64,000 nucleotides of DNA from an uncultured Clostridia bacterium. GTDB taxonomy: Bacteria > Bacillota > Clostridia > Christensenellales > Borkfalkiaceae. How positions within the stretch are numbered: the stretch's first letter is position 1; each line of letters begins with the position of its first letter. Made by a program: the position numbers and the translations under genes. Under the pieces are notes generated by a model that was given only the letters and a program-made list of their open reading frames with translations, ran no database searches and was not told the DNA's origin. This document shows positions 1 to 64,000 of this stretch, one piece after another. The stretch lies in the NCBI GenBank assembly GCA_944354535.1, contig CALVPY010000004.1, forward strand, positions 1-64,000, in the 5' to 3' direction.

Positions 1-1238
1 TCGTGCTTGTCGAGCCCTTCGATCTCCTCGATCCTGGAAGCGCGGATGCCGCAGGTGTGTTTGAGGATCTGGAAGAGTGCGATCATGCAGACGATCGTCC
101 ATGCGGCGATGCAGACGATGCCTAAAAGCTGTACGCCGAGCATATTCAAACCGCCGCCGTAGAAGAGGCCCTTCTGCGCCGAATCGCCCACGGGGTTGAT
201 GCCCGTCGAGAAGAGCCCGACGGCGATGGTGCCCCAGAGCCCGTTGACGCCGTGCACCGCGATGGCGCCCACGGGGTCGTCGACGTGCAGCTTCTTATCG
301 ATGACTTCGACGGCGACGTCGACGAGGATGCCCGCGACGAGCCCGATGAAGAAGGCGCCGACGACATCGACGTTCGCACAGCCCGCCGTCACGGCAACGA
401 GCCCCGCCAAAGAGCCGTTGAGCGTCATGGAGACATCGGGCTTCTTGTTTTTGATCCAGGTAAAGACCATCGTCGAGATGGTGCCCGTCGCCGCCGCGAC
501 CGTCGTCGTGACGAGGACCTGCGCGAGCTGCGTCATGCCCGAGGTCGCCGCGCCGTTGAAGCCGTACCAGCAGAACCAGAGGATGAACACGCCGAGCGCG
601 CCGATGGGGATGTTGTGCCCGGGGATGGCGCGGACGAACTTCGCCTCTTTGCGCTTTAAGGTGGGCTTGCCGTCCTTATCGAGGTACTTGCCCCAGCGGG
701 GGCCCAAGATGAGCGCGCCGATGAAGGAGGAGATGCCGCCTACCATGTGGATGAGCGAGGAACCCGCGAAGTCGACGTAGTAGACGCCCGCGATCTCGTT
801 GGTGAGCCAGCCGCCGCCCCACACCCAGTGCGCCTCGATGGGGTAAACGACGGCGCTGATGACGAGGGAGTAGATGCAGTAGGAGAGGAACTTAGTGCGC
901 TCTGCCATCGCGCCCGAGACGATGGTCGCCGTCGTCGCACAGAACACAAGGTTGAAGAAGAAGGTCGACCAGTCATACGTCTCGAAATTCGAGAACAAGT
1001 CTAAATTGGGGATGCCGACGAGCCCGAAGAGGGCGTCCTCTCCCATCAGAAGCCCCGCCCCGAGCAGCACGAACACGATGGTGCCGAGGCAGAAATCGAG
1101 CAGGTTCTTCATGATGATGTTGCCCGCGTGCTTTGCGCGCGTGAAGCCCGTTTCCACCATGGCAAACCCTGCCTGCATGAACCAGACGAGGATGGCGCCG
1201 ATCAGAAACCAAACGCCCGTCGATCCGAAAATTTCCAT
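1..1238 (-). CDS. amtB: Ammonium transporter AmtB (3' end cut by window)
   Basis: Membrane channel of the Amt/Rh family that brings in ammonium for glutamine synthetase. Translation of the minus strand from 1238 gives MEIFGSTGVWFLIGAILVWF and then about eleven hydrophobic helices. The two pore histidines of the family are seen in SSLIHMVGG and AVHGVNGLWG. The reading frame is open to base 1 and has reached the usual cytoplasmic tail (IEEIEGLDKHE), so only a few residues should be missing. A GGAGGT Shine-Dalgarno sits four bases before the ATG. It lies 106 bp downstream of glnN on the same strand, so the two are probably co-transcribed and nitrogen-regulated. No GlnK (PII) gene is in view; it could lie beyond the edge. 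Confidence 0.95.
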   Translation of the reverse strand, partial: MEIFGSTGVWFLIGAILVWFMQAGFAMVETGFTRAKHAGNIIMKNLLDFCLGTIVFVLLGAGLLMGEDALFGLVGIPNLDLFSNFETYDWSTFFFNLVFCATTATIVSGAMAERTKFLSYCIYSLVISAVVYPIEAHWVWGGGWLTNEIAGVYYVDFAGSSLIHMVGGISSFIGALILGPRWGKYLDKDGKPTLKRKEAKFVRAIPGHNIPIGALGVFILWFCWYGFNGAATSGMTQLAQVLVTTTVAAATGTISTMVFTWIKNKKPDVSMTLNGSLAGLVAVTAGCANVDVVGAFFIGLVAGILVDVAVEVIDKKLHVDDPVGAIAVHGVNGLWGTIAVGLFSTGINPVGDSAQKGLFYGGGLNMLGVQLLGIVCIAAWTIVCMIALFQILKHTCGIRASRIEEIEGLDKH

Positions 1239-1344
1239 AGATTACCTCCAAAATTTGTTCATAGTCTCAATAGCAAGTTTTATCCGGGGAAGGCGGCGGG
1301 ATACCGCATGGCGTCTCTTCCGCCTGCGCCGCTTCTCCCATTTT

Positions 1345-3435
1345 TTAAGTCACGCTGAACAGCAGATCGCCGTACGTCGGGAAGGGCCATGCCTTTTCGT
1401 CGGTGAGACTTTCCGCTTCGTCTGCGGCGGAGCGCAGCTGCTGCATGACGGGGATCACTTTCTCCGCAAAGAACGCGGCCTGCGCCGCCGTCTCGGAAAC
1501 GGTCTGCGCCTTATTAAGCAGCGCCTCGAGCTCCTTCGCCTTTGCGGCGATCTCGGTGCTTAAGGCAAGAAGCTCTCTTGCCGTCTCTTCCTCGGCGGGC
1601 GTCTCCGCCCCGGGGAGCGCCGCTTTCACTTCGGCAGCCGTCTTTGCAAGCTCGCGCACATAACCGCTGACGGCGGGGAAGATGTCGCGCCGCGCCATGT
1701 CGAGCATGGTCAAGCCTTCGATGCCGAGTACTTTGGAGTAATTTTCCAGCATGATCTCGGTGCGGGTGACGACTTCGCGCGCCGTGAACACCTTCATGCG
1801 CTCGAAGAGGGCGATGTTCTTCTCGTCCGCAAAGTGCGGCAGCGCTTCGGCGGCGTTTTTGAGGTTGCACAGCCCTCTCCTTGCCGCTTCCTCCGTCCAT
1901 TCGGGCGAATAGTTGTTGCCGTTGAAGATGATGCGCTTGTTTTCGCGGATGGTGCGCACGACGAGGGCGTGGAGCGCCGCCGTAAAGTCGGGAGCCTGTT
2001 CCAGCTCGTCGGCAAACTGACGGAGGGTATCCGCGACGATCGCGTTGATGGTGATGTTGGGCCCTGCGAGCGAGAAGGAGGAGCCCACCATGCGGAACTC
2101 GAACTTGTTGCCCGTGAAGGCGAAGGGGGAGGTGCGGTTCCTATCCGTCGTATCCTTGGGGATGACGGGCAGCGAATCGACGCCCAGCTTCATCACCTTG
2201 CGGTCGGAGCCCCTGTACGTCTCCTCCTTTTCGAGCGCCGCGAGGATGGCTTCGAGCTCTTCACCCACGAATACCGAGACGATGGCAGGCGGGGCTTCGT
2301 TCGCGCCGAGGCGGTGGTCGTTGCCCGCGCTCGCCACGGAGAGGCGCAGAAGATCCTGATGGTCGTTGACCGCCTTGATGACCGCCATCAGAAAGAGCAT
2401 GAACTGACCGTTTTCGGCGGGCGTCGTGCCGGGGTCGAGCAGGTTGAGCCCCGTATCCGTGCCCATCGACCAGTTGTTGTGCTTGCCCGAGCCGTTGATG
2501 CCCTCGAAGGGTTTTTCGTGCAGCAGGCATACGAGCCCGTGGCGGCTCGCGACTTCCTTCATGATCTCCATCATGAGCTGGTTCTGATCGGACGCCACGT
2601 TGATGGAAGTGAAGATGGGCGCAAGCTCGTGCTGGGCGGGCGCGACCTCGTTGTGCTTGGTCTTGGCGAGGATGCCGTACCGCCACAGTTCTTCGTCGAG
2701 CTCCTTCATGAACGCCGAAACGCGCGGCTTGATGGGGCAGAAATAGTGGTCTTCAAGCTCCTGCCCCTTGGGCGCTTTCGCCCCGAACAGCGTCCTGCCC
2801 GTGAAGATGAGGTCCTTTCTCTTTTCGTAGACGGCGCGGTCGATGAGGAAGTATTCCTGCTCCGCCCCGACCTGCGCGATGACGCGCTGCGCCGTCGTGT
2901 TGCCGAACAGCCGCAAAATGCGCAGCGCCTCCTTGTTGAGCGCTTCCATGCTCTTTAAGAGCGGCGTCTTTTTGTCGAGCACTTCGCCGCTGTACGAGAA
3001 GAACGCCGTGGGGATGTAGAGGGTGCCGTCCTTGACAAAGGCGAAGGAAGTGGGGTCCCACGCCGTGTAGCCGCGCGCTTCGAAGGTGGCGCGCACCCCG
3101 CCCGAGGGGAAGGAAGAGGCGTCCGGCTCGCCCATCACGAGCTCCTTGCCCGAAAACTCCATGATGACCTTGCCGTCCTTGGTGGGCGAAATAAAGCTGT
3201 CGTGCTTTTCCGCCGTGATGCCCGTCATGGGCTGGAACCAGTGGGTGAAGTGGGTCGCGCCCTTCTCCACCGCCCAGTCCTTCATGGCGTTGGCGACGAC
3301 GTTTGCAACGCTCATGTCGAGCGGATGCCCGAAGCGGATGGTCTTGACGAGCGACTTATAGATCTCCTTGGGGAGACGCTCCTGCATGACCTGACAGTTG
3401 AAGACGTCGGATGCAAAGATCTGGGGAACATTCAT
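1345..3435 (-). CDS. glnN: Type III glutamine synthetase (GlnN)
   Basis: Makes glutamine from glutamate, ammonia and ATP in the cytoplasm. At about 697 residues it has the length of type III enzymes (about 700), not type I (about 450). Family-typical stretches are visible: GINGSGKHNNWSM, HNEVAPAQHELAPIF and NRTSPFAFTGNKFEFRM, with the active-site region in the middle third and a helical C-terminal extension. Two adjacent ATGs (3438 and 3435) follow a GGAGGT; the second has the better 7-base spacing and was chosen. The neighbour downstream is amtB. Upstream are a perfect sigma-A promoter and a hairpin leader, suggesting regulation at the level of transcript elongation. Confidence 0.96.
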   Translation of the reverse strand: MNVPQIFASDVFNCQVMQERLPKEIYKSLVKTIRFGHPLDMSVANVVANAMKDWAVEKGATHFTHWFQPMTGITAEKHDSFISPTKDGKVIMEFSGKELVMGEPDASSFPSGGVRATFEARGYTAWDPTSFAFVKDGTLYIPTAFFSYSGEVLDKKTPLLKSMEALNKEALRILRLFGNTTAQRVIAQVGAEQEYFLIDRAVYEKRKDLIFTGRTLFGAKAPKGQELEDHYFCPIKPRVSAFMKELDEELWRYGILAKTKHNEVAPAQHELAPIFTSINVASDQNQLMMEIMKEVASRHGLVCLLHEKPFEGINGSGKHNNWSMGTDTGLNLLDPGTTPAENGQFMLFLMAVIKAVNDHQDLLRLSVASAGNDHRLGANEAPPAIVSVFVGEELEAILAALEKEETYRGSDRKVMKLGVDSLPVIPKDTTDRNRTSPFAFTGNKFEFRMVGSSFSLAGPNITINAIVADTLRQFADELEQAPDFTAALHALVVRTIRENKRIIFNGNNYSPEWTEEAARRGLCNLKNAAEALPHFADEKNIALFERMKVFTAREVVTRTEIMLENYSKVLGIEGLTMLDMARRDIFPAVSGYVRELAKTAAEVKAALPGAETPAEEETARELLALSTEIAAKAKELEALLNKAQTVSETAAQAAFFAEKVIPVMQQLRSAADEAESLTDEKAWPFPTYGDLLFSVT

Positions 3436-3472
3436 CATACATACCTCCAAGTGCGCAAACAAAAAAGACGCC

Positions 3473-3515
3473 GCAAAGCCCCTTATTTACGGGAGCTTTG
3501 CAACGCCTTTGTTGC
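3473..3515 (-). promoter_or_regulatory. glnN leader: hexaloop hairpin overlapping a terminator-like hairpin
   Basis: Read on the minus strand, the leader holds a small hairpin GCAAC-AAAGGC-GTTGC (3500-3515) with a six-base loop, A at loop position 1 and G at position 4. Its 3' arm overlaps a second hairpin (3473-3501, stem GCAAAGC plus CCC/GGG with one bulge) that is followed, six bases later, by six T (3461-3466). The two hairpins share bases 3500-3501, so their full forms cannot coexist. This resembles half of the ANTAR antitermination element known before nitrogen genes of Clostridia; the second hexaloop hairpin is not visible between the predicted +1 (about 3530) and here. The terminator is imperfect because of the gap before the T run. 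Confidence 0.45.
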
Positions 3516-3536
3516 CTGCATTTGTTTGATAGTGCC

Positions 3537-3565
3537 ATTATAGCTTCGCAACACGCGGCTGTCAA
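3537..3565 (-). promoter_or_regulatory. Sigma-A promoter of glnN-amtB
   Basis: On the minus strand TTGACA (3565-3560), 17-bp spacer, TATAAT (3542-3537): a perfect consensus, with predicted start near 3530. It is about 95 bp upstream of the glnN start codon, leaving room for the hairpin leader. Confidence 0.85.
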
Positions 3566-3935
3566 TCAAACGAAAGCCCTTTCAATATCACGAATTTGAA
3601 TATGAACTATTTGTCTCACTTATGGAAGATGTGCAAATCCGCAAAAATTGAGCGTTATTTTATTCGTCTGTATTATGGGAAGGCGTTTTTCCTGCTGCAA
3701 AAAGCCGAGGTGTTTCCCTCGGCTTAGTATTTCAAGGCTTTCCGCAAAAGCTTTCATCCGGTCATAGGCATTCTCCTTTCGCAGGCATAAGGCGGCTTTG
3801 CGCAAAGGAATCACCGCATTAGAAGCGGAGCGAATTGCCCTCCAACGCCTCCTCTTCCGCCTCGCCGAGCGCTATGCGGTACGGCATGAGAAGGGGCACG
3901 GATCATGAAAACATTTCGCGGTTTTTGATGAAATA
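3566..3935. other. Intergenic stretch with no intact gene; gene remnant and terminator likely
   Basis: No convincing gene. On the minus strand a hairpin AAGCCGAGG/CCTCGGCTT (3702-3725, 6-base loop) runs into five T, a typical terminator, yet no intact minus-strand gene precedes it. About 100 bp upstream on that strand a short open frame (about 3820-3897) ends in EEEALEGNSLRF and a stop, looking like the last residues of a lost gene. I cannot name the gene. On the plus strand, TTGAGC-17-TATTAT (3648-3676) resembles a weak promoter with no obvious product. Confidence 0.35.
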
Positions 3936-3964
3936 TTGCTTTTGCGGTCAAAGTTTGGTATAAT
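3936..3964 (+). promoter_or_regulatory. Promoter of the peroxiredoxin gene
   Basis: TTGCTT (3936-3941), 17-bp spacer, TATAAT (3959-3964), about 44 bp before the start codon of the gene at 4008. Confidence 0.7.
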
Positions 3965-4007
3965 ATAGAAAAAGCACAACGAAATAACATTGTATAGGAG
4001 ATAATTT

Positions 4008-4469
4008 ATGTTACAGGAAGGAATGCAGGCGCTGGCGTTTACGCTCGCGGATAAAGACGGAAAGATGGTATCTCTGTCCGATTTTCTCGGTAAAAAGGTG
4101 GTTTTATACTTTTATCCGAAGGACAACACGCCCGGATGCACGCGGCAGGCGTGTGCTTTTGCATCTGCGTACAGCGAATTTGAAAAGAAAAACGCCGTTG
4201 TCATCGGCATCAGTAAAGACAGTGTCTCCTCGCACGAAAAATTTGCGGAAAAGTATAATTTGCCTTTCATTTTGCTGTCCGATCCCGAATTGCAGGCGAT
4301 CCAAGCATACGGCGTGTGGCAGGAGAAAAAACTGTACGGAAAGACAAGCATGGGTGTTGTCCGCACGACATTCCTCATTGACGAGCATGGCAAAATCATG
4401 AAAGTCATGCCTAAAGTCAAGCCGGATACGAATGCTGCAGAGGTGTTGGAAATTTTGAGAACAATGTAA
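4008..4469 (+). CDS. bcp: Thioredoxin-dependent peroxiredoxin, Bcp/PrxQ type
   Basis: Reduces hydrogen peroxide and organic hydroperoxides in the cytoplasm using thioredoxin. The 153-residue length is normal for the family. The peroxidatic cysteine is C44 in DNTPGCTRQAC, and C49 five residues later fits the resolving cysteine of the PrxQ subgroup. YFYPKDNTPGCT is the family signature. The start is set by AGGAG seven bases upstream. It has its own promoter and no operon partner. The gene and its flanks are visibly poorer in GC than the rest of the window, which may indicate separate acquisition. Its role is presumably oxygen-stress defence in an anaerobe. Confidence 0.93.
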   Translation: MLQEGMQALAFTLADKDGKMVSLSDFLGKKVVLYFYPKDNTPGCTRQACAFASAYSEFEKKNAVVIGISKDSVSSHEKFAEKYNLPFILLSDPELQAIQAYGVWQEKKLYGKTSMGVVRTTFLIDEHGKIMKVMPKVKPDTNAAEVLEILRTM

Positions 4470-5063
4470 GGGAGAGATATAACAGAGAGAAGAATCTGTT
4501 AGACTGTTTGGCGTGAGGGATATTTTTTTAAAATTATCCGGGATGGAACAGTGTGGGGGCGCCTGTTTTCCGCTTTTACCCAATCCAAATCATACCGTTC
4601 ACTACCAAAACACTACTTGCTCATAGGATAGGAAAAGACAGCCTTTACGGCTGCCTTTCTGATGATATGAAATTGGAACCTATTGTTATCCGTAGATAAC
4701 CATGTATCTTGCGCGTATCTTCTCGAAGTTGCATCAGCCTGTATCTTTTGGGCAACATTGGATTTTATCGCCCTGCGGTTTTCTTTCCCGGATATGTACA
4801 GGAAGTCATCCAAATATTCTCCGCAATGGTCGCATAAGAACAATGCCACGTTCTGAAGGTGAAGTGCCGCCTGCGGTCGCGGATTTTGCACTGATTAAGC
4901 AAAATCCTTAGTCCAAAGCGCGCGCACAACACACTGTGCAGTTGCACACAACGCGCGTCTCACCTTCTTTCCAAAAAATCTTTGCGTTGCAAATCTTTTT
5001 CGGGAGCCCTGCTTTATTTGGTTTTTCTGTCATTTCTTTGGTTACTTTTCCGAGGGTGCCAAA
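4470..5063. other. Low-GC stretch without a supportable gene
   Basis: Nearly 600 bp with only short overlapping frames on both strands (for example minus 4613-4891), none with a good ribosome binding site or a recognisable protein family. A short inverted repeat (AACAGA/TCTGTT, about 4480-4500) follows bcp but lacks a T tract. Together with the AraC remnant just downstream, the stretch looks like decayed DNA. Confidence 0.4.
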
Positions 5064-5326
5064 GTCGATGAAGTTGCTTGTGCCGTTGGAGTCTCCGAAT
5101 TCCATCTGTCGCGAGAATTTCACCGCTGTACGGGCATTAACATTGCTGGTACCATTGCGGATGTGCGGTTTGAGCGCAGCAAGGCGCTGCTTGCCGACGG
5201 CGCGATGAACGTGATACAGATTGCCGAGGCGGTCGGCTTCGGCTCAGTGCAGGCGATGATCAGGATGTGCGGAAACGGCTCGGCACGACGTCCTCCGCCT
5301 ATCGTAAGTATATCGATCATGTATGA
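5064..5326 (+). pseudogene. Remnant of an AraC-family regulator (C-terminal DNA-binding domain, frameshifted)
   Basis: Reading from 5064 gives VDEVACAVGVSEFHLSREF, then RFERSKALLADGAMN and IAEAVGFGSVQAMIRM: both helix-turn-helix motifs of the AraC/XylS domain. After the second (near 5270) the frame breaks; the neighbouring frame continues with RKRLGTTSSAYRKYIDHV and a stop at 5326, exactly the expected end of such a domain. A single-base change therefore restores it. No sensor domain or start codon is present upstream, so the gene is both truncated at the 5' end and frameshifted. It is not related in detail to the intact AraC gene at 33528. Confidence 0.75.
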
Positions 5327-5344
5327 AATGCAATTGAAAGCGGC

Positions 5345-5388
5345 GGGGCGCGCTCTGCAATTTTGCAGAGCGCGCCCCTTTTCTTTTT
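5345..5388 (+). terminator. Strong hairpin terminator
   Basis: Perfect 16-bp stem (GGGGCGCGCTCTGCAA and its complement, 5345-5360 and 5363-5378) with a minimal loop, followed by TTTTCTTTTT. It probably belonged to the AraC gene now decayed, and may also stop the convergent regulator gene ending at 5398. Confidence 0.85.
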
Positions 5389-5397
5389 GCGTAAAGT

Positions 5398-6327
5398 TCA
5401 TTGTGTCCGGTAGCTCACCTGGACGATGATGTCCTGTTCGGTATCCCCGCTGTTCTTTCCGAAGAGATTGATGCCCCCGATGTATCTTGCATTTTCCTTG
5501 ATGCCGATGCGCAGGGTGGTAAGGTCGTAGCGGTTGAGCTCGAGTTCGGGAAGTGTGACCATGCTGACGAGCGTCTCATCGATGTATGTGCCCATATCGT
5601 CGATGCGGATCTTTTTCAGCATACCGTACTGCGTGGAATTGGCGGGCCAGTGGGGGATGGGAAACCGCCCTCTCCTGTCGCCGTAATCGCCGGGGCTTCT
5701 GTAAGTGCAAACTTCTTTTCCGTTGATCCAGAACGTGATGTCCGATTTCCAGTTGTTGTTGTAGTTGGGGCATTCGGAACAGAGCTCTAAGGAAAACGTA
5801 AAGCTTGAGATGGTTTTGTTTTTGTATTCAAATGCGGGGATGGTATATTCGACATAGCCCTTGGAAAGCGAGAGCAAAATGGCGCCGAAGCGCTCGGGCG
5901 TGCTGAATACGTTCGGGTTATCGTGCATATAGAGCATCCCGTGTTCGTTGACGAGGCCGCACGGGGGCTTGATATCAAAGGCCGTATAACTTCCGATGGG
6001 GATGTTATAGATAAATTCGGCGCTTTTGTATTGCAGAGGCGAGCGAAAGTCGATCTGCACATTGGCAAGCCCCTGCGTCACGATCTTCTCGTTTCCCCGT
6101 TTGTTGGGGTTGGGAAGCACTTTGATCAGATTTGCTTCTTTCAGGAATTTTAAGTGGAACGCGGTGGTGCTGACAGAGAGATTGAGCGTTTCCGCAAGGG
6201 ACAAAACGCTGTAGCTGTTTTCCCCGAGAAGGCGCAGCATTTTGCGCCTGACGGTGGAGTTGAGCGCCGCGGCGAACCTGTCAAGTTGTAATTCATCGTT
6301 CAGATCGTAGCTTGCAGATGTATCCAT
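5398..6327 (-). CDS. ArsR-type regulator with a C-terminal sensor-like domain (paralogue of 31448)
   Basis: Probable sugar-responsive repressor. Residues about 14-80 form a winged helix of the ArsR kind (AAALNSTVRRKMLRLLGENS, then SVSTTAFHLKFLKEANLI). The remaining 220 residues are a beta-rich domain with KSDITFWINGKEVCTYRSP and STQYGMLKKIRI, shared almost motif by motif with the protein at 31448. It is divergent from the operon starting at 6523, which it likely controls. The start ATG (6327) lies seven bases after a perfect -10 box, so the mRNA should be leaderless. A longer frame starting further upstream would begin inside the promoter spacer and was rejected. The sensor ligand is unknown; arabino-oligosaccharides are a guess from context. 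Confidence 0.85.
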   Translation of the reverse strand: MDTSASYDLNDELQLDRFAAALNSTVRRKMLRLLGENSYSVLSLAETLNLSVSTTAFHLKFLKEANLIKVLPNPNKRGNEKIVTQGLANVQIDFRSPLQYKSAEFIYNIPIGSYTAFDIKPPCGLVNEHGMLYMHDNPNVFSTPERFGAILLSLSKGYVEYTIPAFEYKNKTISSFTFSLELCSECPNYNNNWKSDITFWINGKEVCTYRSPGDYGDRRGRFPIPHWPANSTQYGMLKKIRIDDMGTYIDETLVSMVTLPELELNRYDLTTLRIGIKENARYIGGINLFGKNSGDTEQDIIVQVSYRTQ

Positions 6328-6333
6328 GTCACA

Positions 6334-6362
6334 ATTATATATCGATATTATCATTTTGTCAA
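6334..6362 (-). promoter_or_regulatory. Perfect promoter of the ArsR-type gene, predicting a leaderless mRNA
   Basis: Minus strand TTGACA (6362-6357), 17 bp, TATAAT (6339-6334), then TGTGAC and ATG. Transcription normally starts about seven bases past the -10 box, which is the A of the ATG at 6327. No Shine-Dalgarno could be included in such a transcript. Confidence 0.8.
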
Positions 6363-6408
6363 GGGTTTTGAAATTCGAGAAATCTTGTAAAAATAACCCA
6401 TGTTTCGG

Positions 6409-6424
6409 ATTTTCGAAAATTGAG
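6409..6424 (+). promoter_or_regulatory. Candidate operator of the first glycan operon
   Basis: ATTTTCGAAAATTGAG, whose first 12 bases are a perfect palindrome. It lies directly before the -35 box of the operon at 6523. The same 16-mer with one change (ATTTTCAAAAATTGAG) overlaps the promoter of the second operon at 17784. Both operons are linked to ArsR-type paralogues, which makes these sites their likely targets. Confidence 0.5.
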
Positions 6425-6427
6425 GGA

Positions 6428-6456
6428 TTGTATTTTGCAAGGCGCTGTGGGATAAT
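6428..6456 (+). promoter_or_regulatory. Promoter of the first glycan operon
   Basis: TTGTAT (6428-6433), 17-bp spacer, GATAAT (6451-6456), 66 bp before the first start codon; the candidate operator abuts its -35 box. Confidence 0.65.
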
Positions 6457-6522
6457 GGTATCGAAGGAGATCGTTCAAGCCGATCTGCTTCGATCAACGA
6501 TCTTAAAGTATAAGGAGGAACT

Positions 6523-7809
6523 ATGAAGGCAATCGGAAAGATCGTGGCGGCAGTCATGCTCTCGGGTATGCTGGTATGCGGTGCGGCGTGTGCGCCGGGA
6601 GAGGGAGGACCCTCCGATCATGAAGGGGAGTCTTCGGGCGTGTTTCACGAAACGCTGACCTGCACCGAGCCCACAGTCATCTCGCACGATGCGAACCATG
6701 CGTATGCTCGCATTGTGGAGGCGGATGACGGGACGCTGGTGGCGACGGGTGAGGACTTCTCCGACAGCGGCATCCCCATCTACAGAAGTACGGACAAGGG
6801 CAAGACGTTCGTCAAGAACGATGAAAACGTCCACGACCCCAACTACGAAGGATACGCATTCGACGCGCGCTGGCAGCCGACCTTGTATGTGCTGCCCGAG
6901 GATGTCGGAACGGAGATGAAGAAGGGGGATATCCTGCTCGTGGCGACTTCGCTGGACGGGAGTGCGGAGACCTTCTATCAGACGGTGCTCAACCTCTATA
7001 TCAGCAAGGATGTCGGGCTCACCTGGTCGTTTATGTCCGAGATCACCCGCTCTCAGAATGCCGCAAATTCGGGCGGCAATGAGAACGGCTGCTGGGAGGG
7101 CAACCTCTATGTGAACGGAGAGGGGATGCTCACCTGTATCTTTGCGGATGAGACCGATCACAATAATCATTCGCAGCGCATCGCCATGAAGACGACGGCG
7201 GACGGCAAGGCGTGGAGCGAGCTTCAGGAGGTCGTCGCGCTCGACAGCCCCACACAGCGCCCGGGGATGCCCTGCGTCACCAGGATCAAGGACGGAAAGT
7301 ACCTTCTCACCATCGAAATGGTCGGGGAGAACGGCGTTCCCATCTATTGGAAAACTTCGGAGGACGGCATCGATTGGGGTCCCGTGACCGAGAAGGGGAA
7401 CAAGATCCAGGCGGAAGTCACGGTGGTAGACGCCATTTCGGGCAAAGAGCGCAAGACGACGGCATTCCCCGGGAGCAGCCCCTTCTGCGCCTGGACGCCC
7501 TACGGCGCCGATGAGAACGGTACCATCTTCGTTACGGCACAGCGCACCGAATATTCGGGCTCCCGTCCTGCCGACGGCGCGATGATGGACTTTTTTGTCA
7601 GCTACGATCTCGGCGCAACGTGGTCGTTGGTCGATCATCCGCTCGCCTATTTTGAAAACAACAACAATCGCCCCGCTTACAGCAATTCGATGCACCTTTC
7701 GCGGGACGGCAAGCATATGTACGTTGTCAACACCATTCTTGCGCTGCAAGGGTCGCCCAACAACGTCCTTACATTCACCGATGTCGATCTTGAAAGCAGC
7801 CGCGGCTGA
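6523..7809 (+). CDS. Secreted sialidase-fold (BNR beta-propeller) glycosidase lipoprotein, possibly exo-arabinanase
   Basis: First gene of the operon. A lipoprotein signal ends at C23 (CGAAC). The rest is a beta-propeller with Asp-box-like repeats: YRSTDKGKTFVK, YISKDVGLTWSF, WKTSEDGIDWGP and FVSYDLGATWSL. This fold occurs in sialidases and in GH93 exo-arabinanases. The stretch HAYARIVEADDGTLVATGED near the N-terminus and the arabinan-like neighbourhood favour a GH93-type role over a true sialidase, but the family is not proven. RBS AGGAGG precedes the ATG. It would act on the cell surface, releasing sugars for the importer encoded next. Confidence 0.75.
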   Translation: MKAIGKIVAAVMLSGMLVCGAACAPGEGGPSDHEGESSGVFHETLTCTEPTVISHDANHAYARIVEADDGTLVATGEDFSDSGIPIYRSTDKGKTFVKNDENVHDPNYEGYAFDARWQPTLYVLPEDVGTEMKKGDILLVATSLDGSAETFYQTVLNLYISKDVGLTWSFMSEITRSQNAANSGGNENGCWEGNLYVNGEGMLTCIFADETDHNNHSQRIAMKTTADGKAWSELQEVVALDSPTQRPGMPCVTRIKDGKYLLTIEMVGENGVPIYWKTSEDGIDWGPVTEKGNKIQAEVTVVDAISGKERKTTAFPGSSPFCAWTPYGADENGTIFVTAQRTEYSGSRPADGAMMDFFVSYDLGATWSLVDHPLAYFENNNNRPAYSNSMHLSRDGKHMYVVNTILALQGSPNNVLTFTDVDLESSRG

Positions 7810-7847
7810 GCAAGATGACGATATGACCCAAATAAAGGAGGAAAATC

Positions 7848-9335
7848 ATGAAACATATGACGAAGATCTTTGGCGTGGCGCTCTCTCTGGTGCTGGGCGC
7901 AACGATGCTGGCGGGCTGCGGCGGAACGGGCGGCTCGGCGAATGTCGATCCGTTCGTAAACGACTACGATCCGAACAAGGAATACAACATCGAATTTCTC
8001 GGCTGGGGGGATGCCAAGGAGCAGGCGATCTATCAGCGCATCATCAATGACTTCATGGCAGAATACCCCAACATCCACGTCACATACGATGCAAGTTCGG
8101 CGGGCGAGTATCTCACCAAGCTGACGGGCGAGATCAACGATCTTCCCGACGTGTTCTATCTGCCCGATACCGAATTTTTGCAGTGGGTGGACGGCGGTCA
8201 TCTTCTCAACTTGCTCGGCGAGAACGGAGAGGGCGCAGACCTTGAGGCGCTCTCCAACGTCTGGGACAATGCCGTCAATGAGTACTACTACAATCCCGAG
8301 ACTTATACCCTCGGCAAGAGCGAGGGCGCGGGGCTCTTTGCCCTTCCCAAAGATCAGGGACCGTTCACGCTTGCATACAACATCGATCTCGTGAACGAGC
8401 AGATCGAAAAGAACGATCTGCAAAACGATGAGGAAGTCACCGCGCTCTTTTCGGGCGAGCCCGTCACTTGGGAGGTGTTCCGTTCCGCGATGAAGAAGCT
8501 CCTCGTCGGGGCGGGCGAGAACGTGTACGGCATCCCGTATTACGAACTCGAACATGCGGTCTATTCCAACAATGCCACTTTCTTTGACGAGACGGTCACG
8601 ACTTCTACGCTGACGTCGACCGCCATGGTGGATGCGGTGCAGTTCATCGGGGATCTGTGTACGGACGGCATCACGCCTAAGGACGGGCTTGCGGGCAACG
8701 GCGACGGCGCGGACAACGCCTTCTATCAGGAGCGCGCGCTCATGACGTTTGTCGGCCCCTGGGACTTTGCGACCATCTGGGAGATGGACGGCTTCAACGT
8801 AGACATCCTGCCCGTTCCCTACGGCCCCGGTCCCGACCGCGAATACGGCACGGAGGACGACGGCAAGAGCACGGCGTTCATCGGTTCGATGGGGTACTGC
8901 GTCGCCGCCAAGACGAAGGAGCGCGGAACGAGCGGTGCGGCGCTCATGCTCGCGGAGTATTTGTGCTTCGATGAAAGTGCGCAGCGCAAGTTCTACAGCT
9001 TCGGGCAGTGCGTTCCCAACCTCAAGGACATGGCGTATAACGAGTATATCCCCGATTCGCTCGGCATCATGGCTGACGAGGGGCATACCGCGCCCGCAAG
9101 CCGCCATATCTTCATTGACATCGTGGACGGATTCAAGGACGAGAACGATAAGATCGGCGGCAAGACGAGGATCCTCTACTACACCTATCTGACTTCCTGG
9201 AGGACCAATCTCGAAGATACCATCAACCAGTCGGGGCTCTATACGGGCGAAAAGACCGCGCAGGAAGTCCTCGAAGCGTTCGAGCCTTCCTTCCAGGCAT
9301 CCCTTGACGAAATGAACGAGTATTGGAAAGGCTGA
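7848..9335 (+). CDS. Sugar-binding lipoprotein of a CUT1 ABC importer
   Basis: Extracellular solute-binding protein (family 1) that delivers oligosaccharides to the permeases encoded directly downstream. It has a lipobox at C24 (LAGC) and 495 residues, somewhat longer than the usual 420-450. FLGWGDAKEQAIYQRIINDF followed by DLPDVFYLPD near the N-terminus is the typical domain-I pattern. RBS AAAGGAGG lies seven bases from the ATG. Only 38 bp separate it from the propeller gene upstream and 11 bp from the next permease. The ligand cannot be read from sequence; context suggests arabino- or galacto-oligosaccharides. Confidence 0.92.
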   Translation: MKHMTKIFGVALSLVLGATMLAGCGGTGGSANVDPFVNDYDPNKEYNIEFLGWGDAKEQAIYQRIINDFMAEYPNIHVTYDASSAGEYLTKLTGEINDLPDVFYLPDTEFLQWVDGGHLLNLLGENGEGADLEALSNVWDNAVNEYYYNPETYTLGKSEGAGLFALPKDQGPFTLAYNIDLVNEQIEKNDLQNDEEVTALFSGEPVTWEVFRSAMKKLLVGAGENVYGIPYYELEHAVYSNNATFFDETVTTSTLTSTAMVDAVQFIGDLCTDGITPKDGLAGNGDGADNAFYQERALMTFVGPWDFATIWEMDGFNVDILPVPYGPGPDREYGTEDDGKSTAFIGSMGYCVAAKTKERGTSGAALMLAEYLCFDESAQRKFYSFGQCVPNLKDMAYNEYIPDSLGIMADEGHTAPASRHIFIDIVDGFKDENDKIGGKTRILYYTYLTSWRTNLEDTINQSGLYTGEKTAQEVLEAFEPSFQASLDEMNEYWKG

Positions 9336-9346
9336 GGGAGGGCGCG

Positions 9347-10237
9347 ATGGAAAAGCATAAAGACGGAAAGTTGGTCAGGCGTGAAAAGATCACGGCACTG
9401 GCGTTCGTCTCGCCGCTGATCATCGGCTTTGTCGTGTTCACGCTGATCTGCATGATTGTCTCGTTCGCATGGAGCTTCACCAACTTCAATCCCATTTCGG
9501 GGCGCATGAAGTTTGATGGGCTGGAGCGCTATGTCGAGCTGTTCACTCACCCGACCTATAAGAAGGCATTCCTCGATTCCATTGTGAATACGCTCTTTCT
9601 GCTGCTCTCCACGCCGCTGTGCATCGTCATCTCCGTGCTGATCGCATCGCTCATGAACAGCAAAAAGTTCAAGGGAAAGACCTTTTTCCGCGTCGTCATC
9701 TATTTGCCTGCGGTGACCAGCGTCGTGGCGGTCAACTACATCTGGCGGTATATGTTCGAGGAGAATTACGGCCTCATCAATGCCTTTTTCCATGCGAATA
9801 TCCCGTGGCTGACCGACAATACGCTCATCAAGGTCGCCATGATCATCAAGAACGTGTGGGGCGGCATCGGGACGCAGGTCATCCTCTTCATGGCGGGGAT
9901 GCAGAACATTTCGGATGAATATTACGAGGCGGCGGAGTTGGACGGCGCGGGCGCCGCGTATAAGTTCTTTCACATCACGCTCCCGCTCGTGACGCCCGTC
10001 CTGTTCTACACGATCATCACGGGGCTCATCGGCGGATTCCAGCTCTATGCGGACGTCGAACTGTTCGCGGGCGGACAGTACGGCTCGCGCACCATCGTCC
10101 ACTTTATCCGCAATTACGGCGTCGGACAGAACCTCTACGGGCTTGCGAGTGCGGCGTCCTTCCTGCTGGCGGCAGTCATCATGCTTATCACGGCGCTGCA
10201 GTTCAAGTTCAGTAAGTGGGTCCAATATACCGATTGA
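9347..10237 (+). CDS. CUT1 sugar ABC importer permease, MalF type
   Basis: Inner-membrane channel half of the importer. About six hydrophobic helices are visible, the first at VSPLIIGFVVFTLICMIV. The EAA loop that docks the ATPase reads EAAELDGAGAAYKFFHITLP. The start is the ATG at 9347 after GAGGGAGG; the open frame extends eight codons further upstream, but that would overlap the binding-protein gene without an RBS. No ATPase gene accompanies the system, so a shared MsmX/MsmK-type ATPase elsewhere is expected. Confidence 0.92.
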   Translation: MEKHKDGKLVRREKITALAFVSPLIIGFVVFTLICMIVSFAWSFTNFNPISGRMKFDGLERYVELFTHPTYKKAFLDSIVNTLFLLLSTPLCIVISVLIASLMNSKKFKGKTFFRVVIYLPAVTSVVAVNYIWRYMFEENYGLINAFFHANIPWLTDNTLIKVAMIIKNVWGGIGTQVILFMAGMQNISDEYYEAAELDGAGAAYKFFHITLPLVTPVLFYTIITGLIGGFQLYADVELFAGGQYGSRTIVHFIRNYGVGQNLYGLASAASFLLAAVIMLITALQFKFSKWVQYTD

Positions 10238-10247
10238 GGAGGGCTTT

Positions 10248-11105
10248 ATGGAACAGACGATCAAAAAAACCAATCAAGTGCTCTCCGCGGTCGTTCTCGG
10301 AGCGATGTATGCCGTCATGATCGTGCTTGCCTTCACCATGATCTTCCCGTATATCTACATGGTGCTTACGACTTTCAAGCCTATGCAGGAGACGGTGCAG
10401 GCGGGGATGCATCTCTTCCCCGTACATTGGACGGCGGAAGCGTATGCGGAAGTCTGGGAGCTCGTGCCGTTCGGGAGGGGCATCCTCAATACGATGACGG
10501 TAGAGATCCCCGTCATCCTCGTGGGGACGTTTACTTCCGCGCTCGGGGCGTTCGCCTTTGCCAAGATGCGGCTGCCCTGTTCGCGGGCGCTCCTGCTGAC
10601 GCTGATGAGTTCCATGATGGTCCCGTTCGCGGCGCTCTTTCTGCCGCAGTATCAGATCTGGAGTTCATTGAACCTCACCAACAATCTTCTGCCCCTCATC
10701 CTGCCCGGGCTGTTCGGGAACATCTCCATGGTGTTCTTCTTCATCCAATTCATGGGCGGGATCCCCAACGCCCTTCTCGAGGCGGCCAAGATCGACGGAT
10801 GCGGATATTTCAAGAGCTTTGTCCATATCATGCTGCCGCTCTTGTGGCCTGCGATGGCGGCGCAGGGCGTGTTCTGGTTCCTGGGCATCTGGAACGACTA
10901 TTTCGCTCCGTCCATCTATCTCACGCGGGAGGACGTCATGACGCTCCAGCCCCTCATCAACCGCCTGAATGCGACGCAGGGCGGCAGAGATTTTCCGCTC
11001 GTCATGACGGGCGCATTTCTCTCGAGCATCCCGCTCATTGCGGTGTATCTCATATTCCAAAAATATTTTATGAGCGCGTTGTCCATTACATCGGGCATCA
11101 AATAA
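10248..11105 (+). CDS. CUT1 sugar ABC importer permease, MalG type
   Basis: Second channel subunit, 285 residues, pairing with the permease just upstream (10-bp gap). It has the MalG-like beginning of one helix followed by the TTFKP motif, and the ATPase-docking loop EAAKIDGCGYFKSFVHIMLP. The C-terminus shows the usual IFQKYFMSALSITSGIK ending. The start is the ATG at 10248 preceded by GAGGAGGG; the frame is open further upstream inside the previous gene, but that is overlap only. Confidence 0.92.
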   Translation: MEQTIKKTNQVLSAVVLGAMYAVMIVLAFTMIFPYIYMVLTTFKPMQETVQAGMHLFPVHWTAEAYAEVWELVPFGRGILNTMTVEIPVILVGTFTSALGAFAFAKMRLPCSRALLLTLMSSMMVPFAALFLPQYQIWSSLNLTNNLLPLILPGLFGNISMVFFFIQFMGGIPNALLEAAKIDGCGYFKSFVHIMLPLLWPAMAAQGVFWFLGIWNDYFAPSIYLTREDVMTLQPLINRLNATQGGRDFPLVMTGAFLSSIPLIAVYLIFQKYFMSALSITSGIK

Positions 11106-11127
11106 ACGCCAATAAGGAGGAAAAAGC

Positions 11128-14028
11128 ATGAAGAAATTTGCAAAAGGGGCCGTTTGTCTCGGCCTCGCGGTGCTGATGTCGGTTTCCTTTGCCGCCTGCA
11201 CAGATCCGGGTACGGAGGGCCCCGGCAACGGCGGAGACGATCCCCCTGTCGTTACGGTAAAAGATCCCGTCGTGGTAGGGGAAGCGCACGGCTACTATTA
11301 TGCCGCTTCGCCCGCCGATCTTGCCTTCAATATGCGCCTGAACGGCGGGGAATTTCAAAGCCTTGCGGTGAACGGTACGGCGCTTACCCGGAACGAAGAG
11401 TATAAATTCAATATCGGCACCGAAGTGCTGACCATCTTCGAGACCTATCTTTCCACGTTGGCTTCGGGGGACTATACATTCACCTTTGCGACCGATGACG
11501 GCAGCTGCGACATCGTCGTCACCGTGGGCGGGAGCGACCTCATCGAAGGATACAACATGGAATTTGCGATCCCGGATGCCAACGCGGGAGTTGCAGACCA
11601 CTTTTTTGCCAAGGCGGCAAGGAACGGTGAGTCGGTCACCTTCGACTTCCGCACCTTCGGCGATTTCACGACGGAGGGGACTTCCCTCAAATTCATCAAC
11701 CTGCTCATCGACAACGCTCCCTATGACGACACCGGCCTCAACTGGCGGCTCGGGTCGGAGGATGTCAACGTCCGTCTCTACAGCGACGGCGAGGTCATCT
11801 ACCGCAAGAACTTCACGGGGACGGAGATCAAGAACGGCGTCGCCAACGGGTTGGACAACATCTGGTGGAAGACCAATCGCGATAACCCCATCCATCAGTC
11901 GGGCGAGATCGGGGACGTCGCTGTCACCCGCGAGGACGGCGTGACCTCCTTCTCTTTGGAACTTCCCTATGAATTTTTGGGCATCGAGAGCACGGATGAC
12001 TTCCGCTTTGCGCTGATGGAGTGCTCGGATGCAAGTTCCTATGACTTCAATCTGTATGAGCGCGGCATCGTTCAGCTCGACGGCAAGGCGCTCGGCGATC
12101 CTGCGCAGCTTTCCAACTGGCCCATGTTCACGGCGGAAGGGGACATCCTTCGTCCCGAAGAGATCCCCGTCGCACCCGTCGAAGGCGTGCCGGAAGGGTA
12201 CGATCTTTCCTTCGCCACGACGCGCGGCGATAAGTTCTTCTCCAAGATCTCCTACGCCGAAGGAACGGGCGTTGCCTTCCATTTCTGGACGAAGGGCGAT
12301 TTCAATACCGACGGCACGGCGCTCGAATTTGTACAGATCTATCTCGATCTTCCCCCCTTCAATATCCCTTATTCGGGGAATTGGAAATTCAACGCCGAGG
12401 ACGTTGCCATCCGTCTCTACAGCGACGGCAGCGTCTACTTCCTGACCGAGTTCGACGGGACGGTGGACAATGTATGGGGCAAGCTCGATCACGATGCGGT
12501 GACGATCACGAAGACGAACGCGACCCTCACGAAGGCGGATACGCCCCTTTCCATCACGAGAGAGAACGGCGTTACTGCCTTCGACCTCACCGTGACGCTC
12601 GAAGATCTCGGGATCGGTGCGGGAGAGACGCTCGAAAGTTTCCGTTTCTATTTTACGGAGTGTTCGGATAATTCCGCTGCCGATTTCAATCTGTACGGGA
12701 GCGATCTCGCCTATCTGGAAAAGGCGGCGGGTGACCCCGCAAGATTTGAGAACTATCTTCTCTTTACGCTTGCGACGCAGGAGATCTCCTTCCCCTCCAA
12801 CGAGACGGAGCCCGCGCCCGGCGTCGACGTCCCTGCGGGGTACGATCTTTCCTTTGCAAAGGCGTCCGATGATATGTACGCCAGGATCTCCCTCGCGGAG
12901 AACGGCGCGGGCGTGACCTTTGATTTCTGGACGAAGGGCGATTTCGCGGGAGCGGATGAGTTTTTGAACATCTATCTCGATATGCCCGAATATAACAACA
13001 CGCCCACCAACTGGTGCTTTGCCCGGGAGGATGTCAATATCCGCGTGTATGCGGACGGCACCGTCTATCTGCGGACGGAGTTCAGCGGCGAGGGAGAAAA
13101 CCTCTGGTATCCCCGTACGCAGCTGACGGATGAGAACAAACTTGCAGCCGCGGCGTCCATCGTCAGGGACGAGGAAAAGGGTACGACGGCAGTCGGCGTG
13201 ACGGTCTCCTTTGCGGAGCTCGGCGTGACGAAGGAAACGTTCGAAGGGTTCCGTTTCTGGCTGGCGGAATGTGTTGACAATGCAGGCAACTTTGCGTATT
13301 TCGGCGCAGATCTTACGCTCGGCGGTACGGCGGCAGGGACGGATGCAAGGCTGGAAACGTGGCCCATGTTCACGGCGGAAGGGGAAATGCTCCTCGCCAA
13401 GGATATCCCCGCCGAGGGGATCCCCGAAGGGTACGATCTTTCCTTTGCCATGGGGCGCGATCAGATGTATTCCAAGATCTCCTACGCCGAGGGAACGGGC
13501 GTGACCTTTGATTTCTGGACGAAAGGCGATTTCAATACCGACGGCACGGCGCTCGAATTCGTACAGATCTATCTCGATATGCCCTCCTTCAACCTCGATC
13601 AGACGGGCAATTGGCAGTTTCGGCAGGAGGACGTCGTCATCCGCATCTACAGCGACGGCAGCGTCTACTTCCTGACCGGGTTCAACGGCGACGCCGATAA
13701 CGTATGGGTCAAGCTCGACCACGAAACGCTGACGGTGAACAAGCCGGATACCGTCGTTACGAAGGGCGCTCCGATCGCGATCGCCCGCCGGGACGGCGTG
13801 ACGACGTTCAGCCTCACCGTGACGCTCGAACAGCTCGGCATCGGCGCGGGCGAGACGCTCGAAAGCTTCCGCTTCTACATGGCGGAGTGCTCGGATAATT
13901 CCGCGAACGATTTCGCCCTGTATGCGAGCGATCTTGCATATGACGGCACGGCGGCGGGCGATGCGGCTTTCTTCAGAAACTATCTCCTGTTTACGCTTGC
14001 GGCGCAGGAGGTCTCCATCCCTTCCTGA
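11128..14028 (+). CDS. Surface lipoprotein with four tandem beta-sandwich repeats
   Basis: 966 residues with a lipobox at C24 (FAAC). After a lead domain (about 45-145), four repeats of roughly 190-200 residues follow, beginning near residues 148, 353, 567 and 762. Each opens with a GYDLSFA-like phrase and SKISYAEGTGVTFDFWTKGD, continues with VRLYSDGSVYF, and ends with ESFRFYMAECSDNS. The pattern resembles CBM9/DOMON-like carbohydrate-binding sandwiches, though I cannot assign a named family. Position right after the importer suggests it holds polysaccharide at the cell surface for the enzymes. RBS AAGGAGG precedes the start. Repeats 2 and 4 are the most alike, suggesting internal duplication. 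Confidence 0.7.
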   Translation: MKKFAKGAVCLGLAVLMSVSFAACTDPGTEGPGNGGDDPPVVTVKDPVVVGEAHGYYYAASPADLAFNMRLNGGEFQSLAVNGTALTRNEEYKFNIGTEVLTIFETYLSTLASGDYTFTFATDDGSCDIVVTVGGSDLIEGYNMEFAIPDANAGVADHFFAKAARNGESVTFDFRTFGDFTTEGTSLKFINLLIDNAPYDDTGLNWRLGSEDVNVRLYSDGEVIYRKNFTGTEIKNGVANGLDNIWWKTNRDNPIHQSGEIGDVAVTREDGVTSFSLELPYEFLGIESTDDFRFALMECSDASSYDFNLYERGIVQLDGKALGDPAQLSNWPMFTAEGDILRPEEIPVAPVEGVPEGYDLSFATTRGDKFFSKISYAEGTGVAFHFWTKGDFNTDGTALEFVQIYLDLPPFNIPYSGNWKFNAEDVAIRLYSDGSVYFLTEFDGTVDNVWGKLDHDAVTITKTNATLTKADTPLSITRENGVTAFDLTVTLEDLGIGAGETLESFRFYFTECSDNSAADFNLYGSDLAYLEKAAGDPARFENYLLFTLATQEISFPSNETEPAPGVDVPAGYDLSFAKASDDMYARISLAENGAGVTFDFWTKGDFAGADEFLNIYLDMPEYNNTPTNWCFAREDVNIRVYADGTVYLRTEFSGEGENLWYPRTQLTDENKLAAAASIVRDEEKGTTAVGVTVSFAELGVTKETFEGFRFWLAECVDNAGNFAYFGADLTLGGTAAGTDARLETWPMFTAEGEMLLAKDIPAEGIPEGYDLSFAMGRDQMYSKISYAEGTGVTFDFWTKGDFNTDGTALEFVQIYLDMPSFNLDQTGNWQFRQEDVVIRIYSDGSVYFLTGFNGDADNVWVKLDHETLTVNKPDTVVTKGAPIAIARRDGVTTFSLTVTLEQLGIGAGETLESFRFYMAECSDNSANDFALYASDLAYDGTAAGDAAFFRNYLLFTLAAQEVSIPS

Positions 14029-14059
14029 GGTAGGACAACGGTAAAAAGAGGACAAGACA

Positions 14060-15820
14060 GTGCAGCACGCAAAATGTTATATTGAAAATTATCCCCGTCC
14101 GCAATTTGTCCGCAACGACTGGATGAGCCTGGACGGCAGATGGGATTTTGCGTTCGATGAGGGCAATGAAGGCGAGAAAAGGCAGTTCTTCGGCGGCTTT
14201 GAGAGGACGCATGAGATCGTCGTCCCGTTCACGTTTGAGTGCGGGGCGAGCGGGATCGGCAGGGAAGAACCCTGCAGCAGCGTCTGGTATCAGAGGACGT
14301 TCGTGCTCGGCAAAGAACGGGCGGGAAAATGCTGCCTTCTCAATTTCGACGGTGTGGACTACACGGCAAAGGTATGGGTGAACGGCAATTTCGTCGGCAC
14401 GCATTCGGGCGCATATGCAAGGTTCTCCTTCGACATCACCAACTATGTGAAGGAGGGGGAGAACCTCCTCATCGTCAAGGCGGAGGACCGCTTCGATATT
14501 TCGCAGCCGCGCGGCAAACAGCGTTGGATGAATTACAATTACGGCTGTTGGTATGTGCAGTCGACGGGGATCTGGAAGAGCGTCTGGCTGGAGTTTGCCG
14601 ACAAAGCGGGCAGGCTGGAGCGGGTCAAGATCACGCCCCGCATCGACGAGTACGCCTTCGAGCTGGAGTGCGAGACGCTGCTTGCGGAGACGGACGGCTA
14701 CGAGCTGCTGACGCAATTGGAGTTCCGCGGGAAACCCATATGCAGCCTGCGGTCGAGGCTGGACGGGGAGATCCTCAAGCAAAAGCTCTTCATCGAAAGC
14801 AGTTCTGTCGACAATCAGGTGTATTTCTGGTCAACGGGCGACCCCGCCGTTTATGATTTTACATTTACTCTCCTGAAGGACGGGCTCCCCGTCGACAGGG
14901 TGGGGAGCTACTGCGGGTTCCGCGATTTCCGCGCGAAGGACGGCAAGGTACTCCTGAACGGCTTTCCGTTCTATCAGAAGCTCGTCCTCTATCAGGGCTA
15001 TTGGGAAAAGACGGGCATCACGCCTCCCGATGAAGGGTCGATCGTTCGCGACATCACCCTGATGAAGGAGGCGGGGTTCAACGGGGCGCGCCTGCATCAG
15101 ATCGTGGAGACCGATCAGTTCCTCTACTATGCGGACATCATGGGCTTTGCCGTCTGGTGCGAACTTCCCTCGCCGCATACCTACAATGCGCGTGCGTGCA
15201 GCCGCGTCATGCGCGAGTGGGAGGAGATCGTCCGCCAGGCGTACGATCATACCTCTGTCGTCACCTGGGTCATCTACAATGAGAGCTGGGGGATCCGCGA
15301 GGTCTCCTGCAACCGTTCCCAGCAGCTTTTTACCGAGGCCATGTATCTGTTTACCAAGTCATACGACGCCATGCGCCCCGTCATCGCTAACGACGGCTGG
15401 GAACATACGCTCTGCGATGTGCTGACCATCCACAACTATGCTCAGGATGCGCAGGTACTGGCCGAGACGTACAGGGATGTCGGCGATCTGCAGAGCAGGT
15501 ATCAGAAGATGGCGCCGCATCTGCCCTTCGCATACGGATACCGCTATGAAGGACAGCCCGTCATCTTCAGCGAATACGGCGGCTGTGCGTTCAGCGACGA
15601 TGTCAAGGCGGGCTGGGGGTACGGCGAATCGGTGCGCGGCGTCGATGCGTTTTACATCCGCTTCTCCTCCCTCGTGCGCGCGATCAAGTCGTTCGGGTAC
15701 TGCGCGGGGTACTGCTATACGCAGTTTACCGACGTGCAGCAGGAGAAAAACGGACTGTTCACGATCGACAGACAGTGCAAGGTCGACATCGGACGGCTGC
15801 GCACGATCAACGAGGAATAG
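14060..15820 (+). CDS. Cytoplasmic GH2-family glycosidase (first of three)
   Basis: 586 residues without a signal peptide. It has the GH2 order: jelly-roll sugar-binding domain (about 1-170), Ig-like domain (about 175-270) and TIM barrel. The acid/base is E408 in VIYNESWG and the nucleophile E505 in FSEYGG. The start is a GTG at 14060 after AGAGGA. GH2 includes beta-galactosidase, beta-glucuronidase, beta-mannosidase and arabinosidases; the substrate is not evident. It probably hydrolyses oligosaccharides brought in by the upstream importer. Paralogues lie at 20941 and 48893, one behind each importer. It lacks the extra C-terminal domains of large LacZ enzymes. Confidence 0.88.
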   Translation: MQHAKCYIENYPRPQFVRNDWMSLDGRWDFAFDEGNEGEKRQFFGGFERTHEIVVPFTFECGASGIGREEPCSSVWYQRTFVLGKERAGKCCLLNFDGVDYTAKVWVNGNFVGTHSGAYARFSFDITNYVKEGENLLIVKAEDRFDISQPRGKQRWMNYNYGCWYVQSTGIWKSVWLEFADKAGRLERVKITPRIDEYAFELECETLLAETDGYELLTQLEFRGKPICSLRSRLDGEILKQKLFIESSSVDNQVYFWSTGDPAVYDFTFTLLKDGLPVDRVGSYCGFRDFRAKDGKVLLNGFPFYQKLVLYQGYWEKTGITPPDEGSIVRDITLMKEAGFNGARLHQIVETDQFLYYADIMGFAVWCELPSPHTYNARACSRVMREWEEIVRQAYDHTSVVTWVIYNESWGIREVSCNRSQQLFTEAMYLFTKSYDAMRPVIANDGWEHTLCDVLTIHNYAQDAQVLAETYRDVGDLQSRYQKMAPHLPFAYGYRYEGQPVIFSEYGGCAFSDDVKAGWGYGESVRGVDAFYIRFSSLVRAIKSFGYCAGYCYTQFTDVQQEKNGLFTIDRQCKVDIGRLRTINEE

Positions 15821-15822
15821 CG

Positions 15823-16926
15823 ATGCGGAAGCGTTGGACAAAGGAAGAAGCGTGGGAATGGCAGCGTTCCGTGCAATGGGTGATGGGCGTGAATTACGTT
15901 CCGTCCGTCACCTTTCACGGCGCGGAACTGTGGCAGCCCGATACGCATGACGAGGTCATGGTCAGCGTCCGCAGAGAGCTTGCGCTCATGCGCGGCATCG
16001 GCATCAACGGCGTGCGCATGGGGATCCCGTTCGATCTTTGGTATCATGAACGCGATAAGCTGCTCGACAGGGCCGAGGCGCTGTATCATGAATTTGCCGC
16101 TTCCGGCATCGGCGTCATGCCCGTTTTGTTTAACGACTGCGTCGGGTTCGGAAAGCCTGCGGACATCGCGCCGAAATTCGGCAGGGGCTGGCGGACGTAT
16201 GAGATCGGGCATCACGGCGGCGCAAAGGATAACCCGTTCACGGGCGAAAAGGAGAGAACGGGCTGGATCTATTGGGACGAGGCGGAGTGGAGACCCGTCA
16301 TGGAGGAATTTCTCCGTGCGGTCATCGGGCGGTTCCGCACTTCTTCGGATGTGATCGCATGGGATCTGTGGAACGAGCCAGGAAACAGCAACCGCTTCGG
16401 TATGAGTATCCCTTACTTGAAGCGTGCTTTTGAGGTCGCGCGCAGTCTCGATCCCGTGCAGCCGTTGACGGCGGGCGTTTGGCGGTACCCCGATGACTAC
16501 GGCGTTTGCAAAGACGCGGACGTGGATGATATTCAGCGGCTTGCTTTGGACGAATCGGACATCATTACCTTTCATCAGTACGACGGTTTTGAGCGCGTGA
16601 AACGCGTCATCGGAAAGCTGAGAGAGGAGGGGCGTCCGATGATGTGTACGGAATGGCTCAACCGTGTGCAGGATAATCTCATCACGGATATTCTCCCGTA
16701 TTTTCATGACGAGGAGATCGGCAGTTTCAGCTGGGGGCTTGTGGCGGGCAAGTCGCAGCACTTCCTTCCGTGGGACGAATTATGGAAGAAGAGGGATCTT
16801 CCGCTCAACCGCTGGCAGCACGATCTGTTTGACGTATTCCACACGCCCTACGACCGCGCGGAGATCGAACTCATGCAGTCATACGCTAAGAAACGTGCAG
16901 ACGGGTACCAAAAAGATGAGGAATGA
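15823..16926 (+). CDS. Clan-A glycoside hydrolase, GH5-like, cytoplasmic
   Basis: A 367-residue TIM-barrel hydrolase without a signal peptide. The acid/base is E185 in WDLWNEPGN and the nucleophile E277 in MMCTEWLNR, spaced as in clan GH-A. The barrel start (MGVNYVPS) and GINGVRMGIPFDLW fit GH5-like enzymes often labelled cellulase or xylanase; true specificity is unknown. The start follows the GH2 stop by two bases, so translation is coupled. It is the last gene of the first operon and is followed by a terminator. A longer upstream frame start (15775) lies inside the GH2 gene and has no RBS. Confidence 0.8.
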   Translation: MRKRWTKEEAWEWQRSVQWVMGVNYVPSVTFHGAELWQPDTHDEVMVSVRRELALMRGIGINGVRMGIPFDLWYHERDKLLDRAEALYHEFAASGIGVMPVLFNDCVGFGKPADIAPKFGRGWRTYEIGHHGGAKDNPFTGEKERTGWIYWDEAEWRPVMEEFLRAVIGRFRTSSDVIAWDLWNEPGNSNRFGMSIPYLKRAFEVARSLDPVQPLTAGVWRYPDDYGVCKDADVDDIQRLALDESDIITFHQYDGFERVKRVIGKLREEGRPMMCTEWLNRVQDNLITDILPYFHDEEIGSFSWGLVAGKSQHFLPWDELWKKRDLPLNRWQHDLFDVFHTPYDRAEIELMQSYAKKRADGYQKDEE

Positions 16927-16978
16927 TCAGGAAACATAGCCCAATACGCGGCGCCGTGGTAAATGTTAATGAGATAAA

Positions 16979-17009
16979 AAAGACGGCGGGGTATTTCCTC
17001 GCCGTCTTT
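16979..17009 (+). terminator. Terminator of the first glycan operon
   Basis: Stem AAAGACGGCG/CGCCGTCTTT (16979-16988 and 17000-17009), extended by three inner pairs, in the gap after the clan-A hydrolase gene. The T tract is built mostly from the stem end (TCTTTC). Confidence 0.7.
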
Positions 17010-17023
17010 CATCTTCGATCGGC

Positions 17024-17506
17024 GTGTATAGTGCGGAAAACTGCGATAAGGCGAAAGTGCATAAGATGATGCGCGAGGGCAGGATCCGCTATTATGCTCC
17101 CGCCGACTATTCGGAGGGCAAGGAGCTCGATGTGCTTGTCAAGTCGATCATCGACCGCACCGTCGTGGAGTATGAACTCAATAACACATTCTTCCGATGC
17201 AAAAAGGAGACGGAGGCGTTTGACCGGGAAAACAGCGAAGAGGGAAGGCGCAAGCTCGACCTTATCGGTGCATTGAAAAACAGCCGCAGCTTTACATCGA
17301 CGCATACGGTCATCGCGCAGATGATGAAGATCGATCGGGGGGATGACGACGAAAGGGAGGAGCTGTTTTCCGTTGCGCTCCAAAACGGACAGGTGTTTTC
17401 GATCTTACGGGATGAGGACATGGAACTGTTTTACAAAACTCTTCTGAAAAAGGGAAAATCGTTGAGCAAGGCCGCGCAGGAAGTAAAGAAATTGCTCGAA
17501 GAATGA
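17024..17506 (+). CDS. Hypothetical protein, charged and helical
   Basis: I do not recognise this 160-residue protein. It is highly charged, has no signal peptide or membrane segment, and ends in a predicted helix (KSLSKAAQEVKKLLEE). The start given is a GTG at 17024 with no clear RBS, immediately behind the terminator of the previous operon; an ATG pair at about 17066 is an alternative. The missing promoter and leader suggest that its 5' end may be truncated. A good terminator follows at 17586, so a transcript is likely to end there. It is not part of either flanking operon. Confidence 0.5.
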   Translation: MYSAENCDKAKVHKMMREGRIRYYAPADYSEGKELDVLVKSIIDRTVVEYELNNTFFRCKKETEAFDRENSEEGRRKLDLIGALKNSRSFTSTHTVIAQMMKIDRGDDDEREELFSVALQNGQVFSILRDEDMELFYKTLLKKGKSLSKAAQEVKKLLEE

Positions 17507-17585
17507 GCATCGCCCGCTGCGTGCTTCGATCGGCCTTTATCGATCGGCGAACGCGGGAACAACTTGATATCGGAAAAAGGGGAAG

Positions 17586-17618
17586 CAGCTGCGATCGTAA
17601 CGGATCGCAGCTGTTTTT
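17586..17618 (+). terminator. Terminator after the hypothetical gene
   Basis: Eleven-bp perfect stem CAGCTGCGATC/GATCGCAGCTG with loop GTAACG, then five T. Confidence 0.85.
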
Positions 17619-17780
17619 CTTGCTGCTGCGGGTTTTTCATGAAAGCTCGCTCGGCTGCCGAAAGCAAAGCGCAGCCGATGGTAAGTGCGCGGCCGGATGA
17701 GTTTCTTCAAAATGGCATATAACATACTTTGCTTCCGAAAAACGTGAATCAAAGCGGAAGAAACAAACATCGAAATGGTA

Positions 17781-17809
17781 TTTATTTTCAAAAATTGAGA
17801 TGCTATAAT
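17781..17809 (+). promoter_or_regulatory. Promoter of the second glycan operon with embedded candidate operator
   Basis: A -10 box TATAAT (17804-17809) with a poor -35 (TTTATT) at 17-bp spacing. The spacer carries ATTTTCAAAAATTGAG (17784-17799), matching 15 of 16 bases of the site at 6409. A repressor bound here would cover the promoter; a weak -35 could also point to activation. Confidence 0.6.
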
Positions 17810-17859
17810 AAACATGAAATGGCGGAACAGATCATCGCCGAAAAAAGGAGGAAAAAATC

Positions 17860-19140
17860 ATGAAAAGAGCAAGCAGAGCGATCGGCCTCGTGCTGGCGGC
17901 GGCGCTGGCGATCGCGTGCCTCGGCGGATGCAGCAAGGAAGACCCCAATCAGCCGGTCGACGGCTTTACGGTCATTCGGTTTTGGAACGGCTTTACCGGA
18001 ACGGACGGGGAGACGATGGATGAGATCGTGGAAGCGTTCAATGCCGAATATGAATCGGAGAAGATCAAAGTCGTGGCGGACAAGATCCCCTGGGATACGC
18101 TGTTCACCAAATTGACGACGACGAGTTCCAATCTTCGGTCGGCGCCGCACATTGTGGCGATGTCCGCCTCCAGGATCGCGGGGATGAACGAAAGGGGCAT
18201 CTTTACCGATATGGAGGGGATCGAAGAATTTATCGGCGCGGAAGCGGATGATTATATTCCTGCGGCTTGGGAGGGCGGCATCATCGACGGCACCCGTTTG
18301 GGCTTCCCGCTCGACGTGCATCCCACGGCGATGTATTATAACAAAAACCTGATCTCGGAAGAGGAACTCCCCACGACTTGGGATGAGTTTTTGGACGTCT
18401 GCATCGAAAAGACGGGCGACGGGATCTACGGCTGGGCGGTGCCTTCGATGTATTCCATCGCAAAGGATGTATTTTTGAATATGCTCTACAGCGCGGGCGG
18501 TTCCATGTTCGATGAAAACGATGAGCCGATCTTCAATTCTAACGTCGCTGTGGAGAAGCTCGAATACCTGTACGACCTCGTACGCGGCGCCACGCCCGTT
18601 GCACCGGAAAACGTCGGCGCGGGCGGCGATTTCACGTTGTTCACACAGGGCAAGAGCGTGTTCTATTTCGACGGCCCCTGGGTCATCAATACCCTCGGAC
18701 TGTACGATGACCCCGATTCCCCCTATGCCGTCGCGCCCTGCCCCGAGTCGATCGGAGAAGGGGAGACGAATTTTGCGGGATCGCATCAGTTTACGCTGAT
18801 GAAGAATACCGTTACCACGGATGCGGTGCGGGAGGCGTGCTATACCTTTATCAAATATGTCAGCGAGCATTCCTTCGACTGGGCGAAGGCGGGTCAGGTG
18901 CCTGCGCTCAAAGCCATCCATGAGACGGAGGAGTATCAGGCGCTCGAACCCATCGCGGCATTTACGCAGATGGCATATACCGCGACGCTGGGCGAGATCG
19001 ACTATCAATATTGGTATGAAGGCTACAACAACATGGGCGTCGCCGTCTCCAATGCCATTTCGGGCGTCTACTCGCCGAAGGAAGCGCTCGATACCGCCGT
19101 TGCCGACTTCAAGGCATGGGTCGAAGACGAGGAGCTGTGA
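17860..19140 (+). CDS. Sugar-binding lipoprotein of a second CUT1 importer
   Basis: First gene of the thirteen-gene operon. A 426-residue family-1 binding protein with a lipobox at C24 (LGGC) and the N-terminal pattern VIRFWNGFTGTDGETMDEIV. It captures oligosaccharides outside the membrane for the permeases at 19149 and 20065. RBS AAAGGAGG is followed by a short A-rich spacer and the ATG. It is closer to the standard family length than the binding proteins at 7848 and 42511. Downstream GH51 genes suggest an arabino-oligosaccharide ligand (inference). Confidence 0.93.
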   Translation: MKRASRAIGLVLAAALAIACLGGCSKEDPNQPVDGFTVIRFWNGFTGTDGETMDEIVEAFNAEYESEKIKVVADKIPWDTLFTKLTTTSSNLRSAPHIVAMSASRIAGMNERGIFTDMEGIEEFIGAEADDYIPAAWEGGIIDGTRLGFPLDVHPTAMYYNKNLISEEELPTTWDEFLDVCIEKTGDGIYGWAVPSMYSIAKDVFLNMLYSAGGSMFDENDEPIFNSNVAVEKLEYLYDLVRGATPVAPENVGAGGDFTLFTQGKSVFYFDGPWVINTLGLYDDPDSPYAVAPCPESIGEGETNFAGSHQFTLMKNTVTTDAVREACYTFIKYVSEHSFDWAKAGQVPALKAIHETEEYQALEPIAAFTQMAYTATLGEIDYQYWYEGYNNMGVAVSNAISGVYSPKEALDTAVADFKAWVEDEEL

Positions 19141-19148
19141 GGGACATG

Positions 19149-20063
19149 ATGAAAGAGCCTGGCAAAACCGCTTCTATCCATCGCTTCTCTGCCCGGGCTG
19201 TGATCCCATACCTGTTTGTTGCGCCGTTCATGCTCATGTTCCTCGTGTTCGGGCTGGTCCCCTTGGTCATGAGCGTCGTGATCAGCTTTACGAAGTGGGA
19301 TTATGCTTCCCCGATGGAATGGTACGGGCTGGGCAACTATAAACTGATCTTCGGGCTGATCGGCTCGGGGAAAGTCGCGTCGGATTTTTGGAACGGCGTC
19401 CTGCATACGCTGTTGTTCGTCGCCGTGGAAACGCCCCTGCTCATCGTGATCCCCATGATCGTGGCGCTTCTGATCTCGAAGTGCAAAGCGGTCAGAAAAC
19501 TTTCGATGGGGTTTTTCTATTTCCCGTCCATCCTTTCCATCACGACGGTGTGTATCCTGTGGAATTTCCTGCTGGATACCAACGCGGGCGTCATCAACCA
19601 TTATCTGGGCATAGAGATCCCGTGGATCACGCAGATGCCGTATGCCTGGATCTCCATCTTCGTGCTTTCGGCATGGTGGGGGATCGGCGGCAACATGATC
19701 CTCTACATCGCGGGGATCGCCAACGTCCCGCCGGAGATCCTGGAAGCTGCCGAGCTGGACGGAGCGGGCGCCTTCCGCAAATTTTTCTCGGTCACCCTCC
19801 CCTGTATGCGCCGGACGCTGTTCTATACGCTCATCATGACGACGATCGGCAGCTTCAATATGCTCGGTCAGGCGCAGGTGCTGACGGCGGGCGGCCCCAA
19901 TTTCGGCACGACGACCGCCATGATGGTGATCTACAACACTGCATTCGGCGGCACGAACAATTTCGGGCGAGCCTGTGCGATGGCGATCGTGTTCGGGGTG
20001 CTGATGTCGCTCTTTACCGTGCTGTCCTTCAAATTGCAGGTTTCCGACGAGGAGGAAATGTGA
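19149..20063 (+). CDS. CUT1 importer permease, MalF type (second system)
   Basis: Membrane channel subunit with six predicted helices, the first at VIPYLFVAPFMLMFLVFG, and the docking loop EAAELDGAGAFRKFFSVTLP. Two ATGs (19146, 19149) follow the GAGGG created at the end of the previous gene; the second has the better spacing. The open frame upstream of them lies inside the binding-protein gene. It pairs with the MalG-type permease one base downstream. Confidence 0.92.
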   Translation: MKEPGKTASIHRFSARAVIPYLFVAPFMLMFLVFGLVPLVMSVVISFTKWDYASPMEWYGLGNYKLIFGLIGSGKVASDFWNGVLHTLLFVAVETPLLIVIPMIVALLISKCKAVRKLSMGFFYFPSILSITTVCILWNFLLDTNAGVINHYLGIEIPWITQMPYAWISIFVLSAWWGIGGNMILYIAGIANVPPEILEAAELDGAGAFRKFFSVTLPCMRRTLFYTLIMTTIGSFNMLGQAQVLTAGGPNFGTTTAMMVIYNTAFGGTNNFGRACAMAIVFGVLMSLFTVLSFKLQVSDEEEM

Positions 20064-20064
20064 T

Positions 20065-20937
20065 ATGGGCGCGGCAGAACGGCTTCGGCACTACTTCAAA
20101 AATCATAGCAAAAAGCAGATCCTTTCCGGCGTGCTCCTGTATGCGGCATTGATCGTATGCGCGCTCGTTGTGCTCGTCCCTTCGCTGTGGGCGGTCGCGA
20201 CTTCCTTCAAGTTCGAGACGGACGTTTTGGACGCAAACGTCACGCTGTTTCCGCGCCGCGTCACGCTCGAGAACTATGCGCACATCCTGAACAACAGGAA
20301 CGTTCCCATCCTGCTTTGGTTCTGGAACAGTTTCAAGATCGCCGTGACGCACGTCGTGCTGTATCTTCTGATCTCTTCGCTGGCGGCGTTTGCCTTTTCC
20401 AGGCTGCGCTTCCGCGGGAGAGAAGTGCTTTTCTGGATCTGTATGTCTTCGATGATGATCCCGGGCGTCATCAATCTCATCCCGAATTATATCATCATCG
20501 ATTCGCTCGGCCTGGTCGACAATATGTTTTCCATGGTCCTGCCCGGTCTCGGCGGCGTTTTCGGCGTCTTCATGCTCCGCCAATTCATGCGCGGGGTGCC
20601 GATGGCGTACGATGAGGCGGCAAAGATCGACGGCGCGAGCGAGTTCCGAATCTATTTCAATGTCGTACTTCCGCTCTGCGTGCCGGTCCTGGTCACCCTT
20701 GCGATCTTTTCCTTCCAGGGGTGCTGGAACGACTATGTATGGCCGCTGATCGTCACCAATTCGGCGGAAACGCGTACCCTGACGGCGGGGCTTGCCACGT
20801 TTTCGGGCAGTTATTCGCACCAGTACGGCAAGCAGATGGCAGGAGCCGTGCTCTCGGCGCTGCCCATCTTGCTGATCTTTCTTCTCGGACAAAAATATTT
20901 TATCAAAGGTATTTCGATCGGCGGGATCAAAGGGTAA
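20065..20937 (+). CDS. CUT1 importer permease, MalG type (second system)
   Basis: 290 residues, six predicted helices, an ATSFKFETDV stretch after helix 1 and the docking loop EAAKIDGASEFRIYFNVVLP. It ends in the customary FLLGQKYFIKGISIGGIKG. It starts one base after the preceding stop with GAGGAGG upstream, so translational coupling is likely. The GH2 gene follows three bases later. Confidence 0.92.
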   Translation: MGAAERLRHYFKNHSKKQILSGVLLYAALIVCALVVLVPSLWAVATSFKFETDVLDANVTLFPRRVTLENYAHILNNRNVPILLWFWNSFKIAVTHVVLYLLISSLAAFAFSRLRFRGREVLFWICMSSMMIPGVINLIPNYIIIDSLGLVDNMFSMVLPGLGGVFGVFMLRQFMRGVPMAYDEAAKIDGASEFRIYFNVVLPLCVPVLVTLAIFSFQGCWNDYVWPLIVTNSAETRTLTAGLATFSGSYSHQYGKQMAGAVLSALPILLIFLLGQKYFIKGISIGGIKG

Positions 20938-20940
20938 ACA

Positions 20941-22629
20941 ATGCAAAAAGATCATTTCGGCGGATATTATCCGAATCCGCAATTTGTCAGAAAAGAGTAT
21001 CGGTCGCTGTGCGGCGAATGGAAATTTGCCTTTGCCGACGACGGGGAGGTCCCCGAATTTTCGCGCACGATCGTTGTGCCGTACAGCTATGAATGCGCGG
21101 CGAGCGGCATCGGGGACGAGAGCGTCCATCGGTGCGTGTGGTATGAGCGTTCATTTGATGTCCGTCCGCACGGCGGAGCGGTGCTCCTGCATTTCGAAGC
21201 GGTAGATCATCGGGCAGACGTCTTTATCAACGGGAAAGCCGCGGGAAGCCACTGCGGCGGGTTTACCGCGTTTTGCCTGGACATCACGGAGTTTGTGCAG
21301 ACAGGGGAAAACGTGCTTACCGTGCGCGTCTTCGACAGCCTCGACAAGTCGCAGCTCCGGGGAAAACAGCGGGCGAAGGAAGAAAGCTATGACTGCTGGT
21401 ATGTGCAGACGACGGGGATCTGGAAGCCCGTGTGGCTGGAGTATGCGGGAGACGTCTATCTGACTTCTTTCCGCGTACAGCCGTCGCTCGGCGGCGAAGT
21501 GTCCTTATCCCTTCGGCTGAGCGAGCCGGAGGCCGTCCGTTACTTCGTGTACGACGGCGATACCGAGGTCGCGGCGGGCGAAGTTCCCCGCGGGGGGCGG
21601 GAGGCGGAGACGTCCTTTTGTATCCCCTCTCCCAAGTTATGGAGCAATGCGTCTCCTCATCTCTACCGCATGAAGCTGGTCGTCTGCGGAGAGGCGAAGG
21701 ATGAAGTTTTTACCTATTTCGGGATACGGGAGATCTCCGTGCGGGAGGACGGCGTCTATATCAACGGCAGGCGCGAATTTATGCAGATGGTCCTCGATCA
21801 GGGGTATTGGAAGGACAGCGGCCTGACGCCTCCCGATGCGGCGGCCCTGGAAAAGGATGTCGCTCTCATCCGCGAAATGGGGTTCAACGGCGTGCGCAAG
21901 CATCAGAAGATAGAGAGCCATATCTTTTACTATCTCTGCGATCGATACGGGCTGTATGTCTGGGCGGAGATCCCGAGCCCTTATCAGTTCGACGAGCATA
22001 TGCGCACGGAGTTCGCCCGCGATACGGCGGATATCCTGACGCAGCTTGTCAATCATCCATGCATTGTGTGCTGGCTGCTGTTCAACGAGACCTGGGGCGT
22101 CTACGGGATCAAGGACGACAGGGAACAGCAGGCGTTCGTGGAAAAGATGGCGCGCTTCGTGAAAGAGTCGGACAGCCGTCCCGTCATCACCAACGACGGC
22201 TGGAGCCATCTGAACAGCGATATCCTTTCGCTGCACGAGTATGAGCAGAATGCGCAGTCCTTTGCCGACGAGTACAGGGAGAGGTCGTATGTCGTGACGC
22301 GGAAGAAGATCAACCGCAATCATTACGGCTATGCCTTTGCAGACGGCTATGCCTATGCGGGACAGCCGATCATGATCTCCGAATACGGCGGGATCTCCAT
22401 TGCGGGCAGCGGCGGATGGGGATACAGCGAAGCGGAAAGCGCGCAGAAGCTCGAGGAACGGCTGCGCGGGCTCGTGCAGTCGGTGGAAAACATCCCGTAT
22501 ATCTCGGGATGCTGCTATACGCAGCTGACGGACGTTCAGCAAGAAGTCAACGGCCTGCTCACGACCGACCGCGAACCCAAACTGCCGATCGAGACGATGC
22601 GCCGCATCTTTGCGGTCGGCAAGCAGTAA
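20941..22629 (+). CDS. Cytoplasmic GH2-family glycosidase (second of three)
   Basis: 562 residues, no signal peptide, same three-domain plan as the enzyme at 14060. The acid/base is E383 in LLFNETWG and the nucleophile E481 in MISEYGG. The sugar-binding domain begins NPQFVRKEYRSLCGEWKFAF. It begins three bases after the permease stop, so it is part of the same transcript and presumably cleaves what that importer delivers. Divergence from its two paralogues suggests different substrates, but none can be named from sequence. Confidence 0.88.
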   Translation: MQKDHFGGYYPNPQFVRKEYRSLCGEWKFAFADDGEVPEFSRTIVVPYSYECAASGIGDESVHRCVWYERSFDVRPHGGAVLLHFEAVDHRADVFINGKAAGSHCGGFTAFCLDITEFVQTGENVLTVRVFDSLDKSQLRGKQRAKEESYDCWYVQTTGIWKPVWLEYAGDVYLTSFRVQPSLGGEVSLSLRLSEPEAVRYFVYDGDTEVAAGEVPRGGREAETSFCIPSPKLWSNASPHLYRMKLVVCGEAKDEVFTYFGIREISVREDGVYINGRREFMQMVLDQGYWKDSGLTPPDAAALEKDVALIREMGFNGVRKHQKIESHIFYYLCDRYGLYVWAEIPSPYQFDEHMRTEFARDTADILTQLVNHPCIVCWLLFNETWGVYGIKDDREQQAFVEKMARFVKESDSRPVITNDGWSHLNSDILSLHEYEQNAQSFADEYRERSYVVTRKKINRNHYGYAFADGYAYAGQPIMISEYGGISIAGSGGWGYSEAESAQKLEERLRGLVQSVENIPYISGCCYTQLTDVQQEVNGLLTTDREPKLPIETMRRIFAVGKQ

Positions 22630-22644
22630 CGGAGAGGTGGAAAG

Positions 22645-24591
22645 ATGAGAAATAAGCTCGGCGGATATACTTTGACGGCTCTTCTTTTCGCGCTGTGTGC
22701 GATGCTCTCGGGCTGCGCGGGAACGGGGTCGGGAACGGAGCCTTACGACCGTTCTCTGACGGTGAATATCGCCGCGGACGGGGAGCGCAAGGAGGTCAGT
22801 CCGCTCGTGTACGGGCAGTTCATCGAGCACATCGAAACGTGCATATACGACGGCATCTGGTCGGAGAAGATCCTCGACAGAAAGTTTTACTATGAAGTCG
22901 GGGACAGCGGGCTGTCTCCCTGGACGGCGGCGGGCAACGTGGCGAGCGATGAGGCTTATACCTATTCGGGCGGCCATTCCGTCGTGATCTCGGCGGGCGG
23001 CTCCATCACGCAGAAGGACATATCGCTCGAAGAAAAGGGCTATACGGGGTACTTTTACTGTGCGACGGACGAGGGATGCACGGTCAGGATCACGCTCATG
23101 AGCGGCAGTTCGGTCTCTTCGGCCGATGTCACCGTTCCCGCCAACGGAGGGACCTTTCAAAGGGCGGAATATGAGCTTGAAAGCGCGAATAAGACCATCT
23201 CTTCGGGCGAATATACGCTCGAGGTCACGCAAGGGGAGGGCCGTTTCGACAGCCTCTCTCTGATGCCGGAAGACAACTACATGGGGATGCGTCTCGATAC
23301 GCTAAAAAAGTTAAAGGAGCTGAACAGCCCCATCTACCGCTGGCCGGGCGGGAATTTCGTTTCGGGATATGATTGGCAGGACGGCGTCGGCGACCGCGAT
23401 CGGCGCCCGAGCCGCCGCAATCTCAATTATATGGGGCTCGAGAGCGATTTTGCCGATGAGGATGCGATGATCGCTTCCGACATCGTCAAACTTCGGCAGC
23501 TCGGCTTTTACGGGGGCATCGAGCCCAATGACTTCGGGCTGCACGAATTCATGGCGATGTGCGAGTATCTGGGCGCGGAAGCCTTGATGGTCGTCAACGC
23601 GGGGTTGGGTACGGCGGAAGGAGCCGCCGCGCTGGTCGAATACTGCAACGGCGCTGCGGATACGAAGTACGGCGCCGAACGCGCGGCGAACGGGCGGGCG
23701 GAACCGTATTCCATCCGCTATTGGAGCGTCGGGAACGAGATGCAGGGCGATTGGCAGCTCGGACATATCCTGCTGGGCGAATATACGCAGCGGCACGATC
23801 TGTTCGCTGCGGCGATGAAGGAGAAGGATGCCGGTATCCGTATTATTGCCTGCGGCGACAACGCGAGCGTGTGGTCGGACGGGATGTTCGCTTCCTGCGG
23901 AGACAGCATGGACTTCATCGATGAGCATATGTACGCCGTGCAGGATAATACCGATGTTTTCTCCCACCTGAACAATATGCGCTCCAACCTCGAATACCGC
24001 ATCGGAAATCACCGCAAATTGCAGCAGAAATATCCGCAGTACGCCGATGTGCGCATTGCGTTCAACGAATATGCCTATGAAAACGTGACTAATCCCTCCC
24101 GTCTGAAGGACGGCATGGGCATCGGCGTGTTTTTGAACACCGTGCTCGACAATGCGGATGTGTTCGAGATGTGCTGTTATTCCTCCACCGTGAACGCCAC
24201 GCAGGGCTGCATCACGACGGAGGCGGACGGCGCGGTCATGCAGGGGGCGGGATATGTGCTCTCTTTATACCGCAGATGGATGCAGCCTTACAATGTGACT
24301 TCTGCCGTCCGTTATGCGGCGGATATTCAGCTGGATGTCTCGGCGACCGTGTCCGAAGACGGAAAGACCGTCTCCGTTGCCGTCGTCAATCCGAGCGAGT
24401 ACGCCGTCCTTCTGGACTGTGCGCTGTTTGAAAATGCTTCCAAGATCGAGCGCCATACGCTGACGGGAGATTATTACGACTCCTACAATACGACTTCGCG
24501 GGAGGAGATGTATCTCGAGGATGCAGACGGGCTGAACAATGCCGTTGCGCCCGCGATGAGCGTGAGCGTGTTTGTCGTGGAGAGGGGGTGA
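22645..24591 (+). CDS. Secreted GH51 alpha-L-arabinofuranosidase, lipoprotein (first of two)
   Basis: Releases terminal arabinofuranose from arabinan or arabinoxylan at the cell surface. A lipobox ends at C24 (LSGC). After the N-terminal VSPLVYGQFIEHIETCIYDG typical of the family, a beta-sandwich insertion (about 100-215) precedes the TIM barrel. The acid/base is E365 in WSVGNEMQG and the nucleophile E475 in IAFNEYAY. A C-terminal beta domain closes the protein. RBS GGAGAGG precedes the ATG. A tandem paralogue follows immediately. Most bacterial GH51 enzymes are cytoplasmic, so two lipoprotein copies point to extracellular trimming. Confidence 0.92.
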   Translation: MRNKLGGYTLTALLFALCAMLSGCAGTGSGTEPYDRSLTVNIAADGERKEVSPLVYGQFIEHIETCIYDGIWSEKILDRKFYYEVGDSGLSPWTAAGNVASDEAYTYSGGHSVVISAGGSITQKDISLEEKGYTGYFYCATDEGCTVRITLMSGSSVSSADVTVPANGGTFQRAEYELESANKTISSGEYTLEVTQGEGRFDSLSLMPEDNYMGMRLDTLKKLKELNSPIYRWPGGNFVSGYDWQDGVGDRDRRPSRRNLNYMGLESDFADEDAMIASDIVKLRQLGFYGGIEPNDFGLHEFMAMCEYLGAEALMVVNAGLGTAEGAAALVEYCNGAADTKYGAERAANGRAEPYSIRYWSVGNEMQGDWQLGHILLGEYTQRHDLFAAAMKEKDAGIRIIACGDNASVWSDGMFASCGDSMDFIDEHMYAVQDNTDVFSHLNNMRSNLEYRIGNHRKLQQKYPQYADVRIAFNEYAYENVTNPSRLKDGMGIGVFLNTVLDNADVFEMCCYSSTVNATQGCITTEADGAVMQGAGYVLSLYRRWMQPYNVTSAVRYAADIQLDVSATVSEDGKTVSVAVVNPSEYAVLLDCALFENASKIERHTLTGDYYDSYNTTSREEMYLEDADGLNNAVAPAMSVSVFVVERG

Positions 24592-24593
24592 GC

Positions 24594-26504
24594 ATGAGGG
24601 GAAAGATGCGTGCGGCGCTCTTCGCCGCGGCTGCCGTTCCGTTCTGCTTCGCGGGCTGTGCGGAGCAGCTCCCGCCTCCCGTTCGGGAACCCGAATACGA
24701 TCTCGAGTACACCGTCAGTCTGCCCGATCTGACGCCCGGCTTCGAGGTCTCTCCGCTCATTTACGGCGAGTTTCTGGAACATATCCCGGGCTGTATCTAC
24801 GGTACCATCTGGGCGGAGCTCCTGGAGGACAGGAAATTCTACTATGCGCCCGGAGAAGAGGGACTGTCGCCCTGGACGGTCTTCGGGAAGGTCGCAGCGG
24901 CAGAGGGCGGATGTTCCGGGAGCGATCTTGCGGCAAGCCTCAGCGACGGCGCAGGCATTTCCCAGCAGGTCACGCTGCGGGAGGGGCGCCTGAACGGCTC
25001 GTTCTATGCGGGCGGCGAAGGGACTCTGACCGTGAAGATCGCCGATCGGGAGCAGACGTTCCCTTTGGAAGGGCCGTTCAGTAAATATACTTTCTCTGCG
25101 GAGATCGCCGAAGGCGGAGAGCATACGGTCTCCTTCACGCATACGGGAGGAGGGATGCTGCTCGACAGCGTTTCGCTGATGCCGTCGGACAATTTCTGCG
25201 GGATGCGGCGCGATACGCTGGATGCGATGAAAGCGCTCGGCGGGACGATCTACCGCTGGCCGGGCGGGAATTTCGTTTCGGGATACTGCTGGAAGGACGG
25301 CATCGGCGATCGCGATCTGCGTCCCAGCCGCCGCAACGAGGCATGGTTCGCCGACAGCGGCGATCTTGAAGAAGATCGGCGGCGGATGGCGGAAGCATAT
25401 TCGTTCTACGATCTCATCGAACCCAACGATATGGGAACGGATGAGTTTTTGGCGATGTGCGGGTATATCGGCGCAGAGCCGTATATGGCCGTCAATACGG
25501 GCAGCGGCTCCGTTGAGGATGCGGCGGATCTCGTCGAATACTGCAACGGGGATGCGGAGAGCGAGTACGGTTCTCTGCGCGCCGAAAACGGGCATGCTCT
25601 CCCGTATTCCATCCGCTATTGGTGCGTCGGGAATGAGATGCAGGGCGATTGGCAGATCGGCCATGTGCAGATCGGCGAATATGTGCTGCGCCACAACGCC
25701 TTTGCGGAGGCGATGAAGGCGGTCGACGATGATATCTTTCTCACGGGCTGCGGCGACAACGCGAGCTTATGGTCGGACGGGATGCTGGCTTCCTGTGCGG
25801 AACATCTTGATCTCATCGGCGAACATCTGTATGCGGTCAACGATCCTGAAAAGTCCAATTCGTCGCACATGGTCTCGATCACGGGAAATTTCGACCTGAG
25901 ACTGAAAAATCACCGCAAGCTATTGGAAAAATATCCCGAGGCGTCCCATGTCAGGATCGCGTTTGACGAATATGCCTTTGGATGGAGCGCACAGGCGACC
26001 ATGCGGGATGCGCTCGGGATCGCCGCGGCATTGAATCTGTTCATCGAAAACGCGGATATCGTCGCCATGGCAAATTACTCGGATGCGGTGTTTTCCGCAT
26101 CGAGGGAGGATGCGCCCGCCGCGCTCTATGCGGATGAAGGCGGCTGCTCCTTTTCACCCGTGGGGCTCGTTTTGCAGTCCTATGCGCAGTATATGCAAAA
26201 GTACGCGCTCACGGCGTTCATCCGTCAGACCGACCGGGATACCGCGCTCGACTATCAGGCGACGATCTCCGAGGACGGGAAGACGGTCTCGCTTGCGATC
26301 GTCAACCCTTCCGAACGGACCATCGCCGTCAGGATGCAGGATGAACGCAATACGATCGAAACGTCGGTGAGCATCGCGGGCGATGCCGAAGAGGCGATCG
26401 GGGATATCGGGGCGGATGCCGCCGGATGCACGGTGGAAAACGCGCCCGATACGGCGCTGATCCGGCCGCAGAGCGTTCATATCCTGGTCATCCGCATCGG
26501 GTGA
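24594..26504 (+). CDS. Secreted GH51 alpha-L-arabinofuranosidase, lipoprotein (second of two)
   Basis: Paralogue of the preceding gene, same domain order. Lipobox C22 (FAGC). The acid/base is E348 in WCVGNEMQG and the nucleophile E459 in IAFDEYAF. The shared phrase YRWPGGNFVSGY confirms common origin. The ATG at 24594 has GAGAGGGGG five bases before it; a GTG at 24588 overlapping the previous stop is possible but poorer. The two copies differ across the beta-sandwich insertion, which may give different linkage or polymer preference. Confidence 0.92.
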   Translation: MRGKMRAALFAAAAVPFCFAGCAEQLPPPVREPEYDLEYTVSLPDLTPGFEVSPLIYGEFLEHIPGCIYGTIWAELLEDRKFYYAPGEEGLSPWTVFGKVAAAEGGCSGSDLAASLSDGAGISQQVTLREGRLNGSFYAGGEGTLTVKIADREQTFPLEGPFSKYTFSAEIAEGGEHTVSFTHTGGGMLLDSVSLMPSDNFCGMRRDTLDAMKALGGTIYRWPGGNFVSGYCWKDGIGDRDLRPSRRNEAWFADSGDLEEDRRRMAEAYSFYDLIEPNDMGTDEFLAMCGYIGAEPYMAVNTGSGSVEDAADLVEYCNGDAESEYGSLRAENGHALPYSIRYWCVGNEMQGDWQIGHVQIGEYVLRHNAFAEAMKAVDDDIFLTGCGDNASLWSDGMLASCAEHLDLIGEHLYAVNDPEKSNSSHMVSITGNFDLRLKNHRKLLEKYPEASHVRIAFDEYAFGWSAQATMRDALGIAAALNLFIENADIVAMANYSDAVFSASREDAPAALYADEGGCSFSPVGLVLQSYAQYMQKYALTAFIRQTDRDTALDYQATISEDGKTVSLAIVNPSERTIAVRMQDERNTIETSVSIAGDAEEAIGDIGADAAGCTVENAPDTALIRPQSVHILVIRIG

Positions 26505-26647
26505 CGGGCGGCTTGAAAGTCTCGGCAGCGATGCGGGCGGGCTTACGGCGCTTCGCCGACCGTGCGGCGTAACTTACGGAACTTGGAAAGCGCAGTTCAT
26601 GTGCCGCGCTTTCTCGGTCAAATACATCATATCAGGAGGAAAATCTG

Positions 26648-27406
26648 ATGAAGGCAAAGTTTTTGTATCTTCCCGCCCTGCTCACGGCGGGGCTGGCGGC
26701 CTGCGTTTTCCTCGTCGGGTGCGACGAGGGGAACAAAGAGCCGGAAGTTCAGGAGCCTGAGGACCCCGTTGTCGAAACGGTGACGGACAAGGTCTATGAC
26801 GGCTGGGGGACGTTTACGGGAACGGTCACGGACGGCGTTCCCACCGAAGGAACGGTCGTTGCGGAAGCATTTACCTATTCGGGGACCTTTGAGGACGGCT
26901 ACAAGATCACGGGAACGGGCTCCATGACGCATTCCGACGGCACCGTCACGGAAGGAAGCTATGTCAACGGACAGCTCGACGGTTACGGCAAAGTGGAATA
27001 TGCCAACGGCTGCCTCGGCATCGGCGAGTTCAAAGCGGGGCAGATCGACGGCAAGGCGTTCTTTGTCTGGCCGCAGGGCGAGGGCGCTTACGATTGGTAC
27101 TACGGAGACTGGGTCGGACAAAAGCGCATCGGACAGGGCTTCTATCAGTTCAACAACGGCTGCTACTATCACGGCGAATTCGCCGAAGATTGGATCAACG
27201 GAGAAGGCACCTTCCACTGGACGGGCGGCAATTATTGGACGGGCACTTTCGTGGGCGGAAGCCCCAAGACGGGCTCTTACGGCTTAGGGCAGATGGACGG
27301 CGTTCAGGGCTATATCGCGATCGGCGAAGACGGCGCCTGGAGTTGGTATAACGGCACGCTGGAGGACGGTACGGAAGTCGTCGACGGGCAGGTCGTGAGT
27401 GAGTGA
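26648..27406 (+). CDS. MORN-repeat lipoprotein (first of two)
   Basis: 252 residues with a lipobox at C25 (LVGC). The mature part is a series of MORN-type repeats: SYVNGQLDGYGKVEYANG, YHGEFAEDWINGEGTFHW and YWTGTFVGGSPKTGSYG. Repeats of this type form an extended beta meander and usually serve as a scaffold; the function here is unknown. It lies behind the GH51 pair with its own AGGAGG after a 143-bp gap that contains no other gene. A second MORN gene follows, so the pair probably acts together on the outer face of the membrane. Confidence 0.8.
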   Translation: MKAKFLYLPALLTAGLAACVFLVGCDEGNKEPEVQEPEDPVVETVTDKVYDGWGTFTGTVTDGVPTEGTVVAEAFTYSGTFEDGYKITGTGSMTHSDGTVTEGSYVNGQLDGYGKVEYANGCLGIGEFKAGQIDGKAFFVWPQGEGAYDWYYGDWVGQKRIGQGFYQFNNGCYYHGEFAEDWINGEGTFHWTGGNYWTGTFVGGSPKTGSYGLGQMDGVQGYIAIGEDGAWSWYNGTLEDGTEVVDGQVVSE

Positions 27407-27426
27407 AACGACAAGGAGTGAAACGT

Positions 27427-28374
27427 ATGAAATTGCTGAAAAAAAGTATTGCGGCGGTCGCACTCTGTGCGCTGATGGCGTTCGCTTTTGCGGGCTGCTC
27501 GGAAAAGGGCGGAGATCAGACGATCACGCTGGAGGACGGCAGCACCTATGTCGGGGAAGTCGCGGACGGCGTTCCCAACGGGGAAGGCACGCTCACCGAT
27601 CTCATGGGCAGCACCTGGACGGGTACCTTCGTAGACGGGAAGCTCAACGGCTACGGCACCTATCTCGGCTACGATCTCGTCGAATACGAGGGGTTCTTCA
27701 AGGACGGGGTATTTGAAGGCTACGGGCATTGGATCGGCTCCAACGGCGACGAATACAACGGGATGTTCCAAAACGGCAAGCAGAACGGCGTGGGCCGCAT
27801 GGATTACACTACCGAATGTGACTATGAAGGCGGCTGGGTAGACGGATTGATGGAAGGGTACGGCTGGATGACCTGGCCGGTCGGCGACGCATACTTCGGC
27901 GAATGGAAGGCGGGCAACCCGAACGGGTTCGGACTCAAGCTCTTTTACGATGCCGCCCTCGGCACGATGGAGATGCGCAACTATCAGACGTACAACAAGT
28001 ATGTCGGCGGCATGAAGGACGGCCTTCCCGACGGCAGGGGGATCATGCACTTTGCAGGCCCCGGCGATCTTTACATCGGGAATTGGACGAGCGGCGCCCG
28101 CAACGACGAAAACGGCATCAACTACTTCGGCGAAAACCAGGAGTGGGTGAAGTTCGTCGGTACGTTCGATAAGGATTACAGCGGCGGCTGGATCAACGGC
28201 GAAGGCACCATGTGGTACAGCGACGGCCGCGTCGTGACGGGCATCTGGGAAGGCACTACGCTCATCGAAGAATTCTCTTCCGAGCAGACCGATCCCGCCC
28301 TGATCCGAGCCGAAGCGGAAGCCGCAAGGGCAGATTTCTTTGCCGATCCCATCTTCGGGGAGGCAGGGCTTTAA
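27427..28374 (+). CDS. MORN-repeat lipoprotein (second of two)
   Basis: 315 residues, lipobox C24 (FAGC), then MORN-type repeats from near residue 35 to the C-terminus: STYVGEVADGVPNGEGTL, STWTGTFVDGKLNGYGTY, EYNGMFQNGKQNGVGRMDY and YFGEWKAGNPNGFG. More regular than its neighbour at 26648. The ATG at 27427 follows AAGGAG; an earlier frame start at 27403 overlaps the previous gene. A GC-rich hairpin follows the stop. Role unknown; a surface scaffold for the esterases or glycosidases encoded around it is an inference. Confidence 0.8.
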   Translation: MKLLKKSIAAVALCALMAFAFAGCSEKGGDQTITLEDGSTYVGEVADGVPNGEGTLTDLMGSTWTGTFVDGKLNGYGTYLGYDLVEYEGFFKDGVFEGYGHWIGSNGDEYNGMFQNGKQNGVGRMDYTTECDYEGGWVDGLMEGYGWMTWPVGDAYFGEWKAGNPNGFGLKLFYDAALGTMEMRNYQTYNKYVGGMKDGLPDGRGIMHFAGPGDLYIGNWTSGARNDENGINYFGENQEWVKFVGTFDKDYSGGWINGEGTMWYSDGRVVTGIWEGTTLIEEFSSEQTDPALIRAEAEAARADFFADPIFGEAGL

Positions 28375-28389
28375 GCGATGCTGCGGGAA

Positions 28390-28414
28390 GGGGCGGCAGA
28401 TCGGCTGCCGCCCC
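28390..28414 (+). other. Intergenic hairpin without T tract
   Basis: Perfect 10-bp stem GGGGCGGCAG/CTGCCGCCCC with loop ATCGG between the second MORN gene and the first SGNH gene. Lacking a T run, it is more likely an mRNA-stability or partial-attenuation element inside the operon than a full terminator. Confidence 0.6.
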
Positions 28415-28442
28415 GGGCCGTATGCAATAGGCGGAGGATCAT

Positions 28443-29135
28443 ATGAAAAAAGCAGTGCGGATATTTTGTGCGGTTTGGGCGCTCGTCCTTGCCTTCGGCG
28501 CGGCGGCGTGTTCCGAGGGGAGCAGCAGCACGCAGGAACAGCCCGAGCCCGAGAAGAAGGAATATATGCTCATGATGGGCGATTCTCTCTTCGATTTCTG
28601 GAAAAACACCTGCAAGGAAGATCTGGGTACGGAGGATCTTCTCAATGTCGCCATCGGCGGCACGACGAGTGAATTCTGGATGCAGAACAGTTCGATCGCC
28701 GATCGGGCGATCGAACGATTGAACAGGCTGAATATCGATGTCGATCGGATCGCCATTTCGCTCGGCACCAATGATGTTTATTTCCAAAAGGACGGAAAGA
28801 GCGTTGCGGAAGGGGAGAACGGCTTACAGGATCTTCTCGAATTTCTGCACGGCAGTTATCCCGATGCGCATATCTATCTTCTCACGATCAACATCTGCGG
28901 GGAGACTACGCGCTGGGATCTCAGGGAAGAGGTGCGCGAGTGCAACAACATCATGCGCGAATACTGCGCGCAGCTCGACTGGGCGGAAATGGTGGAGACG
29001 GAGACGGCGTTCTATAACGACACAAATTATGAAGAAAAACCTGCCGCCGAATATTTCACTTCAGACTATCTGCACTTCTCGGAGCAGGGTTATGAGCTGC
29101 TCGCGGAGATCATGTGCGAAGCGATAGGACTGTAA
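28443..29135 (+). CDS. SGNH/GDSL esterase lipoprotein (first of two)
   Basis: 230 residues, lipobox C23 (AAAC). The SGNH blocks are present: GDSL with catalytic S48, the glycine block NVAIGGTT, the asparagine block SLGTND, and D208/H211 in SDYLHFS. Enzymes of this fold remove acetyl or other acyl groups, often from plant polysaccharides. Position in an arabinan-type operon suggests deacetylation at the cell surface so glycosidases can proceed, though the acyl substrate is unproven. RBS GGAGG lies seven bases before the ATG. It is a tandem duplicate of the next gene. Confidence 0.86.
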   Translation: MKKAVRIFCAVWALVLAFGAAACSEGSSSTQEQPEPEKKEYMLMMGDSLFDFWKNTCKEDLGTEDLLNVAIGGTTSEFWMQNSSIADRAIERLNRLNIDVDRIAISLGTNDVYFQKDGKSVAEGENGLQDLLEFLHGSYPDAHIYLLTINICGETTRWDLREEVRECNNIMREYCAQLDWAEMVETETAFYNDTNYEEKPAAEYFTSDYLHFSEQGYELLAEIMCEAIGL

Positions 29136-29175
29136 ACCGCAAACGGTGCGCCCCGTGCGGTCAAAGGAGAAAAAT

Positions 29176-29847
29176 ATGAGTACATTTGTCAAAACGATCT
29201 GCTGTATGCTGGCGCTTGCGGCGGGGGCGGTCGGATCTTCCGCCTGCGCCGAGGCACAAAACGGCCCCGAGGAGCAGCCCGCGCAGGAAAAAGTGCTGAT
29301 GATCGGCGATTCGCTGTTCGATCTGTGGAAGCCGACCTGCAATGCCGATCTGGAGGGCGCAGAAAATCTGACCAACATCGCCGTCGGCGGCACGACGAGC
29401 AATTATTGGGTGAACAGCATCAAACTTGTGACCGTTCAGGAGCCGAGCGACATCGTCATCTCCATCGGCACGAACAACATCGCCGACCTGCATCAGACGG
29501 GGCGGGAGGCCGCGGAAGGGGAAAAGGGCATACAGGAGCTTTTGGAAGTCCTCCACGAAAATTGCCCCGACGCACACATCTATCTGCTTACCGTCAACAT
29601 CTGCGGGGAGACCATCCGTTGGAATAACCGCGAAGAGATCCGCACCTGCAACCGCCTCATGCGCGAATACTGCGCTCAGCTCGACTGGGCGGAAATTGTG
29701 GAAACGGAAACGGCGTTCTATAACGACACAAATTATGAAGAAAAACCCGCTGCCGAATATTTCGTTGCCGATCATCTGCATTTTAGTGCAAAGGGGTATC
29801 AGGTCCTCACGGGGATCGTTCGCGCGGCGCTGGGATTGGATGCCTGA
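29176..29847 (+). CDS. SGNH/GDSL esterase lipoprotein (second of two)
   Basis: 223 residues, lipobox C24 (SSAC). Catalytic S46 in GDSL, NIAVGGTT, SIGTNN and D199/H202 in ADHLHFS. It keeps a nearly identical stretch with its neighbour (AQLDWAE through NYEEKPAAEYF), also at DNA level, showing tandem duplication. The third block is GTNN instead of GTND. The ATG at 29176 follows AAAGGAG; the upstream open frame has no RBS. The GH32 gene follows after ten bases. Confidence 0.86.
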   Translation: MSTFVKTICCMLALAAGAVGSSACAEAQNGPEEQPAQEKVLMIGDSLFDLWKPTCNADLEGAENLTNIAVGGTTSNYWVNSIKLVTVQEPSDIVISIGTNNIADLHQTGREAAEGEKGIQELLEVLHENCPDAHIYLLTVNICGETIRWNNREEIRTCNRLMREYCAQLDWAEIVETETAFYNDTNYEEKPAAEYFVADHLHFSAKGYQVLTGIVRAALGLDA

Positions 29848-29857
29848 ATAAAGAACG

Positions 29858-31441
29858 ATGAGAAAACACTTGAAAAAAATCGGAGCTTATGGTTTAATAT
29901 TGGTATCTTTTTGTTTCGGGATGTTCCCCATGGCGGGGTGCGCGCCCGGAAGAGAGGATACTGCGGGAGGAGATGCCATGTTAGAGGAAGCAGATCGCTA
30001 TATTGCGGAGAACGCCTCAAAAACCGACCCGATGTACCGCGGCGAATATCATTTTACGCCGCCCATCGGCTGGATCAACGACCCGAACGGGTTTACCTAT
30101 TTCCGGGGGGAATACCATATCTTCTATCAGTTTAACCCCTACGGGAGCACCAATGCCGCGCCCATGTTTTGGGGGCACGCGAAGAGCAAAGACCTCATCC
30201 GCTGGACGCATCTGCCCGTCGCGCTGGCGCCCGATCGGAGTTATGATGCGGACGGCTGCTGGTCGGGTTCGGCGATCGTCGTCGGCGAAAGGCTGTATCT
30301 GTTCTACACGGGGCATTACGATCGGGACGGCGTGCGCGTACAGACGCAGAACATGGCGTATTCCGACGACGGCATCCACTTCACAAAATACGAAAATAAC
30401 CCCGTCATAGGGCCCGAACAGCTTCCGGAAGGGACGAGCGCAGCCGACTTCCGCGACCCGTATGTTTGGGAACAGGACGGGAAATATTATATGCTGATCG
30501 GGACGATGGAGACGGGCGCTGCCAAAGTGCAGCTGTACGAATCGGACGATCTGTTCGGCTGGCGCTACAAGAGCGATTTCCTGCGCAGCGAGGAGGCGGG
30601 CTATTGTTGGGAATGCCCGAATTATGTCGATTTCGAAGAGGCGGAACTGTTCGCCTTTTCTGCGGTAGTTTTTCCTGCGGGAGACTATGCCTTCCACAAT
30701 TACAATTCTTCCGTTTATGCGCTGGGGGAATTCGATCGGGAGAGCGGCACCATGCAGGCGGGCCCGTTCCTTGAAATGGATGCGGGATTGGATTTTTATG
30801 CAGAGCAGATCCTTGACCGCGGAGAGCAGAAGATCATGACCGCCTGGATGAATATGTGGGGGAGGAGCTATGTGACCTCGCAGCTCGGGCACGGCTGGTC
30901 GGGTTCGCTTGTTTTGCCGCGCCTCCTCTCCGTGAAGGACGGAACATTGCTTCAAAAGCCCGTTCCTACGATCGCGGAATACTATAAAAACGAAGTGCGC
31001 ATCGAGGACAGGCTGTCCGGCACGAAGGAGTATGAAGGGGTGAGCGGCTCCGTCGTGCATCTGAAAGTGACTGCCGATGTGTCCGCTTCCGACGTGTTTA
31101 CCGTCTCCGTGTTTTGCGCGGACGGCGTCCATACCGATATCACATATGACAAAACAAAGGGTACGATCTCATTCGACCGTTCAAAAAGCGGCATCGCCGT
31201 GTCGTACGAACCGAGGGAAAGATCGAAGGCCCGGGTGCGCACTATGCCGTATGCGCCGGAAAACGATACGCTTGTTCTGGAGATCTTTTTGGATCGGAGC
31301 AGCGCGGAAGTGTTTTTAGGAGAGGGCGAACTGACGATGACGTCCCTTTCCTACAATCCCGTAGGGGCGGACGGCATTCACTTTTCGAGCGTGGGCGAGA
31401 CCGCACTCGTCATCGAAAAGCAGGATATTATCGTCGGGTGA
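29858..31441 (+). CDS. Secreted GH32 fructan hydrolase (levanase/invertase family), lipoprotein
   Basis: Hydrolyses beta-fructosyl bonds of sucrose, inulin or levan outside the cell. Lipobox C28 (MAGC). All three GH32 catalytic elements are seen: nucleophile D75 in WINDPNG, transition-state D200 in FRDP, acid/base E252 in WECP. A five-bladed propeller is followed by the beta-sandwich (about 390-527) ending in the typical LEIFLDRSSAEVFLGEGE. It lies ten bases after the SGNH gene. The PfkB kinase two genes downstream would phosphorylate the freed fructose. The start has only a weak RBS, suggesting coupling to the preceding gene. Confidence 0.94.
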   Translation: MRKHLKKIGAYGLILVSFCFGMFPMAGCAPGREDTAGGDAMLEEADRYIAENASKTDPMYRGEYHFTPPIGWINDPNGFTYFRGEYHIFYQFNPYGSTNAAPMFWGHAKSKDLIRWTHLPVALAPDRSYDADGCWSGSAIVVGERLYLFYTGHYDRDGVRVQTQNMAYSDDGIHFTKYENNPVIGPEQLPEGTSAADFRDPYVWEQDGKYYMLIGTMETGAAKVQLYESDDLFGWRYKSDFLRSEEAGYCWECPNYVDFEEAELFAFSAVVFPAGDYAFHNYNSSVYALGEFDRESGTMQAGPFLEMDAGLDFYAEQILDRGEQKIMTAWMNMWGRSYVTSQLGHGWSGSLVLPRLLSVKDGTLLQKPVPTIAEYYKNEVRIEDRLSGTKEYEGVSGSVVHLKVTADVSASDVFTVSVFCADGVHTDITYDKTKGTISFDRSKSGIAVSYEPRERSKARVRTMPYAPENDTLVLEIFLDRSSAEVFLGEGELTMTSLSYNPVGADGIHFSSVGETALVIEKQDIIVG

Positions 31442-31447
31442 CAGGCT

Positions 31448-32386
31448 TTGGAAAAGAATTGTACCATCGCATACGGCGAAGACGAAGCGCTGCTCCGCTT
31501 TGCTTCGGCGCTCGCTTCTCCCCTCCGCATCGCCATCCTGCGCGAGCTGTCGGCCAATTCGATGAGCGTGAAGGAGCTGGCGTTCAAACTCAATATCCCG
31601 CTCTCGACGGCTTCCGCAAACATCAAAGTGCTGGAGGAGAGCGGGCTGCTGAGGACAAATTTTCAGGCGGGGAAGCACGGTTCGATGAAGCTTTGCTCGC
31701 TCTGTTATGAAAAATATTTCGTCGAATTTGCAAAGGCGGTCGAGGATGATCGGCTGAACCACTATGTCGTGGATATGCCCATCGGCAGCTATTTCGATCT
31801 GGATATCGTGCCGACGTGCGGCATGGCGGATGAATTCAGCTATATCGGGAAGGACGATGATGTCCGCACCTTTTACAGCGCGAAGCGGTTCCAGGCGCAG
31901 CTGATCTGGCTTCGCGCGGGATTTTTAGAATACCGCTTCCCCCTTGAGATCGATCGGGATGCCATCCGTGCCATCCACTTTTCGCTGGAATGCTGTTCGG
32001 AAGCGCCCGGGTACCGCAACGAATTTCCTTCCGACATCACGTTCTGGATCAACGGGTTCGAGGTCTGCGAATGGACGAGCCCGGGCGATTTCGGGGGCGT
32101 ACGCGGAAAATACTCCCCCGAATGGTGGCCCATCAACTCGACGCAGTTCGGCATCATGAAAAAGCTGTCCGTTACCGAACGCGGCTGCTTTCTCGACGAT
32201 GCGTTCGTCAGTCAGGCGGGGCTGGAACAATTGAAGATCGGAAGGGCGGGCTTCGTCTCCTTTCAGATCGGGGTAAAGCCCACGGCGAAAAATGTCGGCG
32301 GGATCAATATCTTCGGCAGAAAGTTCGGCAATTACGCGCAGAACATCATGATGACCGTCGATTACGACGGGCTCAAAAAAGGATAG
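31448..32386 (+). CDS. ArsR-type regulator with C-terminal sensor-like domain (paralogue of 5398)
   Basis: 312 residues. Winged helix at about 12-80 (FASALASPLRIAILRELSAN and IPLSTASANIKVLEESGLLR), then the same beta-rich domain as the gene at 5398: SDITFWINGFEVCEWTSPGD, WPINSTQFGIMKKL and VGGINIFGRK. It is embedded in the operon whose promoter carries the candidate operator, so it may autoregulate this operon. The start is a TTG at 31448, seven bases after the GH32 stop, with no strong RBS, so its level is probably low and coupled. Ligand unknown. Confidence 0.84.
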   Translation: MEKNCTIAYGEDEALLRFASALASPLRIAILRELSANSMSVKELAFKLNIPLSTASANIKVLEESGLLRTNFQAGKHGSMKLCSLCYEKYFVEFAKAVEDDRLNHYVVDMPIGSYFDLDIVPTCGMADEFSYIGKDDDVRTFYSAKRFQAQLIWLRAGFLEYRFPLEIDRDAIRAIHFSLECCSEAPGYRNEFPSDITFWINGFEVCEWTSPGDFGGVRGKYSPEWWPINSTQFGIMKKLSVTERGCFLDDAFVSQAGLEQLKIGRAGFVSFQIGVKPTAKNVGGINIFGRKFGNYAQNIMMTVDYDGLKKG

Positions 32387-32411
32387 GCATACATCGGGAG
32401 GAAACGCGAAA

Positions 32412-33371
32412 ATGAAGCAGCTGATCGCGATCGGCGAAGCGCTGATCGACTTTACGGCATTGGAAAGAGGAGATCTTTCTTCGGTGAGCCGTTTTGAAAG
32501 GAATGCGGGCGGGGCGCCTGCCAATGTGGCTGCCTGCGTCGCCCGTCTGGGCGGACGCGCCGCGCTGCTGTCTAAATTGGGGCGGGATGCGTTCGGAGAT
32601 CATCTCATTGCCGTCCTGTCCGGAAACGGGGTGGACGTCACCCACGTCCTCCGCACCGATCGTGCAAATACCGCGCTTGCCTTTGTCGCGCTGGACGAAA
32701 AGGGCGAGCGGAGTTTTTCCTTCTACCGCAATCCTTCCGCCGATATGCTGCTTTCAGAAGAGGAGATCCCGAAGCAGCTGTTCCAAAGCGGAGATATCCT
32801 GCACTTTTGCAGCGTCGATCTCGTCGACGCTCCCGTCCGCGGCGCGCACAGAAGGGCGATCGAGTATGCTGCCGAGGCGGGCGCGACGATCTCGTTCGAT
32901 CCGAACCTCAGGCCGAATTTGTGGGAAAACGAGGGGAAGATGCTCGCCGCCGTGAGGGAGTTCCTGCCGAACTGTCATCTCTTGAAGGTGAGCGAGGAAG
33001 AACTGCTGTCGATCGCGGGCGAGCGGACGGAGCAGGCGGCGCTCGGGGCGGTGTTCTGCGGGAATGTCGCGGCAGTCCTTATTTCGCGCGGAAGCAGGGG
33101 CGCGAGCATCGCCTTGCGGGACGGGACGCTGTTGTCCGCACCGGGAGAACGGGCCGAGCAAGTGGATTCGACGGGCGCGGGCGACGTGTTTATCGGTACA
33201 TTTTTATTTCAGCTGCTGGCGGACGCGGTCACGGCGGAGTCGCTGTGCGATTCTCCCGAAACGCTGCTGCGGTATCTGCGGTACGCCAACCGCGCCGCCG
33301 CCATTTCGGTCACGCGGAGGGGAGCCATCCCTTCCATGCCGGTCTATGAAGAGGTCTTCGGGGCGCCCTGA
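32412..33371 (+). CDS. PfkB-family sugar kinase, probably fructokinase
   Basis: 319-residue cytoplasmic kinase. The PfkB signature GGAPANVAACVARLGG lies near residue 33 and the C-terminal DSTGAGDVF carries the catalytic base D258. The pattern resembles fructokinases more than ribokinases, and the GH32 gene two positions upstream supplies fructose, supporting fructose 6-phosphate formation. RBS GGGAGG is followed by the ATG. It is the last gene of the second operon; a terminator follows 90 bp later. Confidence 0.88.
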   Translation: MKQLIAIGEALIDFTALERGDLSSVSRFERNAGGAPANVAACVARLGGRAALLSKLGRDAFGDHLIAVLSGNGVDVTHVLRTDRANTALAFVALDEKGERSFSFYRNPSADMLLSEEEIPKQLFQSGDILHFCSVDLVDAPVRGAHRRAIEYAAEAGATISFDPNLRPNLWENEGKMLAAVREFLPNCHLLKVSEEELLSIAGERTEQAALGAVFCGNVAAVLISRGSRGASIALRDGTLLSAPGERAEQVDSTGAGDVFIGTFLFQLLADAVTAESLCDSPETLLRYLRYANRAAAISVTRRGAIPSMPVYEEVFGAP

Positions 33372-33461
33372 GCGCTTGGGAAGCGCACTTTGACCTAACA
33401 TATAACAATGTCCTCCAATCGTTCGCCAAAGATGAAGTGATTTATCCGCGGCGTCTACCCG

Positions 33462-33491
33462 GATCCCGATCTTTGATCGGGATCTTTTTTT
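33462..33491 (+). terminator. Terminator of the second glycan operon
   Basis: Stem GATCCCGATC/GATCGGGATC with TTT loop and seven T: a strong intrinsic terminator, facing the convergent AraC gene. Confidence 0.92.
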
Positions 33492-33527
33492 GAAGTCTGA
33501 AAGGGGCGGCTTGGGGATCGCCGAGGC

Positions 33528-34289
33528 TCAGTCGGACGGCAGGCAATGAAATTGCTCGCGGTAGTTTCTCAAAAAGGTCGAATAGTTGCTGTAACCGAGC
33601 GTCCTGGCCGCCGCTGTCGCCGGCATACCGTCTTTCAGCAGGCTGTGCGCGGCGTACATCTTTTTCATGCGGACATATTCCATGATGCCGATGTGCATGG
33701 TCTCGGAAAAGAGATGGCTCAGGTACGACCGCGAGACGAACAGCTCCTCCGCGAGCGAGCGGATGCAGATCGGCTCATGAAGTCGGGCGGCGATCGCTTC
33801 GAGCGCCTGTTCTACGAGAGGGGGGATCTTCCCCGCGGCGATCTGGTCGGCGGGCGAGCAGGTCAGAAGTACCATCACTTCGGTCAGGAAAGAGAGGAAG
33901 AGCTGTCTGAGCGCCTCCCCCCGAAACATATCGATATACTCGTCAAACTTGATAAAGAGGGAGTAAATGTCGTCGCCGAGGCGGATCTGACGGCTTTCCG
34001 CGGTACGGAGCGCGGGCGGAAGGAGGTCTTTCGAAAATTGGATGAGAAAGCGCTCGTAGTTTTCTGCCGGGGGAGAGATGACGTGATAGACCCCGGGCGG
34101 GACCAAAAAGAGCGTGCGGTCGCTGTACTCGTAAGTGGCGTTCCCGCTGAGAAAGGTGCCCTGCCCTCTGACGACGAGGAGGATCTCGTAAAACGTGTGC
34201 TGATGATCGAAAAAATCTGCGGGATCCGTCCGCCTGGTGATCACATGATGAAAATAGGTATCTTCGTCGAGCCGATACAGATTGAACAT
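33528..34289 (-). CDS. AraC-family transcriptional regulator with cupin sensor domain
   Basis: 253 residues. The N-terminal half is an AraC-type cupin (HQHTFYEILLVVRGQGTFLS, then LVPPGVYHVISPP). The C-terminal DNA-binding domain begins near residue 150 (IRSLAEELFVSRSYLSHLF) and ends with ARTLGYSNYSTFLRNYREQF. It is divergent from the isomerase/dehydrogenase pair at 34401, its likely target. The ATG at 34289 sits seven bases after the -10 box, so a leaderless transcript is predicted, as for the regulator at 5398. A far longer open frame upstream is only an overlap with the divergent gene. Confidence 0.9.
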   Translation of the reverse strand: MFNLYRLDEDTYFHHVITRRTDPADFFDHQHTFYEILLVVRGQGTFLSGNATYEYSDRTLFLVPPGVYHVISPPAENYERFLIQFSKDLLPPALRTAESRQIRLGDDIYSLFIKFDEYIDMFRGEALRQLFLSFLTEVMVLLTCSPADQIAAGKIPPLVEQALEAIAARLHEPICIRSLAEELFVSRSYLSHLFSETMHIGIMEYVRMKKMYAAHSLLKDGMPATAAARTLGYSNYSTFLRNYREQFHCLPSD

Positions 34290-34295
34290 ATTCTC

Positions 34296-34324
34296 ATGAT
34301 AGCATATCTGAGCACAAAATGCAA
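34296..34324 (-). promoter_or_regulatory. Promoter of the AraC gene, predicting a leaderless mRNA
   Basis: Minus strand TTGCAT (34324-34319), 17 bp, TATCAT (34301-34296), then GAGAAT and the ATG at 34289. The predicted start coincides with the start codon. Confidence 0.6.
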
Positions 34325-34345
34325 TATGGTAAGCGTAAATTGCGC

Positions 34346-34373
34346 TTGAATGTATGATTTTATGTGCTATAAT
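34346..34373 (+). promoter_or_regulatory. Promoter of the isomerase/dehydrogenase pair
   Basis: TTGAAT (34346-34351), 16-bp spacer, TATAAT (34368-34373). The predicted start near 34380 lies after an AGGAGG at 34374, so only the GGAGG at 34391 would be in the mRNA; this decides the start codon at 34401. Confidence 0.6.
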
Positions 34374-34400
34374 AGGAGGAAAAAACAAATGGAGGCAACG

Positions 34401-35261
34401 ATGATAAAGGTACGGATCTGTGCATTTGCCGATGAAGCGTCGCCCGATCTTATGGGACAGATCGCGGCGCTGAAGGAAGAGGGGATCTCGCTGATCGAGC
34501 TGCGCGGCGTCAATGGGCGCGGCGTCGCCGAGCTGACGGAAGAGGAGGCGCGTGCGGTGCGGAGGCGGCTGGACGAAAACGCGGTCTCGGTATGGGCGCT
34601 CGGGTCTCCGATCGGGAAGATCGCGGTCGGGGATGACTTTCAGTCGCATCTCGCGCAGGCGGAACACCTGTTCCGCCTCGCCGCGATCCTGGGAACGGAG
34701 CGGGTGCGCATCTTTTCGTTCTATACGTCCGCTCCCGAGCGGGACGAGGAGACGGTCTTTGCGCGGCTTGACCGCCTTGCAGAGCTGGCTGCGCCCTATC
34801 GGGTCAAACTGTATCACGAGAATGAAAAGGCCATCTACGGCGATACGGCGGAGCGGTGTGTCCGCTTGCTGAATGCCGTTCCCCGGCTTGGCTGCGTGTA
34901 CGACCCCGCGAACTTCGTACAGAGCGGGGAGGATATCGACAAGGCGCACCGCCTGCTCTTTGATAGGGCAGATTACTTCCATATCAAGGACGCCCGCTGT
35001 CGGGATGGCGCCGTGCTTCCCGCAGGGGAGGGGGATGGCGGCCTTCGTCGGCTCATCGGGTCTTTGGCGCGCGATACCGTACTCACGCTGGAGCCCCATC
35101 TCGCCGTATTTGCGGGCTATGAGAGGCTCGACCGCACGGAACTGCGCGGTTCGTTTGTCTATCCCTCTCAGCGCGCCGCCTTTGCGGCGGCTGCGGAGGC
35201 GCTGCGCGTTCTTTTGCGCGAAAATGCATTCAGGGAGGTCAACGGAACATGGATAAAGTAA
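34401..35261 (+). CDS. Sugar phosphate isomerase/epimerase-like TIM barrel
   Basis: 286-residue protein of the xylose-isomerase-like (AP endonuclease 2) superfamily, cytoplasmic. Likely metal ligands appear in the expected order: LYHENE, YDPANF, YFHIKDAR and LTLEPHL. The opening CAFADEASPDL is typical of the family. Such proteins interconvert or dehydrate sugars and inositols and are often paired with Gfo/Idh/MocA dehydrogenases, as here (13-bp overlap). Exact substrate unknown. GGAGG five bases before the ATG at 34401 supports this start; an ATG at 34389 is the alternative. Confidence 0.82.
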   Translation: MIKVRICAFADEASPDLMGQIAALKEEGISLIELRGVNGRGVAELTEEEARAVRRRLDENAVSVWALGSPIGKIAVGDDFQSHLAQAEHLFRLAAILGTERVRIFSFYTSAPERDEETVFARLDRLAELAAPYRVKLYHENEKAIYGDTAERCVRLLNAVPRLGCVYDPANFVQSGEDIDKAHRLLFDRADYFHIKDARCRDGAVLPAGEGDGGLRRLIGSLARDTVLTLEPHLAVFAGYERLDRTELRGSFVYPSQRAAFAAAAEALRVLLRENAFREVNGTWIK

Positions 35262-36418
35262 AATTCGGCTTGATCGGCGTCGGCAACATGGGAACCAATC
35301 ATCTCGGCTTCTTCTGCGGCGGGAAGATAAAGAACGCTGTCTGCACGGCGATCGCAGACTTGAACGAGAGCAAACTTCGGGCCGCCCGGGCGGCGCACCC
35401 CGGGGATTATGCCGTGTATCGCTCCGGGGAGGAACTCATCGATCGGGCGGAGGTAGACGCCGTTCTCATTGCGGTGCCGCACTATGCGCATCCGCCCCTT
35501 GCCGTGCGTGCGCTCCGAAAGGGGCTCCATGTGGTCCTTGAAAAGCCGGCGGGCGTCTATACCAAGCAGGTGAAGGAGCTCAACGCCGTCGCGGAACAGA
35601 GCGGGAGGCTGTTTACCCTGATGTACAATCAGCGCACCGATCCGCTTTACAGGGAGATGCACCGCCTGGTCGCGGCAGGGGAGATCGGCGAAGTCCGCCG
35701 CGTCAACTGGATCATCACCAACTGGTTCCGCACGCAGTTTTATTACGATTCGGGCGCCTGGCGCGCGACCTGGAAGGGGGAGGGCGGCGGCGTGCTCATG
35801 AACCAATGCCCGCATCAGCTCGACCTTATGCAGTGGATCGTCGGCATGATGCCGCATCGCGTGCGCGCGTTCTGCCATTTCGGAAAGTGGCACGCGATCG
35901 AGACGGAGGACGACGTCACCGCCTATCTCGAATTCCCCAACGGCGCAACGGGAGTGTTCGTGACGAGCACGGGCGATTCCCGCGGTACCAACCGTTTCGA
36001 GATCCTCGGTTCGCGGGGCAAGCTCGTCTGCGAGAAGGATACCCTGACGGTATATCGCCTTTCTTCCGACCTGCAGCAGTTTTTGAAGGAGGCGCGGGAA
36101 GGATTTGCCGAGCCCGCCTGCTCGGTCGAAGTCATCCCCCAGAAAGGGGAGAATCCGCAGCACGTCGGCATCCTTAATAATTTCACCAATGCGGTGCTCG
36201 GGCTCGAGCCGCTGTATGTAGACGGCCGCGAGGGGATCCGATGCGTGGAGCTCATCAACGCCATGCTGCTCTCGTCGTGGCAGGACACGGCGGTAACGCT
36301 TCCCATCGACGACGATGCGTATCTTGCAGAGCTTGAAAAGCACATCCGCTCTTCCAAAGAAAAGCGCGGGGAAGATCTGCTCATCGACAATACCATGTCC
36401 TTCGGCGGGACAAAATAA
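35249..36418 (+). CDS. Gfo/Idh/MocA-family NAD(P)-dependent sugar dehydrogenase
   Basis: 389-residue oxidoreductase. The N-terminal Rossmann fold begins GLIGVGNMGTNH, the family EKP motif is in VVLEKPAGVYTKQ, and the C-terminal substrate domain carries NQCPHQLDLMQW, whose histidine matches the usual catalytic position. It overlaps the isomerase gene by 13 bp, showing a two-gene operon in which sugar oxidation and isomerisation are linked. It could act on a hexose, uronate or inositol derivative; the sequence does not decide. No terminator is obvious before the next promoter at 36465. Confidence 0.9.
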   Translation: MDKVKFGLIGVGNMGTNHLGFFCGGKIKNAVCTAIADLNESKLRAARAAHPGDYAVYRSGEELIDRAEVDAVLIAVPHYAHPPLAVRALRKGLHVVLEKPAGVYTKQVKELNAVAEQSGRLFTLMYNQRTDPLYREMHRLVAAGEIGEVRRVNWIITNWFRTQFYYDSGAWRATWKGEGGGVLMNQCPHQLDLMQWIVGMMPHRVRAFCHFGKWHAIETEDDVTAYLEFPNGATGVFVTSTGDSRGTNRFEILGSRGKLVCEKDTLTVYRLSSDLQQFLKEAREGFAEPACSVEVIPQKGENPQHVGILNNFTNAVLGLEPLYVDGREGIRCVELINAMLLSSWQDTAVTLPIDDDAYLAELEKHIRSSKEKRGEDLLIDNTMSFGGTK

Positions 36419-36464
36419 ACGTCCAAAAAAAGTACAAATTCTGAAATTTTCTTTCTAAAAACTG

Positions 36465-36493
36465 TTGACAAGGCAACAATTGTGTGTTATACT
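36465..36493 (+). promoter_or_regulatory. Promoter of the GH43-LacI pair
   Basis: TTGACA (36465-36470), 17 bp, TATACT (36488-36493); the LacI-type operator lies just downstream, where a repressor would block elongation. Confidence 0.85.
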
Positions 36494-36506
36494 ATGCACA
36501 GTTAAT

Positions 36507-36520
36507 CGTTATCGATAACG
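36507..36520 (+). promoter_or_regulatory. LacI-type operator (site 1)
   Basis: CGTTATCGATAACG, a perfect 14-bp palindrome with central CG, centred about 20 bp past the -10 box. An extended copy lies at 38476, so the two flank the LacI gene. Confidence 0.8.
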
Positions 36521-36547
36521 GAATTTTATTTATAGGATATTGAAATC

Positions 36548-37429
36548 ATGCTCATCCGCACCAAGATCACGAATATCGGCGATCCGTTCATCCTTCGCCG
36601 GGGCAGCCGCTATTATATGTACGCGACGTCCGCGCCGGACGGGTTCCTCTGTTTCTCCTCCGACGACCTTCTTGATTGGAAAGAGATCGGCTATTGCTAT
36701 CGGGGGAGCGCCTGGGGCGAGAACTGTTTCTGGGCGCCCGAGGTCTACGAATACCGCGGCAGTTACTATCTCCTCTATACGGCGCGGCGCAGGGCGGATC
36801 ACAGCCTGCGCATCGGCCTTGCCGTCGCTCAGTCGCCCGAAGGGCCCTTCCGCGATCTCAAAGAAGGCCCGCTGTTCGATCCCGGCTATGCCTGCATCGA
36901 TGCGACGCTGCTCTTCGACGAAGGGGCGGTCTACCTCTATTATGTGCGCGATTGCAGCGAAAATATCGTGAACGGCGTGCATATCAGCGAGATCTACGGG
37001 GTGGAACTGACCGACGATCTGCTGCACTTCAAGGGGACTCCCGTTCGCCTGGCTGCGCCCGAACTCCCGTGGGAAACGTCTCTCGATCCCCATTGGCAGT
37101 GGAACGAGGGCCCTGCGGTGCTGAAGATCGGCGCGGTGTATTATCTCAATTACTCCGTCAATTGTTTTTCTTCTCCCGACTACTCGGTAGGATGTGCCAC
37201 TGCCCTTCATCCGCTCGGACCGTTCGTCAAATACGATGAGCCCGTCTTAAGGAGGGCGGAGGGCGATTTCTCCGGCCCGGGCCACAACAGCTTCTTTACC
37301 GATCGCAAGGGGGAACTCTATACCGCCTTCCACATCCACACCGATCCCGCTCATCCGAGCGGAGACAGAAGGGCGTGTATCGCCCCGGCGGGAGTGGACG
37401 GGACGGGTAAATTTACGATCAGACTGTAA
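36548..37429 (+). CDS. Cytoplasmic GH43-family glycosidase
   Basis: 293 residues, a five-bladed propeller without a signal peptide. The three catalytic acids fit GH43: base D12 in IGDPFI, pKa modulator D118 in CIDATLL, acid E187 in WNEGPAV. This family holds arabinofuranosidases, beta-xylosidases and arabinanases. Being intracellular, it probably splits imported oligosaccharides. The ATG at 36548 follows a modest AGGA. It shares a promoter with the LacI gene downstream and sits under the site-1 operator. Confidence 0.88.
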   Translation: MLIRTKITNIGDPFILRRGSRYYMYATSAPDGFLCFSSDDLLDWKEIGYCYRGSAWGENCFWAPEVYEYRGSYYLLYTARRRADHSLRIGLAVAQSPEGPFRDLKEGPLFDPGYACIDATLLFDEGAVYLYYVRDCSENIVNGVHISEIYGVELTDDLLHFKGTPVRLAAPELPWETSLDPHWQWNEGPAVLKIGAVYYLNYSVNCFSSPDYSVGCATALHPLGPFVKYDEPVLRRAEGDFSGPGHNSFFTDRKGELYTAFHIHTDPAHPSGDRRACIAPAGVDGTGKFTIRL

Positions 37430-37467
37430 AATATCCGCATTTTCGGCGGAAACAGGGAGGGAAACGC

Positions 37468-38448
37468 ATGGAAAAGAAAAAACGGGTCACGATGTACGAT
37501 GTGGCGCGTGCCGCAAACGTGACGCCGCAGACGGTCTCCCGTGCCTTCCGCAATACGGACGATATTTCAGAAGAGACGCGCAAAAAGATCTTAAAGATCG
37601 CAGAGGAGCTCCACTATGTCGTAAATACCACGGCGAGCTCGCTGCGCGCGGGCAACAGCCGTCTCATCGTCGTGGTCTACGACAATCTCAAGAACGTTTA
37701 CTATTCGATCATGATCGATCATTTGCAGACGCATCTGCGCAGGCTCGGATATTCTATCCTGATGCTCTCCGTGCCGGACGCCTACTTCGGCAGCATGATC
37801 TACAAATTTGCCGTATCTCACAATGCCGCGGGGGTCGTCAGCTTTCTGGAGCCCAAAGCGGAGATCGAAGAGATGGTGAACGACTTCAAGATCCCCATCC
37901 TGCTTGTCGGCAGGCGCACTCTCCTTCCCAACGTCGATTACATCCGCACGGATGATGAAGAGGGCGGCCGCCTTGCCGCGGCGTGGCTTGCCGAGCGCGG
38001 CGTCAGGCGCTTTGCTTATCTTTCGATCGAGGACGACATCTCGTGCGCGCAGGACCGCTTTTCCGGCTTTTCGCAGGAGATCGCGCGGCGCGGGCTGGAG
38101 CCGCCCGTTGCGGTCGGCGTCAAGGATGACTCCCGACGGGACAGCATCGTAAAGATCTTTTCCGATCCCGAGACCGCACCCGACGGGATCTTCTGTTTCA
38201 GCGATATGATCGCGTTCGAACTGCTCTATTACACCGAGGCGCTGGGGCTTCCCCCCGTGCAGATCGTCGGGTTCGACTGCGTGCAGCGGGAGATCCGCAT
38301 CCCGGGGCGGTTCATGTCGCTCGGGTGCGATAAAAACGTGTTCGCACAGCACGCTGCGGAGATGATCGTCTCGGCGATCGAGTCCAAACGCATGGGCGGC
38401 AGGGGCGAAACGATACGCGTCAGCCTCATGGAGGGCTTCAAAGGATAA
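37468..38448 (+). CDS. LacI-family transcriptional regulator
   Basis: 326 residues. The N-terminal HTH (MYDVARAANVTPQTVSRAFR) with the hinge helix ending at SLRAGNSRLI is followed by a periplasmic-binding-protein-like sensor (about 63-326). Two perfect palindromes, at 36507 and 38476, flank the GH43-LacI unit and are the obvious binding sites, implying autoregulation plus control of the importer region from 38617 on. RBS GGGAGGG precedes the ATG. The inducer is probably a sugar from the GH43 or importer pathway. Confidence 0.93.
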   Translation: MEKKKRVTMYDVARAANVTPQTVSRAFRNTDDISEETRKKILKIAEELHYVVNTTASSLRAGNSRLIVVVYDNLKNVYYSIMIDHLQTHLRRLGYSILMLSVPDAYFGSMIYKFAVSHNAAGVVSFLEPKAEIEEMVNDFKIPILLVGRRTLLPNVDYIRTDDEEGGRLAAAWLAERGVRRFAYLSIEDDISCAQDRFSGFSQEIARRGLEPPVAVGVKDDSRRDSIVKIFSDPETAPDGIFCFSDMIAFELLYYTEALGLPPVQIVGFDCVQREIRIPGRFMSLGCDKNVFAQHAAEMIVSAIESKRMGGRGETIRVSLMEGFKG

Positions 38449-38475
38449 GCCCGCTCTTGTGAAATTAACATTTTG

Positions 38476-38491
38476 CCGTTATCGATAACGG
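38476..38491 (+). promoter_or_regulatory. LacI-type operator (site 2)
   Basis: CCGTTATCGATAACGG, a 16-bp perfect palindrome containing the 14-bp core of site 1. It stands 126 bp before the start of the next gene. No strong promoter could be fixed beside it (TTGTGA-17-TATCGA overlaps it but has a poor -10). Confidence 0.8.
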
Positions 38492-38495
38492 TTTT

Positions 38496-38541
38496 CGGAA
38501 GGGGCGCCCCTTCCGTGTTACTCCTTCTTGAAAGGAGTAAC
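38496..38541 (+). other. Two back-to-back perfect inverted repeats in the leader of the large lipoprotein gene
   Basis: First, a 20-bp perfect palindrome of CGGAAGGGGC and its complement (38496-38515). Second, GTTACTCCTT/AAGGAGTAAC (38517-38526 and 38532-38541) with loop CTTGA; its 3' arm contains AAGGAG. Neither is followed by a T run. They may form leader structures, or the first may end the LacI transcript. Confidence 0.55.
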
Positions 38542-38616
38542 AACAAATATTTATTTGCTTTGGTTTTTGCGCCGTAAGGCGGAAAAATAGAAAAAAGATA
38601 AGATGGAGGAAATTTT

Positions 38617-41600
38617 ATGGCAACGAGAAGAAAGACGCTCGTCACGGTACTCATGGCGATCGCCTGTGCCTTGTCGCTGATCGCGGCGGTCGCCTGTGTC
38701 GAAGGCGAACAGCACGATCCGCAGCCGCACACCGTCACATATGCTCCGGGCGCTGACGATGCGGAAGGCAGCGTCCCCGCCGAGACCTATGTGGAAGGAA
38801 CGCCTTTTGTGCTGCGCGACATCGATACGTTCACGCGGCCCGGCTATACCTTTACGCAATGGAGCGACGGAACGGCGCTCTATGATGCGGGCGAAATGTA
38901 CACCATGCCGGCGCACGACGTTACATTTACGGCGCAGTGGGAGCCTGCAGCCGCGCAGCCCGTACCGGAAGGCGCGGAAAAGATAGATTCGGTTCCTGCG
39001 GGCGCGCTTGTGACGAAGAACGGCTCGGCTGCCGCCAATTGGTTCGCTTCCTATGCCGACGAAGGCATCTGCGTCACCGCATATGTGGCAGATACCGCAG
39101 TCTATGCGGAGGACAGCGTGTATGCGAGCGACGGCGTCGAAGTGATCTTCGCAAAGGCGGTCAATAAGAACGGTTACAGCGATCAGACGATCTCCGTCAG
39201 TGTGACGGCGGGCGGCGTACAGCTCGTCCGCAATATGGCGGAAGGCAAGGAAGCCGTCATCGGCGGGCTCTCGGCGGAAGCCTCTTACCTCACGATCGAC
39301 GGCGAGACGGTCGCGGGCTACCGCGTGACCGTTACCATGCCCTATGAAGCGGTGGGGGTCGACCGCGAGGAAAAGGATGCCGTGCTTGCGCTCGGTCTTA
39401 CCAACGCCTCCAATGCGGGCGATGCGGTCGTCGTGTATGAGGAGAGCCTCGGCACCGATCATACGCGCGTCAACACCTATATCTCCCTCACCGACGACGA
39501 TACGTTTGAGGCGAACGTGCTCGAAGATGCTGCCGTCTGGGGCAGCGCGGGTGCGGCGCAGGCGGCCGACAGCTGGGATCTCATCGATGACAACGGCACG
39601 GAAAACGCCGCCATTGAAATGACGAGCACTTCGGGCGATAACTTTATTTATATGCGCCCGACGGGAGAGCTTACGACTTATTATGCCGAAGTCAAACTGA
39701 CCGTGCTCTCCGTGGAGAAGAAGCCGGACGGCAATTACGACGGTTATCCCAAATTCGGCATGACGCTGTTCTCTGCCGATACGACGCGCGGGCTGTTCTA
39801 CTATGTCGATGCCATCGACGGCGATAACGCCGACGGCGTGATCAACGAAGATTCCATCAACATCGGTTACAATATCCGTTCGAACAGCGCGTGGGGCGGC
39901 GCATGGACGACTGCGGGCAATCTCGGCAGCGGCGCGACGTCCGCCGATTATCAGCAGGGCAATTACATCACGCTCGGGATCTACCGCCAGGGCGGCGCGG
40001 TGCGTCTCGTCCTTGACGGCGAATCGGTCGCCGTGCTCACCAATACCGGCATCAGCGATACCGAGACGGCGTATATCGGGCTCGCTTCCTTCAATCTTCG
40101 CCTGCGCGCGACGGGCTATTCTGTTACGACCGATCCCGAAACGCTTGCGAAATACGCCATCGCGATCGAGGAGGAACGCCCTCCGCTCAAGACGATGGAC
40201 GGTTCGATGGAGGATTGGACGGCAGAAGAGAAGGCAAATCCCTTCATCATCCCTTCTTCGGACGGCAGCAGCGTCACCGTGTATGCGTCTAAGGATGCAA
40301 ACGGCGTCAACATTTTCTACGACGTCTATCATAAGGATCACAAGACGACGGAGAACGAGTGGTGGATGAACACCAACGTGGAATTCCGCCTTGCGGGCGA
40401 TGCGGAGAAGCAGTATGCCGTTGCCGCAAACGGATTTACCAACAACATCGAGTATTCTTACATGAATACGACGCAGGAAGAGAACGGGCTCTATCACACC
40501 GTTGCGGAGATGTTCGTGCCCTATTCCGAACTCGGGACTTATAACGCATCGAGCGCATCCGTGCCTGCCAACTTCTATTTCAAGGTGGGCGGGATGTACG
40601 GCAATCCCTGGTACACGGGCGACTGGTGGAGAGCAGAGGACGGCAACGAAAAGCAGGGCATCCTCATCACCAATGCAGGCATCAAGGGCGGTACCGCCAA
40701 GGCCATCGACGGCAGCGCCGACGATTGGGGAACGGGTACCGCATGGCATAAGACCAACCGTTCGGAATGGGCGGCATCCCTCGAAGAGGACGGGCTCTAT
40801 GTCATCGTCAGGCTCGAGCAGGCGAGCATCTCCCCCGACCGCGTGTTCGTTGCGGGCGCAGACGGATCGGGCGATATGTGGTGGCTCAATCAGAACGTGG
40901 AAGTACAGGGAACTGCCAACGTACGCCCCGGGAAGATCATCTTCATGAACGGCGCGGCGTATCATACGGGCTACATCAACGATGCGGCGGCCGTCTACAC
41001 CGACGGGGCGGAGACCGATACGCTCGTCTTTGAGTTCTTCATCGCAAGAGAGAATCTGATGGGCGTCAATGAGGATGCGGGTTCGCTCACTCTCACCTTC
41101 GGCGGTCAGCTCTTTGCCGATGCGACGTCGACGCAGAACGTTTGGGAACAGTATGCGCAGGGCGAAGTCCTCGTCTGGGGATCTGCCTACATCCTCACGT
41201 TCGTGGACGGCGATCAAAGCGTAGAGGTTGCCGTACGCGAGGGCGAAGCCATCGGCGCGGCGCTTCCTCAGCCGGCGGGGATGGCGGGATGCACCTTTGA
41301 CGGCTGGTTTATCGGCGATGTCAGGGTGGATGAGAGCTATGTCCCCACCGAAGACGTGACGATCGTCGCAAAGTACACTCCCAATGAATCCAAGCCTGAA
41401 AAGGTGATGGACGGTTCGATGGAGGACTGGACGGCGGAAGAGAAGGCAAATCCCTTCATCATCCCTTCCTCGGACGGCAGCAGCGTCACCGTGTATGCGT
41501 CTAAGGACGAGAACGGCGTCAACATCTTCTACGACGTCTATCATAAGGATCATAAGACGACGGAGAACGATTGGTGGATGAACACCAACGTGGAATTCCG

Positions 41601-42402
41601 CCTTGCGGGCGATGCGGACAAACAGTACGCGCTCGCTGCAAACGGCTTCAAGACGAACAACATTCAGGGCTCCTATATGAATACGACGCAGGAGGAGAAC
41701 GGGCTCTATCACACCGTCGCGGAGATGTTCGTGCCCTATTCCGAACTCGGGACTTACAACGCATCGAGCGCATCCGTGCCTGCCAACTTCTATTTCAAGG
41801 TAGGCGGGATGTACGGCAATCCCTGGTACACGGGCGATTGGTGGAGAGCGGAGGACGGCAACGGAAATCAGGGTATCCTTATCACCGATGCGGGCATCAA
41901 GGGCGGCACCGCCAAGACCATCGACGGCAGCGCCGATGACTGGGATGCCGATACCGAGTGGCATAAGACCAACCGTTCGGAGTGGGCGGCATCCCTTGAA
42001 GAGGACGGGCTCTATGTCATCATCAAGCTCGAGCAGGCGAGCATTTCTCCCGACCGCGTGTTCGTTTCGGGCGCAGACGGGGAAGGCGTCCAGCCCGGGT
42101 GGTGGCTCAATCAGAACGTGGAAGTACAGGGAACTGCCAACGTGCGCCCCGGGAAGATCATCTTCATGAACGGCGCGGCGTATCACACGGGCTACATCAA
42201 CGATGCGGCGGCCGTCTACACCGACGGGGCGGAGACCGATACGCTCGTCTTTGAATTCTTCATCGCAAACGAGAATCTGATGGGCGTCGATGAAAATACA
42301 AATTCGCTCATCCTTCGGTTGGGCGGTCAGCTCTATGCGGATGCCGCGACGACCGATCAGTCGTGGGAAGTGTATGCCGACGACGTGACGATCTTGCGCT
42401 GA
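38617..42402 (+). CDS. Large multidomain surface lipoprotein with duplicated DOMON/CBM9-like modules
   Basis: 1261 residues, lipobox C27 (AVAC). Order: an InlB-type repeat (about 45-110, GYTFTQWSDGTALYDAG), a beta-sandwich like CBM9 (about 120-305), a LamG-like domain (about 315-515), a module of two CBM9/DOMON-like units (about 527-855), a second InlB-type repeat (about 860-925), and a near-identical copy of the double module (about 931-1261). No catalytic residues are recognised. It is probably a polysaccharide-holding surface protein expressed with the importer that follows. The LamG-like domain resembles the C-terminal domain of the GH43 at 46368. RBS GGAGG is near the ATG. Confidence 0.7.
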   Translation: MATRRKTLVTVLMAIACALSLIAAVACVEGEQHDPQPHTVTYAPGADDAEGSVPAETYVEGTPFVLRDIDTFTRPGYTFTQWSDGTALYDAGEMYTMPAHDVTFTAQWEPAAAQPVPEGAEKIDSVPAGALVTKNGSAAANWFASYADEGICVTAYVADTAVYAEDSVYASDGVEVIFAKAVNKNGYSDQTISVSVTAGGVQLVRNMAEGKEAVIGGLSAEASYLTIDGETVAGYRVTVTMPYEAVGVDREEKDAVLALGLTNASNAGDAVVVYEESLGTDHTRVNTYISLTDDDTFEANVLEDAAVWGSAGAAQAADSWDLIDDNGTENAAIEMTSTSGDNFIYMRPTGELTTYYAEVKLTVLSVEKKPDGNYDGYPKFGMTLFSADTTRGLFYYVDAIDGDNADGVINEDSINIGYNIRSNSAWGGAWTTAGNLGSGATSADYQQGNYITLGIYRQGGAVRLVLDGESVAVLTNTGISDTETAYIGLASFNLRLRATGYSVTTDPETLAKYAIAIEEERPPLKTMDGSMEDWTAEEKANPFIIPSSDGSSVTVYASKDANGVNIFYDVYHKDHKTTENEWWMNTNVEFRLAGDAEKQYAVAANGFTNNIEYSYMNTTQEENGLYHTVAEMFVPYSELGTYNASSASVPANFYFKVGGMYGNPWYTGDWWRAEDGNEKQGILITNAGIKGGTAKAIDGSADDWGTGTAWHKTNRSEWAASLEEDGLYVIVRLEQASISPDRVFVAGADGSGDMWWLNQNVEVQGTANVRPGKIIFMNGAAYHTGYINDAAAVYTDGAETDTLVFEFFIARENLMGVNEDAGSLTLTFGGQLFADATSTQNVWEQYAQGEVLVWGSAYILTFVDGDQSVEVAVREGEAIGAALPQPAGMAGCTFDGWFIGDVRVDESYVPTEDVTIVAKYTPNESKPEKVMDGSMEDWTAEEKANPFIIPSSDGSSVTVYASKDENGVNIFYDVYHKDHKTTENDWWMNTNVEFRLAGDADKQYALAANGFKTNNIQGSYMNTTQEENGLYHTVAEMFVPYSELGTYNASSASVPANFYFKVGGMYGNPWYTGDWWRAEDGNGNQGILITDAGIKGGTAKTIDGSADDWDADTEWHKTNRSEWAASLEEDGLYVIIKLEQASISPDRVFVSGADGEGVQPGWWLNQNVEVQGTANVRPGKIIFMNGAAYHTGYINDAAAVYTDGAETDTLVFEFFIANENLMGVDENTNSLILRLGGQLYADAATTDQSWEVYADDVTILR
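40195..42399 (+). repeat. Intragenic tandem duplication of about 1 kb, offset 1212 bp
   Basis: The stretch starting at 40195 (ATGGACGGTTCGATGGA) recurs from 41407 with only scattered, mostly silent differences. The copies are separated by an InlB-type repeat. High DNA identity points to a recent event or ongoing gene conversion. Confidence 0.9.
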
Positions 42403-42451
42403 GCCGATCGGAACAGACAGATCCGATCGCGGAAATCTTGGAACAAAGGGC

Positions 42452-42473
42452 CCCCGCCCGCGATCGGGCGGGG
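42452..42473 (+). other. Intergenic hairpin without T tract
   Basis: CCCCGCCCG/CGGGCGGGG with loop CGAT, between the large lipoprotein and the binding-protein gene. Without a T run it is likely an mRNA processing or stabilising hairpin that lets the binding protein be made in excess. Confidence 0.55.
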
Positions 42474-42510
42474 AGACCCGCAGTAAATAACAGAATTCAG
42501 GAGGGAAAAA

Positions 42511-44364
42511 ATGATGAAGCAAAAGACCATTAAGATCGCTTCGCTCGTACTTTCGTCTGCGCTGATGCTTTCGGCAGCGGCAGGTCTTGCGGGCTGCAAG
42601 ACGGGCGGTTCGAAAGCAAAGGTCGAGATCGTGTTCTGGGGCAACGGCGATGACAATGAACATGGCGTGTTCCAGGAGCTCGTACAGCAGTTCAATGAGA
42701 TGTATGAAGGGGAGATCTTTGTCAATTACGAACTCCAGCCGAGCGACAACTACGTCGACCGCGTCAATGCGGCACTCGGCAGAACGCGCGCGACCGTCGA
42801 CGTCCTCTACATCCCCGACGAATTGATCAAGAGCTATGCGACGGAAGGATTTCTCGCTCCGCTTGACGAGTATATCGAGAGCAGTACCGAGATCCGCCTC
42901 GAAGATATGTGGGAAAGCGCCGTCGAACGCTATCGTTACGATGTGGATACGACGACAACGGACGGCCCCAATGCCCACTATTACGGGCTTCCCAAAGACA
43001 TCGGCCCTACGGTCATCTTCTACAATGAGGATCATTTCACGGCGGCGGGGATCAAGGTCATCTCCGTGGCGGAAAGCGATCTTGAGGCATTCAATGCGGG
43101 TACGCTGAAGGACGACCGCGGCCGCAGCAAGACGGAGGCAGGGCTTCCCGCAGACTTCGACGTCAAGCCCATGGGCTACTTCGAGGACAGCGCCGGGCAG
43201 AAGTGGTTCAATAATCAGATCCCCATGAGCTGGGATGAGTGCCGCGAACTTGCCACTCTCGTGCAGAACAAGCAGCGCGAGCTGCACGGCGGGAGCACGC
43301 AGTACTACGGCTACTTCACCGAGTGGTGGTTCAACTATGGCTGGACGGTCGGCGGCGACTGCATCGAATATGTCCCGACCGACGATGCCGAATACAACGG
43401 CGGCTATTGGGAATTCACCATCATGGAGGATACGCCCAACTATATCGTTGCCGACGAGGCGCAGCCCTTCACGATCAACGGCAATACCTATCAGCCCGGG
43501 GAGATCCTCTCCTGGAACGACAAGCTTGCCGATGTGGCGGCCGAGAACAAGACGATCGCCGACGAAGTGACGGCTGCCGCCGCTGCGGGACAGCTCAACG
43601 AACTTCCCTCTCAGCGCGATGCGTTCGTCGAATTCGTGCGCGTCGGTCAGAACGCCAACACCGTCGTCGACAGACAGGACGGCGAGGAGCTGAAGGGATA
43701 CGGCATCTGCCCCGCACCTTCCACCATCCAGGGCGACGCCGGAAAGTCGACCTACTTCAAGAACGGGTACCTTTCTATGCTCGTGGACGGCAGATGGAAC
43801 GTCGTCGATTTCCGCAAAGACCTCTGCGAAGTCCCCGGCGAGCCCAAGGAGGGCGGCTTCGAGTGGGATGTCGCGCCGCTCCCGATCTATAAGGAATATT
43901 ACGAAGAGGGCGACAGCATCCCTTCCGGCAAGGAAGTCGGGGATGTCAAGGTACACGGCGTCGAAGCGGGTCACTCCGGTTCCGTTGCGCTCTCCATCAA
44001 CAACCGCTCCAAGAAGAAGGAAGCTTCCTGGAAGTTCATCGAATTTATCGCAGGGGCAACGGGGCAGACAGCGCAGGCACAGTCCGGCTTTGCCATTCCT
44101 TCGCAGAAGTCGCTCGCCGCTGAGGACGACATCTTCATCCAGCCCGGCAAATGCCCTCAGAATTCCGAGGTCTTCCTGCGCGCCGCAGAGGTAGAAACGC
44201 CCGGCGACTGGTGGTATCTTAAGGACAAGCTTTGGATCAACCCTTGGGCAGGCGTGCTCAACTCCGATGTCCGCAACGGCAGAAAAACGCTCACGGACTT
44301 TGAAAATTCCAACGAATTCAAGAGTACGAACGCAACGCTCCGCGGATACACGAAGGCCACCTGA
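42511..44364 (+). CDS. Sugar-binding lipoprotein of a third CUT1 importer, unusually long
   Basis: 617 residues, about 180 more than typical for family-1 binding proteins. Lipobox C29 (LAGC); the N-terminal EIVFWGNGDDNEHGVFQELV is typical. Extra length lies in the middle (about 200-400), where an added region with many aromatic residues (YYGYFTEWWFNYGWTVGGD) may widen the sugar site. AGGAGGG lies five bases before the first of two adjacent ATGs. It serves the permeases at 44380 and 45380. Large insertions suggest a branched or long oligosaccharide ligand (inference). Confidence 0.9.
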   Translation: MMKQKTIKIASLVLSSALMLSAAAGLAGCKTGGSKAKVEIVFWGNGDDNEHGVFQELVQQFNEMYEGEIFVNYELQPSDNYVDRVNAALGRTRATVDVLYIPDELIKSYATEGFLAPLDEYIESSTEIRLEDMWESAVERYRYDVDTTTTDGPNAHYYGLPKDIGPTVIFYNEDHFTAAGIKVISVAESDLEAFNAGTLKDDRGRSKTEAGLPADFDVKPMGYFEDSAGQKWFNNQIPMSWDECRELATLVQNKQRELHGGSTQYYGYFTEWWFNYGWTVGGDCIEYVPTDDAEYNGGYWEFTIMEDTPNYIVADEAQPFTINGNTYQPGEILSWNDKLADVAAENKTIADEVTAAAAAGQLNELPSQRDAFVEFVRVGQNANTVVDRQDGEELKGYGICPAPSTIQGDAGKSTYFKNGYLSMLVDGRWNVVDFRKDLCEVPGEPKEGGFEWDVAPLPIYKEYYEEGDSIPSGKEVGDVKVHGVEAGHSGSVALSINNRSKKKEASWKFIEFIAGATGQTAQAQSGFAIPSQKSLAAEDDIFIQPGKCPQNSEVFLRAAEVETPGDWWYLKDKLWINPWAGVLNSDVRNGRKTLTDFENSNEFKSTNATLRGYTKAT

Positions 44365-44379
44365 TAAGGAGGGAAGACC

Positions 44380-45387
44380 ATGGATCAAGAAAACAGGGTC
44401 TTCGGGAACGAGGAAGCGCTGCCCGCAGAAGGGGCAGCCCTCCCGTTCGGGGAAACGGCAGGGAGCCTGACGGCTGCGGCTCCCGTCCGTCCTCACAGAA
44501 AACGCAGGGTCGACCAGGAAGAGATCTGGGGAACAGCGTTGGCGGCCATCCCGCTCATCGGGTTCTTCCTCTTCGGCTTCATTCCGCTCATGATGGCGTT
44601 CGTCATGGGATTTATGGACTTCTCGGAAGCTTATGGCTGGTCGTTCGACGGAGCGGTGCTGTGCGGATTTGATAATTTCATCTTTGTCCTCACCGATCCC
44701 CAATTCTGGCAGGCAGTGCTGAATACGCTCATTTTCGGCATCTCTACCCTGATCAGTCTCGTTCTGGCGCTCATCATCGCCTATCTTTTGACCCGCGATG
44801 TCAAAGGGCTTGCCGTATGGCGGATCATCTTCTTCGTACCTTACGTCTGTTCGACGATCGCCCTCACGCTGATGTGGAAGGAGATGTTCAACCCCGCCTG
44901 GGGCATCATCAACCAGATCCTCGGCAATACCGATCTCGCCAACGGGGCGATCAACTGGACGGGGGAACCCACGGCATTCTACTGCATGGTCATCATCATG
45001 TCGGTCTGGTCGGGCATGGGGTACGGCATCCTGCTGTACTCTGCGGCGCTCACCAACGTCGACCAATCTACGGTGGAGGCGGCGACCATCGACGGCGCGG
45101 GACCCTTCCGCATCTTCTTCTGCGTCGTCCTGCCCACCATCTCGCCCACGACGTTCTATCTTCTCATCACGGGCATCATCGGTCTGCTGCAGTCGTTCGC
45201 CACGACGTTCACGCTCGGCAGCTCACTGACCACGCAGAGCCTCACCATCGTCTATTATATGTATAACTACATGATGGCGTATGATCTCGGCGTTGCAGGC
45301 GCTGCGGCGTGGGTGCTGGCCATCTTTATCCTGATCGTCACATTGATCCAGTTCATCGGATCGAAAAGGTGGGTGAAATATGACTGA
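44380..45387 (+). CDS. CUT1 importer permease, MalF type (third system), with N-terminal extension
   Basis: 335 residues. About 45 hydrophilic residues precede the first helix (ALAAIPLIGFFLFGFIPLMM), longer than in the other two systems. Six helices follow and the docking loop is EAATIDGAGPFRIFFCVVLP. RBS AAGGAGGG precedes the ATG, 15 bp after the binding-protein stop. It overlaps the next permease by 8 bp. Confidence 0.92.
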   Translation: MDQENRVFGNEEALPAEGAALPFGETAGSLTAAAPVRPHRKRRVDQEEIWGTALAAIPLIGFFLFGFIPLMMAFVMGFMDFSEAYGWSFDGAVLCGFDNFIFVLTDPQFWQAVLNTLIFGISTLISLVLALIIAYLLTRDVKGLAVWRIIFFVPYVCSTIALTLMWKEMFNPAWGIINQILGNTDLANGAINWTGEPTAFYCMVIIMSVWSGMGYGILLYSAALTNVDQSTVEAATIDGAGPFRIFFCVVLPTISPTTFYLLITGIIGLLQSFATTFTLGSSLTTQSLTIVYYMYNYMMAYDLGVAGAAAWVLAIFILIVTLIQFIGSKRWVKYD

Positions 45388-46351
45388 GATATGCAATGTT
45401 GTATCGGAACAGCCCGTATCCTCGCTCTCGCAGGAGCATATGGAGCGTGAGCGCCGTGCCTACGAGGAGCGCAGGAAGGGAAAGATGCGCAACCGCAAGG
45501 TGCGCGCGGCCGCAGCCAAGACGATCATCTATGCCATCCTCGCGCTGTATGCCGCAGTCATCATTTTCCCCTTCCTCGTCGTCATCACGACGTCGCTCAA
45601 GACCTATCAGGACGCGACGCACATTCCCTTCCAATGGATCCCCGAAATGGGTTTCACGGGCGTGAATTATAAGACAGTATTCGACTATAACCCGCAGATG
45701 AATGCGGAGATGTCTTCCATCATTCAGGGCTTTGTGAATACGCTTCTGTACATCATCCCGCCCACGGTGATCGGCCTCTTCACTTCGTCCATCTCGGCAT
45801 ATGCGTTCAGCAAGCTGCGTTTCCGCGCCAAGAACGTGATGTATGCGATCCTGCTCGGCACGATGATGATCCCGGGCATGATCATGATGGCGCCGCAGCT
45901 CTCTATCTACGATATGATCGGTTGGATCGATACGCCGCTTCCCCTCATGATCCCCGGTATGTTCGGCGCGGCTGCCTGCGTGTTCTTCATGCGGCAGTAC
46001 TACGTCGGCATTCCCGATTCCATTATCGAAGCGGCCAAGATCGACGGGCTCGGCTTCCTCGGCATCTTCTTCCGGATCATGGTGCCGCTCTCCGTACCCG
46101 CTCTGCTCGCGCAGGGGCTCCTGGGCTTCATCGGCGGTTACAACGACTTCATGGGCCCGCTGCTTTACCTCGGCCCTGCCGAGTTGCAGACCCTGCAGCT
46201 TGCCCTGCGCACGCTTTCGTCCACCTTCGGCAAGGAACCGAACGTCGTCATGGCGGCCTGTATCGTGGCGCTCGTACCCATGCTGATCGTGTACTTCGTC
46301 TGTCAGAAATTCTTCATCAACGGCATCATTGCCGGCGGACTCAAAGATTGA
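45380..46351 (+). CDS. CUT1 importer permease, MalG type (third system)
   Basis: 323 residues. A charged N-terminal stretch (MERERRAYEERRKGKMRNRK) precedes the first helix. TTSLKTYQDATH and the docking loop EAAKIDGLGFLGIFFRIMVP are family features, and the protein ends KFFINGIIAGGLKD. It starts inside the end of the MalF-type gene (8-bp overlap), so translation is coupled. As in the other systems, no ATPase gene is linked. Confidence 0.92.
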   Translation: MTEICNVVSEQPVSSLSQEHMERERRAYEERRKGKMRNRKVRAAAAKTIIYAILALYAAVIIFPFLVVITTSLKTYQDATHIPFQWIPEMGFTGVNYKTVFDYNPQMNAEMSSIIQGFVNTLLYIIPPTVIGLFTSSISAYAFSKLRFRAKNVMYAILLGTMMIPGMIMMAPQLSIYDMIGWIDTPLPLMIPGMFGAAACVFFMRQYYVGIPDSIIEAAKIDGLGFLGIFFRIMVPLSVPALLAQGLLGFIGGYNDFMGPLLYLGPAELQTLQLALRTLSSTFGKEPNVVMAACIVALVPMLIVYFVCQKFFINGIIAGGLKD

Positions 46352-46367
46352 TCAAGGAGACTTTTTC

Positions 46368-48785
46368 ATGAAAAAACTCACCAAAATTGCGACGGTCGCA
46401 CTTGCCGCGTGCCTGAGCGTCTCTGCTGCGGGCGTCCTCAGCAGCTGCGGAGGGGGAGATTCTTCCTTCTGGACGGCGGAAAAGCTCAGCACGATGGAGG
46501 ACACCGCGCGCGATTACAATTCCAACCTCTTCTACGTGAACTCTCTCGAGTTCGAGGTCGCCGACCCCTCCGTGATCTATGTCAGCGAGGGAAAGGGGCA
46601 GGGCTGGTTCTATGCCTACGGTACGAGCGATGAGATCGGCGGACACGGCATCCAGACGTGGCGCAGCAAGGATCTTTCGCATTGGGAGGCAAGGGGCATT
46701 GCGCTCTATCCCGACTATTCGATCACCTGGGCAACGGACAACTATTGGGCGCCCGAAGTCATCTACGACAGCGAGACCAAGCTCTATTATATGTTCTACA
46801 ATGCCTACAATCAGTACGATCTGCACAACGGCGCGCAGAGGCTGTGCCTCTCCGTTGCGCAGTCGGAGAGCCCCGAGGGTCCCTTCGTCACGCCCGAGCG
46901 CTATAACCTCGACGGCGACTGGATCTCTCCCGAAGAGCCCGTCATCGATCTTTCGCCCTCCAACTCGGCGATCGATCCCGCCATCCTCATGCATCACGCA
47001 CTCGATGCCAGCCCCTTCGTCGACCCCGAGACGGGCACGAAGTACCTCTACTTCGGCTGGTATAAGGACGGCGGCGACGGCACCTGGCTGTACGGCATGG
47101 AGATGAAGGACTGGTTCACGCCCGTCTACTCGACGCTCACGCCCCTCACGCGGCCGCGTTACAGCACGCTCGACCGTGCGGAGCAGGGCCTTCCCCCCGA
47201 CCGAGACAGCGAATCGCACATCAACGAGGCGCCGCACATGATGTATCATGACGGCAAGTATTACCTCACCTTCAGCGTCAACGACTACAAGCAGGCTTCC
47301 TACCGCGTCATCCAGGCGATCGCCGATGAGCCTCTCGGAACGTACACCAAGGTCTCGGAGGAGGACGGCGGTAAGGTCGTTTCTACCGATTTCGACTGGA
47401 CGCACATGGTCAGCGCGGGGCACCATGCTTTCATTCAGGTGGGGGATGAAACGTTCATCGCTTACCACACCTTCCTTGACAGGCTCACCATTGCCAACGG
47501 CCGTGCTCTCGCCGTCGATAAGATCGTCTGGACGGAAAATTCCGAAGGGACGCCCGTCATGCACACCAACGGGCCGAGCTGGTCGCTGCAGCCCCTGCCC
47601 GAGGCGATCTCCGGGTACAAGAACATCGCCCCCTCCGCAGCCGTGACTTCTTCGGACGAGGCCGGCGACACGAGCCTTCTCAACGACGGCCTCATCAAGT
47701 ATCAGTTCGGCGATCTTGTGGAGGAGTATGAGGCGGATGCGGGCGAATACACCTTCACGCTCACCTGGGATGAGCTCAAGACGGCGCGCGCGATCATGGT
47801 CTACAATTCGATCGATTACTTCTATGCGTTCGACAGCGTCAAGTCGATCAAGATCGAATATGCGCGTTCCAACGGCAAGCTCACCACGGCGACGATCAAA
47901 GATGTCGATTTCGATCGGGAGTGGTTTGTCGACGAGGAGTGGGAGTACATGACGCCGGGCGGTTCCGCGATCGTGGAATTCGGCGAATTGCCCGTCAGAT
48001 CGATCGAGATCACGCTCTCCTCCAAGGAGGACGCCGAGGCGTTTGCCCTCAACGAGATCGTGGTGCTCGGCAAGGACGAGGCCTGTGCAGGGGTCGATGA
48101 ACTGAAAGAGTATTCCTACGCGAATGCCTCCTACGGTTCTTCGCACATCGTCACGGAGAGCGATACGTTCGGCACGGTCGTGGTGGACGGGGAAGAGTCC
48201 TCGCTTTCCACGATGTACGGGTATGACCTTTCGCACGACGACGGAACGGAGGACGCCTACATCGAACAGACGGGCGCGCGCGATCAGTATGCTTACTTCA
48301 AGGATGTCTACTCCACCTCCTTCTATGTGGAGGCAGAGTTCTCCGTGACGGTGGATACCGCATTTGCGCTCGACGACTTCCCCAAGTTCGGCATTGCCAT
48401 CAGCTGTGACGATTCCGTCACGAGTACGCTGTTCTATTACGTCGATGCGCAGAACGGCTACACGATGGGCAGAGTCGGCTGTGCGCCCCGTGCGCTCGGC
48501 AGCGATGAATGGGATTGGTCGAACGAAAATCTCGCCGATGTTCCCGGGATCTCCTACAAGAACGGCAATACCGTCAAACTTGCGATCATCCGTCAGGGCG
48601 CGGACTTCTACTTCCTGTGCGATGACGAGGTCGTCCTGAAATCGAGCGACTTCGCGATCTTCAACGATCAGCAGCGTGCGGGGGTGGGCTTCCTCTCCTT
48701 CAATACGCCTATGATCATCAGCAACTACTATGCGACGGCCGACAGCGCCGTGGTCGCCGAGAAGCTCGCTCAGTACGCGGGCTGA
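46368..48785 (+). CDS. Secreted multidomain GH43 glycosidase, lipoprotein (arabinanase-like)
   Basis: 805 residues, lipobox C27 (LSSC). The GH43 propeller spans about 45-420: base D66 in VADPSVIY, modulator D203 in AIDPAIL, acid E287 in HINEAPHMMY. A beta-sandwich resembling F5/8-type binding domains (about 425-590) and a LamG-like domain (about 600-800) follow; the latter resembles one in the lipoprotein at 38617. It likely cuts arabinan or xylan at the cell surface and supplies the importer upstream. The ATG at 46368 follows AAGGAG; the open frame extends upstream into the permease gene only by overlap. Confidence 0.9.
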   Translation: MKKLTKIATVALAACLSVSAAGVLSSCGGGDSSFWTAEKLSTMEDTARDYNSNLFYVNSLEFEVADPSVIYVSEGKGQGWFYAYGTSDEIGGHGIQTWRSKDLSHWEARGIALYPDYSITWATDNYWAPEVIYDSETKLYYMFYNAYNQYDLHNGAQRLCLSVAQSESPEGPFVTPERYNLDGDWISPEEPVIDLSPSNSAIDPAILMHHALDASPFVDPETGTKYLYFGWYKDGGDGTWLYGMEMKDWFTPVYSTLTPLTRPRYSTLDRAEQGLPPDRDSESHINEAPHMMYHDGKYYLTFSVNDYKQASYRVIQAIADEPLGTYTKVSEEDGGKVVSTDFDWTHMVSAGHHAFIQVGDETFIAYHTFLDRLTIANGRALAVDKIVWTENSEGTPVMHTNGPSWSLQPLPEAISGYKNIAPSAAVTSSDEAGDTSLLNDGLIKYQFGDLVEEYEADAGEYTFTLTWDELKTARAIMVYNSIDYFYAFDSVKSIKIEYARSNGKLTTATIKDVDFDREWFVDEEWEYMTPGGSAIVEFGELPVRSIEITLSSKEDAEAFALNEIVVLGKDEACAGVDELKEYSYANASYGSSHIVTESDTFGTVVVDGEESSLSTMYGYDLSHDDGTEDAYIEQTGARDQYAYFKDVYSTSFYVEAEFSVTVDTAFALDDFPKFGIAISCDDSVTSTLFYYVDAQNGYTMGRVGCAPRALGSDEWDWSNENLADVPGISYKNGNTVKLAIIRQGADFYFLCDDEVVLKSSDFAIFNDQQRAGVGFLSFNTPMIISNYYATADSAVVAEKLAQYAG

Positions 48786-48802
48786 TCAAAGAGAACGCAA
48801 TG

Positions 48803-48827
48803 TGCGCGGCGGCAATGCCGCCGCGCA
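48803..48827 (+). other. Intergenic hairpin without T tract
   Basis: TGCGCGGCGGC/GCCGCCGCGCA with loop AAT after the GH43 gene. No T run, so probably partial attenuation or 3'-end protection ahead of the GH2 gene. Confidence 0.55.
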
Positions 48828-48892
48828 TCATTCTGAAAAGATCGTCTCTTTCGGGCAGCATTTGCCCGTGACATAAGGAGGAATTATAGGTT

Positions 48893-50635
48893 ATGATCCA
48901 ACGGACAGAATATCCTCGTCCGCAATTTCAGAGAAAAGAATGGCTCCCCTTAAACGGCGAGTGGGAATTCGCCTTCGACGATGCCGGGGAGGGGACCGCA
49001 AAGGGATACGATACGGGCAGGGTTTCCCTGCCGTTGAAGATCAACGTCCCGTTCAGTTATCAGGACGAGGCGAGCGGCATCGGCGATCCTTCCGTCCATG
49101 ATACGGTATGGTACCGCAGGACGTTCTCCGCTCAGGCGGGGAAGCGTGCGCTCCTGTGCTTCAACGGGAGCGATCACACGACGGATGTGTGGATCAACGG
49201 AAAGCACGCGCTTTCGCATACGGGCGGCTACGCACCCTTCTCGGCGGAGATCACGCAGTATCTTGCCGAGGGAGAGGAAAACACTATCGTCGTGCGCTGC
49301 GTCGACCCGACCGATCCTACCATCCCCCGCGGCAAGCAGAGCTGGACGGGGGAACGGTTCGGCTGCTGGTATGTCGCCAATACGGGCATCTGGCAGAGCG
49401 TCTGGATCGATTATTTCGGCGACGACTGCATCAAAGAGCATTCGCTTGTGCCCGATTACGACACGTTCAGCATCTCAGGTGAGATCGTGACGCTGCGCGG
49501 TACGGCAGAGGAAGCCGAGATCGCCGTCTTCTATCGGGGAGCGCCCGTCAAATGCGTGCGCTTCGCGCTGGACGGAAGAAGAACGCGTTATGCGATCAAG
49601 CTCATGGAGCTTGATTTTGTCGATCCCGTCTATGCATGGACGCCCGAACAGCCCAATCTCTTCGACACGGTGTTCCGTCTCTATCGGAACGGGGCGTGCG
49701 TCGATGAGGCAAGGACGCGCTTCGGACTGCGTAAAGTCTCTATGGACGGAAACAGCGTGCATCTCAACAATGCGCCGCTCTATCAGAGGCTCATCCTCGA
49801 TCAGGGCTATTGGCCGGAGAGCGGGATCACGCCGCCGAGTGCGGAGGCGCTCAGAAAGGATATCGAGCTCGCAAAGGCGATGGGCTTTAACGGCGCCCGC
49901 AAACATCAGAAGTTCGAAGATCCCTATTTTTACTACTACGCAGAGGAGCTCGGCTTTCTTACCTGGTGCGAAATGCCGTCGGCGTACAACTTCTGCGCGG
50001 AGGAGATGGACGCTCTTTCGCGGGAATGGTATGAGATCGTCTCCGCGGCACGCAATTTCACGAGCAACATCTGCTATGTTCCCCTCAACGAGAGCTGGGG
50101 CGTACGCAATATCGTCGCACGGGACGATCAGAAAGACTTCGCCCGTTCGCTCTATTTCGGCACCAAAGCGCGTGACGGGAGCCGCCTTGTGAGCACAAAC
50201 GACGGGTGGGAATATCCCGAGGCGACCGACATCATCGGGATCCACGACTATGCCTATGACAGCTCGGAATTTGCCGGGAAGTTCCGCCCCGAGCGCTACG
50301 ATACCCTCTTCCCTGCGCGCAGAAGGCTGATGGCGTTCGGCTGCCGTTACGGCGGGCAGCCTGTGCTCCTGACCGAGTTCGGCGGCATCGCTATGCAGAG
50401 CGAGTGCGGAGAGGACGGCGCCTGGGGGTACAACAGCGGCGCCAAGGACGAAGCGGAGTTTTTGACGCGCTATGAAGATCTGATGCGCGGCATCCATGCA
50501 CACGCGGAGCTGAAGGGCTTCTGTTATACCCAGCTCACCGATGTGCAGCAGGAGGTCAACGGCCTGCTCACGCCGGATCATCGTCCCAAGTTCGATTTGG
50601 AACGCATTCGTGCCGCGACGGTCGGGAATAAGTAA
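48893..50635 (+). CDS. Cytoplasmic GH2-family glycosidase (third of three)
   Basis: 580 residues, no signal peptide, domain order as in the enzymes at 14060 and 20941. The acid/base is E400 in PLNESWG and the nucleophile E495 in LTEFGG (Phe replaces the Tyr found in the other two). AAGGAGG lies about ten bases before the ATG. It is the last gene behind the third importer and is followed by a bidirectional terminator. Substrate unknown; one GH2 per importer suggests each processes its own oligosaccharide. Confidence 0.88.
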   Translation: MIQRTEYPRPQFQRKEWLPLNGEWEFAFDDAGEGTAKGYDTGRVSLPLKINVPFSYQDEASGIGDPSVHDTVWYRRTFSAQAGKRALLCFNGSDHTTDVWINGKHALSHTGGYAPFSAEITQYLAEGEENTIVVRCVDPTDPTIPRGKQSWTGERFGCWYVANTGIWQSVWIDYFGDDCIKEHSLVPDYDTFSISGEIVTLRGTAEEAEIAVFYRGAPVKCVRFALDGRRTRYAIKLMELDFVDPVYAWTPEQPNLFDTVFRLYRNGACVDEARTRFGLRKVSMDGNSVHLNNAPLYQRLILDQGYWPESGITPPSAEALRKDIELAKAMGFNGARKHQKFEDPYFYYYAEELGFLTWCEMPSAYNFCAEEMDALSREWYEIVSAARNFTSNICYVPLNESWGVRNIVARDDQKDFARSLYFGTKARDGSRLVSTNDGWEYPEATDIIGIHDYAYDSSEFAGKFRPERYDTLFPARRRLMAFGCRYGGQPVLLTEFGGIAMQSECGEDGAWGYNSGAKDEAEFLTRYEDLMRGIHAHAELKGFCYTQLTDVQQEVNGLLTPDHRPKFDLERIRAATVGNK

Positions 50636-50677
50636 AAGAACGCTGCCCTCCGTCGGGGCGAATATGGCACAGAAAAA

Positions 50678-50706
50678 GCGGGCACCGCAGGGTTTGCGGT
50701 GCCCGC
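50678..50706. terminator. Bidirectional terminator between convergent operons
   Basis: Stem GCGGGCACCGCA/TGCGGTGCCCGC with loop GGGTT. Plus side ends in AGGCTTTTG, minus side in TTTTTCT, so it can stop both the GH2 transcript and the nucleoside-importer transcript. Confidence 0.9.
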
Positions 50707-50762
50707 AGGCTTTTGTCGGGGAGATGATGCGCTTAAACGGGCGGCATCTCCTTTTTTGAGGG

Positions 50763-51782
50763 CTATCTGTCCTCGCGGAAGTAGGAAAGTCCCAAACTTG
50801 CGGGGGGCTGCGTTTCGCGGCGGCCGACGATGCTCGTTGCGATGAGAACGAGGATGGTCACGGCATAGGGGATGATGTCGAACAGGGGGATCGTCATTGT
50901 AGGGAGGTTGAAATCCGGGTCGATTATCATGAGGATGGAATTAAGATAAGGATAGAGGATGTACAGCGCGCCAAAGACGATGGAGCCGAGGATAGCGAAC
51001 GCGGGTTTCCACATCGCAAAGATGACGAGCGCGATGCACAGCCAGCCGATGCCCTGGATGGTCTGATCGACGGTCGAGCCGACGATGCCGCCCATGTAGT
51101 CCATGACATAGCACAGCCCGCCGAGACCCGCGATGGCGGCGCCGATAAGGATGGCGATGTACTTATAGCCCGTCACGTTGATGCCGACGGCATCTGCCGT
51201 TGCAGGGCTTTCGCCGACCGCGCGCAGGCTGAGGCCTGCCTTCGTATAGCGCAGAACGACGGCCGCGATCACGGCGATGACGATGGCAAGATACACGAGG
51301 ATGCCGTGGTCGAGAAAGAGCGAGCCGAACCAGCCCAGACTGTCCGCGCCCGGCAGGGGGGCGTCAAAGAAGTTATTTCCCGCCTGTGAAAGCTGCGCAA
51401 CGACGCCCTCCGTGAGGACGGCGTTGTTGAGGAAGAAGGAGGTAAATCCCACGCCGAAGATGGTGCAGGCAAGACCTGACACATTCTGATTGGAGCGGAG
51501 AGACACCGTCAGAAAGCCGTAGATAGCGCCGAGGGCAGCCGCAAACAGCATCGCGAACAGGATGCCCATGAGTACGACGAGGAAGGCGTTCGGGGCAGGG
51601 GAGGCGAGATAGCACAGCTTGACGCCGAGGCAGCCTCCCGCCGCGCCCATGCACATGATGCCGGGGATGCCGAGGTTGAGGTGGCCCGACTTTTCCGTCA
51701 AGATCTCACCTGCGCAGCCGAAGAGAAAGATAACGCCGAAGTCGATGGCGCTTGTTAGAAACTTGATGAGCGTTGTGAACAT
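50763..51782 (-). CDS. Nucleoside ABC importer permease (BMP type, YufQ-like)
   Basis: 339 residues, about nine hydrophobic helices. This and the neighbour at 51783 form the channel of the BMP-family importer, related to branched-chain amino acid and ribose permeases. Typical stretches are GCAGEILTEKSGHLNLGIPG at the N-terminus and LRAVGESPATADAVGINV in the cytoplasmic loop. It begins right at the stop of the preceding permease gene, so the two are coupled. It is last in the operon, 57 bp from the bidirectional terminator. Confidence 0.92.
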   Translation of the reverse strand: MFTTLIKFLTSAIDFGVIFLFGCAGEILTEKSGHLNLGIPGIMCMGAAGGCLGVKLCYLASPAPNAFLVVLMGILFAMLFAAALGAIYGFLTVSLRSNQNVSGLACTIFGVGFTSFFLNNAVLTEGVVAQLSQAGNNFFDAPLPGADSLGWFGSLFLDHGILVYLAIVIAVIAAVVLRYTKAGLSLRAVGESPATADAVGINVTGYKYIAILIGAAIAGLGGLCYVMDYMGGIVGSTVDQTIQGIGWLCIALVIFAMWKPAFAILGSIVFGALYILYPYLNSILMIIDPDFNLPTMTIPLFDIIPYAVTILVLIATSIVGRRETQPPASLGLSYFREDR

Positions 51783-52967
51783 TCAGTTTGCCTCCTTTTC
51801 GCCCGCGTCTTTGGAAAGGGGCGCCCGTTTGCGTTCGCCGTCCTCGGGGGGAGTTGGCGTTTCTTCGCCCCGCTGCTTGTTCTGCCTGCCTGCGAAGTGG
51901 ACGCGGTAGCGGATGAAGAACTCACAGCCGATGAAGAAGAAGTACACGAGGCCGACGACGGTATCGGAGAGCGCTTCGCTCGTGAAACCGAACTTGGTGC
52001 AAACCTGCGCCATGCCGCGCGTAAGGAAGTTGATGAAGAAGGAGACGCCCGCCATGATGAGGGGATCGAGGTTGCCCATCCAGGCGACCATGATGCCCGT
52101 AAAGCCCATGTTGTTGTCCATCGTGTCGTGGATCATGCGATTGACGGAACCCGTCAGGACGAACCCGACGAGCCCGCACAGCGCGCCCGAGAGGATGAGC
52201 GTGCGGATGATGACTTTTTTGACGTTGATGCCCGCATAGCGCGCCGTGTTCTTGCTGTCGCCGATGAGCGCCACTTCATATCCGTGCTTGGAGAAGCGCA
52301 GATAGAGGTAGATCGCGGCGGTGACGACGGCGAAGAGGAGGATGGGGAGAAGGCTCTTGCCCATCTGCCCTTCTCCGAGGGGAGGCAGCACGCCCTCCGT
52401 CAAAGGCGGCATCGTGGCCGTGCCATTCGGGTACCAGTAAGAGATGAAGAATGCCACGAGGTTCATCGCAATATAGTTCATCATCAGGGTAAAGAGCGAT
52501 TCGTTGGTGTTGAAGAACGCCTTGAAGATCGCGGGGATGACCGCCCAAAGCGCGCCTGCCGCCAGGCTCGCCACAAGCATGATGAGCCAGACGAGGGGAT
52601 CGGGCAGCTTTCCGCCGAGGTATTTTAAGCAGATGGCGCAGGCAAGGCAGCCCATGAGGATCTGTCCGTTGCCGCCGAGGTTCCAGAATTTCATCTTGAA
52701 GGCGACGACGAGCGCGACCGCGACGCCGAGCAGCAGGAAGGTATCCTGGAATAAGAGCCAGATGCGGCGCTCGGTGCCGAAGGCGCCCGAAAAGAGAGCG
52801 CCAAAGAAGCCGAAGAAGCCCTGCGATCGGGGCGCCGCTGCCGAGATGACGATATCGCTTAAAATGAGGGCGATGAGGACGGCTGCCGCGCGGATGAGAA
52901 GCCCTTTCCAGAGGGGCATCCCTTCGCGGCGCGTGATGTGGATGAACGGTTCTTTGGTGTTTTTCAT
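51783..52967 (-). CDS. Nucleoside ABC importer permease (BMP type, YufP-like)
   Basis: 394 residues with a basic N-terminus, about eight to nine helices and a long charged C-terminal tail rich in Arg, Glu and Pro (after about residue 365). GNGQILMGCLACAICLKYLGG and EVALIGDSKNTARYAGINV are family features. The ATG overlaps the ATPase stop as ATGA, with GGAGG upstream. It partners with the permease at 50763 to move nucleosides inward. Confidence 0.92.
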   Translation of the reverse strand: MKNTKEPFIHITRREGMPLWKGLLIRAAAVLIALILSDIVISAAAPRSQGFFGFFGALFSGAFGTERRIWLLFQDTFLLLGVAVALVVAFKMKFWNLGGNGQILMGCLACAICLKYLGGKLPDPLVWLIMLVASLAAGALWAVIPAIFKAFFNTNESLFTLMMNYIAMNLVAFFISYWYPNGTATMPPLTEGVLPPLGEGQMGKSLLPILLFAVVTAAIYLYLRFSKHGYEVALIGDSKNTARYAGINVKKVIIRTLILSGALCGLVGFVLTGSVNRMIHDTMDNNMGFTGIMVAWMGNLDPLIMAGVSFFINFLTRGMAQVCTKFGFTSEALSDTVVGLVYFFFIGCEFFIRYRVHFAGRQNKQRGEETPTPPEDGERKRAPLSKDAGEKEAN

Positions 52968-54622
52968 GCCTGATCCTCCCCGATCCGCGTATCTTTCGCA
53001 ACGCCCATCGGCTTGCCCTTCTCTTCTTCGAGGTCAAGTGCGCCCGCCATCATGAGGCCGAGCTGTTCTTTGGTCGTCTTTTCGGCGTGTACGACGCCCA
53101 TCATCTTGCCGTGGCAGAGCACCATGATCTTGTCGCACAGGGCGAGCATGACATCGAGGTCTTCGCCGATGAAGAGGATGCCCGTCCCCGCCTCCTTCTG
53201 ACGGTTGAGGATGTCGTAGATGAGATAGGAAGAGTTGATGTCCAGCCCGCGCACGGGGTACGCCGTGATGAGCACGTTGGGCTCGATGAGGATCTCGCGG
53301 CCCAGGAGCACCTTCTGCACGTTGCCGCCCGAAAGCCGCCTTACGGGTGTCTCCGTCGACGGTGTGACGATGTCGAGCTCTTTGATGATGCGTTCCGCCT
53401 CCGCGCGCGCCTTCTTGCGGTCGACGAAGGGGCAGTGCCTGTTCAAAAACTCCGTAAAGCGGTTGCGCGCGTTCTTTTTCTTGGCTTCCTCGGGCGTGTC
53501 CTCGTCCGAAAGGGGAAGGGGCTTGATGCCGTAGCCGTGGTCCTGATAGTTTTTGAGCATCATGTTGTCCGTGACGGACATGGAGGGCGCAAGGCCCATG
53601 CCGAGGCGGTCTTCGGGGATGAAGCTCATCGCAACGCCGCGCGCGCTGATGGCGCGGGGGCTGAGCCCCACGATGCTCTCGCCCTCGTGGTAGATGCCGC
53701 CCGATTCGATCTTCCTCAGCCCCGCGATCGCCTCGCACAGCTCCCGCTGCCCGCAGCCCGCGATGCCCGCGACGCCCAAAATTTCGCCGCCGCGGATGAA
53801 GAAGTTCAGTTTTTCAATGGCATGGCTCCCTTCGTCGCTGTTGACGGTGAGATCCCTGATCTCAAGCAGGGGCCTTTCGGCATGCGCTTCGGGGCGGGAG
53901 ATGTTGAGTGTGATCTTCTCGCCCACCATCATCTCGGTGAGGGAGGCGGGGTCGGTGTCCGCCGTGTCGACGCAGCCGATGTATTCGCCCTTCCTGAGCA
54001 CGGCGACGCGGTCGGAGATCGCCATCACCTCGTTGAGCTTGTGCGTGATGATGATGATGGACTTGCCGTCCTCCTTCATGGCGCGCATGACTAAGAACAG
54101 CTTTTCCGTCTCCTGCGGGGTGAGCACCGCCGTGGGCTCGTCGAGGATGAGGATGTCCGCGCCGCGGTAGAGCACTTTGACGATCTCCACCGTCTGCTTT
54201 TCCGAAACGGACATATCGTAGATCTTCTTTTTGGGGTCGATCTCGAAGCCGTACTTTTCGGCGATCGCCTTGACTTCCTCGTTGATGCGGGCAAGGCCGC
54301 TTCCCTTGGTGCCGAGCACGATGTTCTGGGCGGCGGAAAAGATGTCGATGAGCTTAAAGTGCTGGTGCACCATGCCGATCTTATAGCGGAAGGCGTCCTG
54401 CGGGGAGGAGATGTGCGCCTCTTCCCCGTTCACGAAGATGCGCCCGTTGTCGGGGTAGTAGATGCCCGAGATCATGTTCATGAGCGTCGTCTTGCCGCTG
54501 CCGTTCTCGCCGAGGAGCGACAAAATTTCGCCCTTTCTGAGGGTGAGGTCGATGTTCCTGTTCGCCGCGACCGAGCCGAAGTACTTGCTGATATTTTGTA
54601 GTTGCAGGGCGTATTCGTCCAC
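52964..54622 (-). CDS. Nucleoside ABC importer ATPase with two ABC domains (YufO-like)
   Basis: 552 residues. The first ABC domain has Walker A GENGSGKTT and Walker B ILILDEPTA. The second has the altered P-loop GIAGCGQREL and the signature RLSGGNVQKVLLGREI, as usual for this family, which includes RbsA-like double ATPases. The start is a GTG at 54622 with GAGGT six bases upstream; the frame could begin at a TTG five codons earlier. It drives uptake by the two permeases encoded downstream. Confidence 0.92.
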   Translation of the reverse strand: MDEYALQLQNISKYFGSVAANRNIDLTLRKGEILSLLGENGSGKTTLMNMISGIYYPDNGRIFVNGEEAHISSPQDAFRYKIGMVHQHFKLIDIFSAAQNIVLGTKGSGLARINEEVKAIAEKYGFEIDPKKKIYDMSVSEKQTVEIVKVLYRGADILILDEPTAVLTPQETEKLFLVMRAMKEDGKSIIIITHKLNEVMAISDRVAVLRKGEYIGCVDTADTDPASLTEMMVGEKITLNISRPEAHAERPLLEIRDLTVNSDEGSHAIEKLNFFIRGGEILGVAGIAGCGQRELCEAIAGLRKIESGGIYHEGESIVGLSPRAISARGVAMSFIPEDRLGMGLAPSMSVTDNMMLKNYQDHGYGIKPLPLSDEDTPEEAKKKNARNRFTEFLNRHCPFVDRKKARAEAERIIKELDIVTPSTETPVRRLSGGNVQKVLLGREILIEPNVLITAYPVRGLDINSSYLIYDILNRQKEAGTGILFIGEDLDVMLALCDKIMVLCHGKMMGVVHAEKTTKEQLGLMMAGALDLEEEKGKPMGVAKDTRIGEDQA

Positions 54623-54721
54623 GTTGGTACCTCGCAAAAAATGTTCCGAAAAAGGACAAGCGGCGGAGAGGATATCTTCGCCGTCTTGCCATAATGGTTG
54701 CTGCTCTAAAGAGCGTTGATG

Positions 54722-55951
54722 TTAAGATTCCGAAAGCTCCGTGATGCCGTCGATGCGCACGTCAAAGTAGGGTGCGGAGCGATGCTTGGATTCGTAGAAG
54801 ATACCGTTTTCGATCGCCTCGTGGTCGGGAGTGAAGTTGTCGTCGGTGTCGACGTCCGCCATGTAGGAGGTGAGGTGCTCGCCGTTCACGGTGAACTTGG
54901 AGCAGTCGAAGACGTGAAGCTCGCCCGATTCGAGCTGAGCCCTGACCTCTGCGACTTTCTCTGCGGTGCCTTCTGCTGCCGCTGCGCCGAACTCGGTGAG
55001 GGCAACGGATTCCGTTGCAAGCGTACCCGTCCAGTCGGCAGCGATCTCTTCGCCGTTCATAACGCAGTCGATCATGTACTCAAAGTAGGGCTCCCAGTTG
55101 ACATAGGAGGAAACGATGAAGGTGTTGGGGCAGGAAGCTGCCGTGCTGCCGTTGTAGGAGACGTTGGGAACGCCTGCTTTTTCGCAGGCAGAGGGAGCGC
55201 CCATGGAGTCTGCGTGCTGCGAGATGAGGGCAGCGCCGCGGCTGATGAGGGTATTTGCACCTTCGCGTTCGGCTCTTTCATTGAACCAGCTGCTCGTATA
55301 GGTGACTTCCATCGAAACGCTGATGTCCGTCTCTTCTTCGACGACGGACTGCGCGCCGAGGAAGAAGGAGGTGTAGCCCGAAACGACTTCCGCATAAGGA
55401 TATGCGCCGACGTAACCGATCTTGATGTTGCCGTCTGCATCGAAGTTATTGGCTTCGAGCTCGTTCGCTTCATACATTTCAACGAGCTTCATGCCGGCAG
55501 CGACGCCTGCAAGGTATCTGCCCTGATAGATGTGAGCGAATGCATTGTGATGGTTGGCAACGCCCGCGGTGTGGGCAAGCGTACCGGTCGCATGGCAGAA
55601 CTGCACATCGGGGAAGTCTTTTGCGGCCTGTAAAATGAACTCCTCGTGGCCGAAGGAATCGGCGAAGATGACGTCGCAGCCCTGGTCCACAAGGTCGGCG
55701 GCTTTATCGTAGCAGGTGTTGTCCTCGGGAGTGTTCGTCTTGATGATGAGGTGGTCTTCATCGATGCCCTTGGCGGCGCAGGCTGCCTTGATGGCGTCGA
55801 GGAAGTTCTTGTCGTACGTCGAGTTGTCGTCGTGGAGGGCAATGAAGCCGACCGTGATGCTGTCGTCGCTGCCCTCATTGCAGGAAGCGAGCAGGCATGC
55901 GCCCGTGACCGTCATGGCCGCGGCAAGACCCAAAGCCAAAAGTTTCTTCAT
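54722..55951 (-). CDS. bmpA: BMP-family nucleoside-binding lipoprotein
   Basis: 409 residues, lipobox C24 (LASC). The mature part starts TVGFIALHDDNSTYDKNF and contains ADSFGHEEFI and AHIYQGRYLAGVAAGMK, hallmarks of the BMP (PnrA-like) family, which binds purine nucleosides. The ATG at 55951 follows AAAGGAG; six earlier codons in frame have no RBS. It is second in the operon behind xpt, consistent with purine salvage. Confidence 0.93.
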   Translation of the reverse strand: MKKLLALGLAAAMTVTGACLLASCNEGSDDSITVGFIALHDDNSTYDKNFLDAIKAACAAKGIDEDHLIIKTNTPEDNTCYDKAADLVDQGCDVIFADSFGHEEFILQAAKDFPDVQFCHATGTLAHTAGVANHHNAFAHIYQGRYLAGVAAGMKLVEMYEANELEANNFDADGNIKIGYVGAYPYAEVVSGYTSFFLGAQSVVEEETDISVSMEVTYTSSWFNERAEREGANTLISRGAALISQHADSMGAPSACEKAGVPNVSYNGSTAASCPNTFIVSSYVNWEPYFEYMIDCVMNGEEIAADWTGTLATESVALTEFGAAAAEGTAEKVAEVRAQLESGELHVFDCSKFTVNGEHLTSYMADVDTDDNFTPDHEAIENGIFYESKHRSAPYFDVRIDGITELSES

Positions 55952-56017
55952 ACTATTCTCCTTTTGCATAATAATGCATTAAAAATTGGTACCGAGGGAA
56001 GAAAAAACCGCGCTGTT

Positions 56018-56593
56018 TTACTGCGCGCGGAAGGTGACGCTCTCGTCGGTCATGGCGTCGATGATGGCAAGGGAATCGATGCGGACGCCCTCTTTTCTCA
56101 GCTGGTCGCCTGCTTCCTGGAATCCTTTTTCGATGGCGATGGCGCAGCCGACGAGCTCCGCCCCCGCCTCCTTGATGATGTGCATGAGCCCGCGCACGGC
56201 GTTGCCGTTGGCGAGGAAATCGTCGACGATGAGCACCTTTTCGCCCGCAGGAAGGTATTCCCTTGCGACGGCGATCTCATACGTTTCGTGATGCGTGAAG
56301 GAATAGACGGGCGCCGTATATACCGATTTGGGCATATTGGCGCTTCTATGCTTCTTGGCAAACACGGTGGGAACGTGCATGGCGATGCCCGCCGCGACGG
56401 CGAGCGCGATGCCCGAAGATTCGATGGTGAGGATGCGGGTGACGCCCGTGCCTTCGTAGAGGCGGGCGATCTCCTTCCCGATCTCCATGATGAAGTCGGA
56501 ATCCATCTGCTGGTTCAAAAAGCTCCCGACCTTGAGGACGTTCCCGGGGAGGACGGTACCTTCTTTGACGATCTTTTCTTCGAGTGCCTTCAT
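56018..56593 (-). CDS. xpt: Xanthine phosphoribosyltransferase
   Basis: 191 residues, the usual size. Converts xanthine and PRPP to XMP in the cytoplasm. The start MKALEEKIVKEGTVL and KVGSFLNQQMD are typical of Xpt, and VLIVDDFLANGNA is the PRPP-binding motif. First gene of the operon, linking base salvage to nucleoside import. The ATG at 56593 has a weak AGGG upstream. No purine riboswitch was seen in the short leader. Confidence 0.95.
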   Translation of the reverse strand: MKALEEKIVKEGTVLPGNVLKVGSFLNQQMDSDFIMEIGKEIARLYEGTGVTRILTIESSGIALAVAAGIAMHVPTVFAKKHRSANMPKSVYTAPVYSFTHHETYEIAVAREYLPAGEKVLIVDDFLANGNAVRGLMHIIKEAGAELVGCAIAIEKGFQEAGDQLRKEGVRIDSLAIIDAMTDESVTFRAQ

Positions 56594-56621
56594 TGCGTTT
56601 CCCTATTGTAAAGATAGTTTC

Positions 56622-56650
56622 ACTATATCACATTGCCGCGAGAAAGTCAA
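56622..56650 (-). promoter_or_regulatory. Promoter of the xpt-nucleoside importer operon
   Basis: Minus strand TTGACT (56650-56645), 17 bp, TATAGT (56627-56622). Predicted leader to the xpt start is only about 20 bases, too short for a purine riboswitch. Confidence 0.75.
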
Positions 56651-56797
56651 ATCATTCGCCATATTTCGTCATTTTTCTTGCCTGCACGTTTTTTTCTTGC
56701 CGCGATGTTCGTTTATTACATTTTTATTACAAAAGCGGGGGAGGATTTATAAAACTTTTTGCTATGCTGGATCCATCAAATCATAGGAGAATACAAT

Positions 56798-59287
56798 ATG
56801 AAAAAGGTAAAACGGATCGCCGCCGCGGCGATGGGCGCCGCGCTCTGCTTCTCGGTATGCGGCACGGCATTCCCCGTGATCGCCGGGGCGGAGACGCTTA
56901 CGGGTACGCCCTATGCCGAGGACGGCAGCTACGATGTCTCCGTTCCCCACGTCGTCGTGGGTCAGGTGTTCGGCGCTTCGGACGACGCGGAGGTCGTCAG
57001 CCACAGCTTCATCGAACTTTATAACCCCGCAAAAGAGGCAGTCTCTCTCGCGGGCTGGCAGCTTTCCTACCGCTCGAGCGCGGACGGCAAGCACAATGAA
57101 GAATGGCTGTCCCTTATGCTTGAAGGCAGCATTGCCGCCAAGGGGCACTATCTCGTGCGCTGCGGGCAGACGGACCAAGTTTCCGCGGGTGCTCTCCTCG
57201 TCCCCGAAGGGGATATGGAGTGGGACGTGCAGCTGCACAACAAGGGCGTCGCGGTGGCGCTTTTCGACCGCGCCGTCACGCTGACCGACTCTTTTGCGGG
57301 CGCCGTTACCGACGAAAACAGGCCCGAGGGCTATGTGGACGTGCTCGCCGTGCAGGGGAACGATGCCGAGGATGCACAGATCCCGCCCGTCTATGAGGGC
57401 GCTTACGAGGACATACAGTCCAAGAAAAAGGCGGTGCGCCGCGTAAACTTCGCGGATACCGACGACAACGCCGCCGATGCGGACGAGCTTGATTATTCGG
57501 AAGTGATGCCCGAAGATAAGCCTGTCCTCAACAGCAAGGGCGAAAGCGTCACCCGTCAGACGGCATATGAAGTGAAGGAAGACAGCTTCGAAAAGGACGC
57601 CGCGCTCACCCTGAAGAAGGCAGGCGGCATCAAGCTGGGCGAGGTGAATGCGGACGGCGGCGTCGCCGAGATCGTCTCCTACAACGCCGACAACGGCAAG
57701 GCGTACGTCGTCAACGGGCAGGAGTCCATCCTCAACGTCTTCTCCGTCAACGCAGACGGCAGCTTCGGCACGGCGGAAAAACTCGATGTCAAGGCACTCA
57801 TGCAGGAAGAGGACGCTTCCTTTACCTACGGCGATATGACGAGCGTTGCCGTCGATCCCGTTCACGACCGCATCGCCGTGGCTCTGCAGGATGCCGATTA
57901 CACCAAAAGCGGCCGTATCGCCGTGCTCAACTACGACAACGAGATCGTCGCTGTCTATAAAACGGGCGTGCAGCCCGATATGATCGTCTTTGCCGCCGAC
58001 GGAAGATACATCCTTACGGCGGATGAGGGCGAGCCGCGCGAGGGGTACGGCGAAAGCGCCGTCGATCCTGCGGGCAGCGTCACCGTCGTCGACACCGAGA
58101 CGGATGCCGTCAAAGTGGCAGACTTTGCGGGCTTCGACGCCGCAGAGCTTGCAAAAGAGGGCGTCGTATTCAATAAGATGGACGGTGAGATCGTCTCCGC
58201 CGCGCTCGATCTGGAGCCCGAGTACATCGCGGCCTCCGGTACGACCGCTTACGTTGCACTGCAGGAGGCCAACGCCGTTGCCGTGCTCGACATTGCATCG
58301 GGCGAGTTCACCGATATTTTCCCGCTCGGCTTTAAGGACTACGGCAAGGAAGAGAACGCCGTCGATCTCGACGATTCGGACGGCAAATATCTCCCCAAGA
58401 CTTATGAAAACACTTACGGCGTCTACATGCCCGACGGCATTTCCCTCTACGAGGCGGACGGCAGGACGTACCTTCTCACCGCCAACGAGGGCGACGCCCG
58501 CGAGTGGGGGGAATTCTGCGACGAGATCAAGCGCGATCTCACCTCCGCGGACGGCAGCGTGACCGCCGAAAAAGTGCGCGTGCTCGACAACTCGGTCAAG
58601 GCGGGCATCGGCGAGGGCAATTATCTCTACGGCGCGCGTTCATTCAGCCTCTTCGAGGTGACGGAGGCGGGCCTCAACCTCATCTTCGACAGTGCCAACG
58701 ACTTTGAGAGCAAAACGTACGAGTATCTTCCCGAGTATTATAACGTCTCCAACGACGATATCGAACTCGAGAGCCGTTCTGCCAAGAAGGGCATCGAGCC
58801 CGAAGCGGTCACGGTGGCGGCGGTCGCAGGCAGATCATATGCCTTCATCGCCCTCGAGCGCATCGGCGGCATCATGGTCTACGATATCACCGATCCTTCC
58901 GCCGTCTCATACGTCAACTATATCAACACGCGCGATTTCAACGGCGCCACCGAGGGCGACGTCGCTCCCGAAGGGCTTGCGGTCGTTGAGAACGGGGAGG
59001 GGGTATATCTTCTTGCCGCCTTCGAAGTATCGGGTACCGTCGCTTCCTTTGAATTGACGGCAGCCGAGGAACCCACGCCCGAGCCCGAACCTGAACCCGA
59101 GCCGGAGCCCGAACCGGAGCCCGAACCTGAACCCGAGCCGGAGCCCGAACCGGAGCCCGAACCCGAGCCCGAGCCCGAGCCCGAACCCGATACCGAGACG
59201 CCCGTCGTCTGGATCGTCGTCGGCTGTGTGGCTGCCCTCATCGTTGTCGGCGTGCTCATATGGGTGCTTGCCCGCCGCAAAAAGTAA
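56798..59287 (+). CDS. Surface protein: lamin-tail-like domain, choice-of-anchor I type propeller, Glu-Pro stalk, membrane anchor
   Basis: 829 residues with a cleavable signal (about 1-32, ending AGAET). A lamin-tail-like domain (about 45-170, [20 protein letters not shown]) is followed by a large propeller of the choice-of-anchor I kind (about 280-755, [15 protein letters not shown] and [14 protein letters not shown]). A run of alternating Glu and Pro (about 761-800) forms a stiff wall-spanning stalk, then one membrane helix ([20 protein letters not shown]) and RRKK. Function unknown; some relatives are annotated as phosphatases. RBS AGGAG precedes the ATG at 56798. Confidence 0.85.
59078..59190 (+). 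repeat. Glu-Pro coding minisatellite
   Basis: Hexamer-like units (GAGCCC, GAACCT, GAACCG) coding Glu-Pro, with a perfect 36-bp direct repeat at 59087-59122 and 59123-59158. Length variation between strains would change stalk length without shifting the frame in steps of six. Confidence 0.85.
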
Positions 59288-59324
59288 TATAACTTAACTT
59301 CTTCATACTTCTCCCTATCATTGG

Positions 59325-59355
59325 CGGGCGCCGTGAGGTGCCCGTCTCTTTTATT
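59325..59355 (+). terminator. Terminator after the surface-protein gene
   Basis: Stem CGGGCGCC/GGTGCCCG (one G-T pair) with GTGA tetraloop, followed by TCTCTTTTATT. Confidence 0.75.
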
Positions 59356-59418
59356 GCCTTTTGCAGGAGGATGTGCTACAATATAGGAAAAAGCGGACGG
59401 CGGCCTGCGGGAGGGGAT

Positions 59419-59814
59419 ATGACGGAAGTTGTGGCGGCGCTTTTATGGCGCGGGGAAAGGTTTTTCATCTGCCAACGGCCCGAGGGCAAGGCGCGGGCGC
59501 ATTTGTGGGAGTTCGTCGGCGGCAAAGTGGAAGCGGGGGAAACGCGTGAGGAAGCTCTCGTGCGGGAGTGCCGCGAAGAACTCGGTATAGAGGTGCGCGT
59601 CGGGGAGAAATTCATGGAAGTGACGCACGCCTATCCCGATCTTATTGTGCATCTGACGGTGTATCACGCCGAGATCGTTTGGGGCGAGCCGCAGCTTTTC
59701 GAGCACGAAGATGCGCGCTGGATCGCGCCTTCCGAGATCGGGGAATACGCATTCTGCCCTGCCGATGAGGACATCCTGCGCGAGATCGAACGGGTTTTCG
59801 GCAAAATCTCCTGA
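59419..59814 (+). CDS. Nudix hydrolase, MutT type
   Basis: 131 residues. The Nudix box is complete (GGKVEAGETREEALVREC, continuing REELG). Together with WEFVGGKVEAGE and the length it fits MutT/NUDT1-like enzymes that hydrolyse oxidised dGTP or other nucleoside triphosphates, in the cytoplasm. The ATG at 59419 is preceded by GGAGGGG; the longer frame from 59338 lies over the upstream terminator. Single gene with no clear operon partner. Confidence 0.9.
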   Translation: MTEVVAALLWRGERFFICQRPEGKARAHLWEFVGGKVEAGETREEALVRECREELGIEVRVGEKFMEVTHAYPDLIVHLTVYHAEIVWGEPQLFEHEDARWIAPSEIGEYAFCPADEDILREIERVFGKIS

Positions 59815-59834
59815 GATCCGACATTTTTCGCCCC

Positions 59835-59862
59835 TTGACGAACCGAAGAAGCGTGATATGCT
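59835..59862 (+). promoter_or_regulatory. Promoter of the small exported protein gene
   Basis: TTGACG (59835-59840), 16 bp, TATGCT (59857-59862), about 46 bp before the start codon. Confidence 0.65.
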
Positions 59863-59908
59863 TGTGACAGGATAGATCGGGTATTGCCCGCAAAACAAGG
59901 AGGCTTAT

Positions 59909-60403
59909 ATGAAGGGAAAGACAAAATGTTTTGCCGTGTGTGCGCTTGCGTGCGCACTGACGGCGGCGGCAGGCACGGCGATGCTCCCCGCGGATGCGCA
60001 TCGGGTGAGCGCGGCGCAAACGGAAGCGGTGGAAGCGCAGGCCGATCCCCGTGCGCTGTTTGCTTTCGTCTCTCTGCGGATGGAGGGCTCGGATGGCGAG
60101 GTGCGCGCCATCGCGAAAAATCAATTTACCTTCCTGCCGGGTATCGTCGAAGTGCAGATCGAACTGTATTCTTCCGCCGAGTATCGGGAGAGCTATGAGG
60201 GGATGACGCTGGAGCGCCGCATTTACATCAGCGACCTCAACCAGGGGCAAGAGCTGGTCGCAAGGGCATCCACGAACGGCGAAGAGCGCTATTGGATCGC
60301 ACGCATGACGAGCGAGGTCGACGGTTCGGGCAAAGAGGAGAAGGTGATGGGTCCCAAACTCTTCAGCGGGAACGGCGATCTCATTGCTTCCTGGGGCGAC
60401 TGA
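59909..60403 (+). CDS. Small exported protein of unknown function
   Basis: 164 residues with a signal peptide (about 1-35; basic start, hydrophobic core CALACALTAAAGTAM, cleavage probably near VSAAQ). No lipobox, so likely released or wall-bound. The mature part has alternating beta-type stretches (FTFLPGIVEVQIELYSSA, RRIYISDLN) and no family I recognise. AAGGAGG precedes the ATG. It has its own promoter and stands alone between the Nudix gene and the ATP synthase operon. Confidence 0.75.
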   Translation: MKGKTKCFAVCALACALTAAAGTAMLPADAHRVSAAQTEAVEAQADPRALFAFVSLRMEGSDGEVRAIAKNQFTFLPGIVEVQIELYSSAEYRESYEGMTLERRIYISDLNQGQELVARASTNGEERYWIARMTSEVDGSGKEEKVMGPKLFSGNGDLIASWGD

Positions 60404-60452
60404 CCGCGCAAAACATTTTTCGCGCTATTTATATTAAGGAAAAAAGCTTTCG

Positions 60453-60478
60453 GAAAGGCCGCCTTCGGGCGGCCTTTC
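60453..60478 (+). terminator. Hairpin after the exported-protein gene
   Basis: GAAAGGCCGCC/GGCGGCCTTTC with a TTCG tetraloop, very stable; the following T tract is weak, so efficiency is uncertain. Confidence 0.7.
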
Positions 60479-60598
60479 TGTGCCTCTTTGGGCTGCCGTT
60501 TAGCCGATGAATTATTGTATATTGAATAACATCAAGGGAAGTTATCGAAAATATCATAAAAAACGATAGCACGCGGAGCGTTTCCTTTCACAATGTGT

Positions 60599-60627
60599 TT
60601 GACAGAGTACCCCCTCCGCGCTATAAT
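60599..60627 (+). promoter_or_regulatory. Perfect sigma-A promoter of the ATP synthase operon
   Basis: TTGACA (60599-60604), 17 bp, TATAAT (60622-60627), 55 bp before atpB. Consensus strength fits a highly expressed operon. Confidence 0.88.
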
Positions 60628-60682
60628 AGAGGGCGATTTTCGGGGACTGCGCCCTTTGGCGCTTTCCGCGGAAGGAGGAACT

Positions 60683-61537
60683 ATGAGCAAAAAAAAGACA
60701 GCGGTCTTTCTGATCGTCGCTGCCGCCGTCATCGCGGCGCTCGTTGTGGGCATCGTCCTTACGGACGGGCTCTACGAAAAGGCGGGCTCCGTCAACGAGA
60801 CGATGCAGGACGCCGTGCTGCACGAGGGCGATAAAATAAGCTTTTTCGGGCTTGCCGTCAATCCCGCCGTCCTCTCGGCATTCGTCGTCACGGGCATCCT
60901 GCTTATTTTTGCGGCTATCGTGCGCATCTTTGTCATTCCCAAGTTTTCCTATATCCCAAGTAAGTTCCAGCTGCTTCTGGAGCAGGCGGTGGGGATGTTC
61001 GAAAACCTTGCAAAGACCAACAGCCCGCACCGCAACAACTTTTTGGGGGCATACCTCTTTGCGGCGGGGGCGTACATCAGCATCGGCACCCTGTTTGAGC
61101 TCGTCGGCATCCCGTGGATGACGGCGGCGGGGGCTTCCGTTTCGCTGCCCGCGCCCCTTTCCGACATCAACGGCGCGATCATGATGGGGTGTCTTTCCTA
61201 TCTCGTCATCCTCTCGGGCGGCATCCTTTCCAACGGATTCCGCGGCGTGGGGCGGACGCTGAAAGAGTTTTCCCTGCCTATCTCCATGAGTTTCCGTCTC
61301 TTCGGCGCGCTTTTGTCGGGGCTGCTCGTCACCGAGCTCGTCTATTCCTATCTCGCGCTCTCCTTCGTGCTGCCCGTCGTCGTGGGCGTGCTCTTCACCA
61401 TTCTGCACGCCCTCATCCAGACGTATGTGCTCACCATGCTCACGGCGCTCTTCTACGGCGAAGTGAGCGAGCCGCCCGTCCTCAAACCCAAGACCAAAAA
61501 ACAAAAGAAAGTTCCTTCGGAGGTCACATCCAAATGA
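60683..61537 (+). CDS. atpB: ATP synthase Fo subunit a
   Basis: 284 residues. Forms the ion half-channels next to the c ring. The essential arginine is R205 in SMSFRLFGALLSG, in the fourth of about five to six helices; the canonical neighbouring sequence FGN is FGA here. RBS AAGGAGG sits before the ATG at 60683; the 30 codons upstream in frame overlap the promoter. No atpI precedes it. The last codons overlap atpE as ATGA, so translation is coupled. Confidence 0.93.
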   Translation: MSKKKTAVFLIVAAAVIAALVVGIVLTDGLYEKAGSVNETMQDAVLHEGDKISFFGLAVNPAVLSAFVVTGILLIFAAIVRIFVIPKFSYIPSKFQLLLEQAVGMFENLAKTNSPHRNNFLGAYLFAAGAYISIGTLFELVGIPWMTAAGASVSLPAPLSDINGAIMMGCLSYLVILSGGILSNGFRGVGRTLKEFSLPISMSFRLFGALLSGLLVTELVYSYLALSFVLPVVVGVLFTILHALIQTYVLTMLTALFYGEVSEPPVLKPKTKKQKKVPSEVTSK

Positions 61538-61974
61538 AACAGCTCACTTCTATGAAAAAGATCGTCTTTGCAGTCTGCATCGTCTTTGCGCTCCTTTCCG
61601 CGGCGCTCCTCATCACGGGCTTTGCGATGAACGCGAACGAGCCCGCCTTTACGGATCCCGTTCTCGTCGTATTCGCCGAAGAAGCGGCGGGGGAGACGGC
61701 TGATGAAACGCAGCCCGCCGAAGAGACGGCGGAAGAGGCGGAGGATAGCTCCATCGGCGCCAAGGCGATCGGCGCGGGCATCGCGGTCGGGCTTGCGGCT
61801 GCTGCGGGCGCCGTCGGCATGGGCATCGCGGTCGCCAAGACGAGCGAAGCAACGGCGCGCCAGCCCGAAGCGGAGGGCAAGATCCGTTCTTCTTTGATGC
61901 TCGGCCTCGTCTTCATCGAGACGGCGATCATCTACGCCCTCATCGTCGCCATCCTCATCATCTTCGTCCTGTAA
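61534..61974 (+). CDS. atpE: ATP synthase Fo subunit c with long N-terminal extension
   Basis: 146 residues; usual c subunits have 70-90. The C-terminal 75 residues are the normal two-helix hairpin: GIAVGLAAAAGAVGMGIAVA, the polar loop ARQPE and LGLVFIETAIIYALIVA, with ion-binding E129. In front are an extra hydrophobic segment (about 8-32) resembling a signal peptide, and an acidic linker (about 47-72). The start is well supported: ATGA overlap with atpB and GGAGGT eight bases before. Thr130 and Tyr134 match sodium-type rings, but the helix-1 glutamine of those rings is Met, so the coupling ion is undecided. Confidence 0.9.
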   Translation: MKQLTSMKKIVFAVCIVFALLSAALLITGFAMNANEPAFTDPVLVVFAEEAAGETADETQPAEETAEEAEDSSIGAKAIGAGIAVGLAAAAGAVGMGIAVAKTSEATARQPEAEGKIRSSLMLGLVFIETAIIYALIVAILIIFVL

Positions 61975-61986
61975 CGGAGGGCAGCC

Positions 61987-62502
61987 ATGCTGTACAATAT
62001 CGCGGCAGTGCCGCTCAACATCGATTGGCAGCAAATTTTGCTGCACCTTCTCAATTTCGTCATCCTCTTTGCGGGGCTGTATCTCCTTTTGTATAAGCCC
62101 GTCAAGGCGTTCATGCAAAAGCGCAGGGAACACTACGAGAAGATGGACAAAGACGCTGAGGAACAGTCCAAAAAGGCGGACGCGGCGCGCGCGGAGTACG
62201 AAGAAAAGCTCTCTTCGTGCGACCGCGAGATCGAAGAAAAGCGCGCGGCGGCAAAGAAGGAGCTCGACCATTACGAACAGATGAGAAAGAGCGCCGCCGA
62301 AGAGGAGGCGGACGCCATCCTTGCGGAAGCGCGCAAGAAGGCAGCCGAAGAAAAGCGGCACGCCCTGCGCGCGGCACGGCGGGAAATTTCCGCGCTCGTT
62401 TCGGATGCGACGGAAAAACTCGTCTTGAAAGAGACGGCGCAGGAAGCATACGATCAGTTCCTCGACGCCGCCGACGATAAGCATGAGGAGCCCCGCGCAT
62501 GA
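61987..62502 (+). CDS. atpF: ATP synthase Fo subunit b
   Basis: 171 residues: one N-terminal membrane helix ([20 protein letters not shown]), the conserved YKPVKAFM turn, then a long charged coiled coil of the peripheral stalk. RBS GGAGGG precedes the ATG. Its stop overlaps the next start as ATGA. Normally the next gene is atpH (delta); here it is the delta-alpha fusion, so the C-terminal end of b should contact a delta domain carried by alpha. Confidence 0.92.
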
Positions 62503-64000
62503 GCCGCACCGCCTATCTCTACGCCGCCCTCCCGCCCACAAAGGAGCAGGAGGAGCGCTTTTTGGCCTTTCTGAAGGAGCGCTATCACGAAGAGTTCACG
62601 CTCGAATACCGCGAGAGCAAGGCGTATCCGGGCGGCTTCCGCCTCGAAGTGGGGGCGGAGGTCTTCGATTGGAGTCTGAGCGGCAGGTTCCGCCAGCTCA
62701 AGGACGCCCTCATGCAGGCGATCAGCGAGAGCGGGGACATCATCCCCCTTCTTCGCACCCGCCTCGACGAGTGGACGCCCAAAGCGATCGCCGAAGAGAT
62801 CGGCACCGTGATCTCGGTGGGCGACGGCATCGCCGAAGTGAGCGGGCTCGAACACGCCGAATACGGCGAAATTTTGCTCTTTTCCGCGGGCATCCGCGGC
62901 ATGGTGCTCAATCTGAAGCGTGAGAGCGTGGGCTGCATCCTCTTCGGCGACGAGAGCGCCGTTTCGGAGGGGAGCGCCGTCCGCCGTACCAAGCGCCGCG
63001 CGGGCATGCCCGTCGGCGAGCGCTTTTTAGGGCGCGTCGTGGGGGCGCTCGGCGACCCCGTCGACGGTTTGGGCGAGATCATGGCGGAAGGCTACCGCCC
63101 CGTTGAAGCGCCCGCGCCCGGCATCATCGATCGTCAGCCCGTCAATAAGCCTTTGGAAACGGGCATCCTTGCCATCGACAGTATGTTCCCCATCGGCAGG
63201 GGGCAGCGCGAACTCATCATCGGCGACAGGGGCACGGGCAAGACCGCCATCGCCCTCGATGCCATTTTGAACCAAAAAGATAAGAACGTCGTCTGTATCT
63301 ATGTCGCGATCGGGCAGAAGGCGAGCTCGGTCGCCCGTCTCGTGGAAACGCTCCGCTCGCACGGCGCGCTCGATCATACCGTCGTCGTCAACGCTTCGGC
63401 GGGGGAGTCGGCGTCGCTGCAATACATCGCCCCGTACGCGGGCTGCGCGCTCGGCGAGTACTTCATGGAGCGCGGAAGGGACGTGCTCATCGTCTATGAC
63501 GACCTTTCCAAGCACGCCGTCGCATACCGCGCTTTGAGCCTGCTTTTGGGGCGTTCCCCGGGCAGAGAGGCGTACCCCGGCGACGTCTTTTACCTGCATT
63601 CCCGCCTTTTGGAGCGGGCGGCGCACCTTTCCGAGGCGCGCGGCGGCGGGTCCATGACGGCGCTTCCCATCGTGGAGACGCAGGGCGGCGACGTCTCGGC
63701 GTATATCCCCACCAACATCATCTCCATCACGGACGGGCAGATCTTCCTCGAAAGTTCGCTCTTCTTCGCAGGGCAGCGGCCCGCCGTCAACGTGGGACTT
63801 TCCGTCTCGCGCGTAGGCGGCGACGCGCAGACCGGGGCGATGAAGCGCGCTTCGGGTACGCTGCGCCTCGATCTTGCCCAATACCGCGAGATCGAAGTGT
63901 TCACGCAGTTTTCGAGCGACCTCGACGAAGCCACCCGTCTGCAGCTTCGGTACGGCCACGGGCTCATGCTGCTCCTTCGGCAGAAGCAGGGCTGCCCCAT
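62499..64000 (+). CDS. atpA: ATP synthase F1 subunit alpha with N-terminal delta domain fusion (3' end cut)
   Basis: Open to the window end (500 codons). Residues 1-73 match the C-terminal domain of the delta subunit: [20 protein letters not shown] at the start and [20 protein letters not shown], equivalent to the delta signature around GG and D-x-S. From residue 74 it is a normal alpha chain: [19 protein letters not shown], Walker A GDRGTGKT at 242-249 (offset about 73 from E. coli alpha), [13 protein letters not shown] and [10 protein letters not shown]. No break in frame lies between the parts and no separate atpH exists between atpF and this gene. Start is the ATG overlapping the b stop. 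Confidence 0.9.

Follow-up and report, generated by a model that had tools for sequence, protein, structure and literature searches.

A delta C-terminal domain at the head of ATP synthase alpha in Clostridia: a natural counterpart of an engineered enzyme

The ATP synthase operon that closes the window (the whole stretch of 64,000 nucleotides analyzed here) of a gut bacterium poses the question of how an F-type enzyme is built when its alpha gene opens with a delta-like domain, and of how many peripheral stalks such an enzyme would hold. The atpA-type ORF concerned (62499-64238, + strand) encodes 579 residues, or ∼63 kDa as estimated from that length. It passes the end of the window, and the remainder was read from locus L032 (2700-4439), which is the same contig past the window and the source of the fusion's 3' end and of gamma, beta and epsilon.

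Profile matches confirm fusion residues 1 to 71 (62499..62711, +) as the C-terminal domain (CTD) of ATP synthase delta, in frame with a complete alpha; the assignment draws on PF00213, a lineage profile, AF2 and dN/dS. At the protein level, Pfam places PF00213 (OSCP) at residues 5 to 71 (profile 105 to 172 of 172, E 2.5e-7), above the curated cut-off, with three ATP-synt_ab domains C-terminal to it, and the fusion passes the equivalog TIGR00962 atpA with 722.1 bits against a cut-off of 484.45. Alpha is thus full length, as the first-pass annotation had proposed. Its reading that the gene starts with the delta CTD likewise stands on significant PF00213 and lineage-profile matches, but its boundary after 73 residues does not, as the domain stops near residue 71. 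A linker (residues 72 to 79) and a remnant of the alpha N-terminal helix (residues 80 to 92) follow at 62712..62774 (+; AF2 helix 81 to 91, TIGR00962 match from residue 79), and the alpha core occupies 62775..64000 (+; PF02874, PF00006, PF00306, TIGR00962), the gene running on to 64238 beyond the window.

The lineage profile, built from 19 sequences (residues 1 to 73 of 16 fusions, and three free domains), matches 24 distinct solved sequences in the PDB at E <= 0.01. Their names are those of delta, OSCP and its mitochondrial equivalents, b-delta or 'multifunctional fusion' proteins, and an engineered delta-alpha; the top match is Bacillus PS3 delta (108-176, E 1.1e-10). The lone 73-residue sequence gives a marginal result, with a best E of 0.024. 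Structurally, the AF2 model of the fusion (single chain, 56-row alignment, mean pLDDT 82.7) contains a strand at residues 3-9, a helix at 15-29, strands at 33-39, 47-51 and 54-57, a helix at 60-75 and the alpha helix at 81-91.

A search of the whole assembly (1.93 Mb, 92.8% complete) with PF00213 at E <= 10 returns one match, inside the alpha gene (profile 104 to 172, E 4.2e-8). No second delta gene was found in that search, which bears out the earlier description of an operon without atpH and extends it to the assembly. The delta N-terminal domain (NTD), also described there as missing, is absent, the OSCP match covering only profile 104 to 172; the separate delta with NTD and CTD that is usual for F1Fo was thus not found in the assembly.

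The operon runs in the order a, c, b, deltaCTD-alpha, gamma, beta, epsilon, with Pfam families for all seven products; encoded together, these identify a complete F-type ATP synthase (F1Fo). Subunit a (atpB, 60683..61537, +; PF00119, E 1.1e-13) has an uncertain start within an ORF that opens at 60593. Subunit c (atpE, 61534..61974, +; start read from sequence) has a long extension N-terminal to the c hairpin, PF00137 matching its C-terminal part (E 9.4e-16). By eye, the extension (61534-61740) comprises ∼70 residues with a hydrophobic segment and an acidic stretch, and PF00137 falls only on the later part. Subunit b (atpF, 61987..62502, +; PF00430, E 1.4e-17) is a separate ORF of 171 residues, whose C-terminal tail is expected to be the partner of the delta domain. 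Subunits a and b have one match each in the whole assembly, and epsilon keeps both domains according to Pfam. The genome also encodes a V/A-type ATPase subunit (PF01992, contig 8) and an Rnf/Nqr-type subunit (PF03116, contig 34), the latter in keeping with a way of life based on an ion gradient. Also noted by eye were ORFs resembling phosphofructokinase, exopolyphosphatase and polyphosphate kinase 3' of epsilon (L032:7362-10701), and an 842-residue ORF in the window (56759-59287) with a long Glu-Pro repeat followed by a C-terminal hydrophobic segment.

The ATG of the fusion at 62499 overlaps the stop codon of b, no earlier in-frame start exists, and a Shine-Dalgarno-like GAGGAG read from the sequence (62485..62490, +) lies 8 nt upstream. 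The delta domain is under purifying selection. Over residues 2 to 71, dN/dS in six close pairs is 0.213, 0.201 and 0.275 (window against L047, L048 and L049) and 0.260, 0.184 and 0.194 (L047-L049, L050-L053 and L050-L054), and it is 0.11-0.47 in seven comparisons of the window with L050 to L056. These values exceed those of alpha residues 100 to 579 in 11 of 13 pairs and are below 0.5 in all 13, so the N-terminal extension is translated and constrained. Selection on these residues supports the upstream start and speaks against translation beginning near residue 74, which the first-pass annotation had named as grounds for abandoning the fusion.

The closest known system is an engineered one. 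In the reasoning of Ueno et al. 2025, the delta NTD sits on the three-fold axis and limits F1 to one stalk; their Bacillus PS3 deltaDN-alpha FoF1, with the NTD removed and the CTD joined to alpha, has up to three stalks and a subunits, an H+/ATP ratio of 5.8 ± 0.4 versus 3.0 ± 0.2, and synthesizes ATP at about half the motive force (PMC12229609). Ions per turn are proposed to equal c subunits times a subunits, and triple-stalk particles are very rare by cryo-EM, for which the authors blame stalk loss. The same paper states that all ATP synthases so far described have one a subunit, differences in ion cost being put down to c-ring size.

The window enzyme is a natural counterpart of deltaDN-alpha FoF1: both lack the delta NTD and carry the CTD fused by a short linker to the alpha N-terminus, and in the window genome the CTD occurs alone, in frame with a full alpha and with no other delta. 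Among the 60 PDB matches listed of 68 for the whole fusion, the engineered chain 9jc1_I is the sole one to span residues 5 to 570. In the structure search with the AF2 model, 9jc1 chains take ranks 1 to 3 (577, 577 and 573 columns; TM 0.79-0.82 by query length), and ranks 4 to 50 align over 474-515 columns. The two enzymes differ in that the engineered one is described with the epsilon C-terminal domain removed, whereas the natural operon keeps it, and in that stalk number was measured there and is a prediction here.

Natural fusions of this kind also have a precedent, in another lineage. Acidaminococcus belongs to the Negativicutes, whereas the window enzyme is nearest to Candidatus Gallimonas (Clostridia). 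The Discussion of Ueno et al. names natural delta-alpha fusions from sequence (Acidaminococcus fermentans, UniProt G4Q3K6, A0A1I2C5T3; PMC12229609), and the A. fermentans protein as described there likewise joins an NTD-less delta to alpha. The delta-alpha fusion as a kind was therefore already reported in 2025, and the earlier statement that none had been described is overturned by the engineered and natural cases of that paper. A literature search that took in few subscription papers and not bioRxiv found no description of a natural delta-alpha fusion beyond Ueno et al., and neither native biochemistry nor a complex structure of any such natural fusion was found in the literature.

Two other systems share features with the window enzyme. 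The mycobacterial b-delta protein (PDB 7jg5 chain d; Niu et al. 2017, PMC5709465) also fuses peripheral-stalk subunits and contains the same delta CTD, but there delta is joined to b and alpha is separate, whereas b of the window is its own ORF. N-ATPases, described as alternate F1F0 ATPases (Dibrova et al. 2010 as cited in PMC5706428), likewise lack a separate delta gene, their long b ending in a delta-like domain (e.g. L115). Their operon order is given as beta-epsilon-...-a-c-b-alpha-gamma (PMC5709465), unlike the a-c-b-(delta)alpha-gamma-beta-epsilon of the window. An N-ATPase identity was rejected on gene order and on scores below the model cut-offs for alpha (TIGR03324, 596.8 vs 750.5 bits) and b (TIGR03321, 46.4 vs 224.7 bits).

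The engineered enzyme suggests how the natural one could work. Its delta has lost the NTD, the part that, according to Ueno et al. (PMC12229609), limits F1 to one stalk, and with the b-binding CTD as the N-terminus of alpha each F1 carries three b-docking domains. The enzyme probably assembles b2 peripheral stalks beyond a single one, to a maximum of three, each with its own a subunit; more a subunits would mean more ions per turn, allowing ATP to be made at low motive force. By analogy with the construct as described there, three delta domains per F1 would likely allow up to three b2 stalks, which would answer the stoichiometry puzzle of a delta domain on alpha. The sequence shows the docking domains on alpha; that more than one stalk site is used and the H+/ATP ratio raised is what we infer from it. 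The window enzyme is, in our judgment, probably a naturally multi-stalk, low-gear ATP synthase.

The fusion is found in many related genomes, among Candidatus Gallimonas and other Clostridia, which settles affirmatively whether relatives keep it. Among records with a name, Candidatus Gallimonas gallistercoris comes nearest (Clostridia incertae sedis; 99% over the N-terminal 123 residues). When the whole fusion protein was compared with 101 genomes, 40 matched at E <= 1e-40, namely the window's own, 16 of the 60 genus-sample genomes (G001-G060) and 23 of the 40 genomes G061-G100. No F-type alpha match was found in 44 of the 60 genus-sample genomes, which shows that the genus can do without the enzyme. 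The 17 genus genomes with a match contain the fusion in 14 cases, a separate tandem-CTD protein with a plain alpha in two (G027, G050), and an alpha fragment without its N-terminus in one (G049).

In the order sample, PF00213 matches at E <= 1e-4 in 144 of 297 genomes. With classes assigned by frame length and profile start (fusion length being a frame of >= 559 residues), 24 genomes have a full delta, 83 a C-terminal-only match in a fusion-length frame, and 38 a free CTD (one of them tandem; G313 may be a fragment), while the single b-deltaCTD genome proved on later testing to hold an N-ATPase b; G094 and G332 are each counted in two classes. A stop lies in the upstream part of the match in 15 of the 83, and the four of these that were read (G064, G114, G153, G244) are fusions. 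Uninterrupted fusions occur in at least 46 of 391 class-sample genomes and at least 22 of 398 phylum-sample genomes, two overlapping samples whose counts are lower bounds. The 46 class-sample fusions are not all C-terminal-only: eight of their frames measure 671-691 residues, and each of the three that were read (G581, G484, G651) proved to be a full delta-alpha fusion. A wider genome collection has 220 stretches that code for relatives of the fusion N-terminus, and the best 80 of these 220 are deltaCTD-alpha fusions without exception (80 of 80); as the search was seeded with the fusion's delta motif and ranked by likeness to one, this shows spread and not frequency. By record title, many carriers among these best 80 of 220 are gut and rumen Clostridia. 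One deltaCTD-alpha fusion (L174) sits in the record of Oscillibacter sp. ER4, which we take to be a cultured isolate.

Alpha trees (FastTree; IQ-TREE quick) indicate a complex history. They contain 143 alpha cores, thinned by likeness from 277 alpha ORFs (267 of them >= 440 residues); two labels for which the script found no upstream match were set by hand (L117, free CTD; L082, full delta), and the N-ATPase b locus L115 is still one row. The fused label changes 11 or 12 times on these trees, and presence or absence of the delta NTD five times, at least four of them forced by starred branches, so NTD change is recurrent. The window's clade (55 rows, support 99*) includes three full delta-alpha fusions, which suggests that fusion preceded the loss of the NTD. 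A second clade (34 rows, 96*) holds 18 free CTDs, 14 fusions and two tandem CTDs, suggesting NTD loss first and then repeated fusion. These directions of change are themselves deduced, given that the trees have no root and that support is poor for 51 of their 140 inner branches. Of the alphas accompanied by a full separate delta, 35 of 39 carry the alpha N-terminal motif [ED][ED]IS, compared with 1 of 73 deltaCTD-alpha fusions, 1 of 19 alphas with a free CTD, none of the three full delta-alpha fusions and neither of the two alphas beside a multi-CTD delta.

Relatives carry further architectures. Three loci of a single family of the order, f11, encode b'-deltaCTD-alpha as one chain of 746-754 residues beside a separate b of 142-143 residues (L104:6430-8667; L105:5343-7604, minus strand; L106:5095-7335, minus strand); they are the f11 frames of 746-791 residues in the order-sample search. 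In each of the three, Pfam OSCP spans 98-100 to 170-172, and PF00430 (ATP-synt_B) matches only L104. Our own b profile scores 61, 66 and 19 bits for L104, L105 and L106, and b' in the latter two rests on this profile and a hydrophobic N-terminal helix. Their alphas form a single clade (support 100*), and with b' on each alpha, alpha3 would bring three b' strands. For a model of the triple fusion (mean pLDDT 80.2), 9jc1 is again the top structural match, with a looser fit (TM 0.57 by query length, rmsd 8.0). Other f11 genomes have a full delta (G201, G226, G311 and the second operon of G332) or a free CTD (G249, G301, G342).

Two loci of one genus, in the window's family but a different genus from it, encode deltaCTD-deltaCTD-alpha of 676-680 residues (L109:5022-7061 and L110:5325-7352, both minus strand), and in the same operons b (233-249 residues) has its C-terminal tail twice. 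The second tail reaches 17.2 and 14.8 bits with a profile drawn from 91 tails of other loci, a score that none of 1000 shuffles equalled. The link between tail repeats and tandem delta domains is not strict, since one genome with a single delta domain (L029/L058/L136, one contig) has part of a second tail (17 residues, 16.1 bits). Outside the order, full delta-alpha fusions of 669-690 residues (L259, L260, L261) keep the NTD, so a delta can be joined to alpha without losing it. Free tandem CTDs of 131 residues (L111, L118), free single CTD subunits (e.g. L112, L113, L114), and separate deltas with one NTD and one or two extra CTDs, hence two or three b-docking domains (L274:5771-6553, 261 residues; L275:5237-6280, 348 residues), complete the series. 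Two candidates were rejected: L115 as a new b-deltaCTD fusion, since it is an N-ATPase b (TIGR03321, 291.6 bits vs a cut-off of 224.7), and two delta domains in L212 and L216, where alpha begins at residues 124 and 119 and leaves no room, so that both were counted as single.

Some genomes hold a conventional and a fused operon together: G094 (L033, L034), G332 (L123, L106) and G484 (L227, L260). In the class sample, a full delta with a fused match elsewhere occurs in at least 12 of 391 genomes (G377, G436, G484, G526, G546, G566, G583, G601, G649, G651, G685, G718), nine in f58 and three in f74. Such side-by-side enzymes would suit two gears. None of these variants (b'-delta-alpha chains, tandem delta-alpha with a duplicated b tail, full delta-alpha fusions, free delta CTDs, genomes with both enzymes) came up in the literature search described above.

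How else might the locus be explained? An assembly error, a missed atpH or a non-functional remnant could mimic the fusion, the source being a metagenome assembly of 92.8% completeness, but such an artefact or decaying gene is scarcely credible: a separate assembly (L124) has the same fusion at 99% identity over the N-terminus, the fusion is in 80 of 80 of the best 80 of 220 loci of the motif-seeded search, from several projects' records, dN/dS below 0.5 in all 13 pairs argues against decay, and the other subunits of the operon have near-complete Pfam matches. A gene with two products, in which a start at residue 72 yields plain alpha and F1 combines about one delta-alpha with two alphas, is unlikely. 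An AAGGA followed after 7 nt by an ATG at 62712 (62700-62714) does provide a start-like site there, L047 and L125 also have a residue-72 start with a Shine-Dalgarno-like motif, and an alpha from residue 72 would begin near the usual alpha N-terminus. Against this, an in-frame ATG with such a motif lies in the junction of 9 of 123 distinct fusion genes versus 9.2% of control windows inside alpha, and residue 72 is methionine in just 4 of 14 same-genus alignment rows; the internal start was rejected because the site is not enriched among fusion genes.

The more serious alternative is a single-stalk enzyme, in which the fusion replaces the NTD as F1 anchor, one of the three delta domains binds b2 and two stay idle. 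We consider this doubtful, although it would agree with the one a subunit of all ATP synthases described so far, according to Ueno et al. (PMC12229609), and with one a gene and one b gene in the assembly; the domain also occurs without fusion as free CTD subunits (L112, L113, L114), and nothing in the sequence fixes the b:alpha ratio. In the engineered enzyme as described there, the freed sites can be filled, with up to three stalks and three a subunits assembling, which supports the multi-stalk reading. Its strongest support among relatives comes from the b'-deltaCTD-alpha chains, where a single stalk would idle two b' strands despite a hydrophobic N-terminal helix on each, and from the loci in which delta domain and b tail are duplicated together. 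Recurrent NTD loss and the near-absence of [ED][ED]IS in deltaCTD-alpha add to it. Several observations weigh on the other side: full delta-alpha fusions would put three NTDs on one F1, which the simple account does not easily accommodate, and they also lack the motif (0/3), as do alphas beside a multi-CTD delta (0/2); free CTD subunits, common in the order (38 genomes), could serve once per F1; the partial second b tail sits in a single-domain genome; and triple-stalk engineered particles are reported there as very rare by cryo-EM. The V/A-type ATPase subunit of the window genome and the patchiness of F-type alpha in the genus also count against a multi-stalk, low-gear enzyme.

The window fusion is real, conserved and under selection, and interest lies in its breadth and in the variants around it. 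Whether Clostridia hold a large natural group of multi-stalk, low-gear F-type ATP synthases, containing as many as three a subunits and arrived at along several routes (free CTD, alpha fusion, tandem CTDs with a duplicated b tail, b'-CTD-alpha) and in some genomes with two gears, is to us an evenly balanced proposition. Annotation may read deltaCTD-alpha operons as lacking delta; Niu et al. 2017 lists Clostridia units without delta (PMC5709465), which may include fusions. Through natural enzymes with three stalk-docking domains, the ion cost of ATP could be set in a second way besides c-ring size, and with them the question of natural multi-stalk enzymes becomes directly testable.
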